Assembly (NCBI GenBank): GCA_016180195.1
Contig: JACPBS010000005.1
Span: 44,262 to 108,261 of the forward strand
Length of the DNA stretch: 64,000 nucleotides
DNA from: Candidatus Woesearchaeota archaeon
Lineage (GTDB): Archaea > Nanobdellota > Nanobdellia > Woesearchaeales > UBA10216
Reading direction: 5' to 3'
The translations under genes were made by a program, and so were the position numbers. Below the pieces are notes generated by a model. It was given only the letters and a program-made list of their open reading frames with translations, was not told where the DNA came from and made no database searches. Below, piece after piece: positions 1-64,000 of the stretch. Each line of letters opens with the position of its first letter. Position 1 is the first letter of the stretch.

Positions 1-3000
1 TGGTCGTTGCTATCTTTGATGCCTGTGTTGTTGATGTGAAGGGTGATGTGCTTCTGTAGATGCTGTAGTTGCTGAAATCAGGTGCGTTGCTTTTGCCCCA
101 TTTTACATGCACCGATAGTGCTTTGTATGCTGTAGTGGCTGTTGTTGTTAATGGTCCTGGCGGGTTTACGTCGGCAACTGTTCCTGAAGCCAGCAGGACA
201 GAGGTATTTTCATTTCCGTATGCGTCAACCGCTGTCACAGAATAATAATATGTTGTTTCGCTGAGCAGCCCGGCATCTTCATGCTGTGTTAAACCTGTGG
301 ATGCCACTTTTTCAGCATTTGATATCGATGTGAATGGCGTTTGGCTTCTGTAGATGTTGAACCTGCTGAAATCCCTGGACTTGCCCGGCGTGATGTTCAG
401 GCGCAATGAGTTTTTTCCCTTTTCGCTGTTAACTATCGTGATGCTGTTTGAAGGGATTTCTGCGTCAATATCAAATGAGGCTGTTGCAGCTGCCTGGTTT
501 TGGCTTGTGTCGTTGCAGTAAAGTGTTATTGTATTTATTCCTTCGGGGCCTATTATTGTGGTGTTGCCGCTGATTTGAATTTTACTGTTCCCGTTCAAGG
601 TGTATCCGCACCAAATGAGCTGCTCGTTAGCCGAGTATTGCAGCGGGATTGTGGCATTTTTATGAATCTGATTCTTAGGAGAGAGAATAGTGATTGAAGG
701 CTGTATAGTGTCTGAAACTGTTCCTTGGGTTGAAATGACGCTGGTGTTTTCATTCCCGACCATGTCGGTTGCGGTCACGGCATAATGGTAAGTCTGCTGG
801 CTGATCACAGTAAAGTCTGTAAATTGAACTGTGTTTTGATCAAGTATGGTTGCTATTCTTGATGCGGATGTTGTTGACTGGAATGGAGTGTTGCTCCTGT
901 AGATGTTATAGCGCTCAAAGCCTGATTCCGGGCTTTTTGTCCATGTAATCAGGAGCTGGCTTTTCTTTGGAACCCCGGATACCGCGATGTTGATTGGCTG
1001 TGGCGGCGTTGAGTCTACGCTGAATGTTAGGGAGGAATTGCCCTGGTTTTGGCTTGTGTCGTTGCATAATAGTATAAGTGAATTGTTCCCTTCATCTGCA
1101 TTTATTGTTGTTGCTCCGTTTACAACAGAAATTGGCTTGTTGTTAAGCCTGTATCCGCACCAGGTTGTTTCCTCGTTAGTCGCAAAGTATAGTGGAACAG
1201 AGGTCGTGTTGTAGATTTTTTTCTCTGGCAATAGTATGGTTATATTTGGAGGGATTGTGTCTGCAGCTGTTGCCTGCTGGAATATGGGGTCTGCCTCATT
1301 TCCGGCTTCGTCAATCACTACTGTAGAATAGGAGTATGTTTTCCCGCTTTCGACATTCCCATCTACAAACTGGGTCTGGCTGATGTTTGTTATTATAGCG
1401 ATTGCCTGTGCAGGGCTGCTTGACCTGTATACGACATATTGCTTGAACTCGCTTTCCGAGCTTTGCATCCATCTTATTGAGATCTTGTTCTGTTTGGCAA
1501 GCGGCTCAACGGTCAGTGGAAGCGGCTGTGGCTTCGTGTTGTCAATCTTTATTGTTATCTGATCGGATATTCCCGTATTTCCGGCCTCATCTGTCGCCCT
1601 GAATGATATGGGGTGAAGCCCGTCCGGAACATTTGTGGTGTTCCATTTGTAGATACAGTTGCCCTGCATGCTGCCTGGACCGAAGTTGTGTTGCGCTTTC
1701 AGCCAGGAGCATGGATTTCCTGCGCAAACCTCGCAGTAGGAAAGGCTGTTTGTTGAGTCCGAAATGTTCGCGCTTAATTCAGTCACGTTCCTTGCATGGG
1801 CTATGAGATTCGCTCGCACTATGGGCGGCACTTTGTCCTCAACAAGGAAATTTGTTTCTGCCTGTCCTTTGAGGCCTATTATGTCAGTTACGGTGATGGT
1901 TAGCTTGTTCTGCCCTATTTTTGCGGTTACGTTTATTGCCTCACCCTCCTTTCCGGTGACTATTACAGGAGAATTGCTGTTGAGCACGAACTCTGACCTA
2001 ATAACCGGTTCGTTCACTGTGAAGTTTAGAGTCAGGAATGGTGATGGATATGTTGCTCCGTTTTGTGGGGTTGCTATTTGCGCTATTGGGTGGGTTTTGT
2101 CGACAATGACTGGCAGTGTGATGTTTATAGGCATGCTTCCTGGCTGGGCTAATATGGTTGCTTCCTGTACTGCATCAGGAGCGCTGATCCGTATTGAGCT
2201 TCCTTCCTTGGCATTGACATTTGCCTTATTGAAAAGGTAATATCCCAGCAGGTATCCACTTGCAATCGTTGTAGCAGATGTTGTTCTGTTTATTTTGTCT
2301 GTATCTGTCCAATAGGCTATTACGTTTATTCCTCCAAGCAGGGCTCCGCTTTTTTCCGTGACGGTTCCGTAAAATGTTGTGGGAAGTGCCGGCTTGTTTG
2401 CCTGTGTTTGTGTTGTGAGGTTTGTGGATGCAGTCCTCATGTTTCCTGCGGCATCTACTGCATATGCTTGAATGTCGTAGTAGGTTGCGGGCTGCAGGTT
2501 TTCCATGATGAGTGTGTGGGTGTAGTTAAGTTCTTGGGTTGTTGTGTTCAGGGCTGTTTTGGATTGGGTGTATGAAATCGTAGCATGGCTTGGCTCGTTT
2601 GTTTTGATCGTCACCATGCCTGTCTGTCTCTGTATTTCATCTGCTTCAAGTTGTATTACTGGCGCAGTGCCTTCAAGCCGGGCTGTGCTTGTTATTGACA
2701 GCTCGCCTGCTTGCTCGAGGATTGCCATCAATTCAATGCCTCCCGCTATCTTTCCTTTAAAGCCGGGGCTTAGCTTCCTTGATGTTGCAAGGATATTCCC
2801 GGATGTGTCGAGCATTTCATACATTGCGTCAGGGTCATTCCAGACAAGGATCACACTTCCGTTCTGCCCAAAGCTTATGCTGGGGTTGTCTCCGGATGGC
2901 GCAATGGCAACTGATTTAGACACGCTGCTGGTGTTGATGATGCTCAGGGTTATTCCCGAATCCGATGCAGAGGCTACATAGCTTTCAGCGGCAGCAACAA

Positions 3001-6000
3001 GGGCAACTCGTCTTGCGTCGCCTATCAAGATGCTGTTCTCAAGGTTTCCTGCAGAGATCATGCCGTGATACGCTTTGCCGCCACTTATCCACGCAATCCT
3101 AATTTCCATATCTAAAAGTGATGAAGTGACCGCATAATCAGTGACATCATCGACAATCCTTGCATCACCCGAAACCTTGTTGCCGTAGTTGTCCAATTGT
3201 GTGTGATAAATGCTGTTTATGCCTTCCCTGTTGTCAATCCAGAAGACATGAACAAAAGTGCCGTCGCTCGCAACCTTTGGATTGGTTGACTCGAAAAGGT
3301 TGAACGTGATCCTTCTGTTGCTGATAACCGCCTGGTCGTTTATAATCTGGCTATAGTAAATTTCGTTATTGCCGTCCCTGTCATCCTGCCATGCTATGTG
3401 TATTTTCTCCGTCTCTGAAAAAGCATGAGGCTTTTTTGAATTGTAAACCGTGCTTGTGAGCTTGTTCGAAAAGGCCAATATTTGAGCTGATGGGCTTATG
3501 CGGGAATAATAGATGTCAGGACTGCCATCGCTTGAATCCTCCCATACAACAGCGAAATTCCCTGTGGTTTGCTCCCGGGATATCTGCGGATCGGTTGCGT
3601 TTCTTTTTGGTGAAATTATTCTCACGGCAGCTGACCAGTTTACGGGTTGGCTTACGAATATGGTTGTTGAATTTATCGCAATATTGCCTGATATGTCTGT
3701 TGAGGTTATGGACAGGTTGTAGTTGCCTGCCCGGGCAGGTGTAGAAAGGATTCCCTGGTAAAGTCCTGAAATATTATTGATGTTCATCAGGACTGAAGCT
3801 CCTGCAAGGGATGACGTGACATTTGTTATCGCTGAGAGATCCGTGATTTTGGCTGCTATATTGATGATTGAATTGGTTTCTGGTCCGGAGCCTATGATGA
3901 TTGAGTCCATATTCGGCCCTTTCCTGTCAAGCGTGGTCTTCTTTGGGACGCCTTCCGCCCTGTTTGAACCTGTGTCTTCCACCCGAAGGTTGAGGGTGTA
4001 TTGGTTATCGGGAAGCTCTGAACCTTGGAAGGTGAATGTGCATGTTCCCTGGGTTTCGCCGCTGCCAAATGTCCTTAACGTAGTCCACTCAGTGTCGCAA
4101 ATCCCATCAATGCTTGCGCATGACTCGCATGTTTTCAGGCCGTTTTCATCGGAAACTGTGGCTGTGAATTGAAAGTCGCCTTTGATTTGTGAAGGGACTT
4201 GACTTACGGATATGGAAGGCTTTGTGGTGTCCTTCAGGCAAAAGGCTTTTTTTTCGAGCGAATAGCTGCCCTTACTGGTTACATGAATAGCGTAGCTGCC
4301 TTGGTTGAGTCCATCCCTTATCAGGCTAATGCGTTGTCCTTTTGATGCTGTTCTGTTTTCATCCCATGAGTTATCGCAGGCATTTGGAGTATATCTTGCG
4401 CTTAAGGTCTGGTTTCCGTAAATACTGTTTAGGGTGAGGTTTATTGTACATTCACTGTTTGTAAGCGTGTAATAGTAGTATTTTTCGGAGCTTGCAGGTG
4501 ATTGCCACGTTGCTAGATTGTAGTTCCCTGTGTGCATCGTGTCATGTTTCACCATGCTTCCTGCAACGGTTTCCGGTTTTCCTGAGGTGTCGTAAACATA
4601 AATGTTGTGCTTAAACTGGGTTGGGCCTATTATCAGCTCAAGCTCACCATCCCCGTCAACATCGCCGAGCGCTGGAGATGAACTTGTGCCAAGGGAAACA
4701 TCATCGATTTTCTTCGGAAAACCAAAAACAGGAATACCGTTGTGGTGCCACGCATATTTTCCAGCAATAATCTCCTTGTCACTGTCGCCATCAATATCCC
4801 CTACGATTGGGTTGACAAGGCTTGAGTAGTCAGTCATTGACTGAGGCCAGCCTGGTGAGGTGACCCCGTTATTTTCAAGTACGTAAATTTTCTTACCCGA
4901 CCTTATTATGATCTCGTTTGCACCGTCCCCATCTATATCACTTATTGCCGGGTCACTTAGGCCATAGCCTACTTCTATCCTTATCGGAAATGTGCTGACC
5001 GGTTTCCCATCATGAAGGAAGGCTGAAAGCGTGCCGTTGTTCCCTCCCATCAGAATTTCCAGTTTGCCGTCACTGTCAAGATCTGCCAGGACAGGACTGT
5101 TGTAGGAAGAGGATAGTCGTTCTCCTGTATCCCTTGGCCAGCCGCTTACTGGGTTTCCGTATCTGTCAAACATATAGATCTCTGAATATCCTGTTGTCAG
5201 TATCTCTGGGGATCCGTCGTTGTTTACGTCCCCTGCAGAAGGGCAACTACCCATGTTCAAAGTCCCAATGGGGATGTTCCTGTATGTTGTTCCGTCATTA
5301 TGGAGGATCACGATCTGTTTGCCTGCGTTATAGATTATTTCCTTTCCGGAGAATGCAGGGTCTATATCTGCCGCAACGATGCACGCGTTGCTTGGCATGT
5401 AAAATGTCCCTGTCACCTTTCCATCATAAGTATATATCTTTCCGGTGTTTCCGTCGTTGATTATCAGCTCGTTCGTTCCATCATCATTGACATCGGTGAC
5501 CACAAAGCCATTGTTAAGGTGGTCTGACGATTGTATGGGCCATCCAGGCGCGACGGTTCCGTCGGAGTTGAAAACATGCCTGTAACTTACCGGGTATCCT
5601 TCTGAGTTGTACCTTGCAATCCCTGTCAGTATCTCAAATTTCCCGTCGTTATTTATATCTGCCACTGTTGGGTTGAGGATAACAGTCGGGCACCATCCAG
5701 GTGCACACGGTTCAAGTTGTTTTGGCCATCCTTTGTGGAGGCTTGGATCAACATACGCTGTTGCTGTCTTAGATGTTGTCCGGCCGCCTGAATACTGCAC
5801 TGTCAGTCTCAGTGTGTATACGCCTTCTGTTTGTGCAGTGTTTGTGTTCCATGTTGCAAGCAATTCATTGCTTTTCTGGTTGAGTCCGTTATTTGCAAGT
5901 ATTATGCCGTTAGTGCTCCAGGATATAGGTGCGGTTCCTGATCCATATTCGATTTTGTAGTTTTCGAAGCTATTTCCGATCACTGTGCCTTTTATCTCTA

Positions 6001-9000
6001 GATCGTCTTGGCCGGATATTATGTCTTGTGCAGAGGGAGTTGTGATGAATACGTTATTTACCTCGACATTTCTTGTTTTGTTGTTTGCCTCTCCCAGGCT
6101 GTTTCTGACAGTTAATCTTAAGGTGTACGAGCCTTCCACAAGTCCAAGCGTGTTCCAGCTTCCGAGTTTTCCATTTATCACTGGCATTGAAGACTGGATT
6201 ATCGTTGCCCATGTTTGGGGATTGTTTCCTGGAGCGTATTCAAGTGTGTAGTCTGTGAAGTTGGAAGCGAATGCGGTGCCGTTTACGTCTATTATTCCTG
6301 TTACCTTTCCTGAAATATCGATGTAAGATGTTGGGAACGTATCGCTTTGTGTGATTGCGGCAAGCACATTTACAAGCCCTGCACCCTGAGAGTATTTGTC
6401 AATTCCCTGGTCAACAGCAGTCTTGATCATCGAGTCTTTTATCTGCTGGGGCCCCCACGAAGGGTGTGCCTGCTTGATTAAAGCTGCTGCTCCTGCAATG
6501 TGGGGTGTTGCCATCGAAGTTCCGGAAATTGACACGTGTATGTTGTCGATGCATCTTGAGCCTGACCATGCGCTATCCCATTCTGCTGCGCAAATGTTTA
6601 TCCCTGGGGCTGAGATGTCTGGCTTGTCAATGCTGCCTCCGCTCCACACAAAAGGCCCTCTGCTGCTGAATGAAGCGATTGGATTGCTGCAATAGCCATT
6701 GGTTCCGATGTTCTCAGGCCTGCACCAGGCAGCCACTGTCATTGCTTTCCTGGCGCAGCCAGGGCATGCTATGGTCTGGGGATTTGGCCCTGAGTTGCCG
6801 GCAGCTACCGAAACGAAAACCCCGTTATTGAATGCGTTGTCAACTGCCTGTGAGGCGGGGTCATCAGGAGTTCCCGAGCCTCCGAGGCTTATGCTTATCA
6901 CGTCTGCTCGGTCTGAAAGGTTGCCGTCTCCGTTTGGATCCAGTGCCTTGTTTATTGCTGCGATTATGTTGCTGTATGAGCATTGCCCTCCTGAGCTGCA
7001 TACCTTGTATGCGTATATGTCTGCATCTGGCGCCACCCCTTTCAGCGCCCCTTTGCCAGCTGCGGTTGCGGCAACATGGGTTCCGTGTCCATGGTCATCC
7101 ATTGGGTCGGGGTCGTTGTTTTGGAAATCGTAGCCTGCTTTTACCTTGCACTGTGGTCCGAAGCATCCTCCTAGGTCTGGGTGGGTGTAATCAATGCCTG
7201 TGTCCACGATTGCTATTGTCCTTCCGAGGCCGGTGATTTTGTTGCCGGAAGAGTCGTTTAGTTTCCATACAGAATCTGCCTCGATGTAAGCTGTTGATGT
7301 TAAGAGGTCTATTGTGATTATATTATTGGGGTATATTTTCTTTACACCGGGCTGACTTTTTATTGTTTCGATTTCGCCTTCGGATACGTTGAGCAGCGCC
7401 CCGTTGAATGCTGTGTCGTATTCCTCTTTGATTTTCTCTTCGCCATTGATGATTAGTCTTTTTATGTTTTGGCGGAAATTAGTGTGTTCGTTTTTTATCC
7501 TTGATTTGTGCTGCGTTATTGAAGTAGGCCTGTTGAGTTTTGTAGAGTTCAGGTCTGTTTCTAGTTCATTCAGCCTTTTGTTCAGGTTATATTTCCTTAT
7601 CGTTCCGGTTATTATCGCAAGGCCCTTCGTGTCAACCCCTTCGATTTCTTTCCTGAGCATTTTCGCCCTGGTTTCCTTTACTGAAATATCCGCATTTATT
7701 ACGCTTTCAACAGCCGATATTGGCTGTTCATCAAACTGCACTATATAGCCCTCAAATGCTGTGCTTATGTTTGATTCCGTAGAATAGAACATCTTGCTTG
7801 TTCCGAAATCCTCAGGAAGGGTTTCCATTATGTTTGTGGGTTGCGTTGTGTTTGCCTGGGTTGGGAATGGTGCAATGCCTGGGCATGAGCTTCCGTTGCT
7901 GCTGGTTTTGCAGTCAATGAAGCAGTTCGATATGGTTTCTCCTGAATCGCATTTTCCGTCGCCGCATTCGCCGTATTTAATGTTTAGGTTGGCAACGAAA
8001 AAAGTCGGATCCTCCATAACGTATAGAGTCGAGATGTTGTCATTGTAACCTGCTTTGCTTACCCTGACTGTTCTAGGGCCTGTCTTGGCGTACATCAGGT
8101 TGACAGGGGTTTCTCCTATGTATGCGTTATCCAGATAAACATCGGCTGCGCTGGGTTGTGATCCTACAAAGAGTGGCCCGATGCCAGCGGTTTGGTTGCC
8201 AACTGAAACTTGCACGCTTGTTTCTGCAGCGTTGTTTGCCTCATTCGACTCCGTTACTGAGGATTGGTCGTCAGCTATAACCTTGAGCGTGTGGGTTCCC
8301 GTTCCTCCTATTCTCGCATCCACCCCCATATCCCAGCTTTCACCTGGCGCTAGTGGGTATATATACGTCCCCCCTAATGCATCCCGAACGCCGTCAAAAT
8401 GTACCCATGCTGTGCTTTGCCCTGCGTTTGCTGTTCCGATGTTCATAACTACTTCATGGAATCTTAATGTTGTTGTGCCCCCTGGGTTCGGCACACTGTA
8501 GGTTTTTTGCTTTGGCTCGACTATCGCCACAATATCAGGAGCGTCGTTTGGTCCTGGCGTGTGCATCGTTAGTGGAATATCGATTACTGTTTTCCCTTGA
8601 GCGATTGTTATTGGTTTATTTATGAAATCGTATCCCTGTTTGGAAACCGTAAGTACATGGGTCCCTGGAGAAAAGCCATGGACGCTTAAGGGGGTCAACC
8701 CCCAATTGTAATAATCTATCTTGACCCTTGCCTCATCAACATTTGATCGGAATTCTATGAGGGTGTTCTCTAGGGGTTCCTGATTCTGGACAGTTAGAAG
8801 CCTTTTTTTGGTTGAAGTTCCGATACTGGCTACAAACATGTGTTGCCCTGTTCCTACCTTCACATTGAACGTGGATGACTGAGTTTCCCCTGGTGACATT
8901 GAGGGTATCTGGACACTCCATGAGTTTACTGTATAAGAGCCATCCCAGCCTCCATCCTTGAGTGTCAGGTTTGCAGGCGGTGAGGGTGATGTTCCGGTGT

Positions 9001-10138
9001 TCTTCGCCCTGACAATAACTGAGAGGATCCCGGCATTTTCAGTCGGTTCGATTGATAAGTTATCGACGACAATGTTATTGCAGTTCGGAGGGCAACCTTG
9101 CTGTTGCGAAGCAGTTGGCCTCATGACCAGCTGTACTGTTTTCTTTAAGTTATTGTTGTTCTCATCAGACTCTGATACCCTGGAGAGGGCGTCTGCAGAT
9201 GCAGATACTTCATAAGTTCCGTCTGAAACAACCGGAGTTACTATCATGTTATATGCCATTCCTGGAAGTAGGGCGTCTGTTGGCAGGCCGTTTTCTATTA
9301 AGCCTACTCCTATTCTTGTGTTGATTGTTGATACGTTTATGTCTGTTGAGACAGGCGAGTATGCAGTTGAATTCCCGCGGTTGAGCAGCATTACATGAAA
9401 CCCTGAAGATGCGCTGTAATCTGTATATGATATCGGAACCCCTGCGTTATATGGCATTGCTGCAATGTCTGTTATCGCCAGGTCCGGAAAGCCCGTCTGA
9501 AGCTGTGTCGGCAGATCCTTGGATATGCTTGTAGTTGAGCCGCTGTTTACGTATTCTGCTGTCATCGAGTCCTGCCGGCCAGGGCTTGACAGCCTTACCA
9601 GATGGTAACCGATGCTTAGGTCAGGTACATCAATGGGGGTTCGTCCGACCATTGCCTGATCGATGTAAACATCAGATTGTGCATCAGCTTCTATGTGCAT
9701 GTTACCTCTTTGCGATGCAGAACCTGCTTTTATGCGCACTAGCTGCACATTGTTTTCCTCGTTTGACTCTGCATTCTGCTTGAACGAATCTGCTTCGACA
9801 TTGAAGTAGTACCCGCCTTCATTTAGCCACGTATTTACGCTTACAGTTTGTGACTGCCCTGGCGACAACGAGTTTAATCCCATCCTCCATTTGTTCCAGT
9901 TGCCCTCGATGTCAACAGTGCTGCCACCTGCAGCGCCGCTACCGATATTGGTTATCGTGGCACTTATTGTTTCATAAGATGCTGCGCCCGGATTCGGGTT
10001 GCTGAAGGTGACAGAAGACACTATCAGGTCTGGTTGGCTGGTTTGGTTTTCAGAATGAGCATCAGGCAAGAGGATTATTGCTGCAGCAAAAGCGGCCAAT
10101 AGAGCTACAAATATTGTTGCACCCTTTTTTCCATTCAT
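1..10138 (-). CDS. Giant secreted subtilisin-like serine protease (signal peptide, CARDB-like and PEGA-like regions, S8 protease, FG-GAP-like repeats, Ig/FN3-like repeats); C-terminus beyond the left edge
   Basis: Reverse-strand start at 10138 (MNGKKGATIFVALLAAFAAAIILLPDAHSEN, signal-peptide-like). Same frame carries TIAIVDTGIDYTHPDLGGC and DDHGHGTHVAAT near 7080-7220 and GTSMATPHIAGAAA near 6500. FG-GAP-like 'NPTVADINNDG' near 5650; FN3-like 'YNIYRSNTPFQSTTSASRIATI' near 900. Frame checked at codon starts 7219, 901 and 58, all congruent with 10138. No stop was met in the translated parts, but I did not check every codon. Confidence 0.9.
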   Translation of the reverse strand, partial: MNGKKGATIFVALLAAFAAAIILLPDAHSENQTSQPDLIVSSVTFSNPNPGAASYETISATITNIGSGAAGGSTVDIEGNWNKWRMGLNSLSPGQSQTVSVNTWLNEGGYYFNVEADSFKQNAESNEENNVQLVRIKAGSASQRGNMHIEADAQSDVYIDQAMVGRTPIDVPDLSIGYHLVRLSSPGRQDSMTAEYVNSGSTTSISKDLPTQLQTGFPDLAITDIAAMPYNAGVPISYTDYSASSGFHVMLLNRGNSTAYSPVSTDINVSTINTRIGVGLIENGLPTDALLPGMAYNMIVTPVVSDGTYEVSASADALSRVSESDENNNNLKKTVQLVMRPTASQQQGCPPNCNNIVVDNLSIEPTENAGILSVIVRAKNTGTSPSPPANLTLKDGGWDGSYTVNSWSVQIPSMSPGETQSSTFNVKVGTGQHMFVASIGTSTKKRLLTVQNQEPLENTLIEFRSNVDEARVKIDYYNWGLTPLSVHGFSPGTHVLTVSKQGYDFINKPITIAQGKTVIDIPLTMHTPGPNDAPDIVAIVEPKQKTYSVPNPGGTTTLRFHEVVMNIGTANAGQSTAWVHFDGVRDALGGTYIYPLAPGESWDMGVDARIGGTGTHTLKVIADDQSSVTESNEANNAAETSVQVSVGNQTAGIGPLFVGSQPSAADVYLDNAYIGETPVNLMYAKTGPRTVRVSKAGYNDNISTLYVMEDPTFFVANLNIKYGECGDGKCDSGETISNCFIDCKTSSNGSSCPGIAPFPTQANTTQPTNIMETLPEDFGTSKMFYSTESNISTAFEGYIVQFDEQPISAVESVINADISVKETRAKMLRKEIEGVDTKGLAIITGTIRKYNLNKRLNELETDLNSTKLNRPTSITQHKSRIKNEHTNFRQNIKRLIINGEEKIKEEYDTAFNGALLNVSEGEIETIKSQPGVKKIYPNNIITIDLLTSTAYIEADSVWKLNDSSGNKITGLGRTIAIVDTGIDYTHPDLGGCFGPQCKVKAGYDFQNNDPDPMDDHGHGTHVAATAAGKGALKGVAPDADIYAYKVCSSGGQCSYSNIIAAINKALDPNGDGNLSDRADVISISLGGSGTPDDPASQAVDNAFNNGVFVSVAAGNSGPNPQTIACPGCARKAMTVAAWCRPENIGTNGYCSNPIASFSSRGPFVWSGGSIDKPDISAPGINICAAEWDSAWSGSRCIDNIHVSISGTSMATPHIAGAAALIKQAHPSWGPQQIKDSMIKTAVDQGIDKYSQGAGLVNVLAAITQSDTFPTSYIDISGKVTGIIDVNGTAFASNFTDYTLEYAPGNNPQTWATIIQSSMPVINGKLGSWNTLGLVEGSYTLRLTVRNSLGEANNKTRNVEVNNVFITTPSAQDIISGQDDLEIKGTVIGNSFENYKIEYGSGTAPISWSTNGIILANNGLNQKSNELLATWNTNTAQTEGVYTLRLTVQYSGGRTTSKTATAYVDPSLHKGWPKQLEPCAPGWCPTVILNPTVADINNDGKFEILTGIARYNSEGYPVSYRHVFNSDGTVAPGWPIQSSDHLNNGFVVTDVNDDGTNELIINDGNTGKIYTYDGKVTGTFYMPSNACIVAADIDPAFSGKEIIYNAGKQIVILHNDGTTYRNIPIGTLNMGSCPSAGDVNNDGSPEILTTGYSEIYMFDRYGNPVSGWPRDTGERLSSSYNSPVLADLDSDGKLEILMGGNNGTLSAFLHDGKPVSTFPIRIEVGYGLSDPAISDIDGDGANEIIIRSGKKIYVLENNGVTSPGWPQSMTDYSSLVNPIVGDIDGDSDKEIIAGKYAWHHNGIPVFGFPKKIDDVSLGTSSSPALGDVDGDGELELIIGPTQFKHNIYVYDTSGKPETVAGSMVKHDTMHTGNYNLATWQSPASSEKYYYYTLTNSECTINLTLNSIYGNQTLSARYTPNACDNSWDENRTASKGQRISLIRDGLNQGSYAIHVTSKGSYSLEKKAFCLKDTTKPSISVSQVPSQIKGDFQFTATVSDENGLKTCESCASIDGICDTEWTTLRTFGSGETQGTCTFTFQGSELPDNQYTLNLRVEDTGSNRAEGVPKKTTLDRKGPNMDSIIIGSGPETNSIINIAAKITDLSAITNVTSSLAGASVLMNINNISGLYQGILSTPARAGNYNLSITSTDISGNIAINSTTIFVSQPVNWSAAVRIISPKRNATDPQISREQTTGNFAVVWEDSSDGSPDIYYSRISPSAQILAFSNKLTSTVYNSKKPHAFSETEKIHIAWQDDRDGNNEIYYSQIINDQAVISNRRITFNLFESTNPKVASDGTFVHVFWIDNREGINSIYHTQLDNYGNKVSGDARIVDDVTDYAVTSSLLDMEIRIAWISGGKAYHGMISAGNLENSILIGDARRVALVAAAESYVASASDSGITLSIINTSSVSKSVAIAPSGDNPSISFGQNGSVILVWNDPDAMYEMLDTSGNILATSRKLSPGFKGKIAGGIELMAILEQAGELSITSTARLEGTAPVIQLEADEIQRQTGMVTIKTNEPSHATISYTQSKTALNTTTQELNYTHTLIMENLQPATYYDIQAYAVDAAGNMRTASTNLTTQTQANKPALPTTFYGTVTEKSGALLGGINVIAYWTDTDKINRTTSATTIASGYLLGYYLFNKANVNAKEGSSIRISAPDAVQEATILAQPGSMPINITLPVIVDKTHPIAQIATPQNGATYPSPFLTLNFTVNEPVIRSEFVLNSNSPVIVTGKEGEAINVTAKIGQNKLTITVTDIIGLKGQAETNFLVEDKVPPIVRANLIAHARNVTELSANISDSTNSLSYCEVCAGNPCSWLKAQHNFGPGSMQGNCIYKWNTTNVPDGLHPISFRATDEAGNTGISDQITIKIDNTKPQPLPLTVEPLAKQNKISIRWMQSSESEFKQYVVYRSSSPAQAIAIITNISQTQFVDGNVESGKTYSYSTVVIDEAGNEADPIFQQATAADTIPPNITILLPEKKIYNTTSVPLYFATNEETTWCGYRLNNKPISVVNGATTINADEGNNSLILLCNDTSQNQGNSSLTFSVDSTPPQPINIAVSGVPKKSQLLITWTKSPESGFERYNIYRSNTPFQSTTSASRIATILDQNTVQFTDFTVISQQTYHYAVTATDMVGNENTSVISTQGTVSDTIQPSITILSPKNQIHKNATIPLQYSANEQLIWCGYTLNGNSKIQISGNTTIIGPEGINTITLYCNDTSQNQAAATASFDIDAEIPSNSITIVNSEKGKNSLRLNITPGKSRDFSRFNIYRSQTPFTSISNAEKVASTGLTQHEDAGLLSETTYYYSVTAVDAYGNENTSVLLASGTVADVNPPGPLTTTATTAYKALSVHVKWGKSNAPDFSNYSIYRSTSPFTSTTQASKIATT

Positions 10139-10185
10139 GGTCTGCAATGCTCTGGAATGTCTTGCTTTTAAATATTGTTCTATGT

Positions 10186-10668
10186 CTATGTCTGCATGTA
10201 TCTGTTATCCCGAAACCCATGTCCTGTGAATATGCTTTTTATGATTTCAACCGCCTTCTCCTTTTTTTTCGGGAATGCGGCTATGTTTGCCTTTATGTGG
10301 AAGCAGTTTCCGCTGTCGGTAATCCAGAACTCATTGTTCAGGAGTTTTTCCTTGTCCAGCCTGATAAAGAAGTTTAGGTTGTTGTCCAGTCTTGATTCCT
10401 TTTGCCTCAGGAGAATTTCTTTTTGTTTTTCTCCTAGGTTTTCCTTTAGAAATCCGATGAATGCTTTTATATGCCTGTCCTTTTCAAGCACAATCTCCAT
10501 TATTCTTATCTTCTTTTCATTGAATCCTGTTGCGGTTTGCTTTTTCACGTTTATTTTCTCTTTTTCCAGGTCCAGGCTTGTTAGCTCTCTAAGCTTTTCC
10601 TCGATTGCTGCCTCATTTTCATCTTCCTTTGCAAATACGCTTATTTTTATGGAATTTGCAATCTTCAT
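10186..10668 (-). CDS. RNA-binding protein resembling the archaeal COG1325 'exosome subunit' family
   Basis: MKIANSIKISVFAKEDENEAAIEEKLRELTSLDLEKEKINVKKQTATGFNEKKIRIMEI...; internal Met preferred over the ORF-track start, which would overlap the divergent gene. Confidence 0.6.
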   Translation of the reverse strand: MKIANSIKISVFAKEDENEAAIEEKLRELTSLDLEKEKINVKKQTATGFNEKKIRIMEIVLEKDRHIKAFIGFLKENLGEKQKEILLRQKESRLDNNLNFFIRLDKEKLLNNEFWITDSGNCFHIKANIAAFPKKKEKAVEIIKSIFTGHGFRDNRYMQT

Positions 10669-10723
10669 GCTGGCTTGGTTGTTTTCCAAAGTTTTAAATA
10701 GGTTTTGAATATTTTTCGGCTTC

Positions 10724-11587
10724 ATGAAGCATGGCTGGATCATAACTTCTGTCCTTATCGCACTTTTCCTTTTGTCCCAGCTTGTCGGGCTAAAGGTGAT
10801 TGACAATTATGTGGATAAGAAAGCCGGGCCAGGGGTTGTTTCTTATAAGGATCTTCCTTATAGCATCGAAAGGCCGGATATTGCCCCTGGCATGTCTGTA
10901 TGGTTTATTCTCTTGGCTGTTTTGATTGGAACGGTTTTTTTGTTGCTGCTCATAAGGTTCAGGAAGATTGGGCTGTGGAGGATATGGTTCCTGTTAAGTG
11001 TTTTGTTGACTTTGAGCATTGCATTTTCGTCATTTATTCCCTCCACTGTCGCATTTGGGCTTGCGCTTGCGCTGTCATTGTGGAAGGTATTCAGGCCCAA
11101 CGTGGTCGTGCATAACTTGACCGAGGTGTTCATCTATGGGGGGCTGGCCGCTATATTTGTCCCGATACTCAACTTGGCCGCGGTTATTATTCTGCTGCTG
11201 GTTATTTCTTCTTACGATATTTTTGCAGTTTGGCAGTCGCGGCACATGGTCAAGATGGCCAATTTCCAGACAGCATCCAATCTTTTTTCAGGCATTTATA
11301 TACCTGGGAAGGGAGGTGGCAGGTTGCCTCGAGCCAGAAGTGATTCTTCAAGGTCAACGGTTTCCAGCGCTGTTCTTGGAGGGGGTGATATGGGGTTCCC
11401 GCTTATTTTTTCAGGTGTCGCGATGAAATATGTCGGTTTTCCTGATGTCCTTTTTGTAACACTCTTTGCATCTGCCGCTTTGGTTGCGCTTCTTCTTTTC
11501 GCTCAGAAGAATAGGTTTTATCCTGCAATGCCGTTTCTTTCTGCAGGTTGTCTTATAGGTTATGCGTTTGCAGCGTATGTTTTTTGA
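10724..11587 (+). CDS. Presenilin/signal-peptide-peptidase-like intramembrane aspartyl protease
   Basis: Multi-TM protein with a YD motif (ISSYDIFAVWQSRHMVKMA) and a later GxGD motif (LGGGDMGFPLIFSG). Confidence 0.85.
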   Translation: MKHGWIITSVLIALFLLSQLVGLKVIDNYVDKKAGPGVVSYKDLPYSIERPDIAPGMSVWFILLAVLIGTVFLLLLIRFRKIGLWRIWFLLSVLLTLSIAFSSFIPSTVAFGLALALSLWKVFRPNVVVHNLTEVFIYGGLAAIFVPILNLAAVIILLLVISSYDIFAVWQSRHMVKMANFQTASNLFSGIYIPGKGGGRLPRARSDSSRSTVSSAVLGGGDMGFPLIFSGVAMKYVGFPDVLFVTLFASAALVALLLFAQKNRFYPAMPFLSAGCLIGYAFAAYVF

Positions 11588-12245
11588 ATTTTGCATCTAT
11601 TATCCGGATCACTTCTTCCTCGTGTCCTGCTCCCATTACGGCAAGTACCCTTGAATCAGGTTTTTCCTTCATTATATGGCAGAGGTTCGAGGCCATTACC
11701 TGATTCCTTTCATCAACCAGCGCTTTGTATATGCCGGGGTATTTTTTCCTTGTTTCTTTCATTAGTTTTCTTATCAGGGTTTTTTCAGGTACTTTTGTAA
11801 GGTCTATGCTTATCTGTTTTGCGAATGGTGAGGAAAGTATATCCTTTGCTAGGCTTAGCTTTTCTTTCCATGTGAATTCTTGCGAGAACCTTTTCAGCGT
11901 TATCTCGATGTCCTGGTCTATGAGCGCGATCTTTATTCCTTTTTTTCTTGCAAGCTCGATGGCGGTCTTCATTTCAGATCCGGGTGTTACCCCTGTGTAC
12001 TTGCCAAGCTGGCTCTGGAGCCATCCGCCTATGAGGAGGAAGAGAAATCCCTTTACGCCCACTTTTTTAATTTCAGAAAGTCCGGCTCTTCCTTTGATGT
12101 TATTCATTATTGAATAGAGCCTTCTTTTGTCAAGTTCAAGCGCCACTATTTCGGGATCGAAGCTGCTGAAGGCTTTTTCCACGTTATTGATGCTGTCTCT
12201 TGAGATGTGGGAGGTTCCAATAATCAGCAGGTTTTTGTATTGCAT
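11553..12245 (-). CDS. TraB/PrgY-family protein
   Basis: N-terminal LLIIGTSHISRDS, VALELDKRRL, then GVTPGSEMKTAIELARKKGIKIALIDQDIEITL; C-terminal AVMGAGHEEEV. Typical TraB pattern. Confidence 0.8.
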   Translation of the reverse strand: MQYKNLLIIGTSHISRDSINNVEKAFSSFDPEIVALELDKRRLYSIMNNIKGRAGLSEIKKVGVKGFLFLLIGGWLQSQLGKYTGVTPGSEMKTAIELARKKGIKIALIDQDIEITLKRFSQEFTWKEKLSLAKDILSSPFAKQISIDLTKVPEKTLIRKLMKETRKKYPGIYKALVDERNQVMASNLCHIMKEKPDSRVLAVMGAGHEEEVIRIIDAKFKKHTLQTHNL

Positions 12246-12374
12246 TCGTTCTTGGGTTTCTTTGATAGGTTAAAATCATTGCGGTAGGGATGACTGATTT
12301 CCTTGCAAAAACTTTATATATTTGTTTCCCGGATATTTTTTTACGACTCATAAATAGTATTGGAGGGAATTGCC

Positions 12375-12650
12375 ATGCTTAAGATGAAGAAAATGACTGA
12401 AACTTATGATATGAAGGTTTTTACGGATTCTGGGGAGTATTTCGGGGATGTTGAGGAGGCCATCCTGACACCGACAAAGGTCGTTGGCTGGAGGGTCAAG
12501 GCGACCAAGAATTCATTCCTGACCAAGATTCTCGGCGGCGGGGCAAAGGGCGTAATCATACCTTACCAGCATGTGAAGTCTGTTGGGGACGTTATGATCA
12601 TCAGCAAGATGGCCGTTCCTGCCTATAGCAAGGAAAGCGATGAGGAGTAG
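12375..12650 (+). CDS. PRC-barrel domain protein
   Basis: MLKMKKMTETYDMKVFTDSGEYFGDVEEAILTPTKVVGWRVKA...; short PRC-barrel-like beta protein. Confidence 0.65.
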   Translation: MLKMKKMTETYDMKVFTDSGEYFGDVEEAILTPTKVVGWRVKATKNSFLTKILGGGAKGVIIPYQHVKSVGDVMIISKMAVPAYSKESDEE

Positions 12651-12652
12651 TT

Positions 12653-13324
12653 GTGATATCAGGAATTTATGTTGTCCTTGTTGGATTTATACTCGGAATT
12701 CAGCATGCTTTTGATCCTGATCACATAATCACTGTTTCCAACATCATCAGTGAGAACAGGAATGTTCTGAAGTCCTCTTTTTTAGGGATGTCTTGGGGGT
12801 TGGGGCATGCGCTTACCCTGTTTCTTGCGGGTTTTCTGCTTCTTGTTTTTAAGCTTTCAATCCCGCAACAGCTTGCCTTGTTTGCAGAGCTTGTTGTAGG
12901 CTTTATGCTGGTATTCCTTGGGATCAAGACAATCATAGATGCATCCGGCTTCAGGTATCATTTAGATTTGAAGCATTCCCATGGAGAAAAGTTCCATGAG
13001 CATCTGCATCACGATGACAGGCATTTTCACATGCAGAAACCATTTATTATAGGCATGATTCATGGATTTGCGGGGACCGGTGCTTTGATGCTTCTTGTAC
13101 TTGGAACCGTTCATTCTGTTTTTGAGGGAATTGTTTACATCTCCGTTTTTGGAATCGGGTCGGTCATTGGCATGCTTTTTGCGACAACATTGATTGGGCT
13201 GCCATTTGCATTGTCAGCTTCAAGGCTTTCTAGGATTAACCTCGCAGTGAAGGCAGCCTCAGGAATCCTTGGCATTTTGTTCGGTTTTTTTATTGTTGTA
13301 ACTGCCTTTTTTGCTTTGTATTGA
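12653..13324 (+). CDS. Nickel/cobalt-type permease (UreH/NicO-like)
   Basis: Multi-TM with GIQHAFDPDHIITVSN and a His-rich loop (HSHGEKFHEHLHHDDRHFH). Confidence 0.7.
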   Translation: MISGIYVVLVGFILGIQHAFDPDHIITVSNIISENRNVLKSSFLGMSWGLGHALTLFLAGFLLLVFKLSIPQQLALFAELVVGFMLVFLGIKTIIDASGFRYHLDLKHSHGEKFHEHLHHDDRHFHMQKPFIIGMIHGFAGTGALMLLVLGTVHSVFEGIVYISVFGIGSVIGMLFATTLIGLPFALSASRLSRINLAVKAASGILGILFGFFIVVTAFFALY

Positions 13325-13340
13325 CTTAACAATGTGAATA

Positions 13341-13411
13341 TGCGGTAGCCGGGAATTGAACCCGGATTGCAAGCTTGGGAAGCTCGTGTCATGCCGTTAG
13401 ACCACTACCGC
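13341..13411 (-). tRNA. tRNA-Gly (anticodon CCC)
   Basis: Minus strand GCGGTAG...CGAGC TTCCCAA GCTTG...CGGGTTCAATTCCCG...CTACCGC-A; acceptor, anticodon and T arms pair. No encoded CCA. Confidence 0.93.
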
Positions 13412-13450
13412 GTAATGCTTTTCTTGGATTTAGGTTTCCTATAAAAATAT

Positions 13451-15520
13451 TTACAGCCCGTTTACAATCCTCAATATATCTTCCCCATAGCGCATTATCT
13501 TGACAGGTCCAAGTCCGTTTATGTTTTCAAGCTGGTCTTTTGTCATCGGCATTCTTTGGGCAATCTCGATGATTGTCCTGTCATGGAGTATCATGTAGGG
13601 CGCAGTTCCGAATTTGAGGCTCTGTTCCCTTCTCCATTTTTTTAGCATTGAAAGAACGTCGCTTGATCCGGATTTTACTGGCTCAAGCCTTAGCTGTGTT
13701 TCCTTGAGCATCTTTTGCATGTCCTCGTTTATGAAGCTGGTTATCGAGTTCCCTGGATATGTGAGGTAAAGTGATTTCTTTGCCCTGCTCAGTGCAACAT
13801 AGAAAACCCGTCTTTCCTCCTCTTCTTTGTCGTATGCCTCTGTAGCCACCATGTCAACAATGGGGTGCTCGCTGCCTTTGCACGGGAAATTTGTGCTGGT
13901 GCATCCCATGACAAATACCATCTCTGCTTCCATTCCCTTGATTGCATGTATCGTTGCCAGTGTTACCTCGTCACCTTGTTTTGTCTGTTTCCCGGTCTCT
14001 TCAGTCCTTACTACGTGCTTGATGCCTCTCAGTTTCATTGCCGATGAGAGGTCATTCAGCTGTCTGTTGGTTCTGGATAGCACGAATATGTCTTTACCAT
14101 TGAGCCCAGAGGACAATATTCTCTGTATCACGAATTCGAATTCAGCCTGCTCGGTTTCGAAATTCAGGAGCCTTATGTCCTTCTCCCCGTGTCTTGATGC
14201 CTCTACATCGGGGAGCCTCATGTTCCTGATTGACTTGTTCATCAGGTCTATTATGTGCATTGTTGACCTGTAGTTTTTTGTGAGGCATATTATTTCGGGT
14301 TCAGGGTGTTTATCCTGGAAATTTATTATGTGCCTTATGTCAGACCCTCTCCATCCGAATATTGATTGCCTTGGGTCGCCTACGCAGAATATGTTTTTGG
14401 GCGACATTATGTCCAGCAGTTCGATCTGGATTGTGTTGACATCCTGGTATTCATCAACAAGGATGTGCTCGAATTTCGGGATGGTTTCAGGGTGGCTTCT
14501 GAACAGGTTCAGAGTATCAACTAGCTGGTCAGCATGGTCCCTGAGTCCTGATTTCTCCATGTTTTCCTCGATTGACTTGGTCAGGCTGTGCATCATTTCT
14601 GCAGCCTCGATGTGTTTTTTTTCGATGTTTTTGGTGAAATCGGTTATTTCCTGGTTTTTTAGCTTGAAGTAGTCCCTTATCATGAAGCAGTCGTTTACCA
14701 GCGTGTTTCCCAGCTGCTCGATGGTTTTGTCTTTTTTTTGGCTGTGGCTGAAATACTTTTCAATTGCCTTCTCGGTCGAAAGCTTCATTTCAGACAGGGC
14801 ATTCCTAAAAAGCATCACCTTGTCATGGTAGTTCAGCATCCTGACGCTTCTTGAATAAATAAGGTTATTGTGCCTTAGCAGTGTTTTTTCACAAAACGAG
14901 TTGAAGGTTTCGATCCTTGAGCTGTTGTAAGAATCAAGCCTATTGGCCATTTCCTGTCTTGCTTTTCTTGTGAATGTTATGGCCAGGATGGCTGATGGGT
15001 CGATTGATTTGTACGTTACAAGGAATTCAACCCTCTTTGCGATGACCCTTGTCTTTCCCGCCCCTGCCCCTGCAACGCACAGTATGTGTCTTTTGTCGCT
15101 TATCACTGCCTTTTTTTGCTCGTCATTCAGGTCTTCCAGGAACTTTCCGAATTCCGGGAAAATTTTCCTTTCTTCATCGCTTATCTTGGTGGATTCGAAG
15201 CTGAAGGAAAATTTTTTCCTGGTTGGATTCTTTATTTCATTGTTCCCTTTTTCAGTCAGCTCCAGCACTTTCCAGAACTTGTTTCCATTTACCGGAACAA
15301 ACGCAATCAGGCCGTTGTAAAGAAGCTTGTCTATTGTCTCAGCAAGCTCATCCTCGTTGTATGCAAGGCTCCCGAAGCCCTTGAGTTTGTGTAGCCTGTT
15401 TCTTTGTATGGATTCATTGTCCTTGTTGCCTGAAAGAAAATCTATAAGAAGCTTTTTCCCTACGCCGAACGGGATCTCTTTTATTCCATTGAGCACGTTG
15501 AGGTGGTCCAGGTCTCCCAT
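13451..15520 (-). CDS. UvrD/PcrA-like superfamily 1 DNA helicase with C-terminal HRDC-like region
   Basis: Walker A VAGAGAGKTRVIAKR, LVDEYQDVN, GDPRQSIFGWRGSD, TIHAIKGMEAEMVFV, FYVALSRAKKSLYL. Confidence 0.95.
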   Translation of the reverse strand: MGDLDHLNVLNGIKEIPFGVGKKLLIDFLSGNKDNESIQRNRLHKLKGFGSLAYNEDELAETIDKLLYNGLIAFVPVNGNKFWKVLELTEKGNNEIKNPTRKKFSFSFESTKISDEERKIFPEFGKFLEDLNDEQKKAVISDKRHILCVAGAGAGKTRVIAKRVEFLVTYKSIDPSAILAITFTRKARQEMANRLDSYNSSRIETFNSFCEKTLLRHNNLIYSRSVRMLNYHDKVMLFRNALSEMKLSTEKAIEKYFSHSQKKDKTIEQLGNTLVNDCFMIRDYFKLKNQEITDFTKNIEKKHIEAAEMMHSLTKSIEENMEKSGLRDHADQLVDTLNLFRSHPETIPKFEHILVDEYQDVNTIQIELLDIMSPKNIFCVGDPRQSIFGWRGSDIRHIINFQDKHPEPEIICLTKNYRSTMHIIDLMNKSIRNMRLPDVEASRHGEKDIRLLNFETEQAEFEFVIQRILSSGLNGKDIFVLSRTNRQLNDLSSAMKLRGIKHVVRTEETGKQTKQGDEVTLATIHAIKGMEAEMVFVMGCTSTNFPCKGSEHPIVDMVATEAYDKEEEERRVFYVALSRAKKSLYLTYPGNSITSFINEDMQKMLKETQLRLEPVKSGSSDVLSMLKKWRREQSLKFGTAPYMILHDRTIIEIAQRMPMTKDQLENINGLGPVKIMRYGEDILRIVNGL

Positions 15521-15614
15521 CTATTTCGTGCCGGGGAGCTATTATTAATTTTTTTCTGCCCTTTTTTTTATCAAGCGTACTTGATGCTTGCGGCTTTTTG
15601 GATGGTTAAGATGT

Positions 15615-16553
15615 TCAGAACTTCATTTTCCTGTTCCTGCTGTCTTTTTTCATGAGGAGCACTACTTTTCCCGATTCCTGCTCGTCTATTATTTTGTATC
15701 CGGAATGTTTTGCTATCGCTTCGGCAAATTTCCTTACCTCTTCCATGGTGAGTGCATTGTTTGGCTTCAGCCTTTTTTTGCTTTCCCCCCTCCAGCTGTA
15801 TGATTTGACCTCTACGAACTTGGGCAATGCTTTTTTTATCAGCGTGCCGTATTGCTCGGGATGAACGTTGGTTAGCCCTTTTATTATTGTCATTCTTATC
15901 GCGGTTCTTGTCTGCTTTCTCCTTTTTTTAAGGATGTCCAGGCTTTTCATCAGCCTGATCCATCCATCCTTTAGCATTGGTTTGTCAACCTTCATGAAAA
16001 GTTCCTTGTTGGGCGCGCTTAATGAGATATACATCTGGGTCGGCGCTGTTATCTTTTCAAGCACTGCCGGAATCTGCCCGTTGGTTACGAGAAAGCTGGT
16101 ATACCTGTTCTTCTTTATTTCCTTTATGAATTCATCCAGTTTCGGGTACGCTGTGTTTTCGCCGTTTAGGGAAAGTGTAAAGTGTTTTGGGTGTCTGGAT
16201 TGGAGCCATTTTTCCATGTCAGTTCCCTTGAACCCTCCGAATCCTGCCAGAAGCCTTTTTTGGGATTCCACTGCGTTGGTTACGAGTTCTTTTGGATCGT
16301 CTATTTTTCCGAATGGTGAATTGTTTCGTGTGCGCCAGCAGAACAGGCAGTTCATATTGCAGAAATTTAAAGCTACGGACATCTGTATGCATTGGTGGCT
16401 TCGTATCCCGTAGAATTTTTCCTTGTAGCAGGGCTCTCCTCCCCTTATGCTTTTCGCGGTGTAGTGGCACGTTTTGCATGCAGAATGCTCGCCTATGAAG
16501 TCATATCCCTGCTTTCTTAGGATTGCCTTGTATTTTTTGTCCATCTTTTTCAT
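15615..16553 (-). CDS. taw1: Radical SAM tRNA-4-demethylwyosine synthase-like protein (Taw1/TYW1)
   Basis: CIQMSVALNFCNMNCLFCWRTRN, FTLSLNGENTAYPKLDEFI, SFLVTNGQIP, YISLSAPNKELF. Confidence 0.88.
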   Translation of the reverse strand: MKKMDKKYKAILRKQGYDFIGEHSACKTCHYTAKSIRGGEPCYKEKFYGIRSHQCIQMSVALNFCNMNCLFCWRTRNNSPFGKIDDPKELVTNAVESQKRLLAGFGGFKGTDMEKWLQSRHPKHFTLSLNGENTAYPKLDEFIKEIKKNRYTSFLVTNGQIPAVLEKITAPTQMYISLSAPNKELFMKVDKPMLKDGWIRLMKSLDILKKRRKQTRTAIRMTIIKGLTNVHPEQYGTLIKKALPKFVEVKSYSWRGESKKRLKPNNALTMEEVRKFAEAIAKHSGYKIIDEQESGKVVLLMKKDSRNRKMKF

Positions 16554-16594
16554 GGATTCGATGACAGCTATAAATTTTTAATTAAAAAGGGCTT

Positions 16595-16746
16595 ATTGAA
16601 AACCTGGTTGTTGCTGAAACCGATTCGGTTCACTGAAGTGAACTCCTTTTTTCTCTCCCCTTCGGAACCGAGGGGAGGAAAAAAGAACCTTGGTTAAACA
16701 AGGCGAATCGGATCGTTTACAACAGAACATGCAATAGGTTTTCAAT
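16595..16746 (+). repeat. Multi-hairpin inverted-repeat element, copy A
   Basis: 11 bp perfect terminal inverted repeats ATTGAAAACCT (16595-16605) / AGGTTTTCAAT (16736-16746); internal stem CCGATTCG/CGAATCGG; three hairpins. About 90% identical to the reverse complement of 62516-62668. Confidence 0.93.
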
Positions 16747-16801
16747 GCGCCATTAAAAAGAAACTTTTTTATATCTTCTTTTTTTCTTAACGATTGTTAA
16801 C

Positions 16802-17170
16802 ATGGTTTTGCCCCAGGAAATTGAGATTTGGTATGTCATCCCTGCATTGAGGAGGGAATTGGCTCTGGAGCTTGTGAGGGGGCATTCAATGCCTCAGAAA
16901 AGAATAGCTTCTGTTTTGGGTCTCACTGAGGCGGCTGTTTCCCAGTATGTTTGCCTGAAGAGGGGTGCAAAGGTGCATTTTCCCCGTTCTCTTAGAAGGG
17001 AAATCGCGCTTTCAGCAAAGAGGATTGCTAATGGTTCGGATGCAATGAGGGAGCTGATGGGCCTTTCAGGTAATCAGTTGGTAAGGAGCCTCGTTTGCAC
17101 GTTGCATAGGAAGGGGAACCCTTCGTTGAGGAATTGCAGGATCTGTTATGGTGGATATGAAAGGGCTTAG
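16802..17170 (+). CDS. HTH transcriptional regulator, Cys-containing, first gene of the SUF operon
   Basis: RELALELVRGHSMPQKRIASVLGLTEAAVSQYVCLKRG is an HTH; C-terminal CTLHRKGNPSLRNCRICYGG. Confidence 0.7.
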   Translation: MVLPQEIEIWYVIPALRRELALELVRGHSMPQKRIASVLGLTEAAVSQYVCLKRGAKVHFPRSLRREIALSAKRIANGSDAMRELMGLSGNQLVRSLVCTLHRKGNPSLRNCRICYGGYERA

Positions 17171-18473
17171 CAGGAAGATTGTCAGGGAAATATCGGATTC
17201 AAAGAATGAGCCTCTTTGGATGAAAGACTTTAGGCTCAGGTCCCTGGACGTTTTCATGAAGACTGGTTTTCCCAGATGGGGGCCTGATCTGTCCGGGATT
17301 GATTTCAGCAGGCTTTCTTATTATTTGAGCCCTGGTTCAGGGAAGTCCTCTTCATGGGATGATGTTCCTGCTCATATAAGGAAAACTTTTGATAAGCTGG
17401 GTGTGCCTGAGGCTGAGAGGAGGTTTCTTGGCGGGCTTGGAGCCCAGTATGAGTCAGAGATGGTTTATCACAGCCTCAAGAAAGAGATTGAGGAGAAAGG
17501 AGTCATTTTCATTGATACGGATTCGGCATTGAGGGATCATTCGCGCTTGTTCAGAAGGTTTTTTTCCAAGATTGTGCCTCCTTCGGATAACAAGTTTGCT
17601 GCCCTTAATAGCGCTCTTTGGAGCGGCGGGAGTTTTGTTTATGTTCCTGAGGGTGTTAAGGTCAATGTACCTCTTCAGGCTTATTTCAGGATTAATGCGC
17701 AGGGCATCGGTCAGTTTGAGAGGACGCTCATAGTTGTTGGGGAAAATGCATCATTAAATTATATCGAGGGCTGCACAGCTCCAGTTTACTCATCCCCTTC
17801 CCTGCATGCGGGTGTTGTTGAGGTTATTGCATTGAAGGGGTCAACTGTCAGGTACACGACAATCCAGAATTGGTCCAGGAATGTTTACAATCTTGTTACC
17901 AAGAGGGCGCATGCTTATGCGGGCAGCGTTGTTGAATGGGTTGATGGTAATCTTGGCAGTAAGGTCACTATGAAGTACCCGAGTATTTACCTTAAAGGTA
18001 AGGGTTCGCGTGCAGACATCCTTTCTGTTTCGTTTTCCGGGAAAGGGCAGGTACAGGATTTGGGTGGGAAGGTTCTTCACTTGGCACCTGGTACGAGTTC
18101 GCGCATAATTTCAAAGTCTATTTGCCAGAAGGGGGGGTCTTCCTGCTATAGGGGTCTTGTTTATGTCAGGAAGGGGATGGCTGGCTCAAGGTCAAGCATG
18201 CGTTGTGATTCATTGCTGCTTGACAGCGTGTCAAAGGCTGATGCTTTTCCTTCTTTGAAGGTGGAGGAGAAGGATGTGGAATTGATGCATGAGGCAACAG
18301 TCGGAAGGGTAAGCGAGGATGCGCTCTTTTATCTCATGAGCAGGGGGCTTAGCCAGTCCGAAGCCGTATCCCTTGTTGTGCTTGGCTTCATAAGCCAGTT
18401 TACAAGGGAGCTTCCGATGGAATATGCAGTGGAGCTTAACAGGCTGATCAGGCTTAATATCGAGGGATTTTGA
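17157..18473 (+). CDS. sufB: Fe-S cluster assembly scaffold SufB
   Basis: ERTLIVVGENASLNYIEGCTAPVYSSPSLHAGVVEVIA, VQDLGGKVLHLAPGTSSRIISKSI, C-terminal ELMHEATVGRVSEDALFYLMSRGLSQSEA. Confidence 0.95.
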   Translation: MKGLSRKIVREISDSKNEPLWMKDFRLRSLDVFMKTGFPRWGPDLSGIDFSRLSYYLSPGSGKSSSWDDVPAHIRKTFDKLGVPEAERRFLGGLGAQYESEMVYHSLKKEIEEKGVIFIDTDSALRDHSRLFRRFFSKIVPPSDNKFAALNSALWSGGSFVYVPEGVKVNVPLQAYFRINAQGIGQFERTLIVVGENASLNYIEGCTAPVYSSPSLHAGVVEVIALKGSTVRYTTIQNWSRNVYNLVTKRAHAYAGSVVEWVDGNLGSKVTMKYPSIYLKGKGSRADILSVSFSGKGQVQDLGGKVLHLAPGTSSRIISKSICQKGGSSCYRGLVYVRKGMAGSRSSMRCDSLLLDSVSKADAFPSLKVEEKDVELMHEATVGRVSEDALFYLMSRGLSQSEAVSLVVLGFISQFTRELPMEYAVELNRLIRLNIEGF

Positions 18474-19672
18474 TGAGAAGGGAGGATTTTCCGATACTAG
18501 CGAGGAAGGTGAATGGGCATCCGCTTGCTTATTTGGATAATGCATCCACTTCACAAAAGCCAAAGCAGGTAATTAGTGCTGTATCTGATTTTTATGAGAA
18601 TCACAATTCCAACATACATAGGGGCATTCATTCTCTCAGCGAGGAGGCCACGGAGATGTATGAAGATTCGCATGTTAAGGTTGCCCGCTTCGTAAATGCG
18701 GATAACGGCGAGATAATATTTACTAGAAATACAACTGAGTCGATCAATCTGCTGGCGTATTCGCTTTGCCTGGGGCTTAAGGCAGGCGATGAGATTCTGC
18801 TTACAGAGATGGAGCACCATAGCAATCTTGTCCCGTGGCAGCAGATTGCTCTTAAGGGGGGCTTGAAGGTTAGGTTTGCCAGGGTTGATGATTCAGGGGC
18901 TATTGACATGGAGCACTTCTCTTCTTTGCTTGGGAAAAGGACCCGGATTGTATCTGTTGGCCATGTTTCGAATGTTTTGGGCACGATCAACCCTGTCAGG
19001 GAGATTTCAAAAGCTTCGAGGGATAACGGTTCTGTTAGCATAATTGATGCTGCCCAGAGTGTCCCGCATATGCCTGTCGACGTCAAGTCGTTGGGATGCG
19101 ACTTTCTCGCATTTTCCTCCCATAAGATGCTTGGCCCTACTGGTGTAGGAGTCCTGTATGGAAAGCGGCATATCCTCGAATCATTGCCTCCTTTTCTTTT
19201 CGGCGGTGACATGATAAGGCAGGTTGATTTCGGGAATTCAAGGTTTAATGATGTTCCTTGGAAGTTTGAGGCTGGAACGCCGGATATTGCGGGAGCCGTG
19301 GGGTTGGGTGCTGCTGTGGATTATTTGGGGCGAATAGGCATGGATGCCGTTCTGGATCACGGGCGCAAGCTTTCTGATTACGCAAGAAGCAGGCTTCTTT
19401 TGACTCCGGGAATTGAATTGTATGGTCCGTCAGGCAAGAGGGGCAGCCTTCTTTCTTTTAATCTCAAGGGCGTTCATTCCCATGATGTTGCCGAGATCCT
19501 TGATCGTGACGGCATTGCTGTCCGGGCAGGGCATCACTGTGCAATGCCCTTGATGAGGAAGCTTGGTATTACGGGCGCGGTGAGGGCGAGCTTTTATCTT
19601 TATAACTCGAAAGATGAGATTGACAGGCTCGAGTCTTCGATTTTAAGGGTTAGGAAGGTTTTTTCAAAATGA
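18470..19672 (+). CDS. sufS: Cysteine desulfurase SufS-like
   Basis: YLDNASTSQKP, TRNTTESINLLAYSL, EMEHHSNLVPWQ, DFLAFSSHKMLGPTGVGVLYG, VRAGHHCAMPLM. Confidence 0.95.
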   Translation: MMRREDFPILARKVNGHPLAYLDNASTSQKPKQVISAVSDFYENHNSNIHRGIHSLSEEATEMYEDSHVKVARFVNADNGEIIFTRNTTESINLLAYSLCLGLKAGDEILLTEMEHHSNLVPWQQIALKGGLKVRFARVDDSGAIDMEHFSSLLGKRTRIVSVGHVSNVLGTINPVREISKASRDNGSVSIIDAAQSVPHMPVDVKSLGCDFLAFSSHKMLGPTGVGVLYGKRHILESLPPFLFGGDMIRQVDFGNSRFNDVPWKFEAGTPDIAGAVGLGAAVDYLGRIGMDAVLDHGRKLSDYARSRLLLTPGIELYGPSGKRGSLLSFNLKGVHSHDVAEILDRDGIAVRAGHHCAMPLMRKLGITGAVRASFYLYNSKDEIDRLESSILRVRKVFSK

Positions 19673-20052
19673 CTGATCTCTACCAGGAACACATAATGGA
19701 GCATTTCTACAATCCAAGGAATAGGGGTTCAATGAGGGATCCGGATATTTACTTTAAGGATAGCAATCCTTTGTGCGGGGATGAGGTTGCGATTTATGCA
19801 AGGATAAGAAAGGGGCGTATTTTGAATATTTGTTTTTTGGCTGTTGGTTGCGCGATAAGCCAGGCTTCAGCTTCCATCCTCACTGAGCAGGTGAAGGATA
19901 AGCCATTGGCATACGTGAAGGGCATGACTTCCCAGGATTTGATCGGTTTGATGGCCATTCCCTTGAGTCATTCCAGGGTTAAATGCGCGGTGCTCCCGCT
20001 CAAGGTATTGCAGGCAGGCATCGTTGTTTATGAGGGGAAACATGGCGCTTGA
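19669..20052 (+). CDS. sufU: Fe-S scaffold/sulfur acceptor SufU/IscU-like
   Basis: DLYQEHIMEHFYNPRNRG, NPLCGDEV, AVGCAISQASASILTE, RVKCAVLPLKVL. Confidence 0.9.
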   Translation: MTDLYQEHIMEHFYNPRNRGSMRDPDIYFKDSNPLCGDEVAIYARIRKGRILNICFLAVGCAISQASASILTEQVKDKPLAYVKGMTSQDLIGLMAIPLSHSRVKCAVLPLKVLQAGIVVYEGKHGA

Positions 20053-20746
20053 AGTGAATAACCTGAAGGTTGAAGTTGATGGCAATATTGTTGTCAAGGG
20101 GGTTTCATTTGTAATTGGAGACAAGGATGTGGTTGCCTTGATGGGCCCTAATGGGTCTGGCAAGTCAAGCCTTGCATTGGCGTTGATGGGCCACCCAAGG
20201 TATAAGATCAAGTCTGGATCTGCTGTTCTGGATGGGGTGGACATTACAGGTATCAGCCCTGAGCAGAGGGCGAAGCTCGGCTTGTTTCTTTCTTTCCAGA
20301 ACCCTGTTGATGTTCCCGGCCTTGGTGTGGAAACCTTTTTAAGGCAGGCTTATAATTCGGTCAGGGGGAGGATGGGGGTTATGGACTTCCATCTTCTTCT
20401 TAAGGACAGGATGTCCTCTATCGGGGTTCCTGGCCAGTTCTCCTCGAGAGACCTGAGGGGTTTTTCCGGTGGTGAAAGAAAGAGGATGGAGCTGTTGCAG
20501 ATGTCTTTGCTAAACCCGAAGATTGCGATTCTTGATGAGATTGATTCAGGACTTGATTCAGGTGCTCTGAAGGATGTTGCTTCCGAGTTGAAAAAATTAA
20601 GTGCAGGATTGCTGCTCATCACGCATTATATCAGGATGCTTGAGTTTCTTAGGCCTGATGTGGTTCATGTTATGAAGGCTGGCCAGATCATGAGGTCAGG
20701 GGATTTTAGGCTTGCGTTGAGGATGGATAGGGAAGGTTTTGGGTAA
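20042..20746 (+). CDS. sufC: SufC ABC-type ATPase
   Basis: ALMGPNGSGKSSLALALMGHPRY, LFLSFQNPVDVPG, FSGGERKRMELLQMSLLNPKIAILDEIDSGLD. Confidence 0.95.
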   Translation: MALEVNNLKVEVDGNIVVKGVSFVIGDKDVVALMGPNGSGKSSLALALMGHPRYKIKSGSAVLDGVDITGISPEQRAKLGLFLSFQNPVDVPGLGVETFLRQAYNSVRGRMGVMDFHLLLKDRMSSIGVPGQFSSRDLRGFSGGERKRMELLQMSLLNPKIAILDEIDSGLDSGALKDVASELKKLSAGLLLITHYIRMLEFLRPDVVHVMKAGQIMRSGDFRLALRMDREGFG

Positions 20747-20748
20747 AA

Positions 20749-21453
20749 ATGGTGGTTTCTTTCAGGTCGAGGATATTGAGCATCGCCGCTGCATCTGACA
20801 AGGTCAGGATCTTCAGGATGGAGAAGGATCCCTCTTTTCAGTTCAGGTCGGGCCAGTTTGCTGTTTTGTCTATTGATGGTTTTTTTTCACGGGAAGGTTC
20901 CCTGGCGAGGAGATCCTATTCCATTTCGTCTTCAAATCATGATGATTTCATCGAGTTTTGCATAACCAGGGCAGAAAATGGCTTTTTCTCGTTGCAGATG
21001 CACAACCTTAAGGTTGGTGACTTCGTCAATGTTCAGGGTCCTTTTGGTGTTTTTGCATTGGAGATGCAACTTCCGGAAAATACGGTGTTTGTTGCAGGCG
21101 GAAGCGGCATTTCTCCGTTGATGAGCATGATTAGGTGCTTGTACAGGGAAAACGCATTCCCTCCGGGTTTCAGGCTTTTCTATGGGTTCAGGACACCTTC
21201 TGATTGCGTGTACGGAAGCGAGCTCCAGTCCATTTCTGCTGAGAAGGGGTTTGCCATTATTATGAGCGTGGATAAAGCTGCGGAGGGATGGAAGGGTGAT
21301 GTGGGGTTTGTTTCTGATGTATTGCAGAGGCATTGTGATTTTCCAAGGTCAGATGTGTACCTTTGCGGCCCTCCTTTGATGGTGTCTGCCACGATAAGGG
21401 AGCTTTTGAGGCTGGGGTTTGATGAGAAAAGGATCCACAGGGAGCAGTGGTAA
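20749..21453 (+). CDS. Ferredoxin-NADP reductase-like FAD/NAD(P)-binding oxidoreductase
   Basis: RSYSISSS (FAD-binding), GPFGVFAL, VFVAGGSGISPLMSMIR, VYLCGPPLMV. Confidence 0.85.
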   Translation: MVVSFRSRILSIAAASDKVRIFRMEKDPSFQFRSGQFAVLSIDGFFSREGSLARRSYSISSSNHDDFIEFCITRAENGFFSLQMHNLKVGDFVNVQGPFGVFALEMQLPENTVFVAGGSGISPLMSMIRCLYRENAFPPGFRLFYGFRTPSDCVYGSELQSISAEKGFAIIMSVDKAAEGWKGDVGFVSDVLQRHCDFPRSDVYLCGPPLMVSATIRELLRLGFDEKRIHREQW

Positions 21454-21458
21454 GCAAA

Positions 21459-21878
21459 TCATAGCCTGCTTATTTGGTCTTCTGATACGGCCCCTGCTGT
21501 TTCATGCATTGTTTTAAGCCCTTGCCTTAGGGATGCCTTGTCGCATATCTTTTCATGAACATGGGGTACTATTATCCACTTTTCTTCGGGCTTTGAGAAC
21601 GGGTTTACCATGATGAGAGTGAGCTTTTTTTCTGCGAGATTTCCCCATTTTTCAGTGAGGCTCTTGAGGTTTTCTTTTGTGTTGAATGTTACTATTGTTG
21701 AATTGTCGGCTGCCCTGGCAAAGTCATTTACTGAGATCATCGGCACGTAGATGACCTTTTTGTCCTTGAGAAATGCTGTTGTTGTTCCTTGCACTGTTTC
21801 GATTTTACCTTTGTGCACTTCTGCCCTGAATCTTGCATAGTTCACGGTCCAGTTTTTAAGATATTCCTTGGAATCCAT
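21459..21878 (-). CDS. Hypothetical protein
   Basis: Uninterrupted 139 aa ORF with coding-like composition between convergent/divergent genes; family not recognised. Confidence 0.6.
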   Translation of the reverse strand: MDSKEYLKNWTVNYARFRAEVHKGKIETVQGTTTAFLKDKKVIYVPMISVNDFARAADNSTIVTFNTKENLKSLTEKWGNLAEKKLTLIMVNPFSKPEEKWIIVPHVHEKICDKASLRQGLKTMHETAGAVSEDQISRL

Positions 21879-21970
21879 GGGATTGTGCCGAGTTTTTTTA
21901 TTTTAAATATTTTTTTGGAAATAATTTTAAATACGCCCTTAACTGAATCATCTCATGGGGTGTTTTTTCC

Positions 21971-22426
21971 ATGGAGCTTGATGCTGTCAACTCAAGGATA
22001 CTTGAGGGCCTTATCTCTGACTCGAGGCTGTCCTTCAGGGAGATTGCAAGGAAATCAGGGGTGTCAGTTGCAACTGTGGTGAACCGGGTGAGGAGCCTGG
22101 AGAAGGATGGAATCATTAAGGGCTATACTGCACTGGTTGATTACGATAAGCTGGGTTATGACATAGATGTGATCATCAATATCAAGGTTTCAAAAGGCAA
22201 GCTCCTTCAGGTTGAGGCCAAGATTGCCGCTTCTGAAAACATTGTTGCCGTTTATGACGTGACTGGGGATTATGATGCAGTTGTAATTGGCAAGTTCAGT
22301 AACAGGAGATCTCTGGACGCTTTCCTGAAGAAGATTCAGACATATGAGTTTGTGGAGAGGACAAACACTGTTGTGATACTGAACACGATAAAGGAGAGGA
22401 GGTTCATTCCTTCTTTGGGTAAGTGA
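21971..22426 (+). CDS. Lrp/AsnC-family transcriptional regulator
   Basis: ILEGLISDSRLSFREIARKSGVSVATVVNRVRSLEKDGIIKGYTALVDYDKLGYD plus RAM-like C-terminal domain. Confidence 0.93.
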   Translation: MELDAVNSRILEGLISDSRLSFREIARKSGVSVATVVNRVRSLEKDGIIKGYTALVDYDKLGYDIDVIINIKVSKGKLLQVEAKIAASENIVAVYDVTGDYDAVVIGKFSNRRSLDAFLKKIQTYEFVERTNTVVILNTIKERRFIPSLGK

Positions 22427-22859
22427 TGCTCTCCACGTAGTCCACGTATTCGTTTGTTTTCTGGTAGAATTCCTTGATCAAGTCCATGTTTATGTCCAGT
22501 ATGCCCTTGTCAATCGTCGCGATCATTGTAACATGCCTTCTGTACTCGTTGGTCTTCTTGTATTCTGCCTTGCTTATCTTTCTCAGCAGCAGGTAGAATT
22601 CGACCATTTCTGTTATTTTCGGGTCGTTGTAGACTTTCTTTACTATTTCGCATTTAAGGCCTGTTTGGGGGGGTATTTCCTTTATTTTTTTCTTGTCCTT
22701 TGCGTTTTTTAGCAGGAGTTCTATCGAATACCCGATGCTGCTTATAAGCCTCATTACTATGCTTCTTATGACATCAACTGTTCTGGTGTATTTGAGGCTT
22801 ACGTAAAGAAGGTGGTCCGCCCTTTTCAGGTCTTCCCTTGACTCCTGCAAAAAATCCAT
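22404..22859 (-). CDS. Hypothetical all-helical protein
   Basis: 151 aa ORF; 3' end overlaps the Lrp gene tail-to-tail. Confidence 0.6.
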   Translation of the reverse strand: MDFLQESREDLKRADHLLYVSLKYTRTVDVIRSIVMRLISSIGYSIELLLKNAKDKKKIKEIPPQTGLKCEIVKKVYNDPKITEMVEFYLLLRKISKAEYKKTNEYRRHVTMIATIDKGILDINMDLIKEFYQKTNEYVDYVESITYPKKE

Positions 22860-22888
22860 TTTACCCTTAGAAAGCCGCTATTTTTCTA

Positions 22889-23215
22889 TTATTTGCCCTC
22901 TGTGAGTTTTATTATTGCCGAGGCCAGGTCTCCGCCGGTTTCTTTAAGCGCCTTTGCAGCTTCCTTTTCGCTTTTGCCTGTTTGTTCCATCACTGTCATT
23001 ATGTCCTCTGTGCTTGTCTCTGCTTCCCTTTCGATTGCATTCCCCATTATCTGGAATGTATCCTGCCCCATCATGTTGACCTTTGTGACTTGAGGGTTTT
23101 GTATCACGATTTCCTTGTTACCTGTCTTTATGATGACTTCCTTGCAGGGAATGTCCTGGCTTTGTATTCCCATCTTCTTCATCGCTGCCTTAAGTGCCCT
23201 GTCATCAAGTCTCAT
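22889..23215 (-). CDS. nac: Nascent polypeptide-associated complex protein (archaeal NAC)
   Basis: EVIIKTGNKEIVIQNPQVTKVNMMGQDTFQIMG (NAC domain) and C-terminal UBA-like TGKSEKEAAKALKETGGDLASAIIKL. Confidence 0.93.
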   Translation of the reverse strand: MRLDDRALKAAMKKMGIQSQDIPCKEVIIKTGNKEIVIQNPQVTKVNMMGQDTFQIMGNAIEREAETSTEDIMTVMEQTGKSEKEAAKALKETGGDLASAIIKLTEGK

Positions 23216-23373
23216 TTTGCCAGAACGTGCAGAAGAATCTCCATAACCATGACAAGCACGACCAGGATCACCACATGCCCTGGTTTTAGCTCTATCTTGC
23301 TTTTGTATTCATCAAAATACCTTACTATGCCGCCCATGGAGCTGGGCATTTGAATCTTGTTATCCCTTGACAT
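23212..23373 (-). CDS. Preprotein translocase Sec61-beta subunit (53 aa; absent from the ORF track)
   Basis: Own translation: MSRDNKIQMPSSMGGIVRYFDEYKSKIELKPGHVVILVVLVMVMEILLHVLAK*. Archaeal Sec61-beta pattern (P-GGIVRYFDE-I-L-P--VV plus TM); overlaps the NAC start as ATGA. Confidence 0.87.
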   Translation of the reverse strand: MSRDNKIQMPSSMGGIVRYFDEYKSKIELKPGHVVILVVLVMVMEILLHVLAK

Positions 23374-23417
23374 TATATGCTATATATTCATGCACATATA
23401 AAAAGGTTTTTGCGTTG

Positions 23418-23504
23418 CTATTCAGAATGCTCATAATCTATTAGTGCTTTCATGAGTTTCAATGCGGCATCGTATGCCTTAGTTCTGGTTGTTGTAGTGG
23501 ACAT
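23418..23504 (-). CDS. Possible 28 aa micro-ORF after atpD
   Basis: Own translation: MSTTTTRTKAYDAALKLMKALIDYEHSE*; lies between atpD stop and the Sec61-beta promoter. Confidence 0.3.
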   Translation of the reverse strand: MSTTTTRTKAYDAALKLMKALIDYEHSE

Positions 23505-23522
23505 TGGTTTTCGGCAGTCCGA

Positions 23523-24146
23523 TTATCCGATTACCTGCTTTATGTGCTTCAGCCTTGAGAAATTCTCCCTTTCCATCTCCTCGAGCCTGAGCCTGATGTA
23601 GTTGGCGTCTTCTTCAAGCCTCGGTATGGTTATCTTTTCAAGTGCATTTACCTTCCTTTTTGTCTTCTCTATCTCCTGCAGCAGCCTTTTGAGGGCTGTC
23701 TCGTACTCTGCTGCGGTGAGGACCTTTTCAACCAGTTTTTCATACGCAAGCGCTGCCTCGTCTGTTGTAACTGATGCTGAGACAAATCCATAGCCTCTTG
23801 ACATGGGGCTTTTCTGGATTGAGCCCTTTTTTATCTTTGGGACAAGCACTCCCATCACGTTTTTTGTTTCCAGCTCTATGATCGGCTTGTCTTTCAGGGC
23901 AAGCGCTATTGCTTTGAGCTTAAGGTCGGATTCTATTGCCCTTGCTATGTTCATTTTTTCAAGCGCTTTCCTGTATTCCTCGATAAGTTCCTGCCTTACG
24001 TTTTTTGCGTTTTCAAGCGCCTTGAAGAATTCCATTATCAGGCCGTCCCTTTTTTTCTTGAGCATGCTGTGGCCTGATTTTGCTAGTTTTATTTTCTTCT
24101 TGAGTGTTAGAAGTTCGCTTCTTGTCGGTTTTACGTTGGATGCCAT
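23523..24146 (-). CDS. atpD: A/V-type ATP synthase subunit D
   Basis: NVKPTRSELLTLKKKIKLAKSGHSMLKKKRDGL; coiled-coil, last gene of the operon. Confidence 0.95.
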   Translation of the reverse strand: MASNVKPTRSELLTLKKKIKLAKSGHSMLKKKRDGLIMEFFKALENAKNVRQELIEEYRKALEKMNIARAIESDLKLKAIALALKDKPIIELETKNVMGVLVPKIKKGSIQKSPMSRGYGFVSASVTTDEAALAYEKLVEKVLTAAEYETALKRLLQEIEKTKRKVNALEKITIPRLEEDANYIRLRLEEMERENFSRLKHIKQVIG

Positions 24147-24164
24147 TCTTAAGAAAATTTGCGA

Positions 24165-25544
24165 TTATGGCAAATTTTTTCCGTGGTATTTCTTCTTTGT
24201 GTCAGGGCTTATCCTTATCAGTTCGTTTTCAGGAAGCGTGCTCAGAAGTTTCCATGAGGTGTTCAGGGTTCCTTCCTTTATTTCCCTGTTCTCATTCTTC
24301 CCCTGCCTCACGAATTGGTCTTCGAATTCTGCCGCGAACCTCAGCAGTTTTTTGTCCCTTTCAGCAAGCGATTCCTCGCCTACGATTGCAGCAAGCCCCC
24401 TGAGGTCTCTTCCCTCTGCGTAGTTGGCGTAAAGCTGGTCTGATACCTGCTTGTGGTCTTCCCTTGTTTTTTCAGGCCCGATGCCCAGGTTCATGAGCCT
24501 TGACAGTGATGGCAGGACATCTATTGGCGGGTATATCCCCTTCCTGTGCAGTTCCCTGCTTAGGACTATCTGTCCTTCTGTTATGTATCCTGTTAGGTCG
24601 GGAATGGGGTGTGTTATGTCGTCCCCGATCATTGTAAGTATCGGTATCTGGGTAACGCTGCCTTTCTTTCCGTGGATTATCCCTGCTCTTTCATATATTG
24701 ATGCGAGGTCAGTGTACATGTATCCGGGGTATCCTCGTCTTCCAGGTATCTCTTCCCTTGCAGCCCCTATTTCTCTCAGGCTTTCTGCATAGTTTGTCAT
24801 GTCTGTAAGAATTACAAGCACGTGCATGTCTTTTTTGAATGCAAAGTATTCTGCGGCTGTGAGAGCCATTCTGGGGGTTATGAGCCTTTCCACTGCAGGA
24901 TCATCAGCCAGGTTGAGGAAGACCACTGACCTCTTTAGGGCGCCGGTTTGCTCGAAATCGTTAATGAATTTCTGGGCTTCCTCATTCGTGATGCCCATGG
25001 CTGCGAAGACTACAACGAAGCTTGTTTCTTTTCCCACTACCTTTGCCTGCCTTGCGATCTGTAGCGCAATTTCATTGTGGGGCAGCCCTGATCCTGAGAA
25101 TATGGGCAGCTTTTGCCCTCGCACTAACGTATTCATGAGGTCTATTGTTGATATGCCTGTTTGTATGAAGTCTGAGGGGCTTGCCCTGGCAACGGGGTTT
25201 ATTGCAGCTCCTGTTATGTCTATTTTTTCGTCAGGTATTATCTCGGGGCCTCCGTCTATTGGCTTTCCTGCCCCGTTGAGTATCCTTCCGAGAAGCTCCT
25301 CTGACACAGGCAGCTTTATGTTCTCTCCGAGGAATTTCACCCTTGTCTGTACGTCGAGCCCTGATGTGCCTTCAAATACCTGCACAACAACGACATCATC
25401 GCTTGTGTCGAGCACCTGGCCTGTTTTTATTTCTCCTGACGGGGTTTGGATCTTTACCATGTCAGCGTATCCTATAGGCTCCGTTTTCTTCACGAATATT
25501 AGCGGTCCTGCGATCTTTGTGATGGTCTTGTATTCCTTTTCCAT
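24165..25544 (-). CDS. atpB: A/V-type ATP synthase subunit B
   Basis: [14 protein letters not shown]..., [69 protein letters not shown]. Confidence 0.97.
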
Positions 25545-25548
25545 TTTC

Positions 25549-27264
25549 TCATCCCTTGATTTCCTTTTCCATTTCTGATTCTATGCTTTTCAGGAAGCTT
25601 TCATAGTTCTTTTCGAACTTGACTTCGACTATGCGGTCTTTTGATTTCATGTCAAGTATTTTTTGGGCCCTGGTTCCTGACTCTAGGGCTGAATTGGCGA
25701 GGTCCGCGTATTTCAGTATTGTCCTCATCATCATGTATGCCTTTTTTGGCGGGCAGTACGTGTCTATAGGATGGAATGCGTTTTGTTGCAGCAGCGTTTC
25801 CCTTATCAGCCTTGCCACTCTGAGCGTTATTCTTTCTTTTTCAGGCAGCGCATCAGACCCTATAAGCTGCACGATTTCTAGCAGCCTGTCCTCTTCCTGG
25901 AGTATCCCCATTATCCTGTTTACGCAGGCTCTCCAGTCCTTTGCAGCGTTCTCCTCGAACCATTTTTCCAGTATGTCCGGGTATAGTGAGTATGATGTGA
26001 GCCAGTTGATTGATGGGAAGTGCCTTCGTTGTGCCAGTTTTGCGTCGAGTGCCCAGAATACCTTGACAACCCTTAGTGTGCTTTGGGTTACTGGTTCTGA
26101 GAAATCTCCTCCTGGCGGGGATACTGCGCCTATTACTGAAACTGAGCCTTCCCTTCCTGAGAGGGTTTTTGCCCTTCCCGCCCTTTCATAGAATTCAGCT
26201 AGCTTCGTTGATAAGTAAGATGGGTAGCCCTCCTCGCCGGGCATCTCTTGCAGCCTTGATGATATTTCTCTCATCGCCTCAGCCCATCTTGATGTCGAGT
26301 CTGCCATTAATGCAACGCTGTATCCCATGTCCCTGTAATATTCAGCTATTGTGATTCCTGTGTAAATTGAGGCTTCCCTTGCAGCTACCGGCATGTTTGA
26401 TGTGTTGGCTATGAGTATTGTCCTGTTCATCAGGGGCTGGTCTGTTCTTGGGTCTATCAGCCTTGGGAACTCCTCAAGCACCTCTGTCATCTCATTTCCC
26501 CTTTCCCCGCACCCGACGTAAACAATCACTTCTGCGTCAGCCCATTTTGCAAGCTGCTGTTGGGAAACGGTCTTGCCCGATCCAAAAGGGCCGGGTATTG
26601 CTGCAACCCCGCCTTTTGCAAGAGGGAACATCACGTCAAAGATCCTTTGGCCTGTTATGAGTGGGATGTTTGGAAGAAGCTTCTTTTCGATTGTCCTTCC
26701 TTTTCTGACAGGCCATTTCTGCATGAGTCTTATTGATTCCCCGTTGTCGAGCCTGCATACTGTTTCCTCTACTGTGAATGATCCTTCTTTTATCTCGTTT
26801 ACCTTTCCACTCCTTGTCTTTGGCCCTGCCAGTATCCTGTGCTCGGTGTTGAACTCCTTCACGGTTCCTATTGCCGTTCCTGCCTTGACTATGTCGCCTT
26901 TTTTCACAATTGGCTTGAATTCCCATTTCTTCTTTCGGTCAAGTGCGGGCGCGGTCAGCCCCCTGGATATGAAATCCCCCGCTCCCTTCTTTAGCTCTGG
27001 GAGGGGCCTTTGTATTCCGTCGTAGATTGAGTTCAGCAGGCCTGGCCCGAGTTCAACTGAAAGCGGTTCCCCGGTTGTTTCAACAGGCTCTCCGGGCTTT
27101 AGGCCTGATGTGTCCTCGTAAACCTGGATTATTGTTTTGTCGTCGCTGATTTGGATTACTTCTCCCATCAGCTTTTCATGCCCAACCTTGACTACGTCGT
27201 ACATCTTTGCCTGCAGCCCTTTTGCGGTCACTACCGGCCCGGTTATCCTGTATATTGTTCCCAT
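25549..27264 (-). CDS. atpA: A/V-type ATP synthase catalytic subunit A
   Basis: [24 protein letters not shown] Walker [33 protein letters not shown]; 571 aa, so no intein. Confidence 0.97.
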
Positions 27265-27265
27265 T

Positions 27266-27553
27266 TTACAGATCGATTCCTATTGACCTCTTTATGAGTT
27301 TGTTTATGTTCTCTTCTGAATTTTCTGTTGAAAGGACGATGAACAGGGGCTTTATTGAATCCTCGAGTTCCTTCCTTTCGTAGTCCTCGAGCTTTCCCAT
27401 GGTCTTGTCATCTATTATTATGACTCCGAATTCGTTTTTTGTCAGTCTTTTTATCTCTTGCGCTTTTTCGATGTTGAACGTTTTTATTCCAACCAGTTCG
27501 AATCCTAAAGTAAATTCCCCGGGTCCTATTGCGGCTATTTCCATTTTAGGCAA
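27266..27553 (-). CDS. atpF: A/V-type ATP synthase subunit F
   Basis: [20 protein letters not shown]..., IIIDDKTM; operon position. Confidence 0.88.
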
Positions 27554-28574
27554 CTATCTGGCCCTCCACGAATTCCTGCTGAAGGCCCAGCTGTTTTGAT
27601 TTTATGAGCATCTTGAGGTTTCTTGCTTCTATTTCCTTTGCGAAAAGGTATCCGAAAATGGCATCGGCCTTTAGAGGCCTCTGGTGCAGCATCTTTAGCC
27701 CGCTTTCAAGAAGATGCTTGAAGAGGCTTGTCTCGAGGTATATCAGTGTTCCCTTCTTTTTATATTCATCCAGTCCGTGCTTGGCGTGTTTTCCATATTT
27801 GCTGTTTTCTATGATTCCTGGCAGATCCTCGAGTGATGCTCCTGCCAGCCTTTTAACTGTCTTGCTTGGCGAGCTTATGAGGTATTTTTGTATTTCCCCC
27901 CGGTCCATTCCTTCCCTTTTGAACCTGAATATGTTGATTATGTTCCTTATCTCTATTTCATTCTCAAGGAATTGCCGGAATAGCGATTTTCCGGTGATTT
28001 CAATGACCTTGCTGTAATATTCCTTGTCCAGCATGTTTTCTATTTCAACGAGGTTTTGGGATTTATCGCGGATTTTTTTTAGGGTTGGCCTGTCAAGCAC
28101 TTCAGCCAGCATCTCTTCCATCGTTGCCTTCTTCATCAGGTCTTTCAGGAATTGGATTGGTAGCGCGTATGGCTCCATTAGGTGTTCAATTTCAGTTTCA
28201 CCGGTGTATTTGGCCCTTAATGACGTCTTGACATTGTACAGGTCATGTCTCATCAGGTAGATGTCAAGGAATTGCCTCAGCTTCATTGGTGTTATGCGCC
28301 TTAGCTTTTTATGGGTGTTGGAAAGGTTTTTGTTGATTGCTATTTCTGCAAGCTGCATGCCCTTGTGGATGAGCGCGACCTCGTCTATCTCCTTCTTGTA
28401 CTCTGTTGATTCAAGGAATCCTGTTACCTCATTGAGGCTCATTTTCACGAGCTTGGTGTAGTCGCTTTTCTTGAGGAGTGCTGATTTCATGACTGACACT
28501 CGTGCATAAGTGTAAGGGTAGCTTTGGTTTAGTGCGCCCGGGCTAGTCTGTCCTGAATAGTATTTTTGCAACAT
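27546..28574 (-). CDS. atpC: A/V-type ATP synthase subunit C
   Basis: YPYTYARVSVMKSALLKKSDYTKLVKMSLNEVTGFLESTEYKKEI; operon position. Confidence 0.92.
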   Translation of the reverse strand: MLQKYYSGQTSPGALNQSYPYTYARVSVMKSALLKKSDYTKLVKMSLNEVTGFLESTEYKKEIDEVALIHKGMQLAEIAINKNLSNTHKKLRRITPMKLRQFLDIYLMRHDLYNVKTSLRAKYTGETEIEHLMEPYALPIQFLKDLMKKATMEEMLAEVLDRPTLKKIRDKSQNLVEIENMLDKEYYSKVIEITGKSLFRQFLENEIEIRNIINIFRFKREGMDRGEIQKYLISSPSKTVKRLAGASLEDLPGIIENSKYGKHAKHGLDEYKKKGTLIYLETSLFKHLLESGLKMLHQRPLKADAIFGYLFAKEIEARNLKMLIKSKQLGLQQEFVEGQIVA

Positions 28575-29094
28575 CTTTCAGCGATTTCTCCCTGACTTGG
28601 TCTAGGATTGATTCATAACTGTAGTCTATTCTGATTGTCCCGTCCTTGTTTTCAGCTATTATGCCCCCGATGATTGGCGCTGCCTGTGTTTTGAGGCCTT
28701 CGATATGTTTTATGTCTGCTTCGCTGCACAGCACCCTTCCGGGCTCCATTTGATTTTTCGCTTTAGAAATAAGCGACTTGATGTGCTCCTTTCTAGTCGA
28801 TTGGGGCATTTTCGAAATCTCCTGCCTTGCGCTCTCGAAGGCTTCCTCAATTATCCTTTTCCTTGTCTCCAGCAGCATCTTGTTTACTTCAAGCTCTGCC
28901 GAAGACATTTCCCTTATCTTGAGCTCTTCAAGCTCTCTCGCTGTTTCTTCCTCTGCTTTTTTTTTCTTTTCTCTTGATTTCTCTTCGGCTGATTCTATTA
29001 TGGCTTTGGCTTCCTTTTCAGCTTCCGAGATGATTGCTGCATGCTGTTTTTTTGATTTTGCAATCACCTCATCCCTGACCTTTTCTATGCCCAT
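28543..29094 (-). CDS. atpE: A/V-type ATP synthase subunit E
   Basis: MGIEKVRDEVIAKSKKQHAAIISEAEKEAKAIIESAEEKSREKKKK coiled coil; operon position. Confidence 0.9.
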   Translation of the reverse strand: MGIEKVRDEVIAKSKKQHAAIISEAEKEAKAIIESAEEKSREKKKKAEEETARELEELKIREMSSAELEVNKMLLETRKRIIEEAFESARQEISKMPQSTRKEHIKSLISKAKNQMEPGRVLCSEADIKHIEGLKTQAAPIIGGIIAENKDGTIRIDYSYESILDQVREKSLKDVAKILFRTD

Positions 29095-29098
29095 CTTT

Positions 29099-29326
29099 TC
29101 AGCCGCCTTTCGCAAGCCCGAGTATCATGATTGCTATGACAAGGCCGAATATGACGAGGGTTTCAGGTATTACTGTCATTAGAAGTCCCTTCCCGAAGAA
29201 TTCATCCTTTTCAGCCATTGCACCTATCGCGGCACTTCCTATTTCTTTCTCGGCAAGTGCTGCCCCTATGGCGCTGATGCCTATTGCAAGGCCTGCGCCT
29301 ATAGCTATCAATCCTGTTTCTGCCAT
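29099..29326 (-). CDS. atpK: A/V-type ATP synthase membrane rotor subunit K (c)
   Basis: 75 aa, two TM hairpin: GLIAIGAGLAIGISAIGAALAEKEIGSAAIGAMAEKDEFFGKGLLMTVIPETLVIFGLVIAIMIL. Confidence 0.95.
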   Translation of the reverse strand: MAETGLIAIGAGLAIGISAIGAALAEKEIGSAAIGAMAEKDEFFGKGLLMTVIPETLVIFGLVIAIMILGLAKGG

Positions 29327-29330
29327 TATT

Positions 29331-31205
29331 TCACCTCGTAGTGTTTTCTCCGAATGGTTTGTAGGGCTTTGCGCCTCCTATAAAAAATTTTGTGAAAAAT
29401 TCAACGTATTCGAGCCTTAGGGAATGCAGGAATGAGCCGAGCAGCCCGAGGACTATGTTCAGTACGTGTCCCAGCAATAGTATGATGATCCCTATTACCA
29501 CTGAAAAGCCGCCCTGATGGAATGATTCCTTGGCGAATTCGTTGATTATGATTGCTAGCTGTACCGATGCCAGGCCTACTGCCATGAGCCTTGCGTATGA
29601 AAGGATGTTGCTGAAGATTGTTATTGATTCAACAATGGCCTTGAATGCCCCTATTGTTCCTGTCCTCATTTCGCCTATTGCAAGCATGACCACTCCGGCA
29701 ATTAGCAGTGAAAGGGAAATTGTGAGATAGGGTTGCATTATTTTTATTATCCCTAAGGATGCCAGGATGAAAGGGCCTCCAGCTTCGATTAGGAACCAGC
29801 TGAATTTTTCAAGGATGGCTTGCTTGAGCCCATGGTGCTTCAGCTCGTTATAGAAGCCTGCCAGCAGCCCTATGTTGATGTGAACTGCGCCTAGGATCAG
29901 AGAGGCGACAAGCAGCTGTTGTATGCCTTCCTCGTGCGCTCTGCTCATAAGTCTTGGTAGCTCCATTCCCAGAAGATTTTCCTCCCCGAAGAATTCGCCG
30001 AATACAAATCCGAATAAGATGGAGGATGCTGATGCCAGTGCAAGTATTGTTGCGAGGTTCTTTGCCTTTTCCATTTTAGCCCTGATTAATAGGGAAAGGG
30101 CAAGGGTTACCATTCCATATCCTATGTCGCCAAGCATGAATCCGAAAAAGATCGGGAAGGTCAGGAATAGTATTATTGTCGGGTCTATTTCGTTGTAGAC
30201 TGGCAGGCCTCTTAAGTGCATGAGAAATTCAAATGGCCTTGCCGGTTTTATGTTATGCAGCTTTACCGGTGCCTCTTCCTCGTCAAATTCCTCCTCCCTT
30301 ATGTATATTTTTCCGGAAGCTGCCTTTTCCAGCCTTTTTTTCAGGCTGATCATTGAAGAAGTGGGTACCCAGCCTGTTATTACCGCGATGTTCCTGGTTG
30401 ATCCGAATTTTAGGGGGGCTTGCGCAATTTCAAGTTCTTGTGATATTGATTTCTCGAATGATGCCAGGCTTTGCTGCCAGTTATGTTTTAGCTTCTTTAG
30501 CTCCTGTTTGGTTTTTTCCCGCTCGCCTTCAGCCAGTCTTATCTCCTTGACTATCCGTTGGGCATGGATTTCTGGGCTTCCTTTCATTCCCGAGAATGAC
30601 TCGGTTGGTATCTCGGTGAATCCGTTGTTTGAAAGGATTTCAAATGCCTTCTGCCTATTTTCCTTGTTGATGAAAAGTGCGAAGGCTGACTTGTCTTCGG
30701 GTTCGAATATCCTGAATTTGTCAGTCTCCCTGTGAAGCTCCCTTTTGGCCTTGTCCATGCTTTTGCATGTTCCTGTGATGCATGACAGGTTCTGGTAGCC
30801 GCTGTATGACTCGAGTGGCAGGCCGATCTTGGCAATGCATTGAAGGTCTGCCTGCAACTGGGTCATCCGTTTTAGGTCTTCTTCCAATTTTTTGAGCTTT
30901 TCATTTTTGTCAGTGACTTCGTTGTGGAGTTTCCTTATGCTCTTTTCCACGTATGTAATGTCAGGCTGGCCATGCCCTGTCTTGAGGTTGTGTTCTGTGC
31001 GGAGGTGGGACTGAAGCGACCTTATCAATACAAGGAGTTCGGATAGTTTTTCGGCATTTTCGAATGGCTCTCCGATGTCCAGTTCAGCTTTTTCATGCTC
31101 GTGGATGTGAAGGACTCTGGAAGAATGAAGCTCTTTTACCGCCCTTTCCAGCTGGGTTTTTGGAACGATGATCCTTGCCTTGGTCATCCGCTGGGGCATG
31201 ATCAT
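29331..31205 (-). CDS. atpI: A/V-type ATP synthase subunit I (a)
   Basis: N-terminal coiled coil, then multi-TM with FLTFPIFFGFMLGDIGYG and ILSYARLMAVGLASVQLA. Confidence 0.95.
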   Translation of the reverse strand: MIMPQRMTKARIIVPKTQLERAVKELHSSRVLHIHEHEKAELDIGEPFENAEKLSELLVLIRSLQSHLRTEHNLKTGHGQPDITYVEKSIRKLHNEVTDKNEKLKKLEEDLKRMTQLQADLQCIAKIGLPLESYSGYQNLSCITGTCKSMDKAKRELHRETDKFRIFEPEDKSAFALFINKENRQKAFEILSNNGFTEIPTESFSGMKGSPEIHAQRIVKEIRLAEGEREKTKQELKKLKHNWQQSLASFEKSISQELEIAQAPLKFGSTRNIAVITGWVPTSSMISLKKRLEKAASGKIYIREEEFDEEEAPVKLHNIKPARPFEFLMHLRGLPVYNEIDPTIILFLTFPIFFGFMLGDIGYGMVTLALSLLIRAKMEKAKNLATILALASASSILFGFVFGEFFGEENLLGMELPRLMSRAHEEGIQQLLVASLILGAVHINIGLLAGFYNELKHHGLKQAILEKFSWFLIEAGGPFILASLGIIKIMQPYLTISLSLLIAGVVMLAIGEMRTGTIGAFKAIVESITIFSNILSYARLMAVGLASVQLAIIINEFAKESFHQGGFSVVIGIIILLLGHVLNIVLGLLGSFLHSLRLEYVEFFTKFFIGGAKPYKPFGENTTR

Positions 31206-31522
31206 TTTATTGCTTCCTCAAAATAGGATATGATGGTTTCGATTGCCTTTTCCTTTCTTCTTGAGGCCTTCTTCTCAATTTCCTTTATTTCTGATTTCCC
31301 GGCTTCCTTTATCTTTTCCTTGGCCAGCCTTATCTTTTCCATGCCCTCAGACATCACCTTTTCGTGGTAATCCTGTATCTCCTTGTCCCTCATATTAATT
31401 ATCTTGTGGCAGGTTATCTTCGCGTCTTCCACTATCTCAGTCTTCCTTTTCTCTGCAGTGCGGAGCATGTCCTCAGCTTCCTTTTCTGCCTTTTTTATTT
31501 CATCTAAAATGTCCTGTGCCAT
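31202..31522 (-). CDS. atpH: A/V-type ATP synthase peripheral stalk subunit H
   Basis: MAQDILDEIKKAEKEAEDMLRTAEKRKTEIVEDAKITCHKI coiled coil; start at 31522 rather than 31552, which would fall in the RNase P RNA. Confidence 0.85.
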   Translation of the reverse strand: MAQDILDEIKKAEKEAEDMLRTAEKRKTEIVEDAKITCHKIINMRDKEIQDYHEKVMSEGMEKIRLAKEKIKEAGKSEIKEIEKKASRRKEKAIETIISYFEEAIK

Positions 31523-31534
31523 GTTTAATAGCAT

Positions 31535-31931
31535 AGGGCAAGAATAAGCCACCTTCTGTCATACCCGCTGTGCAGCAATTTGCCGCGGACGGTATGTCTT
31601 AACATTCGACTAAGCGTCAAAGACTTGCACCAGCCAGGGCTCGCCGTTTCACCGCATCCTTCAGGATTCAAGCCAGGTTGTGGCCTGGCTATTTGTCTGC
31701 AGGTTAACTCTCCCCCTTCACAGGAGCCATTAAATGGCCCTTTCGCTTTCGCGATCGGGGATTCGCCGCTTCATCCCGGCCTGAAGGCCGTTTCGTTTCT
31801 GAGCGGTTGCCTTCCCTTTCAGGAACTCCCTTTCAGGAGTGGCTTTTTTCAGCGCCATTGCACTTGCAATGACGCGTCCGGTGGATGGACTTTCCTCAGC
31901 AATTTGCATGCCGTAGTTAAGTTCTTACCCC
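31535..31931 (-). ncRNA. rnpB: RNase P RNA
   Basis: Minus strand: GGGGTAAGAA...CTGAGGAAAGTCCATCCACCGGACGCG...(variable hairpins)...ACAGAAGGTGGCTTATTCTTGCCCT. GAGGAAAGTCC and ACAGAA..GGCTTA hallmarks; ends pair as P1 (GGGGTAAGAA/TTCTTGCCCT). Confidence 0.93.
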
Positions 31932-32015
31932 GCTGAAAAATGAACATTCAGCATATTTAAAAAGGTTTCTAGTTGTTCCCGAATACTTTAAAAAAGCCCG
32001 GTTGTTTATTGTTTC

Positions 32016-32702
32016 ATGGAAGAGAAGATCGATTCGGGCTCCCCAGTCCTAAACAGGCTTCTTGAAGGAGGGTTTGAAAAGGATGTTATTACAACTATTT
32101 TTGGCCCTGCTGGTGCCGGCAAGAGCACTGCCTGCCTTATGGCTTCCGTGTATGCGGCCTCGCTTGGGAAGAAGGTCATATACATTGATACTGAGGGAGG
32201 TTTTTCTGCCACACGGCTTGGGCAGCTTGCGGGTGACGCTGACAGGGTGATTAAAAGCATCCTTTTCCTTAGGCCGACGGATTTTGCCGGGCAGAGGAAA
32301 TGCATCGGCCAGCTCAGGCATGTTGTTAACCATAAGATAGGCCTGATAATCGTTGATACCATCACGAATCTTTACAGGTGTGAGCGGACCGATGACAATT
32401 CGGCGTTGAACAGGGATTTGGGAAAGCAGGTTTCTTATCTTCTGGAGATATCGAGGACAAGGTCGATTCCGGTTATACTCACTAATCAGGTTTACTCTGA
32501 TTTCAATGGAGGCGGCGTGAGGATGGTTGGTGGTGACATAATAATGTACAGCAGCAAGTGCCTTATAGAGCTTAAGTCGCTTAAGTCTAATAAGAGGCTC
32601 GCGATTCTTCAGAAGCACAGGCACATTCCTTCCCGGGAGATTTTGTTTGAGATAACATCATCCGGGTTTTCCGAGCTGAAGGATAAGTTCAGGATTTTTT
32701 AG
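32016..32702 (+). CDS. radB: DNA repair and recombination protein RadB
   Basis: Single RecA core without N-terminal HhH domain: TTIFGPAGAGKSTACLMASVYAASLGKKVIYIDTEGGFSATRLGQLAGD. Confidence 0.92.
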   Translation: MEEKIDSGSPVLNRLLEGGFEKDVITTIFGPAGAGKSTACLMASVYAASLGKKVIYIDTEGGFSATRLGQLAGDADRVIKSILFLRPTDFAGQRKCIGQLRHVVNHKIGLIIVDTITNLYRCERTDDNSALNRDLGKQVSYLLEISRTRSIPVILTNQVYSDFNGGGVRMVGGDIIMYSSKCLIELKSLKSNKRLAILQKHRHIPSREILFEITSSGFSELKDKFRIF

Positions 32703-33625
32703 TCATGCTCCATTACGTTCCTCAGGATGTACATGATTGCTTTTGCCATCTGCTTGTAGTTGTCGATTATGCTTGCTGTTGTCGTGTCTTTCCTCTTGTT
32801 CAGCTTGTCAAGCGTCTGTATGTATTTTTTCGTTTCGGCCTCAACCTTGTATGATGACTGCTTGTCTTTCTTGTAGTATATCTTCATGGCATCCCTGTAT
32901 CTGCCTGAGAGGTGCATGAATGCCTTTTTCAGGTCATCGTTGCTTTTCATCGTCAAGAGCTTGGATATCCTTTTGATGTTATCCCCCACGTGCTCAAGCT
33001 GCACTGTTACCTGCCTTGAGATGAATAGGTCCCAGTATGTGGTGTTGAACATCTTGAGCGCTCCGGGATTGTCGGTGGCTGCCCTGAATATCCTTAACGC
33101 GAGAAGTGCAAGCCGGTTCACTTCCCTGTCGCGTTCGTAAATACTTTCGATGTTCTCTTCCTTTGTGGAATCATCGAGCATTGATTTGATGAGCATGTCC
33201 ATGCGCCTCAATGTATTGTCTATTGAAACCTCGCTTATATCCATAAGGTCCTTCACTATGATGCTTGAAGAGGTCTCTTCAATGACTTCCATCCCCACAA
33301 GGCTGTGGAATATGGGCTTGAGGCTTGATGACAGGTTTTTTATGTTGCTTCCTGTGAGCCTGATGACGCTGTAATTTCTGATATAAGATGCCATGATCTC
33401 GGTCTTAAGCTCGTTCAGGCTCTTGTTCTCGCAGTTTATTATTGCCTCGCTGGGGGCCTTCTTTGATTCGTCCTTAATGCCTATTATTAGTTCAAAGGGC
33501 CTTTCCTCGATCCGCACAATGTCCCCCTTCTTTAGCCCATTGCTTTGGACCCAGCTTTTTGGCAGCGTTACGACGAATGATGAGTTCCCGAAACTGACTA
33601 TTTTTCTCACTTCCAAAGCAATCAC
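32699..33625 (-). CDS. AbrB/SpoVT-PhoU fused regulator, paralog 1
   Basis: N-terminal VRKIVSFGNSSFVVTLPKSWVQSNGLKKGDIVRIEE (AbrB-like), then a helical PhoU-like region. Confidence 0.85.
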   Translation of the reverse strand: MIALEVRKIVSFGNSSFVVTLPKSWVQSNGLKKGDIVRIEERPFELIIGIKDESKKAPSEAIINCENKSLNELKTEIMASYIRNYSVIRLTGSNIKNLSSSLKPIFHSLVGMEVIEETSSSIIVKDLMDISEVSIDNTLRRMDMLIKSMLDDSTKEENIESIYERDREVNRLALLALRIFRAATDNPGALKMFNTTYWDLFISRQVTVQLEHVGDNIKRISKLLTMKSNDDLKKAFMHLSGRYRDAMKIYYKKDKQSSYKVEAETKKYIQTLDKLNKRKDTTTASIIDNYKQMAKAIMYILRNVMEHD

Positions 33626-33751
33626 CCCGCTTTCTGCTCATTATGCGAAGCCCCAGGCATTATGCTGGGCGGCTGTAACTATATGTTTATATATAGTATA
33701 GGGAATAAGTATATATAATTTTTTGCTTTTTATGTTTTTGAGGTGATGCAT

Positions 33752-33874
33752 ATGGAAGACTTTGAAGATGACATATACGATGCTGTTGGCGCGGAGCAGC
33801 TCCTTGACGATGATGAGCTCAGCCCGGAAGAGGAAGGATTCATGATAGGTTATGATTCTGATCTCGAGGAATAG
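33752..33874 (+). CDS. Small acidic protein (40 aa; possible in-frame start at 33746; absent from the ORF track)
   Basis: Own translation: MEDFEDDIYDAVGAEQLLDDDELSPEEEGFMIGYDSDLEE*; preceded by a GAGGTGAT ribosome-binding-like sequence. Confidence 0.75.
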   Translation: MEDFEDDIYDAVGAEQLLDDDELSPEEEGFMIGYDSDLEE

Positions 33875-33883
33875 TTTTCTTGT

Positions 33884-34495
33884 TTATTCGTCTGTAAAAT
33901 CCTCTACGCTGGCCTTGAATTCTGATTCTTTGCCTTTCCTTTTCTGGTACTCCTTTGCGATTATCCAGAAGAGCAGGCCCAGGCTTTTTTTGCCTTTGTT
34001 ATTGCCGGGTATTACCAGGTCTATGTTGTTTGCCTGGTTATTTGTGTCGCATAGGGCAATTACTGGCAGGCCTATCTTTATTGCGTCGTTTATTACATTC
34101 CTGTCAGGCCATGCATCAGTAACGAGAACAATCTTGACTTCGGTGTATTTTTCGAGCTTGGGGTTTGTCAGCGTGCCTGGAAGGTATCTTCCGGCGATGA
34201 CCCTGATCCCGGTGGTCTTGTTCAGCATCCTTACCGCTTTCCACCCGTTTTCTCTCCTGCTGGCGCAGAGTATATCCTCGGGCGAATAATTTGATAGCAG
34301 GTTTAAAAGTAGCCTTATCCTTTCGTCTATTTTCTGCAGGTTCAGTACGCTAAGGCCGTCCGGCCTTGTTTTGTAGATGAACTGTTCCATGTAGCGGGTC
34401 CTGAATTTTGTCCCTATATGTATCCCTGATTTAAGGTAAGTATCCTGTGGCACAAGGAACTGTGCGGTTGCTGGAATATTTTGCTCTTCATTCAT
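33884..34495 (-). CDS. rps2: 30S ribosomal protein S2 (uS2)
   Basis: YLKSGIHIGTKFRTRYMEQFIYKTRPDGLSVLNLQKIDERI; IALCDTNNQANNIDLVIPGNNKGKKSLGLLFWIIA. Confidence 0.96.
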   Translation of the reverse strand: MNEEQNIPATAQFLVPQDTYLKSGIHIGTKFRTRYMEQFIYKTRPDGLSVLNLQKIDERIRLLLNLLSNYSPEDILCASRRENGWKAVRMLNKTTGIRVIAGRYLPGTLTNPKLEKYTEVKIVLVTDAWPDRNVINDAIKIGLPVIALCDTNNQANNIDLVIPGNNKGKKSLGLLFWIIAKEYQKRKGKESEFKASVEDFTDE

Positions 34496-34662
34496 TTTTC
34501 TTTCACCTTTTGGTTAAAGCAGCCAGAATTGTAGCAGCTTTTATGGCCCACTGCAATCGCCTTCATAAGAAGACTAGGCAATGGAATGCGGTATTGGCGG
34601 GGAATTTATAAAGGTTTGCAAACTCGGTGATGACCTGGCTTTTTTGTTAAAACTTGGGTGTT

Positions 34663-35196
34663 TCAATGGTTCAGTCTGAAAATTTCCAAGTCCTCGTATG
34701 AGGGCCCTTCCTTGCCGCGAAGTGTGCTTTTCTTCAGCTTGAACGAGTCAATTGTAAAGCTGATTTTTTCAAGCTTTGTTTTTTTCAGCTGCTGCAGGAA
34801 CGCGTTTTTGTCTTCGATATGTTTTATCCTTGCCAGTGTTATGTGGGGGCTGAATTTGTGGTCATCAGGGAATTCCTTCCCTATTGCTGAATTGATTTTC
34901 TTTTGCAGCTTTATTGTTTCGTCTTCAGGTTTTAGCCCTGCCCATATTACTCGTATGTATTTCTCGCTTGGAAAGACTCCTATGCCATCAATGCATGCCT
35001 TAAAAGCACTGGCCTCGATTTCCCTGAGCTTTTTCTGCAGTCTCCCGGCGTCATCGGGAGTGACTTCTCCAAGGAATTTCAGCGTCATGTGGAAGTCTTT
35101 TTTGATGGTTGCCTTTGCATGGCTTAAATGTTGCTGGGCTTTTCTGAGTTCAGCCTTGGCTTCCTCGGGGAAATCTATTGCAATGAATAGCCTCAT
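34663..35196 (-). CDS. thpR: RNA 2',3'-cyclic phosphodiesterase (ThpR/LigT family)
   Basis: Two HxTL/I motifs: DFHMTLKFLGEV and FSPHITLARIKH. Confidence 0.93.
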   Translation of the reverse strand: MRLFIAIDFPEEAKAELRKAQQHLSHAKATIKKDFHMTLKFLGEVTPDDAGRLQKKLREIEASAFKACIDGIGVFPSEKYIRVIWAGLKPEDETIKLQKKINSAIGKEFPDDHKFSPHITLARIKHIEDKNAFLQQLKKTKLEKISFTIDSFKLKKSTLRGKEGPSYEDLEIFRLNH

Positions 35197-35258
35197 TAAT
35201 CCTGGTTGGGTGAAATGTTGTTATTATTTGTTGCGATACAATTTTAAAATGGGAGATA

Positions 35259-36047
35259 ATGGCTTCTGGTATGAATTCGAAAAACCTTGATCTTGCCATA
35301 AATACTGCAACGAAGGCAGGTGATTTTATAAAAAAGTCATTTGGGTCGTCATTTTCAGTTGGCATGAAGCAGCAGAATCCAAATGATGTCGTTACTGAAG
35401 TTGATAGGAAATCAGAAGCAATCATCATTGAAGCGCTTTCAGATGCTTCGGATTTTTCCATTCTGAGTGAGGAATCAGGCATGAAGGTTTCAGATTCAAG
35501 CCATAGATGGGTGGTTGATCCGTTGGATGGGACTAAGAACTTTTCCAGGCAGGTTCCTCTTTTCTGCGTGTCTATTGCGCTGATGAGAGGCAATGACCCG
35601 CTTTTGGGGGTTGTTTATAATCCCATGTCAGGGGAATGTTTTTGTTCTGAGGCAGGAAAAGGCGCTTTCCTTAATGGTCGTTTGATCAGGGTTTCTGAAA
35701 GAAGCATTGTGGAGGGGTCCTTGATTTTCCTTAACAGGGGCCTGAAAGCTGAGCATGGGAATAACTTCATCGAGGCAGCGTCAAGGTTCCGGGACTTGTG
35801 CTCGATCAGGTATTTCGGGACTACTGCTTATGAGCTTTGTACAGTGGCCCGGGGAAATGGAGACTGCTTCCTGAGTTCAGGGGATAAGCTTTGGGATTAT
35901 GCGGCAGGAATTCTGCTTGTAACTGAAGCTGGTGGAATTGTAACTGATTGGAACGGTCGTGCTTGGGATAACAGCACCAGCTACATTCTCGCTTCCAACG
36001 GGAAGCTTCATGAAGATATCAAAAAAATAGTGAATGGAATCCAGTAG
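35259..36047 (+). CDS. Inositol monophosphatase family protein
   Basis: ILSEESG, WVVDPLDGTKNFSRQVPLFCVSIAL, KLWDYAAGILLVTEAGGIVTD. Confidence 0.95.
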   Translation: MASGMNSKNLDLAINTATKAGDFIKKSFGSSFSVGMKQQNPNDVVTEVDRKSEAIIIEALSDASDFSILSEESGMKVSDSSHRWVVDPLDGTKNFSRQVPLFCVSIALMRGNDPLLGVVYNPMSGECFCSEAGKGAFLNGRLIRVSERSIVEGSLIFLNRGLKAEHGNNFIEAASRFRDLCSIRYFGTTAYELCTVARGNGDCFLSSGDKLWDYAAGILLVTEAGGIVTDWNGRAWDNSTSYILASNGKLHEDIKKIVNGIQ

Positions 36048-36048
36048 C

Positions 36049-36372
36049 TTATTCTTCTCCGAAATCTTCTGTGTCTTCTATTTCTTCGTCGGATCCCTCT
36101 TCTTCCTCGGATTCTTCTCCGGACTCCTGTTCTTCGTTAGATTCCTCTTTCTTTCCAAGCACTTCTGCGAATCCAACGCTTCCTAGGACTTTTGTTATTT
36201 TGATCCGTACATTGTCTCCTTTCCTTGTGTTAGGGACGAAAAGAACAAATCCTTCCCTCTTGGCGATCCCATCTCCTTTTTTCCCTACTGCCTCAATCTC
36301 TACTTCCATCTCATCGCCAACCCTCACTGGGGCTGCTTTTCCTCTGAAACCTCCTCCTCTGTCACCCTGCAT
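36049..36372 (-). CDS. TRAM-domain RNA-binding protein with acidic C-terminal tail
   Basis: VRVGDEMEVEIEAVGKKGDGIAKREGFVLFVPNTRKGDNVRIKITKVLGSVGFAEVL, then poly-E/D tail. Confidence 0.9.
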   Translation of the reverse strand: MQGDRGGGFRGKAAPVRVGDEMEVEIEAVGKKGDGIAKREGFVLFVPNTRKGDNVRIKITKVLGSVGFAEVLGKKEESNEEQESGEESEEEEGSDEEIEDTEDFGEE

Positions 36373-36554
36373 AAGATTCTCCTCCAAATTTTTTTTTTTA
36401 TTGCTCAAAGGGGCTTAATGCCCAAGAGTTTGCTCCGATTGGAATTTTTCATTTTTAAATCATTTTCGTTTATATATAAATTTTTCCATTCACTACTTGT
36501 TAATTAACAATCCTTGTGAAAATAATTTTATAATCATAATGCAGAACTGTTTGC

Positions 36555-37049
36555 ATGTCTGATTTTGACCTCGGTTACTTTTATTACCTTCATGATAAGA
36601 ATGAAGAATCTAGGGAACTGGAGGAAAGCGGTCAGGTTTTTTTCAGGACAGCAATTACCCTTTCAGTCATCTCAATACTGCTTTGGCTGCTTTTCAGGAA
36701 ATCAGAATTGCTTATTTTGCTTTCAGTTGCTATTGGTTTGTTCATTCTTGCCAAGAGCAGGCAGGCTAAAATGGAAAATATAGGCAGCCGTAGCATTCCT
36801 GATAGGCCTCTTCTGGTCGAGCTTCACAAGGGGGATCTGCACAACAGGTTTTCAGGGGAAATAAGTTCCAACCATTCTGAGAAAGATAAAATTGCAAGGA
36901 TAATCTTGGCCAATTCAGGCTCGGATATAAATCAGGTTTACCTGATCTACACGAAGTCGGGAGGGACTTTTGAGGCCGAGCATTTCGTGAGGGTGGTCCA
37001 TGGGCTGAAGAAGCACGGCCTCAGGGTCACTAAGACTGTTTCCCTGTAA
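36555..37049 (+). CDS. Hypothetical membrane protein
   Basis: 164 aa ORF with central hydrophobic segments; TATA-like AT-rich upstream. Confidence 0.65.
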   Translation: MSDFDLGYFYYLHDKNEESRELEESGQVFFRTAITLSVISILLWLLFRKSELLILLSVAIGLFILAKSRQAKMENIGSRSIPDRPLLVELHKGDLHNRFSGEISSNHSEKDKIARIILANSGSDINQVYLIYTKSGGTFEAEHFVRVVHGLKKHGLRVTKTVSL

Positions 37050-37053
37050 TAAA

Positions 37054-38040
37054 TTATAAGTCTCTGACACCAGTCTCATCAACCATGAATGCGCATTCCG
37101 CTTCCGGAAGATTCGGGCTATCCACAAGCTTTGCAACCCTGCTTCCCTTTTTCCCTCTTCTCAGGTAAACCCTGTAGGTGCTATTGTGGCTGACAATATG
37201 CCCGCCTATCGCTTCTGTCGGGTCACCAAAGAACACGTCAGGCTTTGCCATAACCTGGTTAGTTACGTAAACGCATAAATTGTAGGTTGTCGCAAGCTTC
37301 ATTAACGAGTGCATGTGCTTGTTCAGCTTCTGTTGCCTGTCTGCAAGCGTCCCCCTTCCAACAAATTCTGCCCTGAAATGGGCTGTTAGCGAATCAACGA
37401 TAACCAGCTTTACATTCATCCCTTTTTTTATCAGGTCTTCGACCTTCTCGGTAAGAAGCATCTGATGGTCTGAGTTGAATGCCCTGGCAGTCTTAATGTT
37501 CTTCAGCACCTGTTCCTGATGCAGCATTTCCTTTGAAATCTGGTTTATCCTTTCAGGCCTGAAGGTGGATTCAGTGTCTATGAATACTGCAACATATTCG
37601 GGGTTAAGCTTCTGCAAATTTACGCATAGGGTGTGTGCTAGCTGGCTTTTTCCTGCACCGTAGGCACCAAAGCATTCTGTTATCGCTCCTGTTTCGAAGC
37701 CGCCTCCAAGAAGGTTGTCAAGTGCAGCGCTCCCGGTTTTTATACGGGTTATGTTTTCCCTTCTCTTCAGGACTTCGTCTGCGCTTTCAAATCCCATCTC
37801 CATATTTTCCCTTGCAGCGTTTATGACCTTTCTTGCAGCCAGTTCGGTTAGGCCCGAAGCCTCAATTATCTCTCCTGGGGTGGCAACAGCTATGCTCAGC
37901 ATCGTGTCATAACCTGTCATTGCAAGCTTTTCAGCGGTTGCAGCTCCTACTCCGGGCAGCTTTAAAAGTTCTGATGATCTTATTGGCGCGTTTTCAGGAA
38001 TATAATCATCCTGTTCTTCAATCACCTGTCTTTTTTTCAT
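37054..38040 (-). CDS. radA: DNA repair and recombination protein RadA
   Basis: HhH region [87 protein letters not shown]. Confidence 0.97.
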
Positions 38041-38052
38041 TCTTTATCACCC

Positions 38053-38340
38053 TCACATGATTTCTTCGATTGCAATTGAATCCTCTTTTTCCTGGAAGTT
38101 CTCATTTGTCAGCAAGTATTCATACGCCTTGTTTAGCACTAGTGCTGCTTTTGGAAGGTCGTTTAGCCTGAGAGAACCAGTTGATTTCCAGGTTTCACCA
38201 TCTTTATATCTTCGTTCGAGCTGCACGCTTGCGTAGGAGCCCTTTGATGTTTCATTTCTCCATATAGTGGCAATTACTGCGCCAGCCTTGAATTTTTTCT
38301 CTGGCAATTGCTTGCCTGTATTGCCTGTTTTGTTTTCCAT
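38053..38340 (-). CDS. Conserved small protein upstream of radA, function unknown
   Basis: KFKAGAVIATIWRNETSKGSYASVQLERRYKDGETWKSTGSLRLNDLPKAALVLNKAYEYL. Confidence 0.7.
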   Translation of the reverse strand: MENKTGNTGKQLPEKKFKAGAVIATIWRNETSKGSYASVQLERRYKDGETWKSTGSLRLNDLPKAALVLNKAYEYLLTNENFQEKEDSIAIEEIM

Positions 38341-38617
38341 TTTTGCCTCCTTCCTCCAGCCATTGCGGTCGGCCCATTATTCGGGTTCGGGTTTTGTTTC
38401 AACTTTCTCGGCATCTGCCTAAAAGCGGAGTAAGTTTTATGGTCAGGGAATTGTTTTATATACTTTGCGCGGCCATGTCCAGTGTCCAGTGCAATTTGTC
38501 TGGCATTACCTGGGTTTCCGTCATTTCCATGTTCATATGCGTTTTCAAGGTTACCAGTCCAAATTGTGTAGTAGTAAATAACGAAAAATTTATAAATTGC
38601 GGATTTTTTTTTGCGCC

Positions 38618-39787
38618 ATGCACAAATCAGGCATTATTCTGTTTGGGCCTGGAAAGATCGGCCTCGAATTCTTGAATAAGGTCATGCATGATCCTAATCT
38701 GGGTTTGGTGGCTTTGGTTGATGGTTCAGGCTATTTTTCAAATAATGGTTATCTTAACGGTGCTGAACTTGCAGGTGCAATTACGCACAAACTTAATGGC
38801 GGCAAATTCAATGGCGTGCCATTGGCAGGGATACAGACAATTCAGCACAATCCAGCTTATGGACCTTATTTGGCGGCTCAAATTACCTTGGATAAGATTG
38901 TGTCAGGAAAGGAAAATATAATTGTTGTTGACGCAGCTGATAGCGACCATACCGCTTTGGCTCTTGCATCTGCTTTGATTAAAGGCATTAAGGTTGTCTC
39001 TGCAAATAAAGCTCCTTTTGCAGTCCCAAACATCGGGAATATCTTCATGTCTTCTTCGGTTAATAGGCTATATTTTGGTGTTTTGGAGGGAACTGTCATT
39101 AACAGGGCAACTGTTGGTGCAAATTTGGGTGTTCCGGAAGCTTTGCTTGAAATTTTATCCCAGCATCCGGATTCCCTTTCAATAAGAATGGCTCCAAGCG
39201 GCACTTTGAACTTCGCTGCCAGTTATTTTGGAGGGATTTCTGAAGGATTTGATGCAGCAATCCATAATGGATATGCAGAGCCATATCCTTATATTGATGC
39301 TTCAGGTATTGATGTTCTAAGGAAGGCTACTATTCTTGCCCGCACTATAGCCACGTACTTATGTATCCCGTTCTATCAGATATCTGTTTCCCATGAGTCG
39401 TTTTTGGAAAAGGCCATTACCCTGCATCAATCAAGGGTTCAGACATGCGATTGTGATTTTGAGGGCTTGAAATCATCCAGGGGAGATGAATTTGTGGAGT
39501 GTATTAGATCATTGGATATGGACTTTGAACTTTTGGGATCAGGCGGAAATTTAAGGTACGTTGCGGACGTAGTTCTTGACAGAGGCTCTATATCTATCAG
39601 AACCGGTCTTCTTTCTTTTAGTCCTGACACATACTTGGGATCTTTGAAGGGGCCTGATAACCTGTTTCAGTTTTATGTCAACAATGTAGGGACACCGGCG
39701 AGGGTGATAGGTCCGGGGCCTGGAGCTGGAATAGGTCATACTGCACAGGCTTTATACGAAGGGGTTCTGAAGCACAATTTGAAATGA
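38618..39787 (+). CDS. Homoserine dehydrogenase-like oxidoreductase
   Basis: IILFGPGKIGLEFLNKV Rossmann start; VVSANKAPFAV; YFGVLEGTVINRATVGANLGVPEALLEI; directly followed by an aspartokinase. Confidence 0.8.
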   Translation: MHKSGIILFGPGKIGLEFLNKVMHDPNLGLVALVDGSGYFSNNGYLNGAELAGAITHKLNGGKFNGVPLAGIQTIQHNPAYGPYLAAQITLDKIVSGKENIIVVDAADSDHTALALASALIKGIKVVSANKAPFAVPNIGNIFMSSSVNRLYFGVLEGTVINRATVGANLGVPEALLEILSQHPDSLSIRMAPSGTLNFAASYFGGISEGFDAAIHNGYAEPYPYIDASGIDVLRKATILARTIATYLCIPFYQISVSHESFLEKAITLHQSRVQTCDCDFEGLKSSRGDEFVECIRSLDMDFELLGSGGNLRYVADVVLDRGSISIRTGLLSFSPDTYLGSLKGPDNLFQFYVNNVGTPARVIGPGPGAGIGHTAQALYEGVLKHNLK

Positions 39788-41358
39788 ATTACGCCATTCT
39801 TAAATTTGGGGGTAGCTGTTTCTCTACTTTGGAAAGGACTTTGCAGACTCTGGGTATAATAAAATATCATCATGATCGCGGCGATAACCCCGTTGTTGTG
39901 GTTTCTGCAGTTGGTGTTCCTAAAGGATCGGATAAGCCAAAGACCACTGATAAGCTTCTTAGGGTTGTCTCGCTTTTGTATGATTTGCATCAATATGACA
40001 GGGCCCTGGATTTGGTCCGGGAAGTGAAATCCCCTTATCTGGAACAAGGAATAAGTTTTGGCTGCACTGATGATGATTTTATTGCTCTCGGGAGGCTTGA
40101 GCATGTTTGCAGCACGCGAGGATCTGCTGATTTTTCATCGGGCTTGAAGTCGAATTTTTTTGAATCGAACATTCCGGAAGGGATGCTTCGTTCTGCATTG
40201 TTGGATGAGTTTGTGAAAGGAGGGGAGATCGGAACATCAATGTTGATAACGAGGGGTTTGGAAAGCATGGGGATTCCTTCGGTTGCAGTTTATTCCCCGG
40301 ATGCAGGCTTTATCTCGGATTCGCAGTTCACGAACGCAAGTCTTCTGAAGTCCAGCCTTGATTCCGAAATTGCACGTGAATTCATAAGGCTGTCAGGAAG
40401 GAATAAGGGAAGCGTTCTGGTTTACCAGGGGTTTATAGCCAAGGATATGCACGGTAACAGCACAACTCTTGGAAGGGATGGTTCAACTGCAACTGCATTG
40501 GCTATTGGATCTGCGATAAATGCCAGGTCCATAATCATATATTCTGATGACCAGGTGCTTCCCATTGATCCCAAAATAATTCCCAACAATACCCCAATAG
40601 ACCAGTTATGCTATTCTGAGATGGCCGCACTTGCTTATAATGGATTGAAAGTGTTTCCTCTTAGCATGCTTTCAGTCCTTGTTCAGAAGCAAAGGCTTCC
40701 GCCAATTTACATGAGAAGCGTTGAAAGGCCGGACGATGTTGGTACGCTGATAAAGAACAATGCCAAATATTCAGGGGTTGCACGCGCAATGGCTGTGAGG
40801 AGGAATATTGGCTACAGGGAGTTTTTTATTGATAATGAAGGGCAGAAAGAAAGGCTAATCTCCACTATAAATGAATATGATGGCGTTTCAATCCTGAAAC
40901 ATGTTGATGAGGTTGATCCAAGAGGCAGGAAGCTCTATTTTGTTTATCAGTTTGATCCAAGATTCATTGATGTGCTTAGGGAGGATCCTGAGCGGATGCA
41001 AAATATTTCTGATAAGGTAAGCACATCCGACCCCGAATTTCCTTCTGATCTAGGCAGATATTTCAAGGAGACTCTGTTCCTTCATCTTAAGCAGGCATAT
41101 GGAAGTTCCTTCAGGGATGGGGTTATTCAGCTTCATAATGCAAGCATACTTACGATTGTTGGCAGTGATCTTGGAAAATCATATGATGCGATTTCCAGGG
41201 TGATGGCAATCATAGGAAGGGTTCAGCCTCATCAGAAGCTCCAGCATACTGTTCACAGGTTTCCTATAGTTAGGGAGGCTGATTATATCCAGCTTGTTAT
41301 TCCAAGGGGGCTTGAGAATGTGGCTGCAGAAATATACAATGAGCTTTACAGGGCCTGA
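39784..41358 (+). CDS. Aspartate kinase-like protein
   Basis: AILKFGGSCFSTLERTLQTLGIIK; GNSTTLGRDGSTATALAIGSAINA; two ACT-like C-terminal regions. Confidence 0.88.
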   Translation: MNYAILKFGGSCFSTLERTLQTLGIIKYHHDRGDNPVVVVSAVGVPKGSDKPKTTDKLLRVVSLLYDLHQYDRALDLVREVKSPYLEQGISFGCTDDDFIALGRLEHVCSTRGSADFSSGLKSNFFESNIPEGMLRSALLDEFVKGGEIGTSMLITRGLESMGIPSVAVYSPDAGFISDSQFTNASLLKSSLDSEIAREFIRLSGRNKGSVLVYQGFIAKDMHGNSTTLGRDGSTATALAIGSAINARSIIIYSDDQVLPIDPKIIPNNTPIDQLCYSEMAALAYNGLKVFPLSMLSVLVQKQRLPPIYMRSVERPDDVGTLIKNNAKYSGVARAMAVRRNIGYREFFIDNEGQKERLISTINEYDGVSILKHVDEVDPRGRKLYFVYQFDPRFIDVLREDPERMQNISDKVSTSDPEFPSDLGRYFKETLFLHLKQAYGSSFRDGVIQLHNASILTIVGSDLGKSYDAISRVMAIIGRVQPHQKLQHTVHRFPIVREADYIQLVIPRGLENVAAEIYNELYRA

Positions 41359-42365
41359 TTGTCGTTCCTTAGCTGCTCTATTTCCCTTTCAAGCCTTTCT
41401 ATTTCCGGTTGCGGGTCAGGGTTTACAATAACATGGTTTGCTATTATCTCCACCCTGTTGAACATCTCGTTTTTCGATGCCCTTCCCCGTATCTTCACGT
41501 TTGATCCGAGCACCTCGTTCCTTATGTTCTCAAAGAGCTCTGGTGCATCCTTGTACTGGAGAAGTTCTTCATGGCTCTTTCCAAGCAGGTTTTGTGCTTG
41601 GTCCCTGAAGAACACTGCTCTTATGCTGTCAGTTCCGTCGTCAATGAATCCGTTAAGAACGTAAGAGTATTCTGGCTTTGTGATGCCGTGCTGCTCGCAG
41701 ACAGGCCCTTTTTCTGATTGCCTTAGTTTTTTCCCGCATCCGCATACCTCGAAATATCTTGGCTCAAATACCTGGATTAGGGTTGCGATTACTTCTACCG
41801 AATTTTCTGTGCCTTCAAGCTGTGATAGCTGTTTTCTTGCAGATGCCTGCGGCTTTATTTCCACGTTAACTGTTTCCCCTTCCGGGTTTATTATTAGCTT
41901 TCCCCGTTCATTGAGGTGTATCTCGTTTGATGAGTTCCTGTCCTTTACATAGCCGCCCTTTATCTTTATTATGTCACCTGGCTTGATCTTCGACGAGTTG
42001 TCAGCCTGGCCTCCCCAAAGGACTATTCGTATCTGCCCGGTCTCGTCTGCAGCCATCAGTGATGAAAGCTTTCCTTCCCTTCCGTTGCTGTTGAATGTCC
42101 TTGTTTCGTATATTGCAGTTGCCTTTGCAATTATTTCCACATCCCTCATGCCTGAGAGTATGTTCTTTATTTCAAGCTTTCCTGATTGCTGCTCAAAGAG
42201 CCTTATGCCGAGCTCATTTGCAAGTATGTGGGCTGCCCCCTCCCTGCTGACAAGCCCTGAAAGCTGCTTTACCTTGCTCTCGACCTTGTTCCTTATTTCT
42301 TCCTCATCAAGCCCTGATTTTTCCTTGATCTTTGCTACAAGCTCGTCAAATGAGAATTTAAGCAT
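41346..42365 (-). CDS. RPA-like single-stranded DNA-binding protein (OB folds plus zinc-binding segment)
   Basis: MRDVEIIAKATAIYETRTFNSNGREGKLSSLMAADETGQIRIVLWGGQAD; CGCGKKLRQSEKGPVCEQHG. Confidence 0.88.
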   Translation of the reverse strand: MLKFSFDELVAKIKEKSGLDEEEIRNKVESKVKQLSGLVSREGAAHILANELGIRLFEQQSGKLEIKNILSGMRDVEIIAKATAIYETRTFNSNGREGKLSSLMAADETGQIRIVLWGGQADNSSKIKPGDIIKIKGGYVKDRNSSNEIHLNERGKLIINPEGETVNVEIKPQASARKQLSQLEGTENSVEVIATLIQVFEPRYFEVCGCGKKLRQSEKGPVCEQHGITKPEYSYVLNGFIDDGTDSIRAVFFRDQAQNLLGKSHEELLQYKDAPELFENIRNEVLGSNVKIRGRASKNEMFNRVEIIANHVIVNPDPQPEIERLEREIEQLRNDNQAL

Positions 42366-42406
42366 GAAGTGAAAAGGCAAGATAAATATAAATAAGTTGT
42401 GGTAAT

Positions 42407-43699
42407 CTAGTTGAGATATTCGCTCACATCAGCTTTTCTTGCCTTCTCAACGTAGTTGTTGTCTGTGCATTTGCATCCGTTATAATACCTGAATGCGTAA
42501 TCCCACTTCTTGTATTTCCCTTTGCAGGAATAGCATTCCTCGTTGTCAATTCTTCCTTGCTTTTCCTTCTGCTCATATTCGAGATAGCCTGCCTTAAGAT
42601 ACATTATCCCTGCCTCTATGTTGCATTCCATGTCATCTATCGTTTTTCCCGAGCATGATTCGGTCCCTGTGCATATCTGGCTGCTTGACGGGTCGTATTT
42701 TATTGTCCCGATGCACTGCTTGTGTGCGCATGTGTTTATCTGCATTATTCCTGTTGAGCAGCCATTGTCGCCTTTTTTCACGTTTCCTTTTGAATCTGTA
42801 TGCTGGAATGTGAATCCGCTTTCGATTGCTGCTATTTTAAGTGCAGCTTCTTTAGGCACTCCTTGCTTTTCTGAAATTTGCTTTATTACCTCAATCTCAC
42901 TTATTGCGATTGGAATGGGCTCTTTTGAAATGGCGAACCTTATTTCTTCGTTCCCTTTTTTTGCGCAGATTTTGACTGGTTTCGAACTTTCAGGGTGTTG
43001 GCCGCAGCCGACTTCAAGTATTGCATTGCCTGCTTTTTGGTTGTTGGATTCCATCATGCATTCTTCGAAGTCGTCATTTCTGAGGCATTCCTCGGTCAGG
43101 CTTTTTGCCTTTGCAGCTATGTCGTCATATGGCGAGAAATCGTTTTGAATGGCGATCCTGAAAGAGGGTATTATGGAATAGTATATGGAGTCTTTCTTTC
43201 CATTGCCTTGGAGCGCCATGGGCTTGCTTGAGGATATGTAAATATCGCTGTCGGCGAATGAGTATCTGTATTCAGAGGGCATCTCTGCTTCCATGTAGTT
43301 CAGGTAGTAATGTTTAAGCTTTCTTGAGATGGCTGTTTCAAGCCCTTTTTTTGCATCTTTTGAGGAAGGGAAGCATTCCTTTTCCCCGTTTTTCCACATG
43401 TTGAATCCTTCAAAGCTGCCGCATGGTGATTTGCCGCTATACCCGCCATTTCTTTCGATTTCGGCCAACGCCATCCCTGCAGACAGCCTTGCAGCCTCTT
43501 CTGCATAATACATTGCCTTTTCCCCTTCTGCATACATTGCAAATAATTCAAACTGCCTTTCGCCTACCGTTTTGCCTTTGGATACCTTGTCGAATTTCAC
43601 CTCCTTGTCAATCAGGAGGTAAGAGATCATTGTCAGGCTTAGCATGAACACCAGCGTGACTATTATTGCTGTTTGTTCTCCTTTTTTTCCTATTATCAT
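42407..43699 (-). CDS. Membrane-anchored SLT/lysozyme-like protein
   Basis: N-terminal TM; C-terminal VPKEAALKIAAIESGFTFQHTDSKGNVKKGDNGCSTGIMQINTCAHKQC...AGIMYLKAGYLEYE...WDYAFRYYNGC, matching SLT ESGF...GIMQI. Confidence 0.8.
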   Translation of the reverse strand: MIIGKKGEQTAIIVTLVFMLSLTMISYLLIDKEVKFDKVSKGKTVGERQFELFAMYAEGEKAMYYAEEAARLSAGMALAEIERNGGYSGKSPCGSFEGFNMWKNGEKECFPSSKDAKKGLETAISRKLKHYYLNYMEAEMPSEYRYSFADSDIYISSSKPMALQGNGKKDSIYYSIIPSFRIAIQNDFSPYDDIAAKAKSLTEECLRNDDFEECMMESNNQKAGNAILEVGCGQHPESSKPVKICAKKGNEEIRFAISKEPIPIAISEIEVIKQISEKQGVPKEAALKIAAIESGFTFQHTDSKGNVKKGDNGCSTGIMQINTCAHKQCIGTIKYDPSSSQICTGTESCSGKTIDDMECNIEAGIMYLKAGYLEYEQKEKQGRIDNEECYSCKGKYKKWDYAFRYYNGCKCTDNNYVEKARKADVSEYLN

Positions 43700-43700
43700 T

Positions 43701-44249
43701 TTAGTAGTTGGTCTTTTTCACTGTTCTCTGTATCATCTTTATGCTGTTGGACGGTTTCGTGGTGGGTATTTGGATTTCTGATCTTGGTGCTGTTGCGAGT
43801 TCGCCTGGGCCTGCCATCTTACATTCTAGTGATTGTTTTGTCCATTCTGTGTTAAGCCAAATCTTCTTGCCTTTGTTGTCTTCAATCTCAAGAATCACGC
43901 ATTTGTTTTCGTATGTTTTAAGGTAATCTGCTGCTGCTTCATCAATTTCGGCACTTAGCTCGTTGAATCTTGATTCGTCGTTTGCAGTCCATGAGTCATG
44001 TAGCTCTTGTATTAGCGCAGTCGTGGTTTCATGCCTTACAGTAGTGCTTTTCAGGAAGTTAAGCTGGTTTATGATAGTGATGTACTCATCAGATCTCTTT
44101 ACGTCGCTCCCTATTATGAATCCTTTTTTGGTTATCTGGTTCAGCATTCCGGGCCTGGATAGCGATGATAGTAGGAGTATTATCACTGCTGCTGTGAACG
44201 CGATTGTGGCCAGGATTATTATTGCAGGGCTTATTCCTTTCTTTTTCAT
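43701..44249 (-). CDS. Pilin-like single-TM protein
   Basis: MKKKGISPAIIILATIAFTAAVIILLLSSL N-terminus. Confidence 0.75.
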   Translation of the reverse strand: MKKKGISPAIIILATIAFTAAVIILLLSSLSRPGMLNQITKKGFIIGSDVKRSDEYITIINQLNFLKSTTVRHETTTALIQELHDSWTANDESRFNELSAEIDEAAADYLKTYENKCVILEIEDNKGKKIWLNTEWTKQSLECKMAGPGELATAPRSEIQIPTTKPSNSIKMIQRTVKKTNY

Positions 44250-44683
44250 TCTATTGCCTCAATCTTCCCGGGTTTTCCCCTGCCTTCCTCAATCAGGTAA
44301 GTTTCCTTTTCATTTTTGTGCGCATCAAAACCCACCCGTGGCCTCATTCTTACGAACCATTTCTGGTTGTAGTACATCTCGTGTTCCCCGTATCTTATTG
44401 ATGCGCTTATTACTGTACGGTTGCCGAAATCAATTTCCCTGTCAACATCCTTTGAAACCTCTATGTTCCCCACTTGAAGCCTCCCGGTATCCTTTTCAAC
44501 CTTGGAGATCTCATTAATCAGCCTGTTTGAGATGATTTGTAGTTCAGCGTCCTCTATCTGTATTTTTTTTTCAGTGTAGATGAAGAATATTGCGGTTGTT
44601 ATGACAACTACGTATATGAGGTACGCGATTGTCATGATGTGGACAAGGTTCTCGTCTATCTGGCCATGTTTTCTGCTTCGCAT
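44246..44683 (-). CDS. Single-TM protein in the pilin-like cluster
   Basis: MRSRKHGQIDENLVHIMTIAYLIYVVVITTAIFFIYTEKK...; translational overlap with neighbours. Confidence 0.7.
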   Translation of the reverse strand: MRSRKHGQIDENLVHIMTIAYLIYVVVITTAIFFIYTEKKIQIEDAELQIISNRLINEISKVEKDTGRLQVGNIEVSKDVDREIDFGNRTVISASIRYGEHEMYYNQKWFVRMRPRVGFDAHKNEKETYLIEEGRGKPGKIEAIE

Positions 44684-45462
44684 TTCGGTAGCTCTTTTAT
44701 CTCTATGGTGGGCGTTGCCCATTGCCATGTTCTGGTTTTTTCATTGTTAATTATCACTGCTTCATCTTTCAGCATTATCCAGTTCCAGCTAGACATGGAT
44801 TCGTCTGGCGTGATTATGTATGTTTCCATTCCGTTTGTTTCGATGTAGTTTAGCTGAGGCAGCGTTTCTGTGGAGATCTCTGTTGTCCCGTCTTCGGAGC
44901 TGTAGTATAGTGCAGAATTCCCGTTTCCTGAAATGATTATGTAATATCCTTTTTCAAGCACTATTGGATAGGATTCTATGCATTTGAAATTATAGCTTCT
45001 TTTTGTGCTCCCTTTTACGAACTCGGTTAGCTCCCTGAATTTCCTAATCGCAGATCTTTCATTGTCGTTGTATATTCCTTTAATCGCTATTTCATTTCTT
45101 TTTTTTGTTATCTTTATCGCCCTCGGAGCTCCGTCAGATGAAAATTTTAACTCATTGAATTCATGGCTTGAGGCATAATAATGGGTTGATTTCGCCCTTT
45201 TTTCGGCGTCCTTTACAGTAACCAGGTGATTCCCTATTGATATCTGGAAATGCTCGGGAAGGCTGTATGTGTATTCGAGGTCTCCTGGGCTTGCATAAAT
45301 TGTATCGAGAAGCAGTGCAAGGTCCTTTGAAACATACTCCCTCTCCAGTGTTGTGTCTGAACCCAGTCGGGTTACAAGAGAGGTTAATGCGATGACAGTA
45401 AGGGCTGCAATCGTGAGGCCTATCAGCGAGTATACTACTATGTATTGCCCTCTTTTCCCCAT
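44656..45462 (-). CDS. Pilin-like single-TM protein
   Basis: MGKRGQYIVVYSLIGLTIAALTVIALTSLVTRLG N-terminus. Confidence 0.75.
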   Translation of the reverse strand: MGKRGQYIVVYSLIGLTIAALTVIALTSLVTRLGSDTTLEREYVSKDLALLLDTIYASPGDLEYTYSLPEHFQISIGNHLVTVKDAEKRAKSTHYYASSHEFNELKFSSDGAPRAIKITKKRNEIAIKGIYNDNERSAIRKFRELTEFVKGSTKRSYNFKCIESYPIVLEKGYYIIISGNGNSALYYSSEDGTTEISTETLPQLNYIETNGMETYIITPDESMSSWNWIMLKDEAVIINNEKTRTWQWATPTIEIKELPKCEAENMAR

Positions 45463-45484
45463 GCTTTCACTTTGGGAAATCTGT

Positions 45485-46000
45485 TTAAATAGTTTTTCTA
45501 GATGGATCTGCTGTGCATGACATCAGTGCAAGGTCATTTTTTTCCCTTTGGGCCATGATGCAAATCGTTTTTTTCTTGTTCCCATCGAATGCCACGTTTT
45601 GGGCCTTTCCAATGTTTTCTTCCAGCCCGTAGGCTAGGAAGTTTTCAACCCCTTCTACGCCTTTGCAGTAAGTTTCCTCCCTTGCCTTGCATTCTGGGTC
45701 TTTGCACAGGCATAGGCATGATCCTGAGTTGCATTGGGGGTTCTCGGGTTTTTTTATGGTCTTGCCGTTTGAGAGGCTAAGTGTTGCCGAGTTGAAGCCG
45801 TATAAGTAATCCTTGATGTATATGTTCTTCATAAATGGCTCGTTCTGCTTTGCATTGTCAGCTAATTGTATGAAGTCGTTGAGGGATTCAACTTGATTGG
45901 GCTCCCCGATCGTTATGATTTTCGCGAAGAATAGCATTACTAGGATTATGAACGGGACTATAATGACCGCTCTTATTATCGTGTCTTTCGATTCATCCAT
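45485..46000 (-). CDS. Single-TM Cys-containing protein
   Basis: TM RAVIIVPFIILVMLFFAKIITIG; PQCNSGSCLCLCKDPECKAREETYC. Confidence 0.7.
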   Translation of the reverse strand: MDESKDTIIRAVIIVPFIILVMLFFAKIITIGEPNQVESLNDFIQLADNAKQNEPFMKNIYIKDYLYGFNSATLSLSNGKTIKKPENPQCNSGSCLCLCKDPECKAREETYCKGVEGVENFLAYGLEENIGKAQNVAFDGNKKKTICIMAQREKNDLALMSCTADPSRKTI

Positions 46001-46226
46001 CAGAGCAGCACCATTTTGTTTCCTTTGGGCAGCCTGACTTGATACATATTTGCCCTTCTATCCGGTCTCGTTCACAGCTGCCTTGGCATTGGTTGAGGCC
46101 TGTTATGCTGTCAACTATTTTTCCGATGTTGCCTGTAAAGATCAGTATTACCACTATGAGGACTGTGAGCGCTATTGCCGCAACTGTTATTGTTTCGAAT
46201 GACAGGCTGACTGCATTTTTTTTCAT
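45993..46226 (-). CDS. Small pilin-like Cys-rich protein
   Basis: MKKNAVSLSFETITVAAIALTVLIVVILIFTGNIGKIVDSITGLNQCQGSCERDRIEGQICIKSGCPKETKWCCSDG. Confidence 0.75.
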   Translation of the reverse strand: MKKNAVSLSFETITVAAIALTVLIVVILIFTGNIGKIVDSITGLNQCQGSCERDRIEGQICIKSGCPKETKWCCSDG

Positions 46227-46741
46227 GTTACCACCTTTCTTTGGCATTTTCCGCTTGACCCCAGGAAGCCTCCCTTGCATTCAATGTATTCTGGCGCGCA
46301 GCATTCGCCTGCATTCCCTCCGATTATCGGATACCCTCCTCCGCAGTTTTCACCCTCATTTTGGCAGCTCTTGCACTCGTTGCCCTTCCTTCCTGTTCCT
46401 GCAGGGCAGTAGTCTATGATGCAGTTTTCCCTGCAAATGTCATACTCTCCTTTCCTGAAGTTGACTGGCTTGTAGTGCCTTGGGTCGCAGTTTTCGTCTT
46501 TTATCCCGCTTTTTCCCCACCTGATGCACTCTGGCACCCATTTTCCGTCCTCCATCCTTGCCTTTTGGCACTTGAAATACCCTTCTTCGCATTTTTCGCC
46601 GAAATCAAACATCTCGCTTACTGTTTCAACAATTCCTTTCAGGGTTGGTTCTGTAAGGCCTCTTGCTATTACTAGCAGTATTATGCCTGCAAAAATGTAA
46701 AGAGCAGGTTTTATTAGGTTCTCGATCGCTATGCTTGTCAT
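46223..46741 (-). CDS. Single-TM Cys-rich protein
   Basis: N-terminal TM KPALYIFAGIILLVIARGL, then many Cys (ENCIIDYCPAGTGRKGNECKSCQNEGENCGGG). Confidence 0.75.
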   Translation of the reverse strand: MTSIAIENLIKPALYIFAGIILLVIARGLTEPTLKGIVETVSEMFDFGEKCEEGYFKCQKARMEDGKWVPECIRWGKSGIKDENCDPRHYKPVNFRKGEYDICRENCIIDYCPAGTGRKGNECKSCQNEGENCGGGYPIIGGNAGECCAPEYIECKGGFLGSSGKCQRKVVT

Positions 46742-46742
46742 T

Positions 46743-46892
46743 TTACCCGAATCTGAGTATTTCCATTATCTTGGAGAAAAGGTTTTCTGCGCCCCCTCTT
46801 AATATTATTACCCCTCCTATTGATACTAGCAGCAATCCCAAACCTATCAGGAACATTATCAGGATGTGCCATTGTAATCCCTTCTTTTTCAT
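46743..46892 (-). CDS. 49 aa single-TM protein (absent from the ORF track)
   Basis: Own translation: MKKKGLQWHILIMFLIGLGLLLVSIGGVIILRGGAENLFSKIMEILRFG*; same K-rich, Gly, TM start as neighbours. Confidence 0.7.
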   Translation of the reverse strand: MKKKGLQWHILIMFLIGLGLLLVSIGGVIILRGGAENLFSKIMEILRFG

Positions 46893-46916
46893 GTCCTTTT
46901 CTTGGCTGCCTTGTTT

Positions 46917-47900
46917 TTATATTTGTTGCTTGACTGGTAATTCCTCACATCCCAGGTCTTTCAGGAGGTTTTCATCGTATTTCCCGAAGATCGTGAATGC
47001 AGTCCAGTCCCTTATGATGTTCTTTTTTGAATAGGCTTCAATAGAGGCATCCATTGCAGTTTCTAGCGTGATTCCCCTTATTATTGCAGCTCCCCCGGCC
47101 ACTACGAGTGCTGCTCCTGCTGGCAGCCCAACTCCAGTTACCCCGACAGCGAATCCTCCTGCAAGCATCACTGCCCCCCCTATTACCGAAATCTTCCCGC
47201 TGTTGCTTTCCCAGTATTTTCCTATGAATTCCATCATGTTTTCTAGCATGGGCTCGCTTTTTGCGTAGACGAAAACAACCGCATAGGCACTGTCAGGATC
47301 AAAAGTTGTCTGTTTCAGTTCCTCCCTGTTCTTTGTGTCTATTTCAGGCTTTATTCCCCCTTTTTTGCCTCGCATGTAGTCCAGGTACGTTATCCCTTCC
47401 TTTGCCAGTTCCTTGTTTGGAACAGTATTCTTGCGCAGGTAGTCTAAGAATTGGTACCCGTTTATTTCCATATCTTCCTTGAAGGTTATTATTGAGCATA
47501 CGCTGCAGTACTTTTTGGGCCCTCCGAAAAGGTCAAGCTTCCCTTCGCCAAACTGGTTCCAGCAGTTGTATATCTCGTCTGCAATGGGCTTTTCCGCATG
47601 ATCGCCTAGCTTGATGCTTCTGGTCTTTCCCCTGTATTCAATGCTGTATTTTGTCTTTTCAAATTCCAGGTATGTTGGTGGGCAGTTTATTATTTCGTCA
47701 GGTGGGTTGTAGGATTTTATGTGCAGGTTGGAGTGCCTTATCACGCTTTGCTTGCATGGCTCCCTGGAAAACCCGCTTTCTATCCCTGATGTTATCAGGC
47801 CTGTATATGATAGAAGGGCGAATATGGTTATTGCTAGCAGGATCAGGCTCATTATTGCTGATACAGTTACCCCTTTCCTCACCCATAGAGTTTTTCGCAT
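46917..47900 (-). CDS. Membrane-anchored extracytoplasmic protein (paralog of next gene)
   Basis: N-terminal TM; ADEIYNCWNQFGEGKLDLFGGPKKYCSVCSIITF shared with 47879-48880. Confidence 0.78.
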   Translation of the reverse strand: MRKTLWVRKGVTVSAIMSLILLAITIFALLSYTGLITSGIESGFSREPCKQSVIRHSNLHIKSYNPPDEIINCPPTYLEFEKTKYSIEYRGKTRSIKLGDHAEKPIADEIYNCWNQFGEGKLDLFGGPKKYCSVCSIITFKEDMEINGYQFLDYLRKNTVPNKELAKEGITYLDYMRGKKGGIKPEIDTKNREELKQTTFDPDSAYAVVFVYAKSEPMLENMMEFIGKYWESNSGKISVIGGAVMLAGGFAVGVTGVGLPAGAALVVAGGAAIIRGITLETAMDASIEAYSKKNIIRDWTAFTIFGKYDENLLKDLGCEELPVKQQI

Positions 47901-48880
47901 TTTTTCCCCACTTCTGATGTTGGCATCATCTCTACAAGAAGCACTCGCGGGACTTGATCTCCGTTTGCTGTTTCAAATGTCTTGTATGATCCGAACATCA
48001 GGAGTCCTCTTTGCATGCCTTTCTTTATCAGAGGGCTTTCCTTGCATGCGAGCGCGAACGTTGCCCCGCCTGCTTTCGATATCTTGCTCCCCACCATCAG
48101 GATCTTTGAAGGAAGCTTGGCTGATCCCGGGATTTTTCCGGCAAGGCTTACAAACCATCCTAGTGCGGGAAGCGCTGTTGAGCACGCAGTGCCCCCCAGT
48201 CCTGTGAGGCCCCCTACGAGCAGGAGGTCTTTTAGCTTGTCGGGCTTGACTGATATGAATACTATTGATTGTGGCTGGGTTTCCAGATCGATCTGGTATA
48301 CTTGCCCATCTTCATTTCTTGCGCCTCCGCTCAGAAAGTCCCAGTATGTGGTTTGTGCTCCTCTGGAGTCTTTGACATAATTGTTCTTCAGGAAGATGTT
48401 GAACTCCTCGAATTTTTCCTTTTTGTATGTTACCTGGCTGTCGAACTCTATCTGGCTGCATACCACGCATTTTGATGAGTCGTCGTAGTTCCCGAACGGG
48501 TCTATTTCCCCCTCTCCCAGGTATTTCCAGCACCGGTATAGCTCATCGGCAACTGCCTTCTGCATGTAGTGATTTGGGTTGTCATTGAATCTTCTGTAGT
48601 TGACGTTATCTTTTTGGTACGTTTTCCCGTTGTATGCGTAGATCCCGTCCTCTTTTATCTTCACGTAGTGTGTTTCGCATTTGAGGTCGTTTATTATCGG
48701 TGATTCCAATCCGAAGAATTTGGTTCCTGCCATTGTTGTTGCGGACATGCTGCACATTAGGTTCTGGCCTTGCCCGGATAAGATGGGGATTATTGTGTAT
48801 ACCAGGCCAAGAAGCGTGAAGAATATGATGGCAAATAATATTGTAGAGAATAGCGGGTTTCCATCTTGTGCTTTTTTCAT
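47879..48880 (-). CDS. Membrane-anchored extracytoplasmic protein (paralog of previous gene)
   Basis: N-terminal TM; ADELYRCWKYLGEGEIDPFGNYDDSSKCVVCSQIEF. Confidence 0.78.
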   Translation of the reverse strand: MKKAQDGNPLFSTILFAIIFFTLLGLVYTIIPILSGQGQNLMCSMSATTMAGTKFFGLESPIINDLKCETHYVKIKEDGIYAYNGKTYQKDNVNYRRFNDNPNHYMQKAVADELYRCWKYLGEGEIDPFGNYDDSSKCVVCSQIEFDSQVTYKKEKFEEFNIFLKNNYVKDSRGAQTTYWDFLSGGARNEDGQVYQIDLETQPQSIVFISVKPDKLKDLLLVGGLTGLGGTACSTALPALGWFVSLAGKIPGSAKLPSKILMVGSKISKAGGATFALACKESPLIKKGMQRGLLMFGSYKTFETANGDQVPRVLLVEMMPTSEVGKKCEKLYG

Positions 48881-48996
48881 TTGGGCAATAATGCAGATAG
48901 AAGGTCTTTGTATATCGTAATTAGGGCGATGAAGGCTGCCACGGCTATTATCAGTATCACCAGCATCTGGAAGTTGATTTCACCTCTTTTTTGCAT
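48877..48996 (-). CDS. 39 aa pilin-like protein (absent from the ORF track), first gene of the cluster
   Basis: Own translation: MQKRGEINFQMLVILIIAVAAFIALITIYKDLLSALLPK*. Confidence 0.7.
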   Translation of the reverse strand: MQKRGEINFQMLVILIIAVAAFIALITIYKDLLSALLPK

Positions 48997-49037
48997 TGGT
49001 CGGTTCTCGGTTCAGCTTTATTTAATATTTTCGGAAA

Positions 49038-49124
49038 ATTAGTAAGTGACAAAAGAGCTTATAATAATCGCTTACTAATATTTGTCAGACATGAGTAATC
49101 CATAAAATTGTCATGTCTGACAAA
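49038..49124. promoter_or_regulatory. Two inverted repeats upstream of and overlapping the start codon of the 638 aa gene
   Basis: ATTAGTAAG (49038-49046)/CTTACTAAT (49071-49079), 9 bp perfect; TTTGTCAGACATGA (49081-49094)/TCATGTCTGACAAA (49111-49124), 14 bp perfect. ATG at 49113 is inside the last arm. Confidence 0.85.
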
Positions 49125-51029
49125 AAGTTTTTATTAATCCTTGCGTATGGGCCCAATATGGGCCTTGAGGAAATGCTTGCCCGTTCGAGGGTTTATGCCG
49201 AGCCGTTGCTTGGCAGGGCTGTTAAATGCATAGACTCTGTTGTGGATTGGTGTTGCAATAACGATGTCTACGCTGCAATGGGGGCTGCATCGGTTGTTGG
49301 AGCTGTCCTATATGCGTTGTTTTCCAGGGTTAGGGTTCCTGATCCTGATATCATGTCTTTGACAGGCTTATTGTTTGCAGGTTTGATTTCTTATTTTTAT
49401 TTTCATGATGAGTATACTTTAAGGAAGCTGGGCGTGAAAAGGGGCTGCCTTGATTTTTCCAGGTTTTCCAAGAACGATCATGGCAAGAATTGTCTCCTTC
49501 AGCTTTGGGACTCGCCATATGAAAACCAGGGTGCGTGGTCCATAATACCTGCTGCATATGCGCTTTCGAGTTCGGTTGTGGTAACTGAAGGAGCACTTCT
49601 TAACGCAGGAGTGGCTTACGTCTCGTCGTATGTAATTTTGAGTGCTTTAAGGTGTGTGTTGCATTCTGATTTGATCATCCCTGCTGTTTGGGAGTCGTAT
49701 GCTTCATTGAGATGGAAGAAGGGCTCTGCAAATTACATATCTGAATTGGAGAAGCTGGTTGAAAGATATCCTTATCCTAATTTTAAATTGATGATTGCAG
49801 ATTCCTATCATGAGGCTGGAATGCCTGATAAAGCGTTTAATGTCGCAAGATCCATCATGGGGAAAATGGTATTGCCGAGGTTCAGTATGTGGTTTATTAA
49901 TGATCACTTGGTTAACACGCTAACCAGCCACCACAGGAATATTGAAGGTTACAGCCCCCGCATGGAATCCTTTTTTTATCTGACAATGGTTTTGGATGAG
50001 CTGGGTGTTGATGGATCTTCACATATAGAGGCCATGTCGGGAAGGTTTGGCTCGGTCGAGTCAGGTCTTCTTGGTTTCTGGTATTATCATGAAAAAGGAA
50101 ACAAGGAAGGGATGCAGAGGCATCTGGAGAGGGTTCTTGGCATTGCTTATGATGATTCGGAGCATTTTGCAAGGGAGCATTTTCCAGGAGGAAGGGTTTT
50201 CAGGTTTTCTCCATCGCATATGAGGGATGATTTCGTGGTGAGGGTTGGTGATGAGCCTGAGCTGAGGTTCGAGTTTTCAATGTCAGGTAAGGCCTATGAA
50301 TTGCTTAAAGGCTCTGATCGTTATGCAGCAACCGAGCCTCTTTTTATGGGCAGGATTTCCGAAGATTCGGTTCTTGTAAGGTCGCAGTTAAGGGGGGAGA
50401 CGCTTTATGATTGCCTGAAAAGCGGAACTGCTGGCTTTGATGACGTGGTTTCGTCATGGGAGCTGACAAGGGCTATCCACAGGCATTTTGTGGGTATTCC
50501 CGGGCTGGCTTATCTTAGGCCTTCTGAGAAGCTGAGGCAGGTTTTGTCTTCAGCCTCATTTGCAGGTAATGCAGGGGAGTTCCTTTTTGCATTTTCAGAG
50601 GTTGCTGAATCCTGTGTCCAAGGGGAGATTGTTTTTAACACTGACGGGCATCCGGGAAACCGTATAATGTCAGGTAAAAAGATAGGGATAATTGATCTAC
50701 AAAACAAGGGTCTTGTCCCTGCTGAGTACGAGGCCGCGAATTATAGATATGTCATATCTCCTGAATTAAGGAAGGAGGAGGATGGGTTTCTGATTCTCAA
50801 TGGCATTGATCCTGTTGCTTACTATGTTCAGGCTGTCATCAAGGATCTTTCATTGTGCGTTTGGTTTTCCAAAGATGGCAGGGAGAGGGCTGTCGAGAGG
50901 GTTCATGATGCGGTTTATGCGATAAAGCAGGTTAAGGATTTTTCGCCATTGTTTTATTCCAGGCATAGCAGGAGCTTTGAAAGAACCTTGTCAGGATTGA
51001 GTATGCTTGAGGAAGACCTGGCTGCCTAG
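49113..51029 (+). CDS. Membrane protein with TM segments, repeat-like middle and C-terminal kinase/phosphotransferase-like motif
   Basis: TM segments near the N-terminus; C-terminal GEIVFNTDGHPGNRIMSGKKIGIIDLQNKG resembles the DxxxxN...ID catalytic loop of APH/UbiB-like kinases. Confidence 0.75.
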   Translation: MSDKKFLLILAYGPNMGLEEMLARSRVYAEPLLGRAVKCIDSVVDWCCNNDVYAAMGAASVVGAVLYALFSRVRVPDPDIMSLTGLLFAGLISYFYFHDEYTLRKLGVKRGCLDFSRFSKNDHGKNCLLQLWDSPYENQGAWSIIPAAYALSSSVVVTEGALLNAGVAYVSSYVILSALRCVLHSDLIIPAVWESYASLRWKKGSANYISELEKLVERYPYPNFKLMIADSYHEAGMPDKAFNVARSIMGKMVLPRFSMWFINDHLVNTLTSHHRNIEGYSPRMESFFYLTMVLDELGVDGSSHIEAMSGRFGSVESGLLGFWYYHEKGNKEGMQRHLERVLGIAYDDSEHFAREHFPGGRVFRFSPSHMRDDFVVRVGDEPELRFEFSMSGKAYELLKGSDRYAATEPLFMGRISEDSVLVRSQLRGETLYDCLKSGTAGFDDVVSSWELTRAIHRHFVGIPGLAYLRPSEKLRQVLSSASFAGNAGEFLFAFSEVAESCVQGEIVFNTDGHPGNRIMSGKKIGIIDLQNKGLVPAEYEAANYRYVISPELRKEEDGFLILNGIDPVAYYVQAVIKDLSLCVWFSKDGRERAVERVHDAVYAIKQVKDFSPLFYSRHSRSFERTLSGLSMLEEDLAA

Positions 51030-51919
51030 GCGTTTATGGCTATCAGGGTTGCTGAAAGATTGGAAATCTCATCAATTTGCCTCAGGATAAGGCAGGCAAT
51101 CATGCTTCCTTCCCTTACCCGTCTTTTTGCCTTTTCATCCTGTTTCATCCCCATTGCTTCTTGAAGTTTTTTGTAGTCGAATTTATAGTATAGCTCATAA
51201 TATGTTCTCAGGAGCCTGTTGTTTGCTGCTATCAGGTCTTTCTCGATCGAATCCACTTCTTTGCTTTGTGATATCTCATGGATTATTTCCTTGTAGGTAT
51301 CGCATATTTTTTCCAGGTTCCATACTATAACGTATGCAAAGGTGGTTTTCCTGTAGTCCTTGAATCCTTTCTTGTTGAGCATCCTTTCGCAGAAGTTGCA
51401 GAGCTGGTTATTGGTCTGTTCGAGCGCAAGGAGTTCTTTAAGTTCTTCCTTTTTCTTCAGGCCCAGGTAGTCTGTTATTCCTTCGCCAAGGGCCATTGTG
51501 ACCAGGAAGGCGCGTCTCAATATTGTGTCGAATTCGCTCTCGAGTTCCTGTGCTATGCTCCGTATCACTGTCCTATTTCCGGACTGCTCGGTTATGGCAA
51601 AGCCTACAAACACCTCTTTCACTAGGTCTTGTATTATTTTTGCTGTTGCTTGCGTTTCGTAGAGTATTTCTATTTCATCATATCCGCTTTTCTGTATTGC
51701 TGAAATGGCCCATCTTTGCACTTCTTTTCCGATGTCTTGCTTTATCATTATGCTCGTTTTTTCTATGTCAATGCTTTTTCTTGCTGTTGCCACAAGCTTG
51801 TCGAATTTTTCCTCTATCTCCAGTTCATCCCCCTTCTTTATGCCCAGTTTTTTTGCCCATTTGCTTGGCAGGGAAACAACGAGTGTTTTGCCTGCTAGCT
51901 GTATGACTTTTCTTTTCAT
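51026..51919 (-). CDS. AbrB/SpoVT-PhoU fused regulator, paralog 2
   Basis: VIQLAGKTLVVSLPSKWAKKLGIKKGDELEIEE N-terminus, then helical PhoU-like region. Confidence 0.88.
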   Translation of the reverse strand: MKRKVIQLAGKTLVVSLPSKWAKKLGIKKGDELEIEEKFDKLVATARKSIDIEKTSIMIKQDIGKEVQRWAISAIQKSGYDEIEILYETQATAKIIQDLVKEVFVGFAITEQSGNRTVIRSIAQELESEFDTILRRAFLVTMALGEGITDYLGLKKKEELKELLALEQTNNQLCNFCERMLNKKGFKDYRKTTFAYVIVWNLEKICDTYKEIIHEISQSKEVDSIEKDLIAANNRLLRTYYELYYKFDYKKLQEAMGMKQDEKAKRRVREGSMIACLILRQIDEISNLSATLIAINA

Positions 51920-52075
51920 CTGTTGATTTATTCGGGTTATAGTATATAAATCTTCCTAAAATATATAATTATATTCCCATATATAACAATTATCCCAAAG
52001 ATATATATCTTTTTTGAATGATTTACGGTTTGAGGTGATAATCATGAAAAGGAAAGATCTTGTTATCTTAATCAT

Positions 52076-52468
52076 ATGAGCAGGAAAACCAGGATTCCTG
52101 TCTCTACTATTTATGACAGGTTGAAGTCTTTTGAAGGTGTCCTGATCCGGAAGAATTCATCCCTTCTCAATTTTTCAAAGCTGGGCTTTGTTGTTCGTGC
52201 CCTTGTGATTTTTTCTGTCGAGAAGTCTCAAAGGGACGAGTTTTCATCATGCCTGCTGAAGAATAATAACGTCAATTCCCTTTATAGGATAAATAACGGC
52301 TATGATTTCGTTGCTGAAATACTCCACAAGGATATTAATGACCTGGAGCATTTCATGGATTCGCTGGTGGAGAGGTTTAAGGTCAGGGAGAGGAAAACCT
52401 TTTTTGTCATCGATGAGCTGAAAAAGGAGGGCTTTCTTACTGATGAGAACTTCCTCGACATCATTTAA
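52076..52468 (+). CDS. Lrp/AsnC-like transcriptional regulator; N-terminus possibly supplied by an upstream overlapping ORF (52044-52079)
   Basis: SRKTRIPVSTIYDRLKSFEGVLIRKNSSLLNFSKLGFVVRALVIF is HTH plus RAM-like; see finding on frameshift. Confidence 0.75.
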   Translation: MSRKTRIPVSTIYDRLKSFEGVLIRKNSSLLNFSKLGFVVRALVIFSVEKSQRDEFSSCLLKNNNVNSLYRINNGYDFVAEILHKDINDLEHFMDSLVERFKVRERKTFFVIDELKKEGFLTDENFLDII

Positions 52469-54020
52469 TTAGCTCGTTGAGATCCTGCGGGTCAGGCTTT
52501 TGTTCGGGCTTTTTTTCCTTCCCCTTCAGCTTAGCAGCCGCTATTGCCAGTATTATTATTGCGACTGCCGAAACCCCAAAAATTATCGATATTGTCTTGG
52601 CTTGGTTTATCTCCTTCTTGATGTCAAGGTCCATTGAATTCTCTTTTTCCGGGGCTTCCTCCTTTTTTCTTTCCTGCTTTGTACTTGGTTCTTGCAGGCC
52701 TGAAGTATTGTTGATGGTTATTGAGAATGTTCTTGTGTCAATGAATTTCTGGTAATATTCGCTTTTGTACCTTAAGATTGTGCTTACATTATATGCTCCA
52801 GGTTCCCTTTCGAATTCATAAGCATATTCTTTGTGGCTTAATCCTTCTATTTTTACCTCGCTCTGGTTTCCTGAAATCATCCCTCTCGCATTGAAGGAAA
52901 GGTCGTAGAATGTATGGTTCGAAGGATTTACAATGAATACTGACAGTTTCCCTTTTCCGCTTTCAAAGGAAGTTCTCCCGATCCTGGCATAAAGCTCCTT
53001 GAATGTGATGTTTATGGGAATGTTTGTCTCTATAGAGTCTGTCAGCCCGTCGTATGAAAACCTGGCCGATGCCTTTATCGTGTAATTCCCCGAGAATTGG
53101 GCCAGGACCCTGTTATTGATGGCTATGCTCTCGTTATCCCCCATTTGCCCCTTTAGAATGAGGGTGTTGTCTGTTCTGGTTAGGCTGTTGTCGCTTTTCA
53201 TTATTTTGAGCTCTTTTGGTATGTTTATGGTGAAGTATTCAATGCTTATGTTCTTTTTTGAGCGAAGGTTGAGGTCAATGGGGATCTCTGAACCGAGTTC
53301 TGTTACGGATGATACGTTATGTTCTATCTCAAGGGGGTATGGGTTTACTGTTATTGTTGTTATGGCCTCTTCCCTCGAGTTCCTTTGTCCGTTATGGTAG
53401 TCTATAGTTGCCCTGGAGATGAATGTAAGGTTTTTCAGTGGCCTGACTGTATAGGTGCACTGTACTTTCTCGTTCGGCTCCAGCCTGCCCTTCCATGTTA
53501 TGTTATTGAGCAGGATGTTGCAGTCGGATGTAGTGTACGCGTCGAATTCGCTCGGGAACTGGTCGTAGAATGTCACGCCTTCTGCTTCCTTGTCAGCAAC
53601 ATTCTGGAACACAGTTCTGATCTTGTACTCATGCCCCGTGATCATTGTATCGGAGATGTTCCTCGAGATGTTGATCTTGGCAAGGTTTATTTCAATCAAG
53701 ATAAGCGCCTTGTTTACGACAACATTGTTGAGCGAGTAGTTGTAATGGCTGAAGGAATATCCTTTGAAGCATATGTTATAACCAAGGTCTATCTTGCAGG
53801 TGTTATTCTGGACTATTATTCTTCCTTCATTCGTGTTTGCTATTAGCTTGTCCTCATTAGCAAATTCCACTGTGAAGTTTTTTCCGTCTGGAAAGAGGTA
53901 TTTTGGGCCTTCAAGGACAAATCCATCAAATACCTTTTCAGTATAGGGCACTGCTTCTGCCAGGCCTGTGAAAATGAGTGCTGCTATAGCCATGGACAAA
54001 AAAACGCTTTTTATACCCAT
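52461..54020 (-). CDS. Secreted/membrane-anchored beta-sandwich (CARDB/DUF11-like) surface protein
   Basis: Signal peptide MGIKSVFLSMAIAALIFTGLAEA; Ig-like repeats (TYTVRPLKNLTFISRATIDY); C-terminal TM IIFGVSAVAIIILAIAAAKL plus K-rich tail. Confidence 0.8.
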   Translation of the reverse strand: MGIKSVFLSMAIAALIFTGLAEAVPYTEKVFDGFVLEGPKYLFPDGKNFTVEFANEDKLIANTNEGRIIVQNNTCKIDLGYNICFKGYSFSHYNYSLNNVVVNKALILIEINLAKINISRNISDTMITGHEYKIRTVFQNVADKEAEGVTFYDQFPSEFDAYTTSDCNILLNNITWKGRLEPNEKVQCTYTVRPLKNLTFISRATIDYHNGQRNSREEAITTITVNPYPLEIEHNVSSVTELGSEIPIDLNLRSKKNISIEYFTINIPKELKIMKSDNSLTRTDNTLILKGQMGDNESIAINNRVLAQFSGNYTIKASARFSYDGLTDSIETNIPINITFKELYARIGRTSFESGKGKLSVFIVNPSNHTFYDLSFNARGMISGNQSEVKIEGLSHKEYAYEFEREPGAYNVSTILRYKSEYYQKFIDTRTFSITINNTSGLQEPSTKQERKKEEAPEKENSMDLDIKKEINQAKTISIIFGVSAVAIIILAIAAAKLKGKEKKPEQKPDPQDLNELIK

Positions 54021-54061
54021 AATTACGAAAGCCCGGGTTTTATATATAAAATTTACTCGGT

Positions 54062-54487
54062 TTATCCGGTGCTTCCGAAGCCGCCTCTTGATTTCCCCAT
54101 GGTTTCCTTTTCTTCCCAGTCGAACTTTCCTATCTTTACGAATACGCCCTGGGCTATCCTGTCCCCTTTTCTTATTATTGCATCCCTGTCTGTATGGTTG
54201 TAAACCTGCACCTTTATCTCGTCATTGTCCCCGCAGTAGTCATTGTCTATTATCCCGATTCCGTGTGGCTTTATGAGGCCGTGTTTTCTGGGGGTTGAGC
54301 TTCTTAGGGCGATCAGGAGCATGTAGCCTTCAGGAGCTTCAACTATTATGTTTCCGGGTATAAGGGCTATCTCCTTTGGCTTTATCACGGTTTCCTCCCT
54401 GCAGAATATGTCAAAGCCAACGCTTCCTTTTGTTTGATAGATTGGCAATGGAAGCGACTTGTCTATTCTCTTTATGCGTGCTTTCAT
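54062..54487 (-). CDS. dut: dUTP diphosphatase-like protein
   Basis: KGSVGFDIFCRE, ALRSSTPRKHGLIKPHGIGIIDNDYCGDNDEIKVQVYN, RIAQGVFVKI, C-terminal RGGFGSTG. Confidence 0.95.
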   Translation of the reverse strand: MKARIKRIDKSLPLPIYQTKGSVGFDIFCREETVIKPKEIALIPGNIIVEAPEGYMLLIALRSSTPRKHGLIKPHGIGIIDNDYCGDNDEIKVQVYNHTDRDAIIRKGDRIAQGVFVKIGKFDWEEKETMGKSRGGFGSTG

Positions 54488-54877
54488 TTAAAACTCCATG
54501 AATTCCGATTTTGTTGCATTAAAGAATTTTTTTGTTGTTTCCACTGCTTTTTTGCTGTCAAAATCCTTGCAAGTATAGATTATCAATGAAACAAATCTTG
54601 AGCTTGTCCAGACATAGACAGAAATCCCTGAATCGATCAGAGGAACAAAAGCGTCATAGCCTTTGTTTTCTTCTTTTCCCTTCCCGCCTGGAGAGAAAAT
54701 TATTGGCTTTCCATATGCCTTCAGTTTAAGGTCTGCCGTTATCTTGCTAAAATAATCCTGAATGGTATTTTTGTCAACAGCTATCGAATAAATCAGTTCA
54801 ATCATCAATCTCTTCCTTGTAACATTGGGCGCCAGGTTTTTCATCATCAATTTAATCAGCTTAAAGTGGTTGGCCAA
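54488..54877 (-). CDS. SpeD/AdoMet-decarboxylase-like protein with altered active site
   Basis: PLIDSGISVYVWTSSRFVSLIIYTCKDFDSKKAVETTKKFF aligns with SpeD ESHxxxHTxPE...TC. Confidence 0.55.
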   Translation of the reverse strand: MANHFKLIKLMMKNLAPNVTRKRLMIELIYSIAVDKNTIQDYFSKITADLKLKAYGKPIIFSPGGKGKEENKGYDAFVPLIDSGISVYVWTSSRFVSLIIYTCKDFDSKKAVETTKKFFNATKSEFMEF

Positions 54878-54889
54878 GCAAGATTTTTA

Positions 54890-55342
54890 TTACTTCTTGA
54901 TCAGCTTTTCAAGCTCCTTCTGGAAGCTTTCCAGGTCTGCGAATTCGCGGTAGACTGATGCGAACCTTATGTATGCGACCTTGTCCAGGTTTTTGAGTTT
55001 TTTCATCACCAATTCCCCGATTTCCTTGCTGCTTACTTCCTTGCCTTCGCTTTTCCTGATTTCCGATTCTATCTCATCGGCAGCTTTTTCGATGCTTTCG
55101 ATACTTACCGGCCTTTTCTCGCAGGCTTTGTGTATGCCTGCGAATAGCTTTTTCCTTTCGAACTGCTCCCTTCTTCCATCCTTCTTGACAACTGCGATGT
55201 CGATGTTTTCAACGCGCTCGAAGCTTGTGAACCTTTTCTCGCATTTCAGGCATTCCCTTCGCCTCCGGGTTATTCCGACAGCGTCATCATCCCTCTTGTC
55301 AGTTACCTTTGTTTCCGAATAGCCGCAGTATGGGCACCTCAT
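54890..55342 (-). CDS. nrdR: Transcriptional repressor NrdR
   Basis: MRCPYCGYSETKVTDKRDDDAVGITRRRRECLKCEKRFTSFERVE plus ATP-cone. Confidence 0.96.
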   Translation of the reverse strand: MRCPYCGYSETKVTDKRDDDAVGITRRRRECLKCEKRFTSFERVENIDIAVVKKDGRREQFERKKLFAGIHKACEKRPVSIESIEKAADEIESEIRKSEGKEVSSKEIGELVMKKLKNLDKVAYIRFASVYREFADLESFQKELEKLIKK

Positions 55343-55896
55343 TCCATTTCACCTGTTTCCTGGTGCCTATACACAGGCTCCTTTTCATGTATGCTTGATA
55401 TTCTGTTTTGCAGCACTGCCATTGAATAAAGCAATGATGAGAGCCTGTTGGCATAAGCCAGCAGTTCTTTTCTGAGTTTTAATTTTTTTGATGCGGTTAC
55501 AAGCCTTCTTTCAGCCCTCCTTGATACAGCCCTTGCCAGGTGGATGATTGCAGATCCCTTTGTTCCTCCAGGTATTATGAATCTTTGCTGCTTTCCGGTT
55601 ATTGACTCAATCAGTCTTATGCCTTCTTCTATTGATGATACATGCTTTTTGTTTATGTGGGGATAGACGGGTTGGCTTAGGCCGGATATTTCTGCGCATA
55701 CGGTGTGCAGGTCGTTTTGTATTCGTTCAAGTGTTCTTCTTGTTGGGTTGTCAATGCAGAATTCCGCTGCCAGGCCAAGGATGCAGTTCAGCTCATCATA
55801 TTCCCCTAACACCTCAATGATCGAATCGTCTTTGGATAGTGTTTCCTTGCCTTTTATGCGGGTTTCCCCGAGGTCGCCTGTTTTGTTTGTTTTCAT
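55339..55896 (-). CDS. Cob(I)alamin adenosyltransferase (PduO type)
   Basis: KTGDLGETRIKGKETLSKDDSIIEVLGEYDELNCILGLA; FIIPGGTKGSAIIHLARAVSRRAERRLV. Confidence 0.92.
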   Translation of the reverse strand: MKTNKTGDLGETRIKGKETLSKDDSIIEVLGEYDELNCILGLAAEFCIDNPTRRTLERIQNDLHTVCAEISGLSQPVYPHINKKHVSSIEEGIRLIESITGKQQRFIIPGGTKGSAIIHLARAVSRRAERRLVTASKKLKLRKELLAYANRLSSLLYSMAVLQNRISSIHEKEPVYRHQETGEME

Positions 55897-56246
55897 CTTA
55901 TAGAGTAGTAGTCAGGGCTTGCTTTTTTTTGTTCCCTTACAATCCTGATCAGCGAATATGTATCGATGCTGATCCTTATCAGGGTTAGTGCGGATTTTTG
56001 CCCCAGGTATATCAGGAACGCGGTGTTAAGCGCCAATATGTTGAGCCCTGCAGCAGCAAGCAGCATGTGAATCCCTGCTGCAACATCAATTCCGCTCGCA
56101 AGGTCTTTTGAGATGAGAATGAATGTTAGCCCTTTTAATGCAAGATAAATCCCTGCGTAAGCAAGTATGCTTTTTGGGATCACGGCTGCAAGCAGCAGTG
56201 ACAAAAACGCGAGCATGTCGAGTATTCCAAGGGTCTTGAACAGCAT
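55893..56246 (-). CDS. Hypothetical multi-TM protein
   Basis: 117 aa hydrophobic ORF between nrdJ and the adenosyltransferase. Confidence 0.65.
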   Translation of the reverse strand: MLFKTLGILDMLAFLSLLLAAVIPKSILAYAGIYLALKGLTFILISKDLASGIDVAAGIHMLLAAAGLNILALNTAFLIYLGQKSALTLIRISIDTYSLIRIVREQKKASPDYYSIR

Positions 56247-56261
56247 ATCAGCTCACCTTTT

Positions 56262-58745
56262 TTATGTGCATGCTCCCCAACCGCATTCTCGGCAGGATAC
56301 GCAGCCTTCCTTCTTGTCAACATGCTTGCTCTTGCATTCCGGGCATTCCTTGATTTCAGACTTGATTGATGGGGCGCATGAAGGGGCATGGATTGTTTCC
56401 TCTCTTGCCTCTTTTTTCGGCGCAACAAGAACCTGGTCTTTTATTGATGTGTCCCTGAAAACAGTGACGTCCTTGCATCCAAGCTTGTATGCAAGTATGT
56501 AGCTTTTTCTCATGTCGTCTATGGTCGCATCGGCCGGGAAATTATTTGTCTTTGATATGCTGGAGTCAGTCCATTTCTGGAAGGCTGCTAGCGCCCTTAT
56601 GTGGTCTTCAGGGGATATGTCGAGGGCGGTGACAAAGACCTCTTTTATGTTATTAGGTATGCTTTGAATGTCCTGGATCCTTCCGGAATGCCCAACCACA
56701 TCATTCATCATTTCGTCGCTGTAAAGCCCTTCCTTGCGCATTATCTTTTCAAAGATGTGGTCTGCATAGAAAAATCTGCCAACAGCTACGTTTTTTTCAA
56801 ATACGAGGCTGTATATTGGCTCTATCCCTGAACTGCACCCTGCTATCATTGATATGCTTCCTGTTGGCGCTATTACCGTTGTGAAGCCGTTCCTTACACC
56901 TTGCTTTTTCGCTTTTTCAGACACTTCATTCCAGTTGAAGTGCCATTCCTCTTTCCTTTCAAATCCCGCGAATGGCAGAATTCCGTCACTGTAGAAGCTT
57001 TTTTTGTAGTATGGCAGCGGACCCCGTTCCGTGGATTTTTCTATGCTTTTCATTTTGGAATGGTAGTTTACTGTTTCCATAAGGCGTTCCATGAATCTTC
57101 TTCCTTCCTGCGTTTTGTATGATAGTCCAAGCTCGCACATGGCATTTGCAACGCCCATTACGCCCAGCCCGATTTTCCGTGTGTTAAGGCTCATTGATTC
57201 TATCTGCGGGAGTGGATATTTGTTCACATCTATCACGTTGTCAAGGAACTGCGTTGAATCAAGAACGGTCTGTGATAGCCCGTCCCAGTCGAAGTATGCC
57301 TTGCCTTCCTCATCCTCAAGCACGAATGCCGATGCATTGATGCTTCCGAGGTTGCATGGCTCATCCGGGTAAAGCAGGACTTCGCCGCATGGATTTGTCG
57401 TGACAATTGGCCCGAGTGATTCGAGGAACGGGTTGTACTTGTTTACGTGGTCATAGAATATAACCCCTGGTTCTGCGCTTTCCCATGCATGGTATAGTAT
57501 CATGTCGAAGAGCATTCTCGGGTTTACAGTCCTGACTATGTCGCCATTTCTCGGGTTTCTAAGCGGGTAAGGCTCGTTTTTTTCATAATGTTCCCAGAAG
57601 TCAGGCATTATCAGCACTGATATGTTGAAGTTCCTGAGCCCCTTGTTGCCTTCCTTCGAGGTTATGAATTTTTCGATGTCAGGGTGGTTTATGTTGAGGA
57701 TCCCCATGTTCGCCCCTCGCCTGATTCCGCCCTGCTTGACAACCTCTGTCATTGTATCGAACATTCGCATGAAGCTTAATGGCCCGGACGCAACCCCTGA
57801 TGTGGAAGACACGAAATCACCCTCAGGCCTGAGCTTTGAAAAATTGAATCCAGTTCCCCCTCCGGCCTTGTGGATTATTGCTGTGTGCTTCAGCGTGTCC
57901 ATTATGCTTTCCATGCTGTCTTCTATTCCAAGAACAAAGCAGGCGGATCCCATTCCGAGGGGGTTGCCGAAATTTGCAAGTGCAGGGGTATTTGGCATGA
58001 ATTTTTTTGATACCATCAGATTGTAGAATTTTTCAATTGCTTTTTCATGGATGTTGAAGCTGCCCTTTTCAGCCATTTTCAGGATTTCTGTCCATTTTGC
58101 CTTCATCTGGTGTTGGCTGTTCATGCGGTCGTACATCCTTTTGAGGCCTTCCAGATGGTATCTGTTGAGCGGGTATTTTCCGATGCTTATCTTTCCTTCA
58201 AGCGAGGATGGCTCGAATTTCTCATCAGGGTGTTGCGCCTGCCTTGCTTCCTTGTCAAATACCTGCGGTTCGAATATGAGCTCAGGCATTGCAGTGTGCA
58301 CTGCAACCCGTATGAAGAGCTCTTTTGGTGATTCGATCAGCCTTCCTTTCTCATCCTTTCTTAGGTATCTTGCTTTCAGGACCTTGAGTGCATTAAGGTC
58401 AAACGCCTTGTCTACCTCGTCTATTTCTTGTTTTTCAAGAAGCAGCTCCTTTTCTTTTCTTATTTCCGACCTCTTTTGCCTGTAAAGTATGTAAGCCTTC
58501 GCTGTTTTTGCATGTCCCGCTTCTATCAGCACCTTTTCTACAATGTCCTGCACTTCCTCTACTGTCGGGATTGTATTTCCATTCCTTTGCTCCAGTTCGG
58601 CATTTACCTGGTCTGCAAGCTCTGAAGCTGTTTTCCTGTCTTTTCCCCCTACTGCCTGAACTGCCTTGAATATTGCATTTGCAACCTTGTACTTTTCGAA
58701 CTTTACTATTTTCCCGTCCCTTTTTCTTATTTGTCCAAGTGCCAT
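56262..58745 (-). CDS. nrdJ: Adenosylcobalamin-dependent (class II) ribonucleotide reductase
   Basis: ATP-cone start QIRKRDGKIVKFEKYKVANAIFKAVQAVGG; TNPCGEVLLYPDEPCNLGSIN; TVIAPTGSISMIAGCSSGIEPIYS; C-terminal CPECKSKHVDKKEGCVSCRECGWGAC. Confidence 0.96.
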   Translation of the reverse strand: MALGQIRKRDGKIVKFEKYKVANAIFKAVQAVGGKDRKTASELADQVNAELEQRNGNTIPTVEEVQDIVEKVLIEAGHAKTAKAYILYRQKRSEIRKEKELLLEKQEIDEVDKAFDLNALKVLKARYLRKDEKGRLIESPKELFIRVAVHTAMPELIFEPQVFDKEARQAQHPDEKFEPSSLEGKISIGKYPLNRYHLEGLKRMYDRMNSQHQMKAKWTEILKMAEKGSFNIHEKAIEKFYNLMVSKKFMPNTPALANFGNPLGMGSACFVLGIEDSMESIMDTLKHTAIIHKAGGGTGFNFSKLRPEGDFVSSTSGVASGPLSFMRMFDTMTEVVKQGGIRRGANMGILNINHPDIEKFITSKEGNKGLRNFNISVLIMPDFWEHYEKNEPYPLRNPRNGDIVRTVNPRMLFDMILYHAWESAEPGVIFYDHVNKYNPFLESLGPIVTTNPCGEVLLYPDEPCNLGSINASAFVLEDEEGKAYFDWDGLSQTVLDSTQFLDNVIDVNKYPLPQIESMSLNTRKIGLGVMGVANAMCELGLSYKTQEGRRFMERLMETVNYHSKMKSIEKSTERGPLPYYKKSFYSDGILPFAGFERKEEWHFNWNEVSEKAKKQGVRNGFTTVIAPTGSISMIAGCSSGIEPIYSLVFEKNVAVGRFFYADHIFEKIMRKEGLYSDEMMNDVVGHSGRIQDIQSIPNNIKEVFVTALDISPEDHIRALAAFQKWTDSSISKTNNFPADATIDDMRKSYILAYKLGCKDVTVFRDTSIKDQVLVAPKKEAREETIHAPSCAPSIKSEIKECPECKSKHVDKKEGCVSCRECGWGACT

Positions 58746-58783
58746 TCCATCACCAAATTCATTCCTTTACAATAACTACAACC

Positions 58784-58815
58784 TGTTGGGGTTATGTGTC
58801 CTCTTTAACCCAACA
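58784..58815 (-). promoter_or_regulatory. Inverted repeat in the nrdJ upstream/5'UTR region
   Basis: Gene-direction TGTTGGGTTA-aagaggacaca-TAACCCCAACA, between TATA-like AATATAAATA and the nrdJ ATG. Confidence 0.75.
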
Positions 58816-58854
58816 TCTTGTATTTGCTCATATTTATATTTTATTGTACAAGAA

Positions 58855-60555
58855 TTAATGCGATTTTTGCCTGCTTTTTATCTCGTCAAGATAATGCTGT
58901 CCCCAGGATTTTATTTCGCTGGGCTTGAGATGCTCAATGTAGTTTATTACCTTTTCCCCTCCAAGTATCTGGGGGATTATTACGAAATCAGCCCCTTCAT
59001 CATAAAGCCTTATTGCCTCTTCTTCGCTGTTGCTTGCAACCATTAGGATTGCTTTGTGCTTTTCCTGCTTGACTTTTTTTATAAGGGTCAGGTTTGATGC
59101 GGTGTTGTGCACAACGGAAATTATGATTTTTGCTTGAGAGCTGTTGATCTGGTCATAAATTTCGAGGTTGGTCATGTCGCTGCATATGCAGTTTATACCC
59201 CTGTCGGCGAGCACGTTTATCTTTTCAGGGTTATGGTCTACAACTATGAATTTTTTCCTTTTTTTTGAAAGTCCTGAAATTATCTTTTCGCTCATTCTGT
59301 GCAAGCCGAAAATTATTATGTGATTTTTCATCCTTTCTTTTATGTTGAAGCGTTCCTTCCTGGATTCCTTTCCGAGCCTGTTAAGAAGTCCTGAAAAATA
59401 CTTGTTGTAGAGCGTGTCGTCATATTTTATTATGTAGCTTGTCAATATCATCGTTGTGATTGTCGCGACTATGATCATGGAAAAGGTTGAAGGATCTTTT
59501 ATGTGATTCATGGCTATGCCTTGAGCTGCAAGGACTAGCGAAAATTCACCAACCTGGGCAAGTTGCACGCCTGTGAAGAATGATGTTCTGTTGCTGTATC
59601 CGAATTTTTTGACTATGATGAATATGAGTATCGGCTTTATTATGAGGACTGTTAGCAGGATTATGGCCAATGGAAAAATCGCCTTTTGGAATTGGTCGAG
59701 TACCATGCTCATGCCTAGTGTGACAAAGAGCAGCACTATGAAGAAATCTTTGAGTGGCTTCACGCGGCCAGTTATTTCGTGGCTGAATTTTGTTGTGCTC
59801 AATGCTACGCCTGCGATGAATGCGCCGATCGAATATGAGTACCCTAAAAAGGAGGCGATTGCGGAAAAGAGGAACATTGTGGTAAGTGATGAGATGAATA
59901 TGAGCTCTGCTGAATGGACAGCCTCCTTAAGGAAGAATGGCAGTATCTTGTAGAGGATGTATGAACTTGCGATGAGGATAAAACCCTTCAGCACGAGTAT
60001 CCCGATTGCCGCAATTTGTATGCTGCCTGACATGTTGCTCCCCATGGTTATCATTGAAAGGGCTATGATCGCGATTATGTCCTGTATTATGAGCACTACA
60101 AGAACAAGGCTCCCATGGACAGATTCAAGCTCCATTTGTTCGCCTAATAGCTTTGCGACCACCATTGTGCTTGAGAACGAGACAATCAATGCAATGTATA
60201 CTGACAAGATAAAGTCGAATTTGAGTATGAACACTGAAATGATCAAGCCGATAAGGAATGTTGTTGCCACCTGGAATATTCCTATTATCGAGGATTTTAT
60301 CCCCAGCTGCCTGATGCTGTTGAAGTCCAGCTCCAACCCTATTATGAAGAGCAGGAATGCTATTCCAAGGTCTGAGAATATCTTTACGGTGTTTGGATCC
60401 TTAACCAGATTCAGGGGCAGTATAAGCATCCCGGCAATGACATAACCCAGAATAAGCGGCTGCTTGAGCTTTCCTGCGATTAACGCAAATAGCGTTGCTG
60501 CAATTATCAGCAGGCTTACATCTTTCAGAAAAAATAACCCTTCCAGACTTTTCAC
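58855..60555 (-). CDS. CPA2 (Kef-type) cation/proton antiporter with TrkA-N domain
   Basis: Multi-TM GYVIAGMLILPLNLVKDPNTVKIFSDLGIAFLLFIIGLELDF; C-terminal HIIIFGLHRMSEKIISGLSKKRKKFIVVDHNPEKI. Confidence 0.95.
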   Translation of the reverse strand: MKSLEGLFFLKDVSLLIIAATLFALIAGKLKQPLILGYVIAGMLILPLNLVKDPNTVKIFSDLGIAFLLFIIGLELDFNSIRQLGIKSSIIGIFQVATTFLIGLIISVFILKFDFILSVYIALIVSFSSTMVVAKLLGEQMELESVHGSLVLVVLIIQDIIAIIALSMITMGSNMSGSIQIAAIGILVLKGFILIASSYILYKILPFFLKEAVHSAELIFISSLTTMFLFSAIASFLGYSYSIGAFIAGVALSTTKFSHEITGRVKPLKDFFIVLLFVTLGMSMVLDQFQKAIFPLAIILLTVLIIKPILIFIIVKKFGYSNRTSFFTGVQLAQVGEFSLVLAAQGIAMNHIKDPSTFSMIIVATITTMILTSYIIKYDDTLYNKYFSGLLNRLGKESRKERFNIKERMKNHIIIFGLHRMSEKIISGLSKKRKKFIVVDHNPEKINVLADRGINCICSDMTNLEIYDQINSSQAKIIISVVHNTASNLTLIKKVKQEKHKAILMVASNSEEEAIRLYDEGADFVIIPQILGGEKVINYIEHLKPSEIKSWGQHYLDEIKSRQKSH

Positions 60556-60678
60556 CTCTTTTTCGATCTTCCGATTTGCTTATTATTAAATCTTTAGTTA
60601 TGGCAAAGTGCGTTAATAATGGAACTTTCGATATGCAATTTACTAAACATTTTATATTTGTCTGTTGTTATTCCTTAT

Positions 60679-61236
60679 ATGGGTATTGGGGAATTGGTAG
60701 AAGGATTCCAGAGGCTAAAGGACAAGTATAGGCGGCATGCTTTGGTTGCCCTGGCGTTTCTGCTTGTAGTTTTGCTGTTCGGCGCAAGCATAAAGCCTGT
60801 CCTTGTTGTTGTTCTGTTCATAATCCTGGGCTCTTTCTCTACCTTTTACCACAACTATTTCAGGTCCCCGGTTAATTTTGAGCTTGTAAAGCTTTTCACC
60901 ATTGTAGGAAGCGTTGCTTACGGCTCATCAGCAGGGATAATCATAGGCGTGCCTTCGGTTATTATAGGAAGGGCCCTTTCCGGGAGGCTTGATCAGGATA
61001 CATTGACATCCATTGCAGCTATGGTGCTCATAGCTGTCCTTGCCTCAATGTTCAGGACAGCGGATATTACTGTTATCGGAATTATGCTCGTTGTGGTTTA
61101 TTATGTTGTCATCTCTCCATTCATAGTGCTGTTCGGGGAGAACAGGGGCTATGAAGCGGTCTACATCCTGACCAATATTATTTTCAACATGATCCTGTTT
61201 ATAAAGATCGCGCCGTTATTGCTCAACTGGATTTAA
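60679..61236 (+). CDS. Hypothetical multi-TM protein
   Basis: MGIGELVEGFQRLKDKYRRHALVALAFLLVVLLFGASIKPV...; internal Met chosen. Confidence 0.7.
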   Translation: MGIGELVEGFQRLKDKYRRHALVALAFLLVVLLFGASIKPVLVVVLFIILGSFSTFYHNYFRSPVNFELVKLFTIVGSVAYGSSAGIIIGVPSVIIGRALSGRLDQDTLTSIAAMVLIAVLASMFRTADITVIGIMLVVVYYVVISPFIVLFGENRGYEAVYILTNIIFNMILFIKIAPLLLNWI

Positions 61237-61262
61237 TATTCTTTCACAAATGCGCCTAAGTC

Positions 61263-61637
61263 ATGCCTGAAGCTAAGGATGTTAAGATTGGTGAATGGAT
61301 AATCTTCAACAGGGAGCCTTATAAGCTCAAAAGAAAGGAGATTGTAACTGCGGGAACGCACATGCATTCAAAGCTGAAGTTCATAATGCAGGGTCTTTTT
61401 TCTACTGGGGAGAAATCAGCCGTGTATGGGCATCATGACAAGGTTGATATTGCTGAGCTTGAAATGAAATCAGGTCCGGTTATTTCAATTGCTGGAAATA
61501 AGTGCCAGATTATGGACTCCAGGAGCTATGAGGTTGTGGATGTTGAGATGGGACCTGACCTTGCTGTTGAAGAGGGAAAGGTTGTGATGTTTGTCCTTTA
61601 TAACGGCAGGCACTTGATTATTGGCGAAGCGCGATAA
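61263..61637 (+). CDS. aIF5A-like translation factor lacking the hypusine lysine
   Basis: Two small beta domains: IGEWIIFNREPYKLKRKEIVTAGTHMHSKLKFIMQGLFSTGEKSAVYGHHDKVDI...QIMDSRSYEVVDVEM; canonical KTGKHGHAK loop is TAGTHMHSK. Confidence 0.8.
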   Translation: MPEAKDVKIGEWIIFNREPYKLKRKEIVTAGTHMHSKLKFIMQGLFSTGEKSAVYGHHDKVDIAELEMKSGPVISIAGNKCQIMDSRSYEVVDVEMGPDLAVEEGKVVMFVLYNGRHLIIGEAR

Positions 61638-61638
61638 G

Positions 61639-62502
61639 ATGATCGAGCTTATTTTTCTGGGTCTGGCCATAATGCTTGCGTGGGGTTTTGGTGATTTCAT
61701 CATGGCCTACATTTCTAAAAAGGGTAACAGCCCTTTTTTGCTCAATTTTTGGGGAAGCGTTGTTTCCCTGGCGGTCGTTTCAGTTGTTTATTTTGCTTTT
61801 TTCTTCCCAAAAACAGTTAGCGGCATCTATTGGCTTATTGTCTTTGCTTCTTCTATAGTTGTAGTCCTCTCGTTTATATGTTTTTATAAGGCGGTTGCTG
61901 TAGGAAAGGTTTCGTTGATCAGCCCTATAACTAGCAGCTATGGCATTCTTTCCATGTTCCTGGGCCTTTTTTTCCTTAAGGAGTCGTTGAGCAGGACTCA
62001 GTATATCGGTATTTTCATTTCAACTATTGGCCTGCTATTGGCAGTTCTTAATATTTCAGAGCTGAGGAGGCTTAAGATCAGCAGCCAGGTTGAAGGATTG
62101 AAATATGCAGTTTTTACCTTTGTCTTATGGGGGATTAATTTCACTTTATCTGCCGTGCTGGTTAAGGGTGCTGATTGGGTGACGCCGTTTTTCTTTTCAA
62201 GCATTTTTTCTGTCCCGTTGTCTTATGCAATTCTCAGGAGAGCTGAAGGGAAAATGTCTTTGGGATTGAAAAGAGAGACTTTTCTTTTGTTTTTTGTAGC
62301 CGGAATACTCCTTCAGGCTGGCGCTCTTGTGTTTACGTTCTCCCTTAACAGTTTCCCATCCGCTCTTCTCGCTCCTATTTCTGCGGGCTACCCTGCAGTT
62401 ATCATAATCCTGGCGCATTTTTTCTTCAGGGAGAGGATAGCGGGGATTCAGTATGCGGGCGTTGTATTGATACTTGCGGGATTGGCTGTTGCTGCTGTTT
62501 AG
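61639..62502 (+). CDS. EamA/DMT-family transporter
   Basis: 10-TM-like ORF: LAIMLAWGFGDFIMAYISKK; ISPITSSYGILSMFLGLFFLKESLSRTQYIGIFISTIGLLL; second half repeats LAPISAGYPAVIIILAHFFFRERIAGIQYAGVVLILAGL. Confidence 0.93.
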   Translation: MIELIFLGLAIMLAWGFGDFIMAYISKKGNSPFLLNFWGSVVSLAVVSVVYFAFFFPKTVSGIYWLIVFASSIVVVLSFICFYKAVAVGKVSLISPITSSYGILSMFLGLFFLKESLSRTQYIGIFISTIGLLLAVLNISELRRLKISSQVEGLKYAVFTFVLWGINFTLSAVLVKGADWVTPFFFSSIFSVPLSYAILRRAEGKMSLGLKRETFLLFFVAGILLQAGALVFTFSLNSFPSALLAPISAGYPAVIIILAHFFFRERIAGIQYAGVVLILAGLAVAAV

Positions 62503-62515
62503 ACTAAAGGATCAT

Positions 62516-62668
62516 ATTGAAAACCTATTGCATATTCTGTTTGTAATGATCCGATTCGCCTTTGTTTAACCAAGGTTCTTTTTTCCTCCCCTTCGGAACC
62601 GAGGGGAGAGAAAAAAGAAGTTTACTTCAGTGAACCGAATCGGTTTCAGCAACAACCAGGTTTTCAAT
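62516..62668 (-). repeat. Multi-hairpin inverted-repeat element, copy B (opposite orientation to copy A)
   Basis: Same 11 bp TIRs ATTGAAAACCT (62516-62526)/AGGTTTTCAAT (62658-62668); reverse complement aligns to 16595-16746 with few substitutions and single-base indels. Confidence 0.93.
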
Positions 62669-62718
62669 AAGGCCGACCAAAGGCTAAATTTTTAAATGAT
62701 AATAACACCTGTATTTTT

Positions 62719-63030
62719 GTGAAAGGCTTTTCAAGAGACCTTAACGAGCTGATGCAGTTCCCAAATGAGGGCATTTTCAGCACTGTTCTGGTCAAGTCTG
62801 AGAATTATAATCATACCCTGATGTGCCTTGCAAAAGGCTCTGGTATTGATACGCATACTTCTACAAAGGCAGGTGCTGTTCTTGTGTTGAAGGGAAAGGG
62901 AGAATTTCTGCTTGCGGATGAAAAAATCAGCCTTAAGCCCGGGACATTCATATTCATGCCCCCTAACACGTCTCATTCACTGGCTGCCTTTGAGGACCTT
63001 GCCATCTTGCTGCTGCTCGTAAAGGAATGA
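62719..63030 (+). CDS. Cupin-domain protein (GTG start)
   Basis: GIDTHTSTKAGAVLVLKGKGEFLLADEKISLKPGTFIFMPPNTSHSLAA. Confidence 0.88.
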   Translation: MKGFSRDLNELMQFPNEGIFSTVLVKSENYNHTLMCLAKGSGIDTHTSTKAGAVLVLKGKGEFLLADEKISLKPGTFIFMPPNTSHSLAAFEDLAILLLLVKE

Positions 63031-63824
63031 ACAATATTTTTATACGCCCGATCTTGCCATTGTTCATGAAAAAATTCAATGTAGCCCTTAAGTCAATGCC
63101 TGTTTTGGCTGTTGTTCTTTCAGTTAAATTCATTCTTGACTACTTTAACATTTCTTTCATAGCAATAAATCCGCTTCTGACTGCGCTGCTTGGAGGAGTC
63201 TTCTTTACGGTTAGCATCCTTTTTGCGGGGGCGGTTGCTGATTACAAGGAATCTGAAAAGATCCCGGGAGAGCTTGCTGTTTCCTTGAAGACCTTTTATA
63301 ATGATGCCCGCATTCTAAGGGGGGTTGTTAAGTCCAAAAAAGTTTTGGAAAAGCTTCAGAATGACATAAAGGAGCTTCTTTACACCATGAACTCGAATTT
63401 CAGGAGGAATGTGTGGAAGCTTAAGGAGCTTGATGCTGTTACCGAAAGGATTAACGAGGACATTACTTCTTTGGCTAAGCAGGGCGTCCCCCCTGCATTT
63501 CTTACAAAGCTAAGGTCAGAATTGACTGCCATTGATAAGCTTTCACACAGGATAGACATTATCGTTGAGACAACATTTATTCCGGCTGCTTACCTGATTG
63601 CTGAGATTTCGATAGGCTTTTTGGTGTTGCTTTTGCTTCTGGTAAAGGGCGACTATGCCTTCTATGCCATGTTTGCCGCGGTTACAACGATCCTTGTGAG
63701 CCTCATGTTTCTAATAAAAGACATGGACAACCCTTTCGAGGTCGGCAAGGATTCATGCGCTGACGTGGACTTGAGCCTGCTGTTTAATCTCGAGGATTAC
63801 TGGAGACGCAATCAACAAAAATAG
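63027..63824 (+). CDS. Hypothetical membrane protein
   Basis: 265 aa ORF with two hydrophobic hairpins flanking a helical domain; true start may be 63066. Confidence 0.7.
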   Translation: MNNIFIRPILPLFMKKFNVALKSMPVLAVVLSVKFILDYFNISFIAINPLLTALLGGVFFTVSILFAGAVADYKESEKIPGELAVSLKTFYNDARILRGVVKSKKVLEKLQNDIKELLYTMNSNFRRNVWKLKELDAVTERINEDITSLAKQGVPPAFLTKLRSELTAIDKLSHRIDIIVETTFIPAAYLIAEISIGFLVLLLLLVKGDYAFYAMFAAVTTILVSLMFLIKDMDNPFEVGKDSCADVDLSLLFNLEDYWRRNQQK

Positions 63825-63831
63825 TAACAAA

Positions 63832-63999
63832 AATCCGCCGCTCGGAGCTATCCTCGGCCTAAAGGCACGAGGCTTTACGCTCCTCACTTCAATGGCGGAT
63901 TCCAATTTGAACAGAGTTCAAATGGGCCCAATCACAAAGTGATTTGGGTTTTGGAATGTCAGAAATTGCTGTCGACGTAATCTGTGGCACTTTTAGTGC
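63832..63999. other. Hairpin-dense structured region (possible ncRNA or mobile-element end), continues past the right edge
   Basis: AATCCGCC (63832-63839)/GGCGGATT (63894-63901); ATTCCAA/TTGGAAT (63899-63905/63951-63957) enclosing ATTTGAAC-AGA-GTTCAAAT and CCCAATCAC-AAA-GTGATTTGGG; GCACT-TTT-AGTGC (63987-63999). Confidence 0.7.
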
Positions 64000-64000
64000 G

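Follow-up and report, generated by a model that had tools for sequence, protein, structure and literature searches.

A mobile element of Woesearchaeota with a conserved four-way junction at its core

The element at positions 16590-16751 of the window (the whole 64,000-nucleotide stretch of a Candidatus Woesearchaeota contig that was analysed) is almost certainly a MITE, i.e., a small transposon that is not autonomous, and the four-armed fold of its interior is real and not a product of chance. As far as the literature searched shows, the kind of element is that of a MITE and the new part is a gap-free four-way core that is conserved across different classes of terminal inverted repeat (TIR). 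Conservation of this fold despite almost wholly changed stem sequences suggests that the DNA shape itself matters.

Extent and genomic setting

Comparison of copies moves the boundaries outward to 16590 and 16751 (GGCTTATTGAAAACC...GGTTTTCAATGCGCC) from those of the preliminary description, which gave an element of about 152 bp closed by 11-bp TIRs. These TIRs (16595-16605/16736-16746) are exact, but the element extends beyond them to a true length of 162 bp on the plus strand, with GGC...GCC ends that are common to the full copies and abut the target-site duplication (TSD). The TSD is an exact 9-bp direct repeat, ATTAAAAAG, found on the plus strand at 16581-16589 to the left and at 16752-16760 to the right. 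The left TIR, GGCTTATTGAAAACCT (16590-16605, plus strand), pairs with 16736-16751, whose minus-strand reading, GGCGCATTGAAAACCT, is its counterpart, and it resembles the IS5-like TIRs GGCTCTGTTGAAAATCT / GGCATAGTTGAAAATCT. The element carries no transposase gene, and no ORF of at least 80 aa overlaps its 162 bp.

It is located between divergent genes, namely a taw1-like radical SAM gene (with Pfam Wyosine_form and Radical_SAM matches) and a small gene with a weak helix-turn-helix match that starts a SUF cluster. The small gene with this match, at 16802-17170 of the window, overlaps the start of the cluster and is a possible SUF regulator. Across genomes the elements are mostly intergenic, and their distance to facing start codons is typically about 35-70 nt, with 34 of 75 at 30-80 nt by crude ORF calls. 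This places the elements immediately upstream of the usual location of archaeal promoters, so that side effects on the expression of neighbouring genes are possible.

Evidence for mobility

Direct repeats of 8-10 bp (with at most one mismatch) border GG...CC ends at 27 of the 69 places with enough flanking sequence, compared with 1 of 69 when the flanks are shuffled. An empty site also exists. A copy in the relative G009 is flanked by the TSD GCTAGTGG, and the corresponding sequence of G017 is an uninterrupted ...TACGCTAGTGGGAAGC... that contains a single GCTAGTGG. The joined flanks of the G009 copy are 85% identical to G017 with no interruption. The same spacer holds other inserts in G014 and G015 (L170, L171), and the G015 insert contains a MITE-like end (GGTAAAGTCAACTTGTCTG).

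The TIRs, the TSD, the small size without a transposase, and the multiple copies with evidence of movement together identify a MITE. The proposal of the preliminary description that this is a non-autonomous mobile element is borne out by multiple copies, TIRs, 8-9 bp TSDs, the empty site for one copy, and end sequences that resemble or equal those of IS5-like elements. It belongs to a MITE superfamily of Woesearchaeota that IS5-like transposases probably move in trans.

Fold of the element

The 152-nt stretch from 16595 to 16746 folds as RNA at -64 kcal/mol, compared with -35.4 kcal/mol in dinucleotide shuffles (z -7.8 for this plus strand), and as DNA at -40 compared with -16.1 (z -8.2). Its minus strand reaches -61 (z -7.6). 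Native stability is matched by 0 of 200 shuffles in each of the RNA, DNA and minus-strand folds, so that folding both strands, a check that the preliminary description had proposed, places each of them far below its shuffled controls.

The stem and TIR coordinates given in that description are all exact. On the plus strand, the 5' side of the closing stem, CCGATTCG (16620-16627), forms eight pairs with its 3' side, CGAATCGG (16704-16711), and seven of these eight columns covary. Arm 1 is the hairpin GTTCAC-TGAA-GTGAAC (16628-16643), which is supported by both the fold and covariation and has nearly invariant basal G-C and T-A pairs. The central arm (16644-16687) follows from the fold and has a pyrimidine-rich 5' half and a purine-rich 3' half. 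Arm 3 is the hairpin CCTTG-GTTAAA-CAAGG (16688-16703), in which five of five columns covary and both basal C-G pairs are nearly invariant. The base of the central arm contains one mismatch in this copy (TCC...GAA) that is absent from sister copies (TTC...GAA). Because of this mismatch, the four-way junction that was originally described as gap-free is present here but is strictly gap-free only in the sister copies.

Conservation and covariation

Two covariance models were used: R1, built from the three full copies of the source genome, and R2, a core model built from 25 diverse cores. Since R1 had been fitted to a structure, the fold was tested independently. When one core per 75%-identity cluster is folded de novo, the minimum-energy structure is the junction in 17 of 30 clusters, compared with 0-5 of 100 dinucleotide shuffles for each, and is a different structure in the other 13. 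RNAalifold, given no structure, recovers the identical gap-free four-way junction from a plain MAFFT alignment of the 25 diverse cores that was itself made without structure, and at least one double compensatory change occurs in 27 of its 31 pairs.

Of the cells of this alignment, 95.6% are paired, compared with 74.7% in shuffled and 44-53% in slid controls, and the covariation score is 0.608, compared with 0.199 when shuffled and at most 0.150 when slid. Doubly changed cells number 163, compared with 45 in shuffled and 13-33 in slid alignments. All these counts include events that are not independent, since the aligned cores are relatives of one another and were for the most part picked for folding as the junction; the slid control preserves this relatedness.

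The pairs adjacent to the junction are nearly fixed among 19 clusters: G-C in the closing stem (15/19), G-C in arm 1 (17/19), T-A in the central arm (18/19), and two C-G pairs in arm 3 (15/19 and 18/19). Pairs distal to the junction vary freely and use many pair types. The arms are mostly 11-17 nt (arm 1), 43-44 nt (central arm) and 17 nt (arm 3) long, and the linkers between them have zero length.

Copies in the source genome and relatives

The preliminary description had staked its reading on the existence of other copies with arms that covary. Searches with blastn and the covariance models find copies in both the source genome and its relatives, and their arms do covary. The source genome, a 1.23-Mb Woesearchaeota MAG, contains three full copies and at least four damaged ones, as counted by sequence searches (blastn). 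The second full copy in the window (62511-62674, minus strand) is 92% identical to the first and is bordered by a TSD with one mismatch, GACTAAAGG (62502-62510) / GACCAAAGG (62675-62683). The apex of the central arm, TTCGGAACCGA, reads inverted in this copy, TCGGTTCCGAA.

Several damaged copies have informative breakpoints. Only the 5' half of L012 (G000:C25, near 7515-7595) remains, and it ends at the central-arm apex with CCTAATTTA on either side (by eye), which we read as an internal deletion that stopped a few bases before the right end. L014 (G000:C5:104904-104997) has lost everything from inside hairpin 1 through the end of arm 3 and retains its TIRs and the TSD AATAACTG. In the damaged copy at C5:39710, it is the 3' half that remains. 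Breaks that fall at the apex and the junction would fit deletions provoked by the structure. Short partial matches at C21:75699, C22:11525 and C11:22400 have no surrounding element and were taken as chance.

The relatives with exact-pattern matches are Candidatus Woesearchaeota MAGs, mostly from groundwater. The covariance models find the architecture in 14-15 of 19 family genomes (14 with R1 alone). Across 362 genomes of the order, R1 has matches in 23 genomes and R2 in 28 genomes from nine families. A phylum sample of 382 genomes gives a single weak match outside the order. Most of the matches in other families that were examined adopt the same fold.

Individual relatives display further rearrangements. 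G012 contains about 45 copies (e.g., L103, L104 and L105) of a MITE of about 143 bp with GGTAATTTCAAGTTAAGTG ends and 9-bp TSDs, in which the central arm is retained and the side arms are mostly gone. L031 and L033 of G013 share one core, oriented alike, but the outer six bases of their TIRs (GGCGTT / GGTCAC) are exchanged between the ends, and the interior seems to have inverted between the repeats. In L028 (G014:C48), the end that comprises arm 1, the closing stem and the right TIR is tandemly duplicated over about 50 bp.

Candidate partner transposase

The ends of core-bearing elements fall into several classes that resemble or match the TIRs of IS5-like transposases with 9-bp duplications. 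The source genome contains an IS5-like gene (C12:6-923) that encodes 306 aa with PF01609 and PF05598 domains. Its best NCBIfam match is to transpos_IS5_2 (NF033579), at 135.4 bits, just under the cut-off of 140. The TIRs of this IS, GGCTAATATGAAATCCTC / GGCTCTTGTGAAATCCT, are equal or nearly equal to those of the core-bearing MITE L028, flanked by ATTCCAAAC. The two halves of a 9-bp duplication of this IS, CCAAAACAA, are split between contigs C4 and C12. Its relatives have the 9-bp target duplications GTTTTGGGC and CTTATAAGC. Other relatives end in GGCTCTGTTGAAAATCT / GGCATAGTTGAAAATCT, which are close to the GGC.TTATTGAAAACCT of copy 16590-16751, and further ones end in GGCTTAGTAGAAAGTC, which is similar to the ends of the MITEs L156 and L157. 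An IS5-like IS (L025, at G000:C12:1-1016 and the contig ends of C1 and C4) breaks the assembly with its copies, which lie at contig ends.

The TIR type (GGC...TTGAAAA / ATGAAATCC / GTAGAAAATC) and the 9-bp duplications are common to the MITE superfamily and the IS5-family elements of the source genome and its relatives, but the MITE has neither a transposase nor any part of an IS interior. No exact transposase partner for the GGC.TTATTGAAAACCT ends of copy 16590-16751 was found in the source genome, where the nearest TIRs differ at several positions. In nine genomes searched for a transposase between GGTAATGTCAAGTT ends, paired ends are about 125-165 bp apart and no autonomous copy was seen, and no partner transposase was found for the roughly 45 copies of this class in G012.

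Origin and role of the conserved fold

Selection on a single RNA strand would tolerate G.U mismatches and not A.C mismatches. When all cores are placed in one orientation, there are 41 G.T and 52 A.C mismatches, and helices 1, 2, 3 and 5 of the core alignment have a summed 157 double changes versus 4 single-sided standard changes. Because G.T and A.C mismatches are equally common, the pairing is not preserved in the form of an RNA read from one strand; the counts fit pairing that is kept at the DNA level, either by selection or by hairpin-templated copying. The fold would thus appear to act as DNA. A structured RNA, with transcripts over the element that fold into the junction and act in stability, processing or the regulation of a neighbouring gene, could explain why both strands fold strongly as RNA and why the elements are often about 45 nt from start codons. 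It is nevertheless an unlikely account, given wobble pairs with no strand bias, the near absence of single-sided G-U changes, and positions upstream of promoters instead of within transcribed leaders. In addition, Rfam has no match at gathering score to the element or to ten diverse loci (the sole matches nearby are to a tRNA and to the end of an unrelated rRNA), and a tRNA search makes no tRNA-like call on the element. We rejected RNA as the main explanation on the mismatch test and the scarcity of single-sided changes. The T-runs of the central arm are missing in several subfamilies and so are not the conserved feature, which speaks against a terminator and makes the earlier judgement that this is neither an operator nor a terminator a reasonable one.

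The explanation that we favour, with moderate confidence, is an IS5-mobilised MITE with a conserved DNA-level junction that is presented to a protein. IS5-like DDE transposases would recognise GGC-TTGAAAA-type terminal repeats, move the MITE in trans, and duplicate 8-9 bp of target. The inner 93 bp or so would be a conserved module in which a closing stem of roughly 8 bp carries the short arm 1, a pyrimidine/purine central arm of about 43 nt and a 17-nt arm 3. This module would fold, either within one DNA strand or by extrusion of a cruciform, while the region is single-stranded or supercoiled. If this fold forms, it would bring the two TIRs together and present a junction of fixed shape with near-fixed base pairs to the transposase or to a host junction-binding protein, and engagement by this protein would raise the transposition rate or survival of the element. 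We infer that the role of the fold is to bridge the TIRs and to give a protein a fixed junction to bind. The G012 class counts against this explanation, as its roughly 45 copies have spread well with their side arms largely lost, and so do the 13 of 30 clusters with another minimum-energy fold and the failure to find an exact transposase partner for the GGC.TTATTGAAAACCT and GGTAATGTCAAGTT ends.

Long palindromes can keep their arms complementary through template switching, and covariation alone is therefore no proof of selection on function. An ordinary MITE in which the palindromes remain self-complementary by mutation mechanics alone (template switching or hairpin copying) and the fold has no function would be expected to show double-sided changes with no G.T intermediates, as a result of hairpin-templated correction. 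The apex inversion in copy 62511-62674 and the exchange of TIR tips between L031 and L033 show that template events do occur. These mechanics leave unexplained why pairs beside the junction are near-invariant and why cores that otherwise share little have arms of set length (43 and 17 nt) joined by zero-length linkers, as well as the occurrence of the same core between different TIR classes. We consider such a functionless fold rather improbable, if less so than a structured RNA, and hold with moderate confidence that the fold is maintained because the folded DNA has a function. A further reading takes the core to be an independent, shape-recognised "DNA cloverleaf" that has come to lie within the ends of one IS5-like transposon after another across the archaeal order and is kept by selection on folded DNA, with its junction bound by a dedicated or host protein. 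This reading is tentative and in some doubt.

The preliminary description also likened the element to viral or replicon inverted terminal repeats (ITRs). In a parvovirus (AAV-type) ITR, a single strand forms a stem with gap-free hairpins at its tip and occurs in flip and flop orientations. If the terminal repeat or the origin of a virus, or of a replicon with single-stranded DNA, had become scattered in the genome, it would account for this shape and for the inverted apex. Such ITRs are found at the very ends of linear replicons that carry a Rep gene, whereas the copies here are interior and intergenic, have IS-like ends, and are flanked by target duplications. One exact pattern scanned over 2.9 million viral contigs has no match, and searches of phage and plasmid records find no relatives. 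This origin is very improbable, and the likeness (a stem with gap-free hairpins, and segments found in both orientations) is a resemblance only: the MITE has three arms instead of two, an interior position, target duplications and no replicon.

Relation to known systems

Prokaryotic MITEs such as QMITE2 of Coxiella are short, intergenic, multi-copy elements that have TIRs and 7-9 bp direct repeats, lack ORFs, form stable predicted stem-loops, and supposedly depend on IS transposases for mobilisation in trans (PMC10969869). The Woesearchaeota element shares their size, absence of ORFs, TIRs, direct repeats, and intergenic, multi-copy, stem-loop character. It differs in having an interior whose gap-free four-way junction has been conserved from subfamily to subfamily by compensatory changes, and in that one interior occurs between several different TIR classes. 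No description of MITEs from DPANN or Woesearchaeota, or of cloverleaf or compensatory MITE structures, was found in the open-licence literature searched. Integron attC sites are recombination substrates that are recognised by the shape of a folded strand, with most of their sequence variable. The MITE core is similar in its conserved folded-DNA shape and variable sequence, but the element moves with TSDs, i.e., in the DDE manner.

The interiors of MITEs are usually regarded as passive filler, whereas the four-armed fold described here is conserved across subfamilies and between different transposon ends. If the DNA-cloverleaf reading is true, it would represent a mode of transposon parasitism for which we found no earlier description. 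The family also provides a mobile element that can be searched for by covariance in DPANN archaea, for which there are few descriptions of mobile DNA, and in the Woesearchaeota, a little-known archaeal group. If the function of the fold is confirmed, the element would offer a clear example from nature of selection that acts on folded DNA in a chromosome, and a means to study whether living archaea form cruciforms, and it would suggest that the success of a transposon can depend on the structure of its interior.
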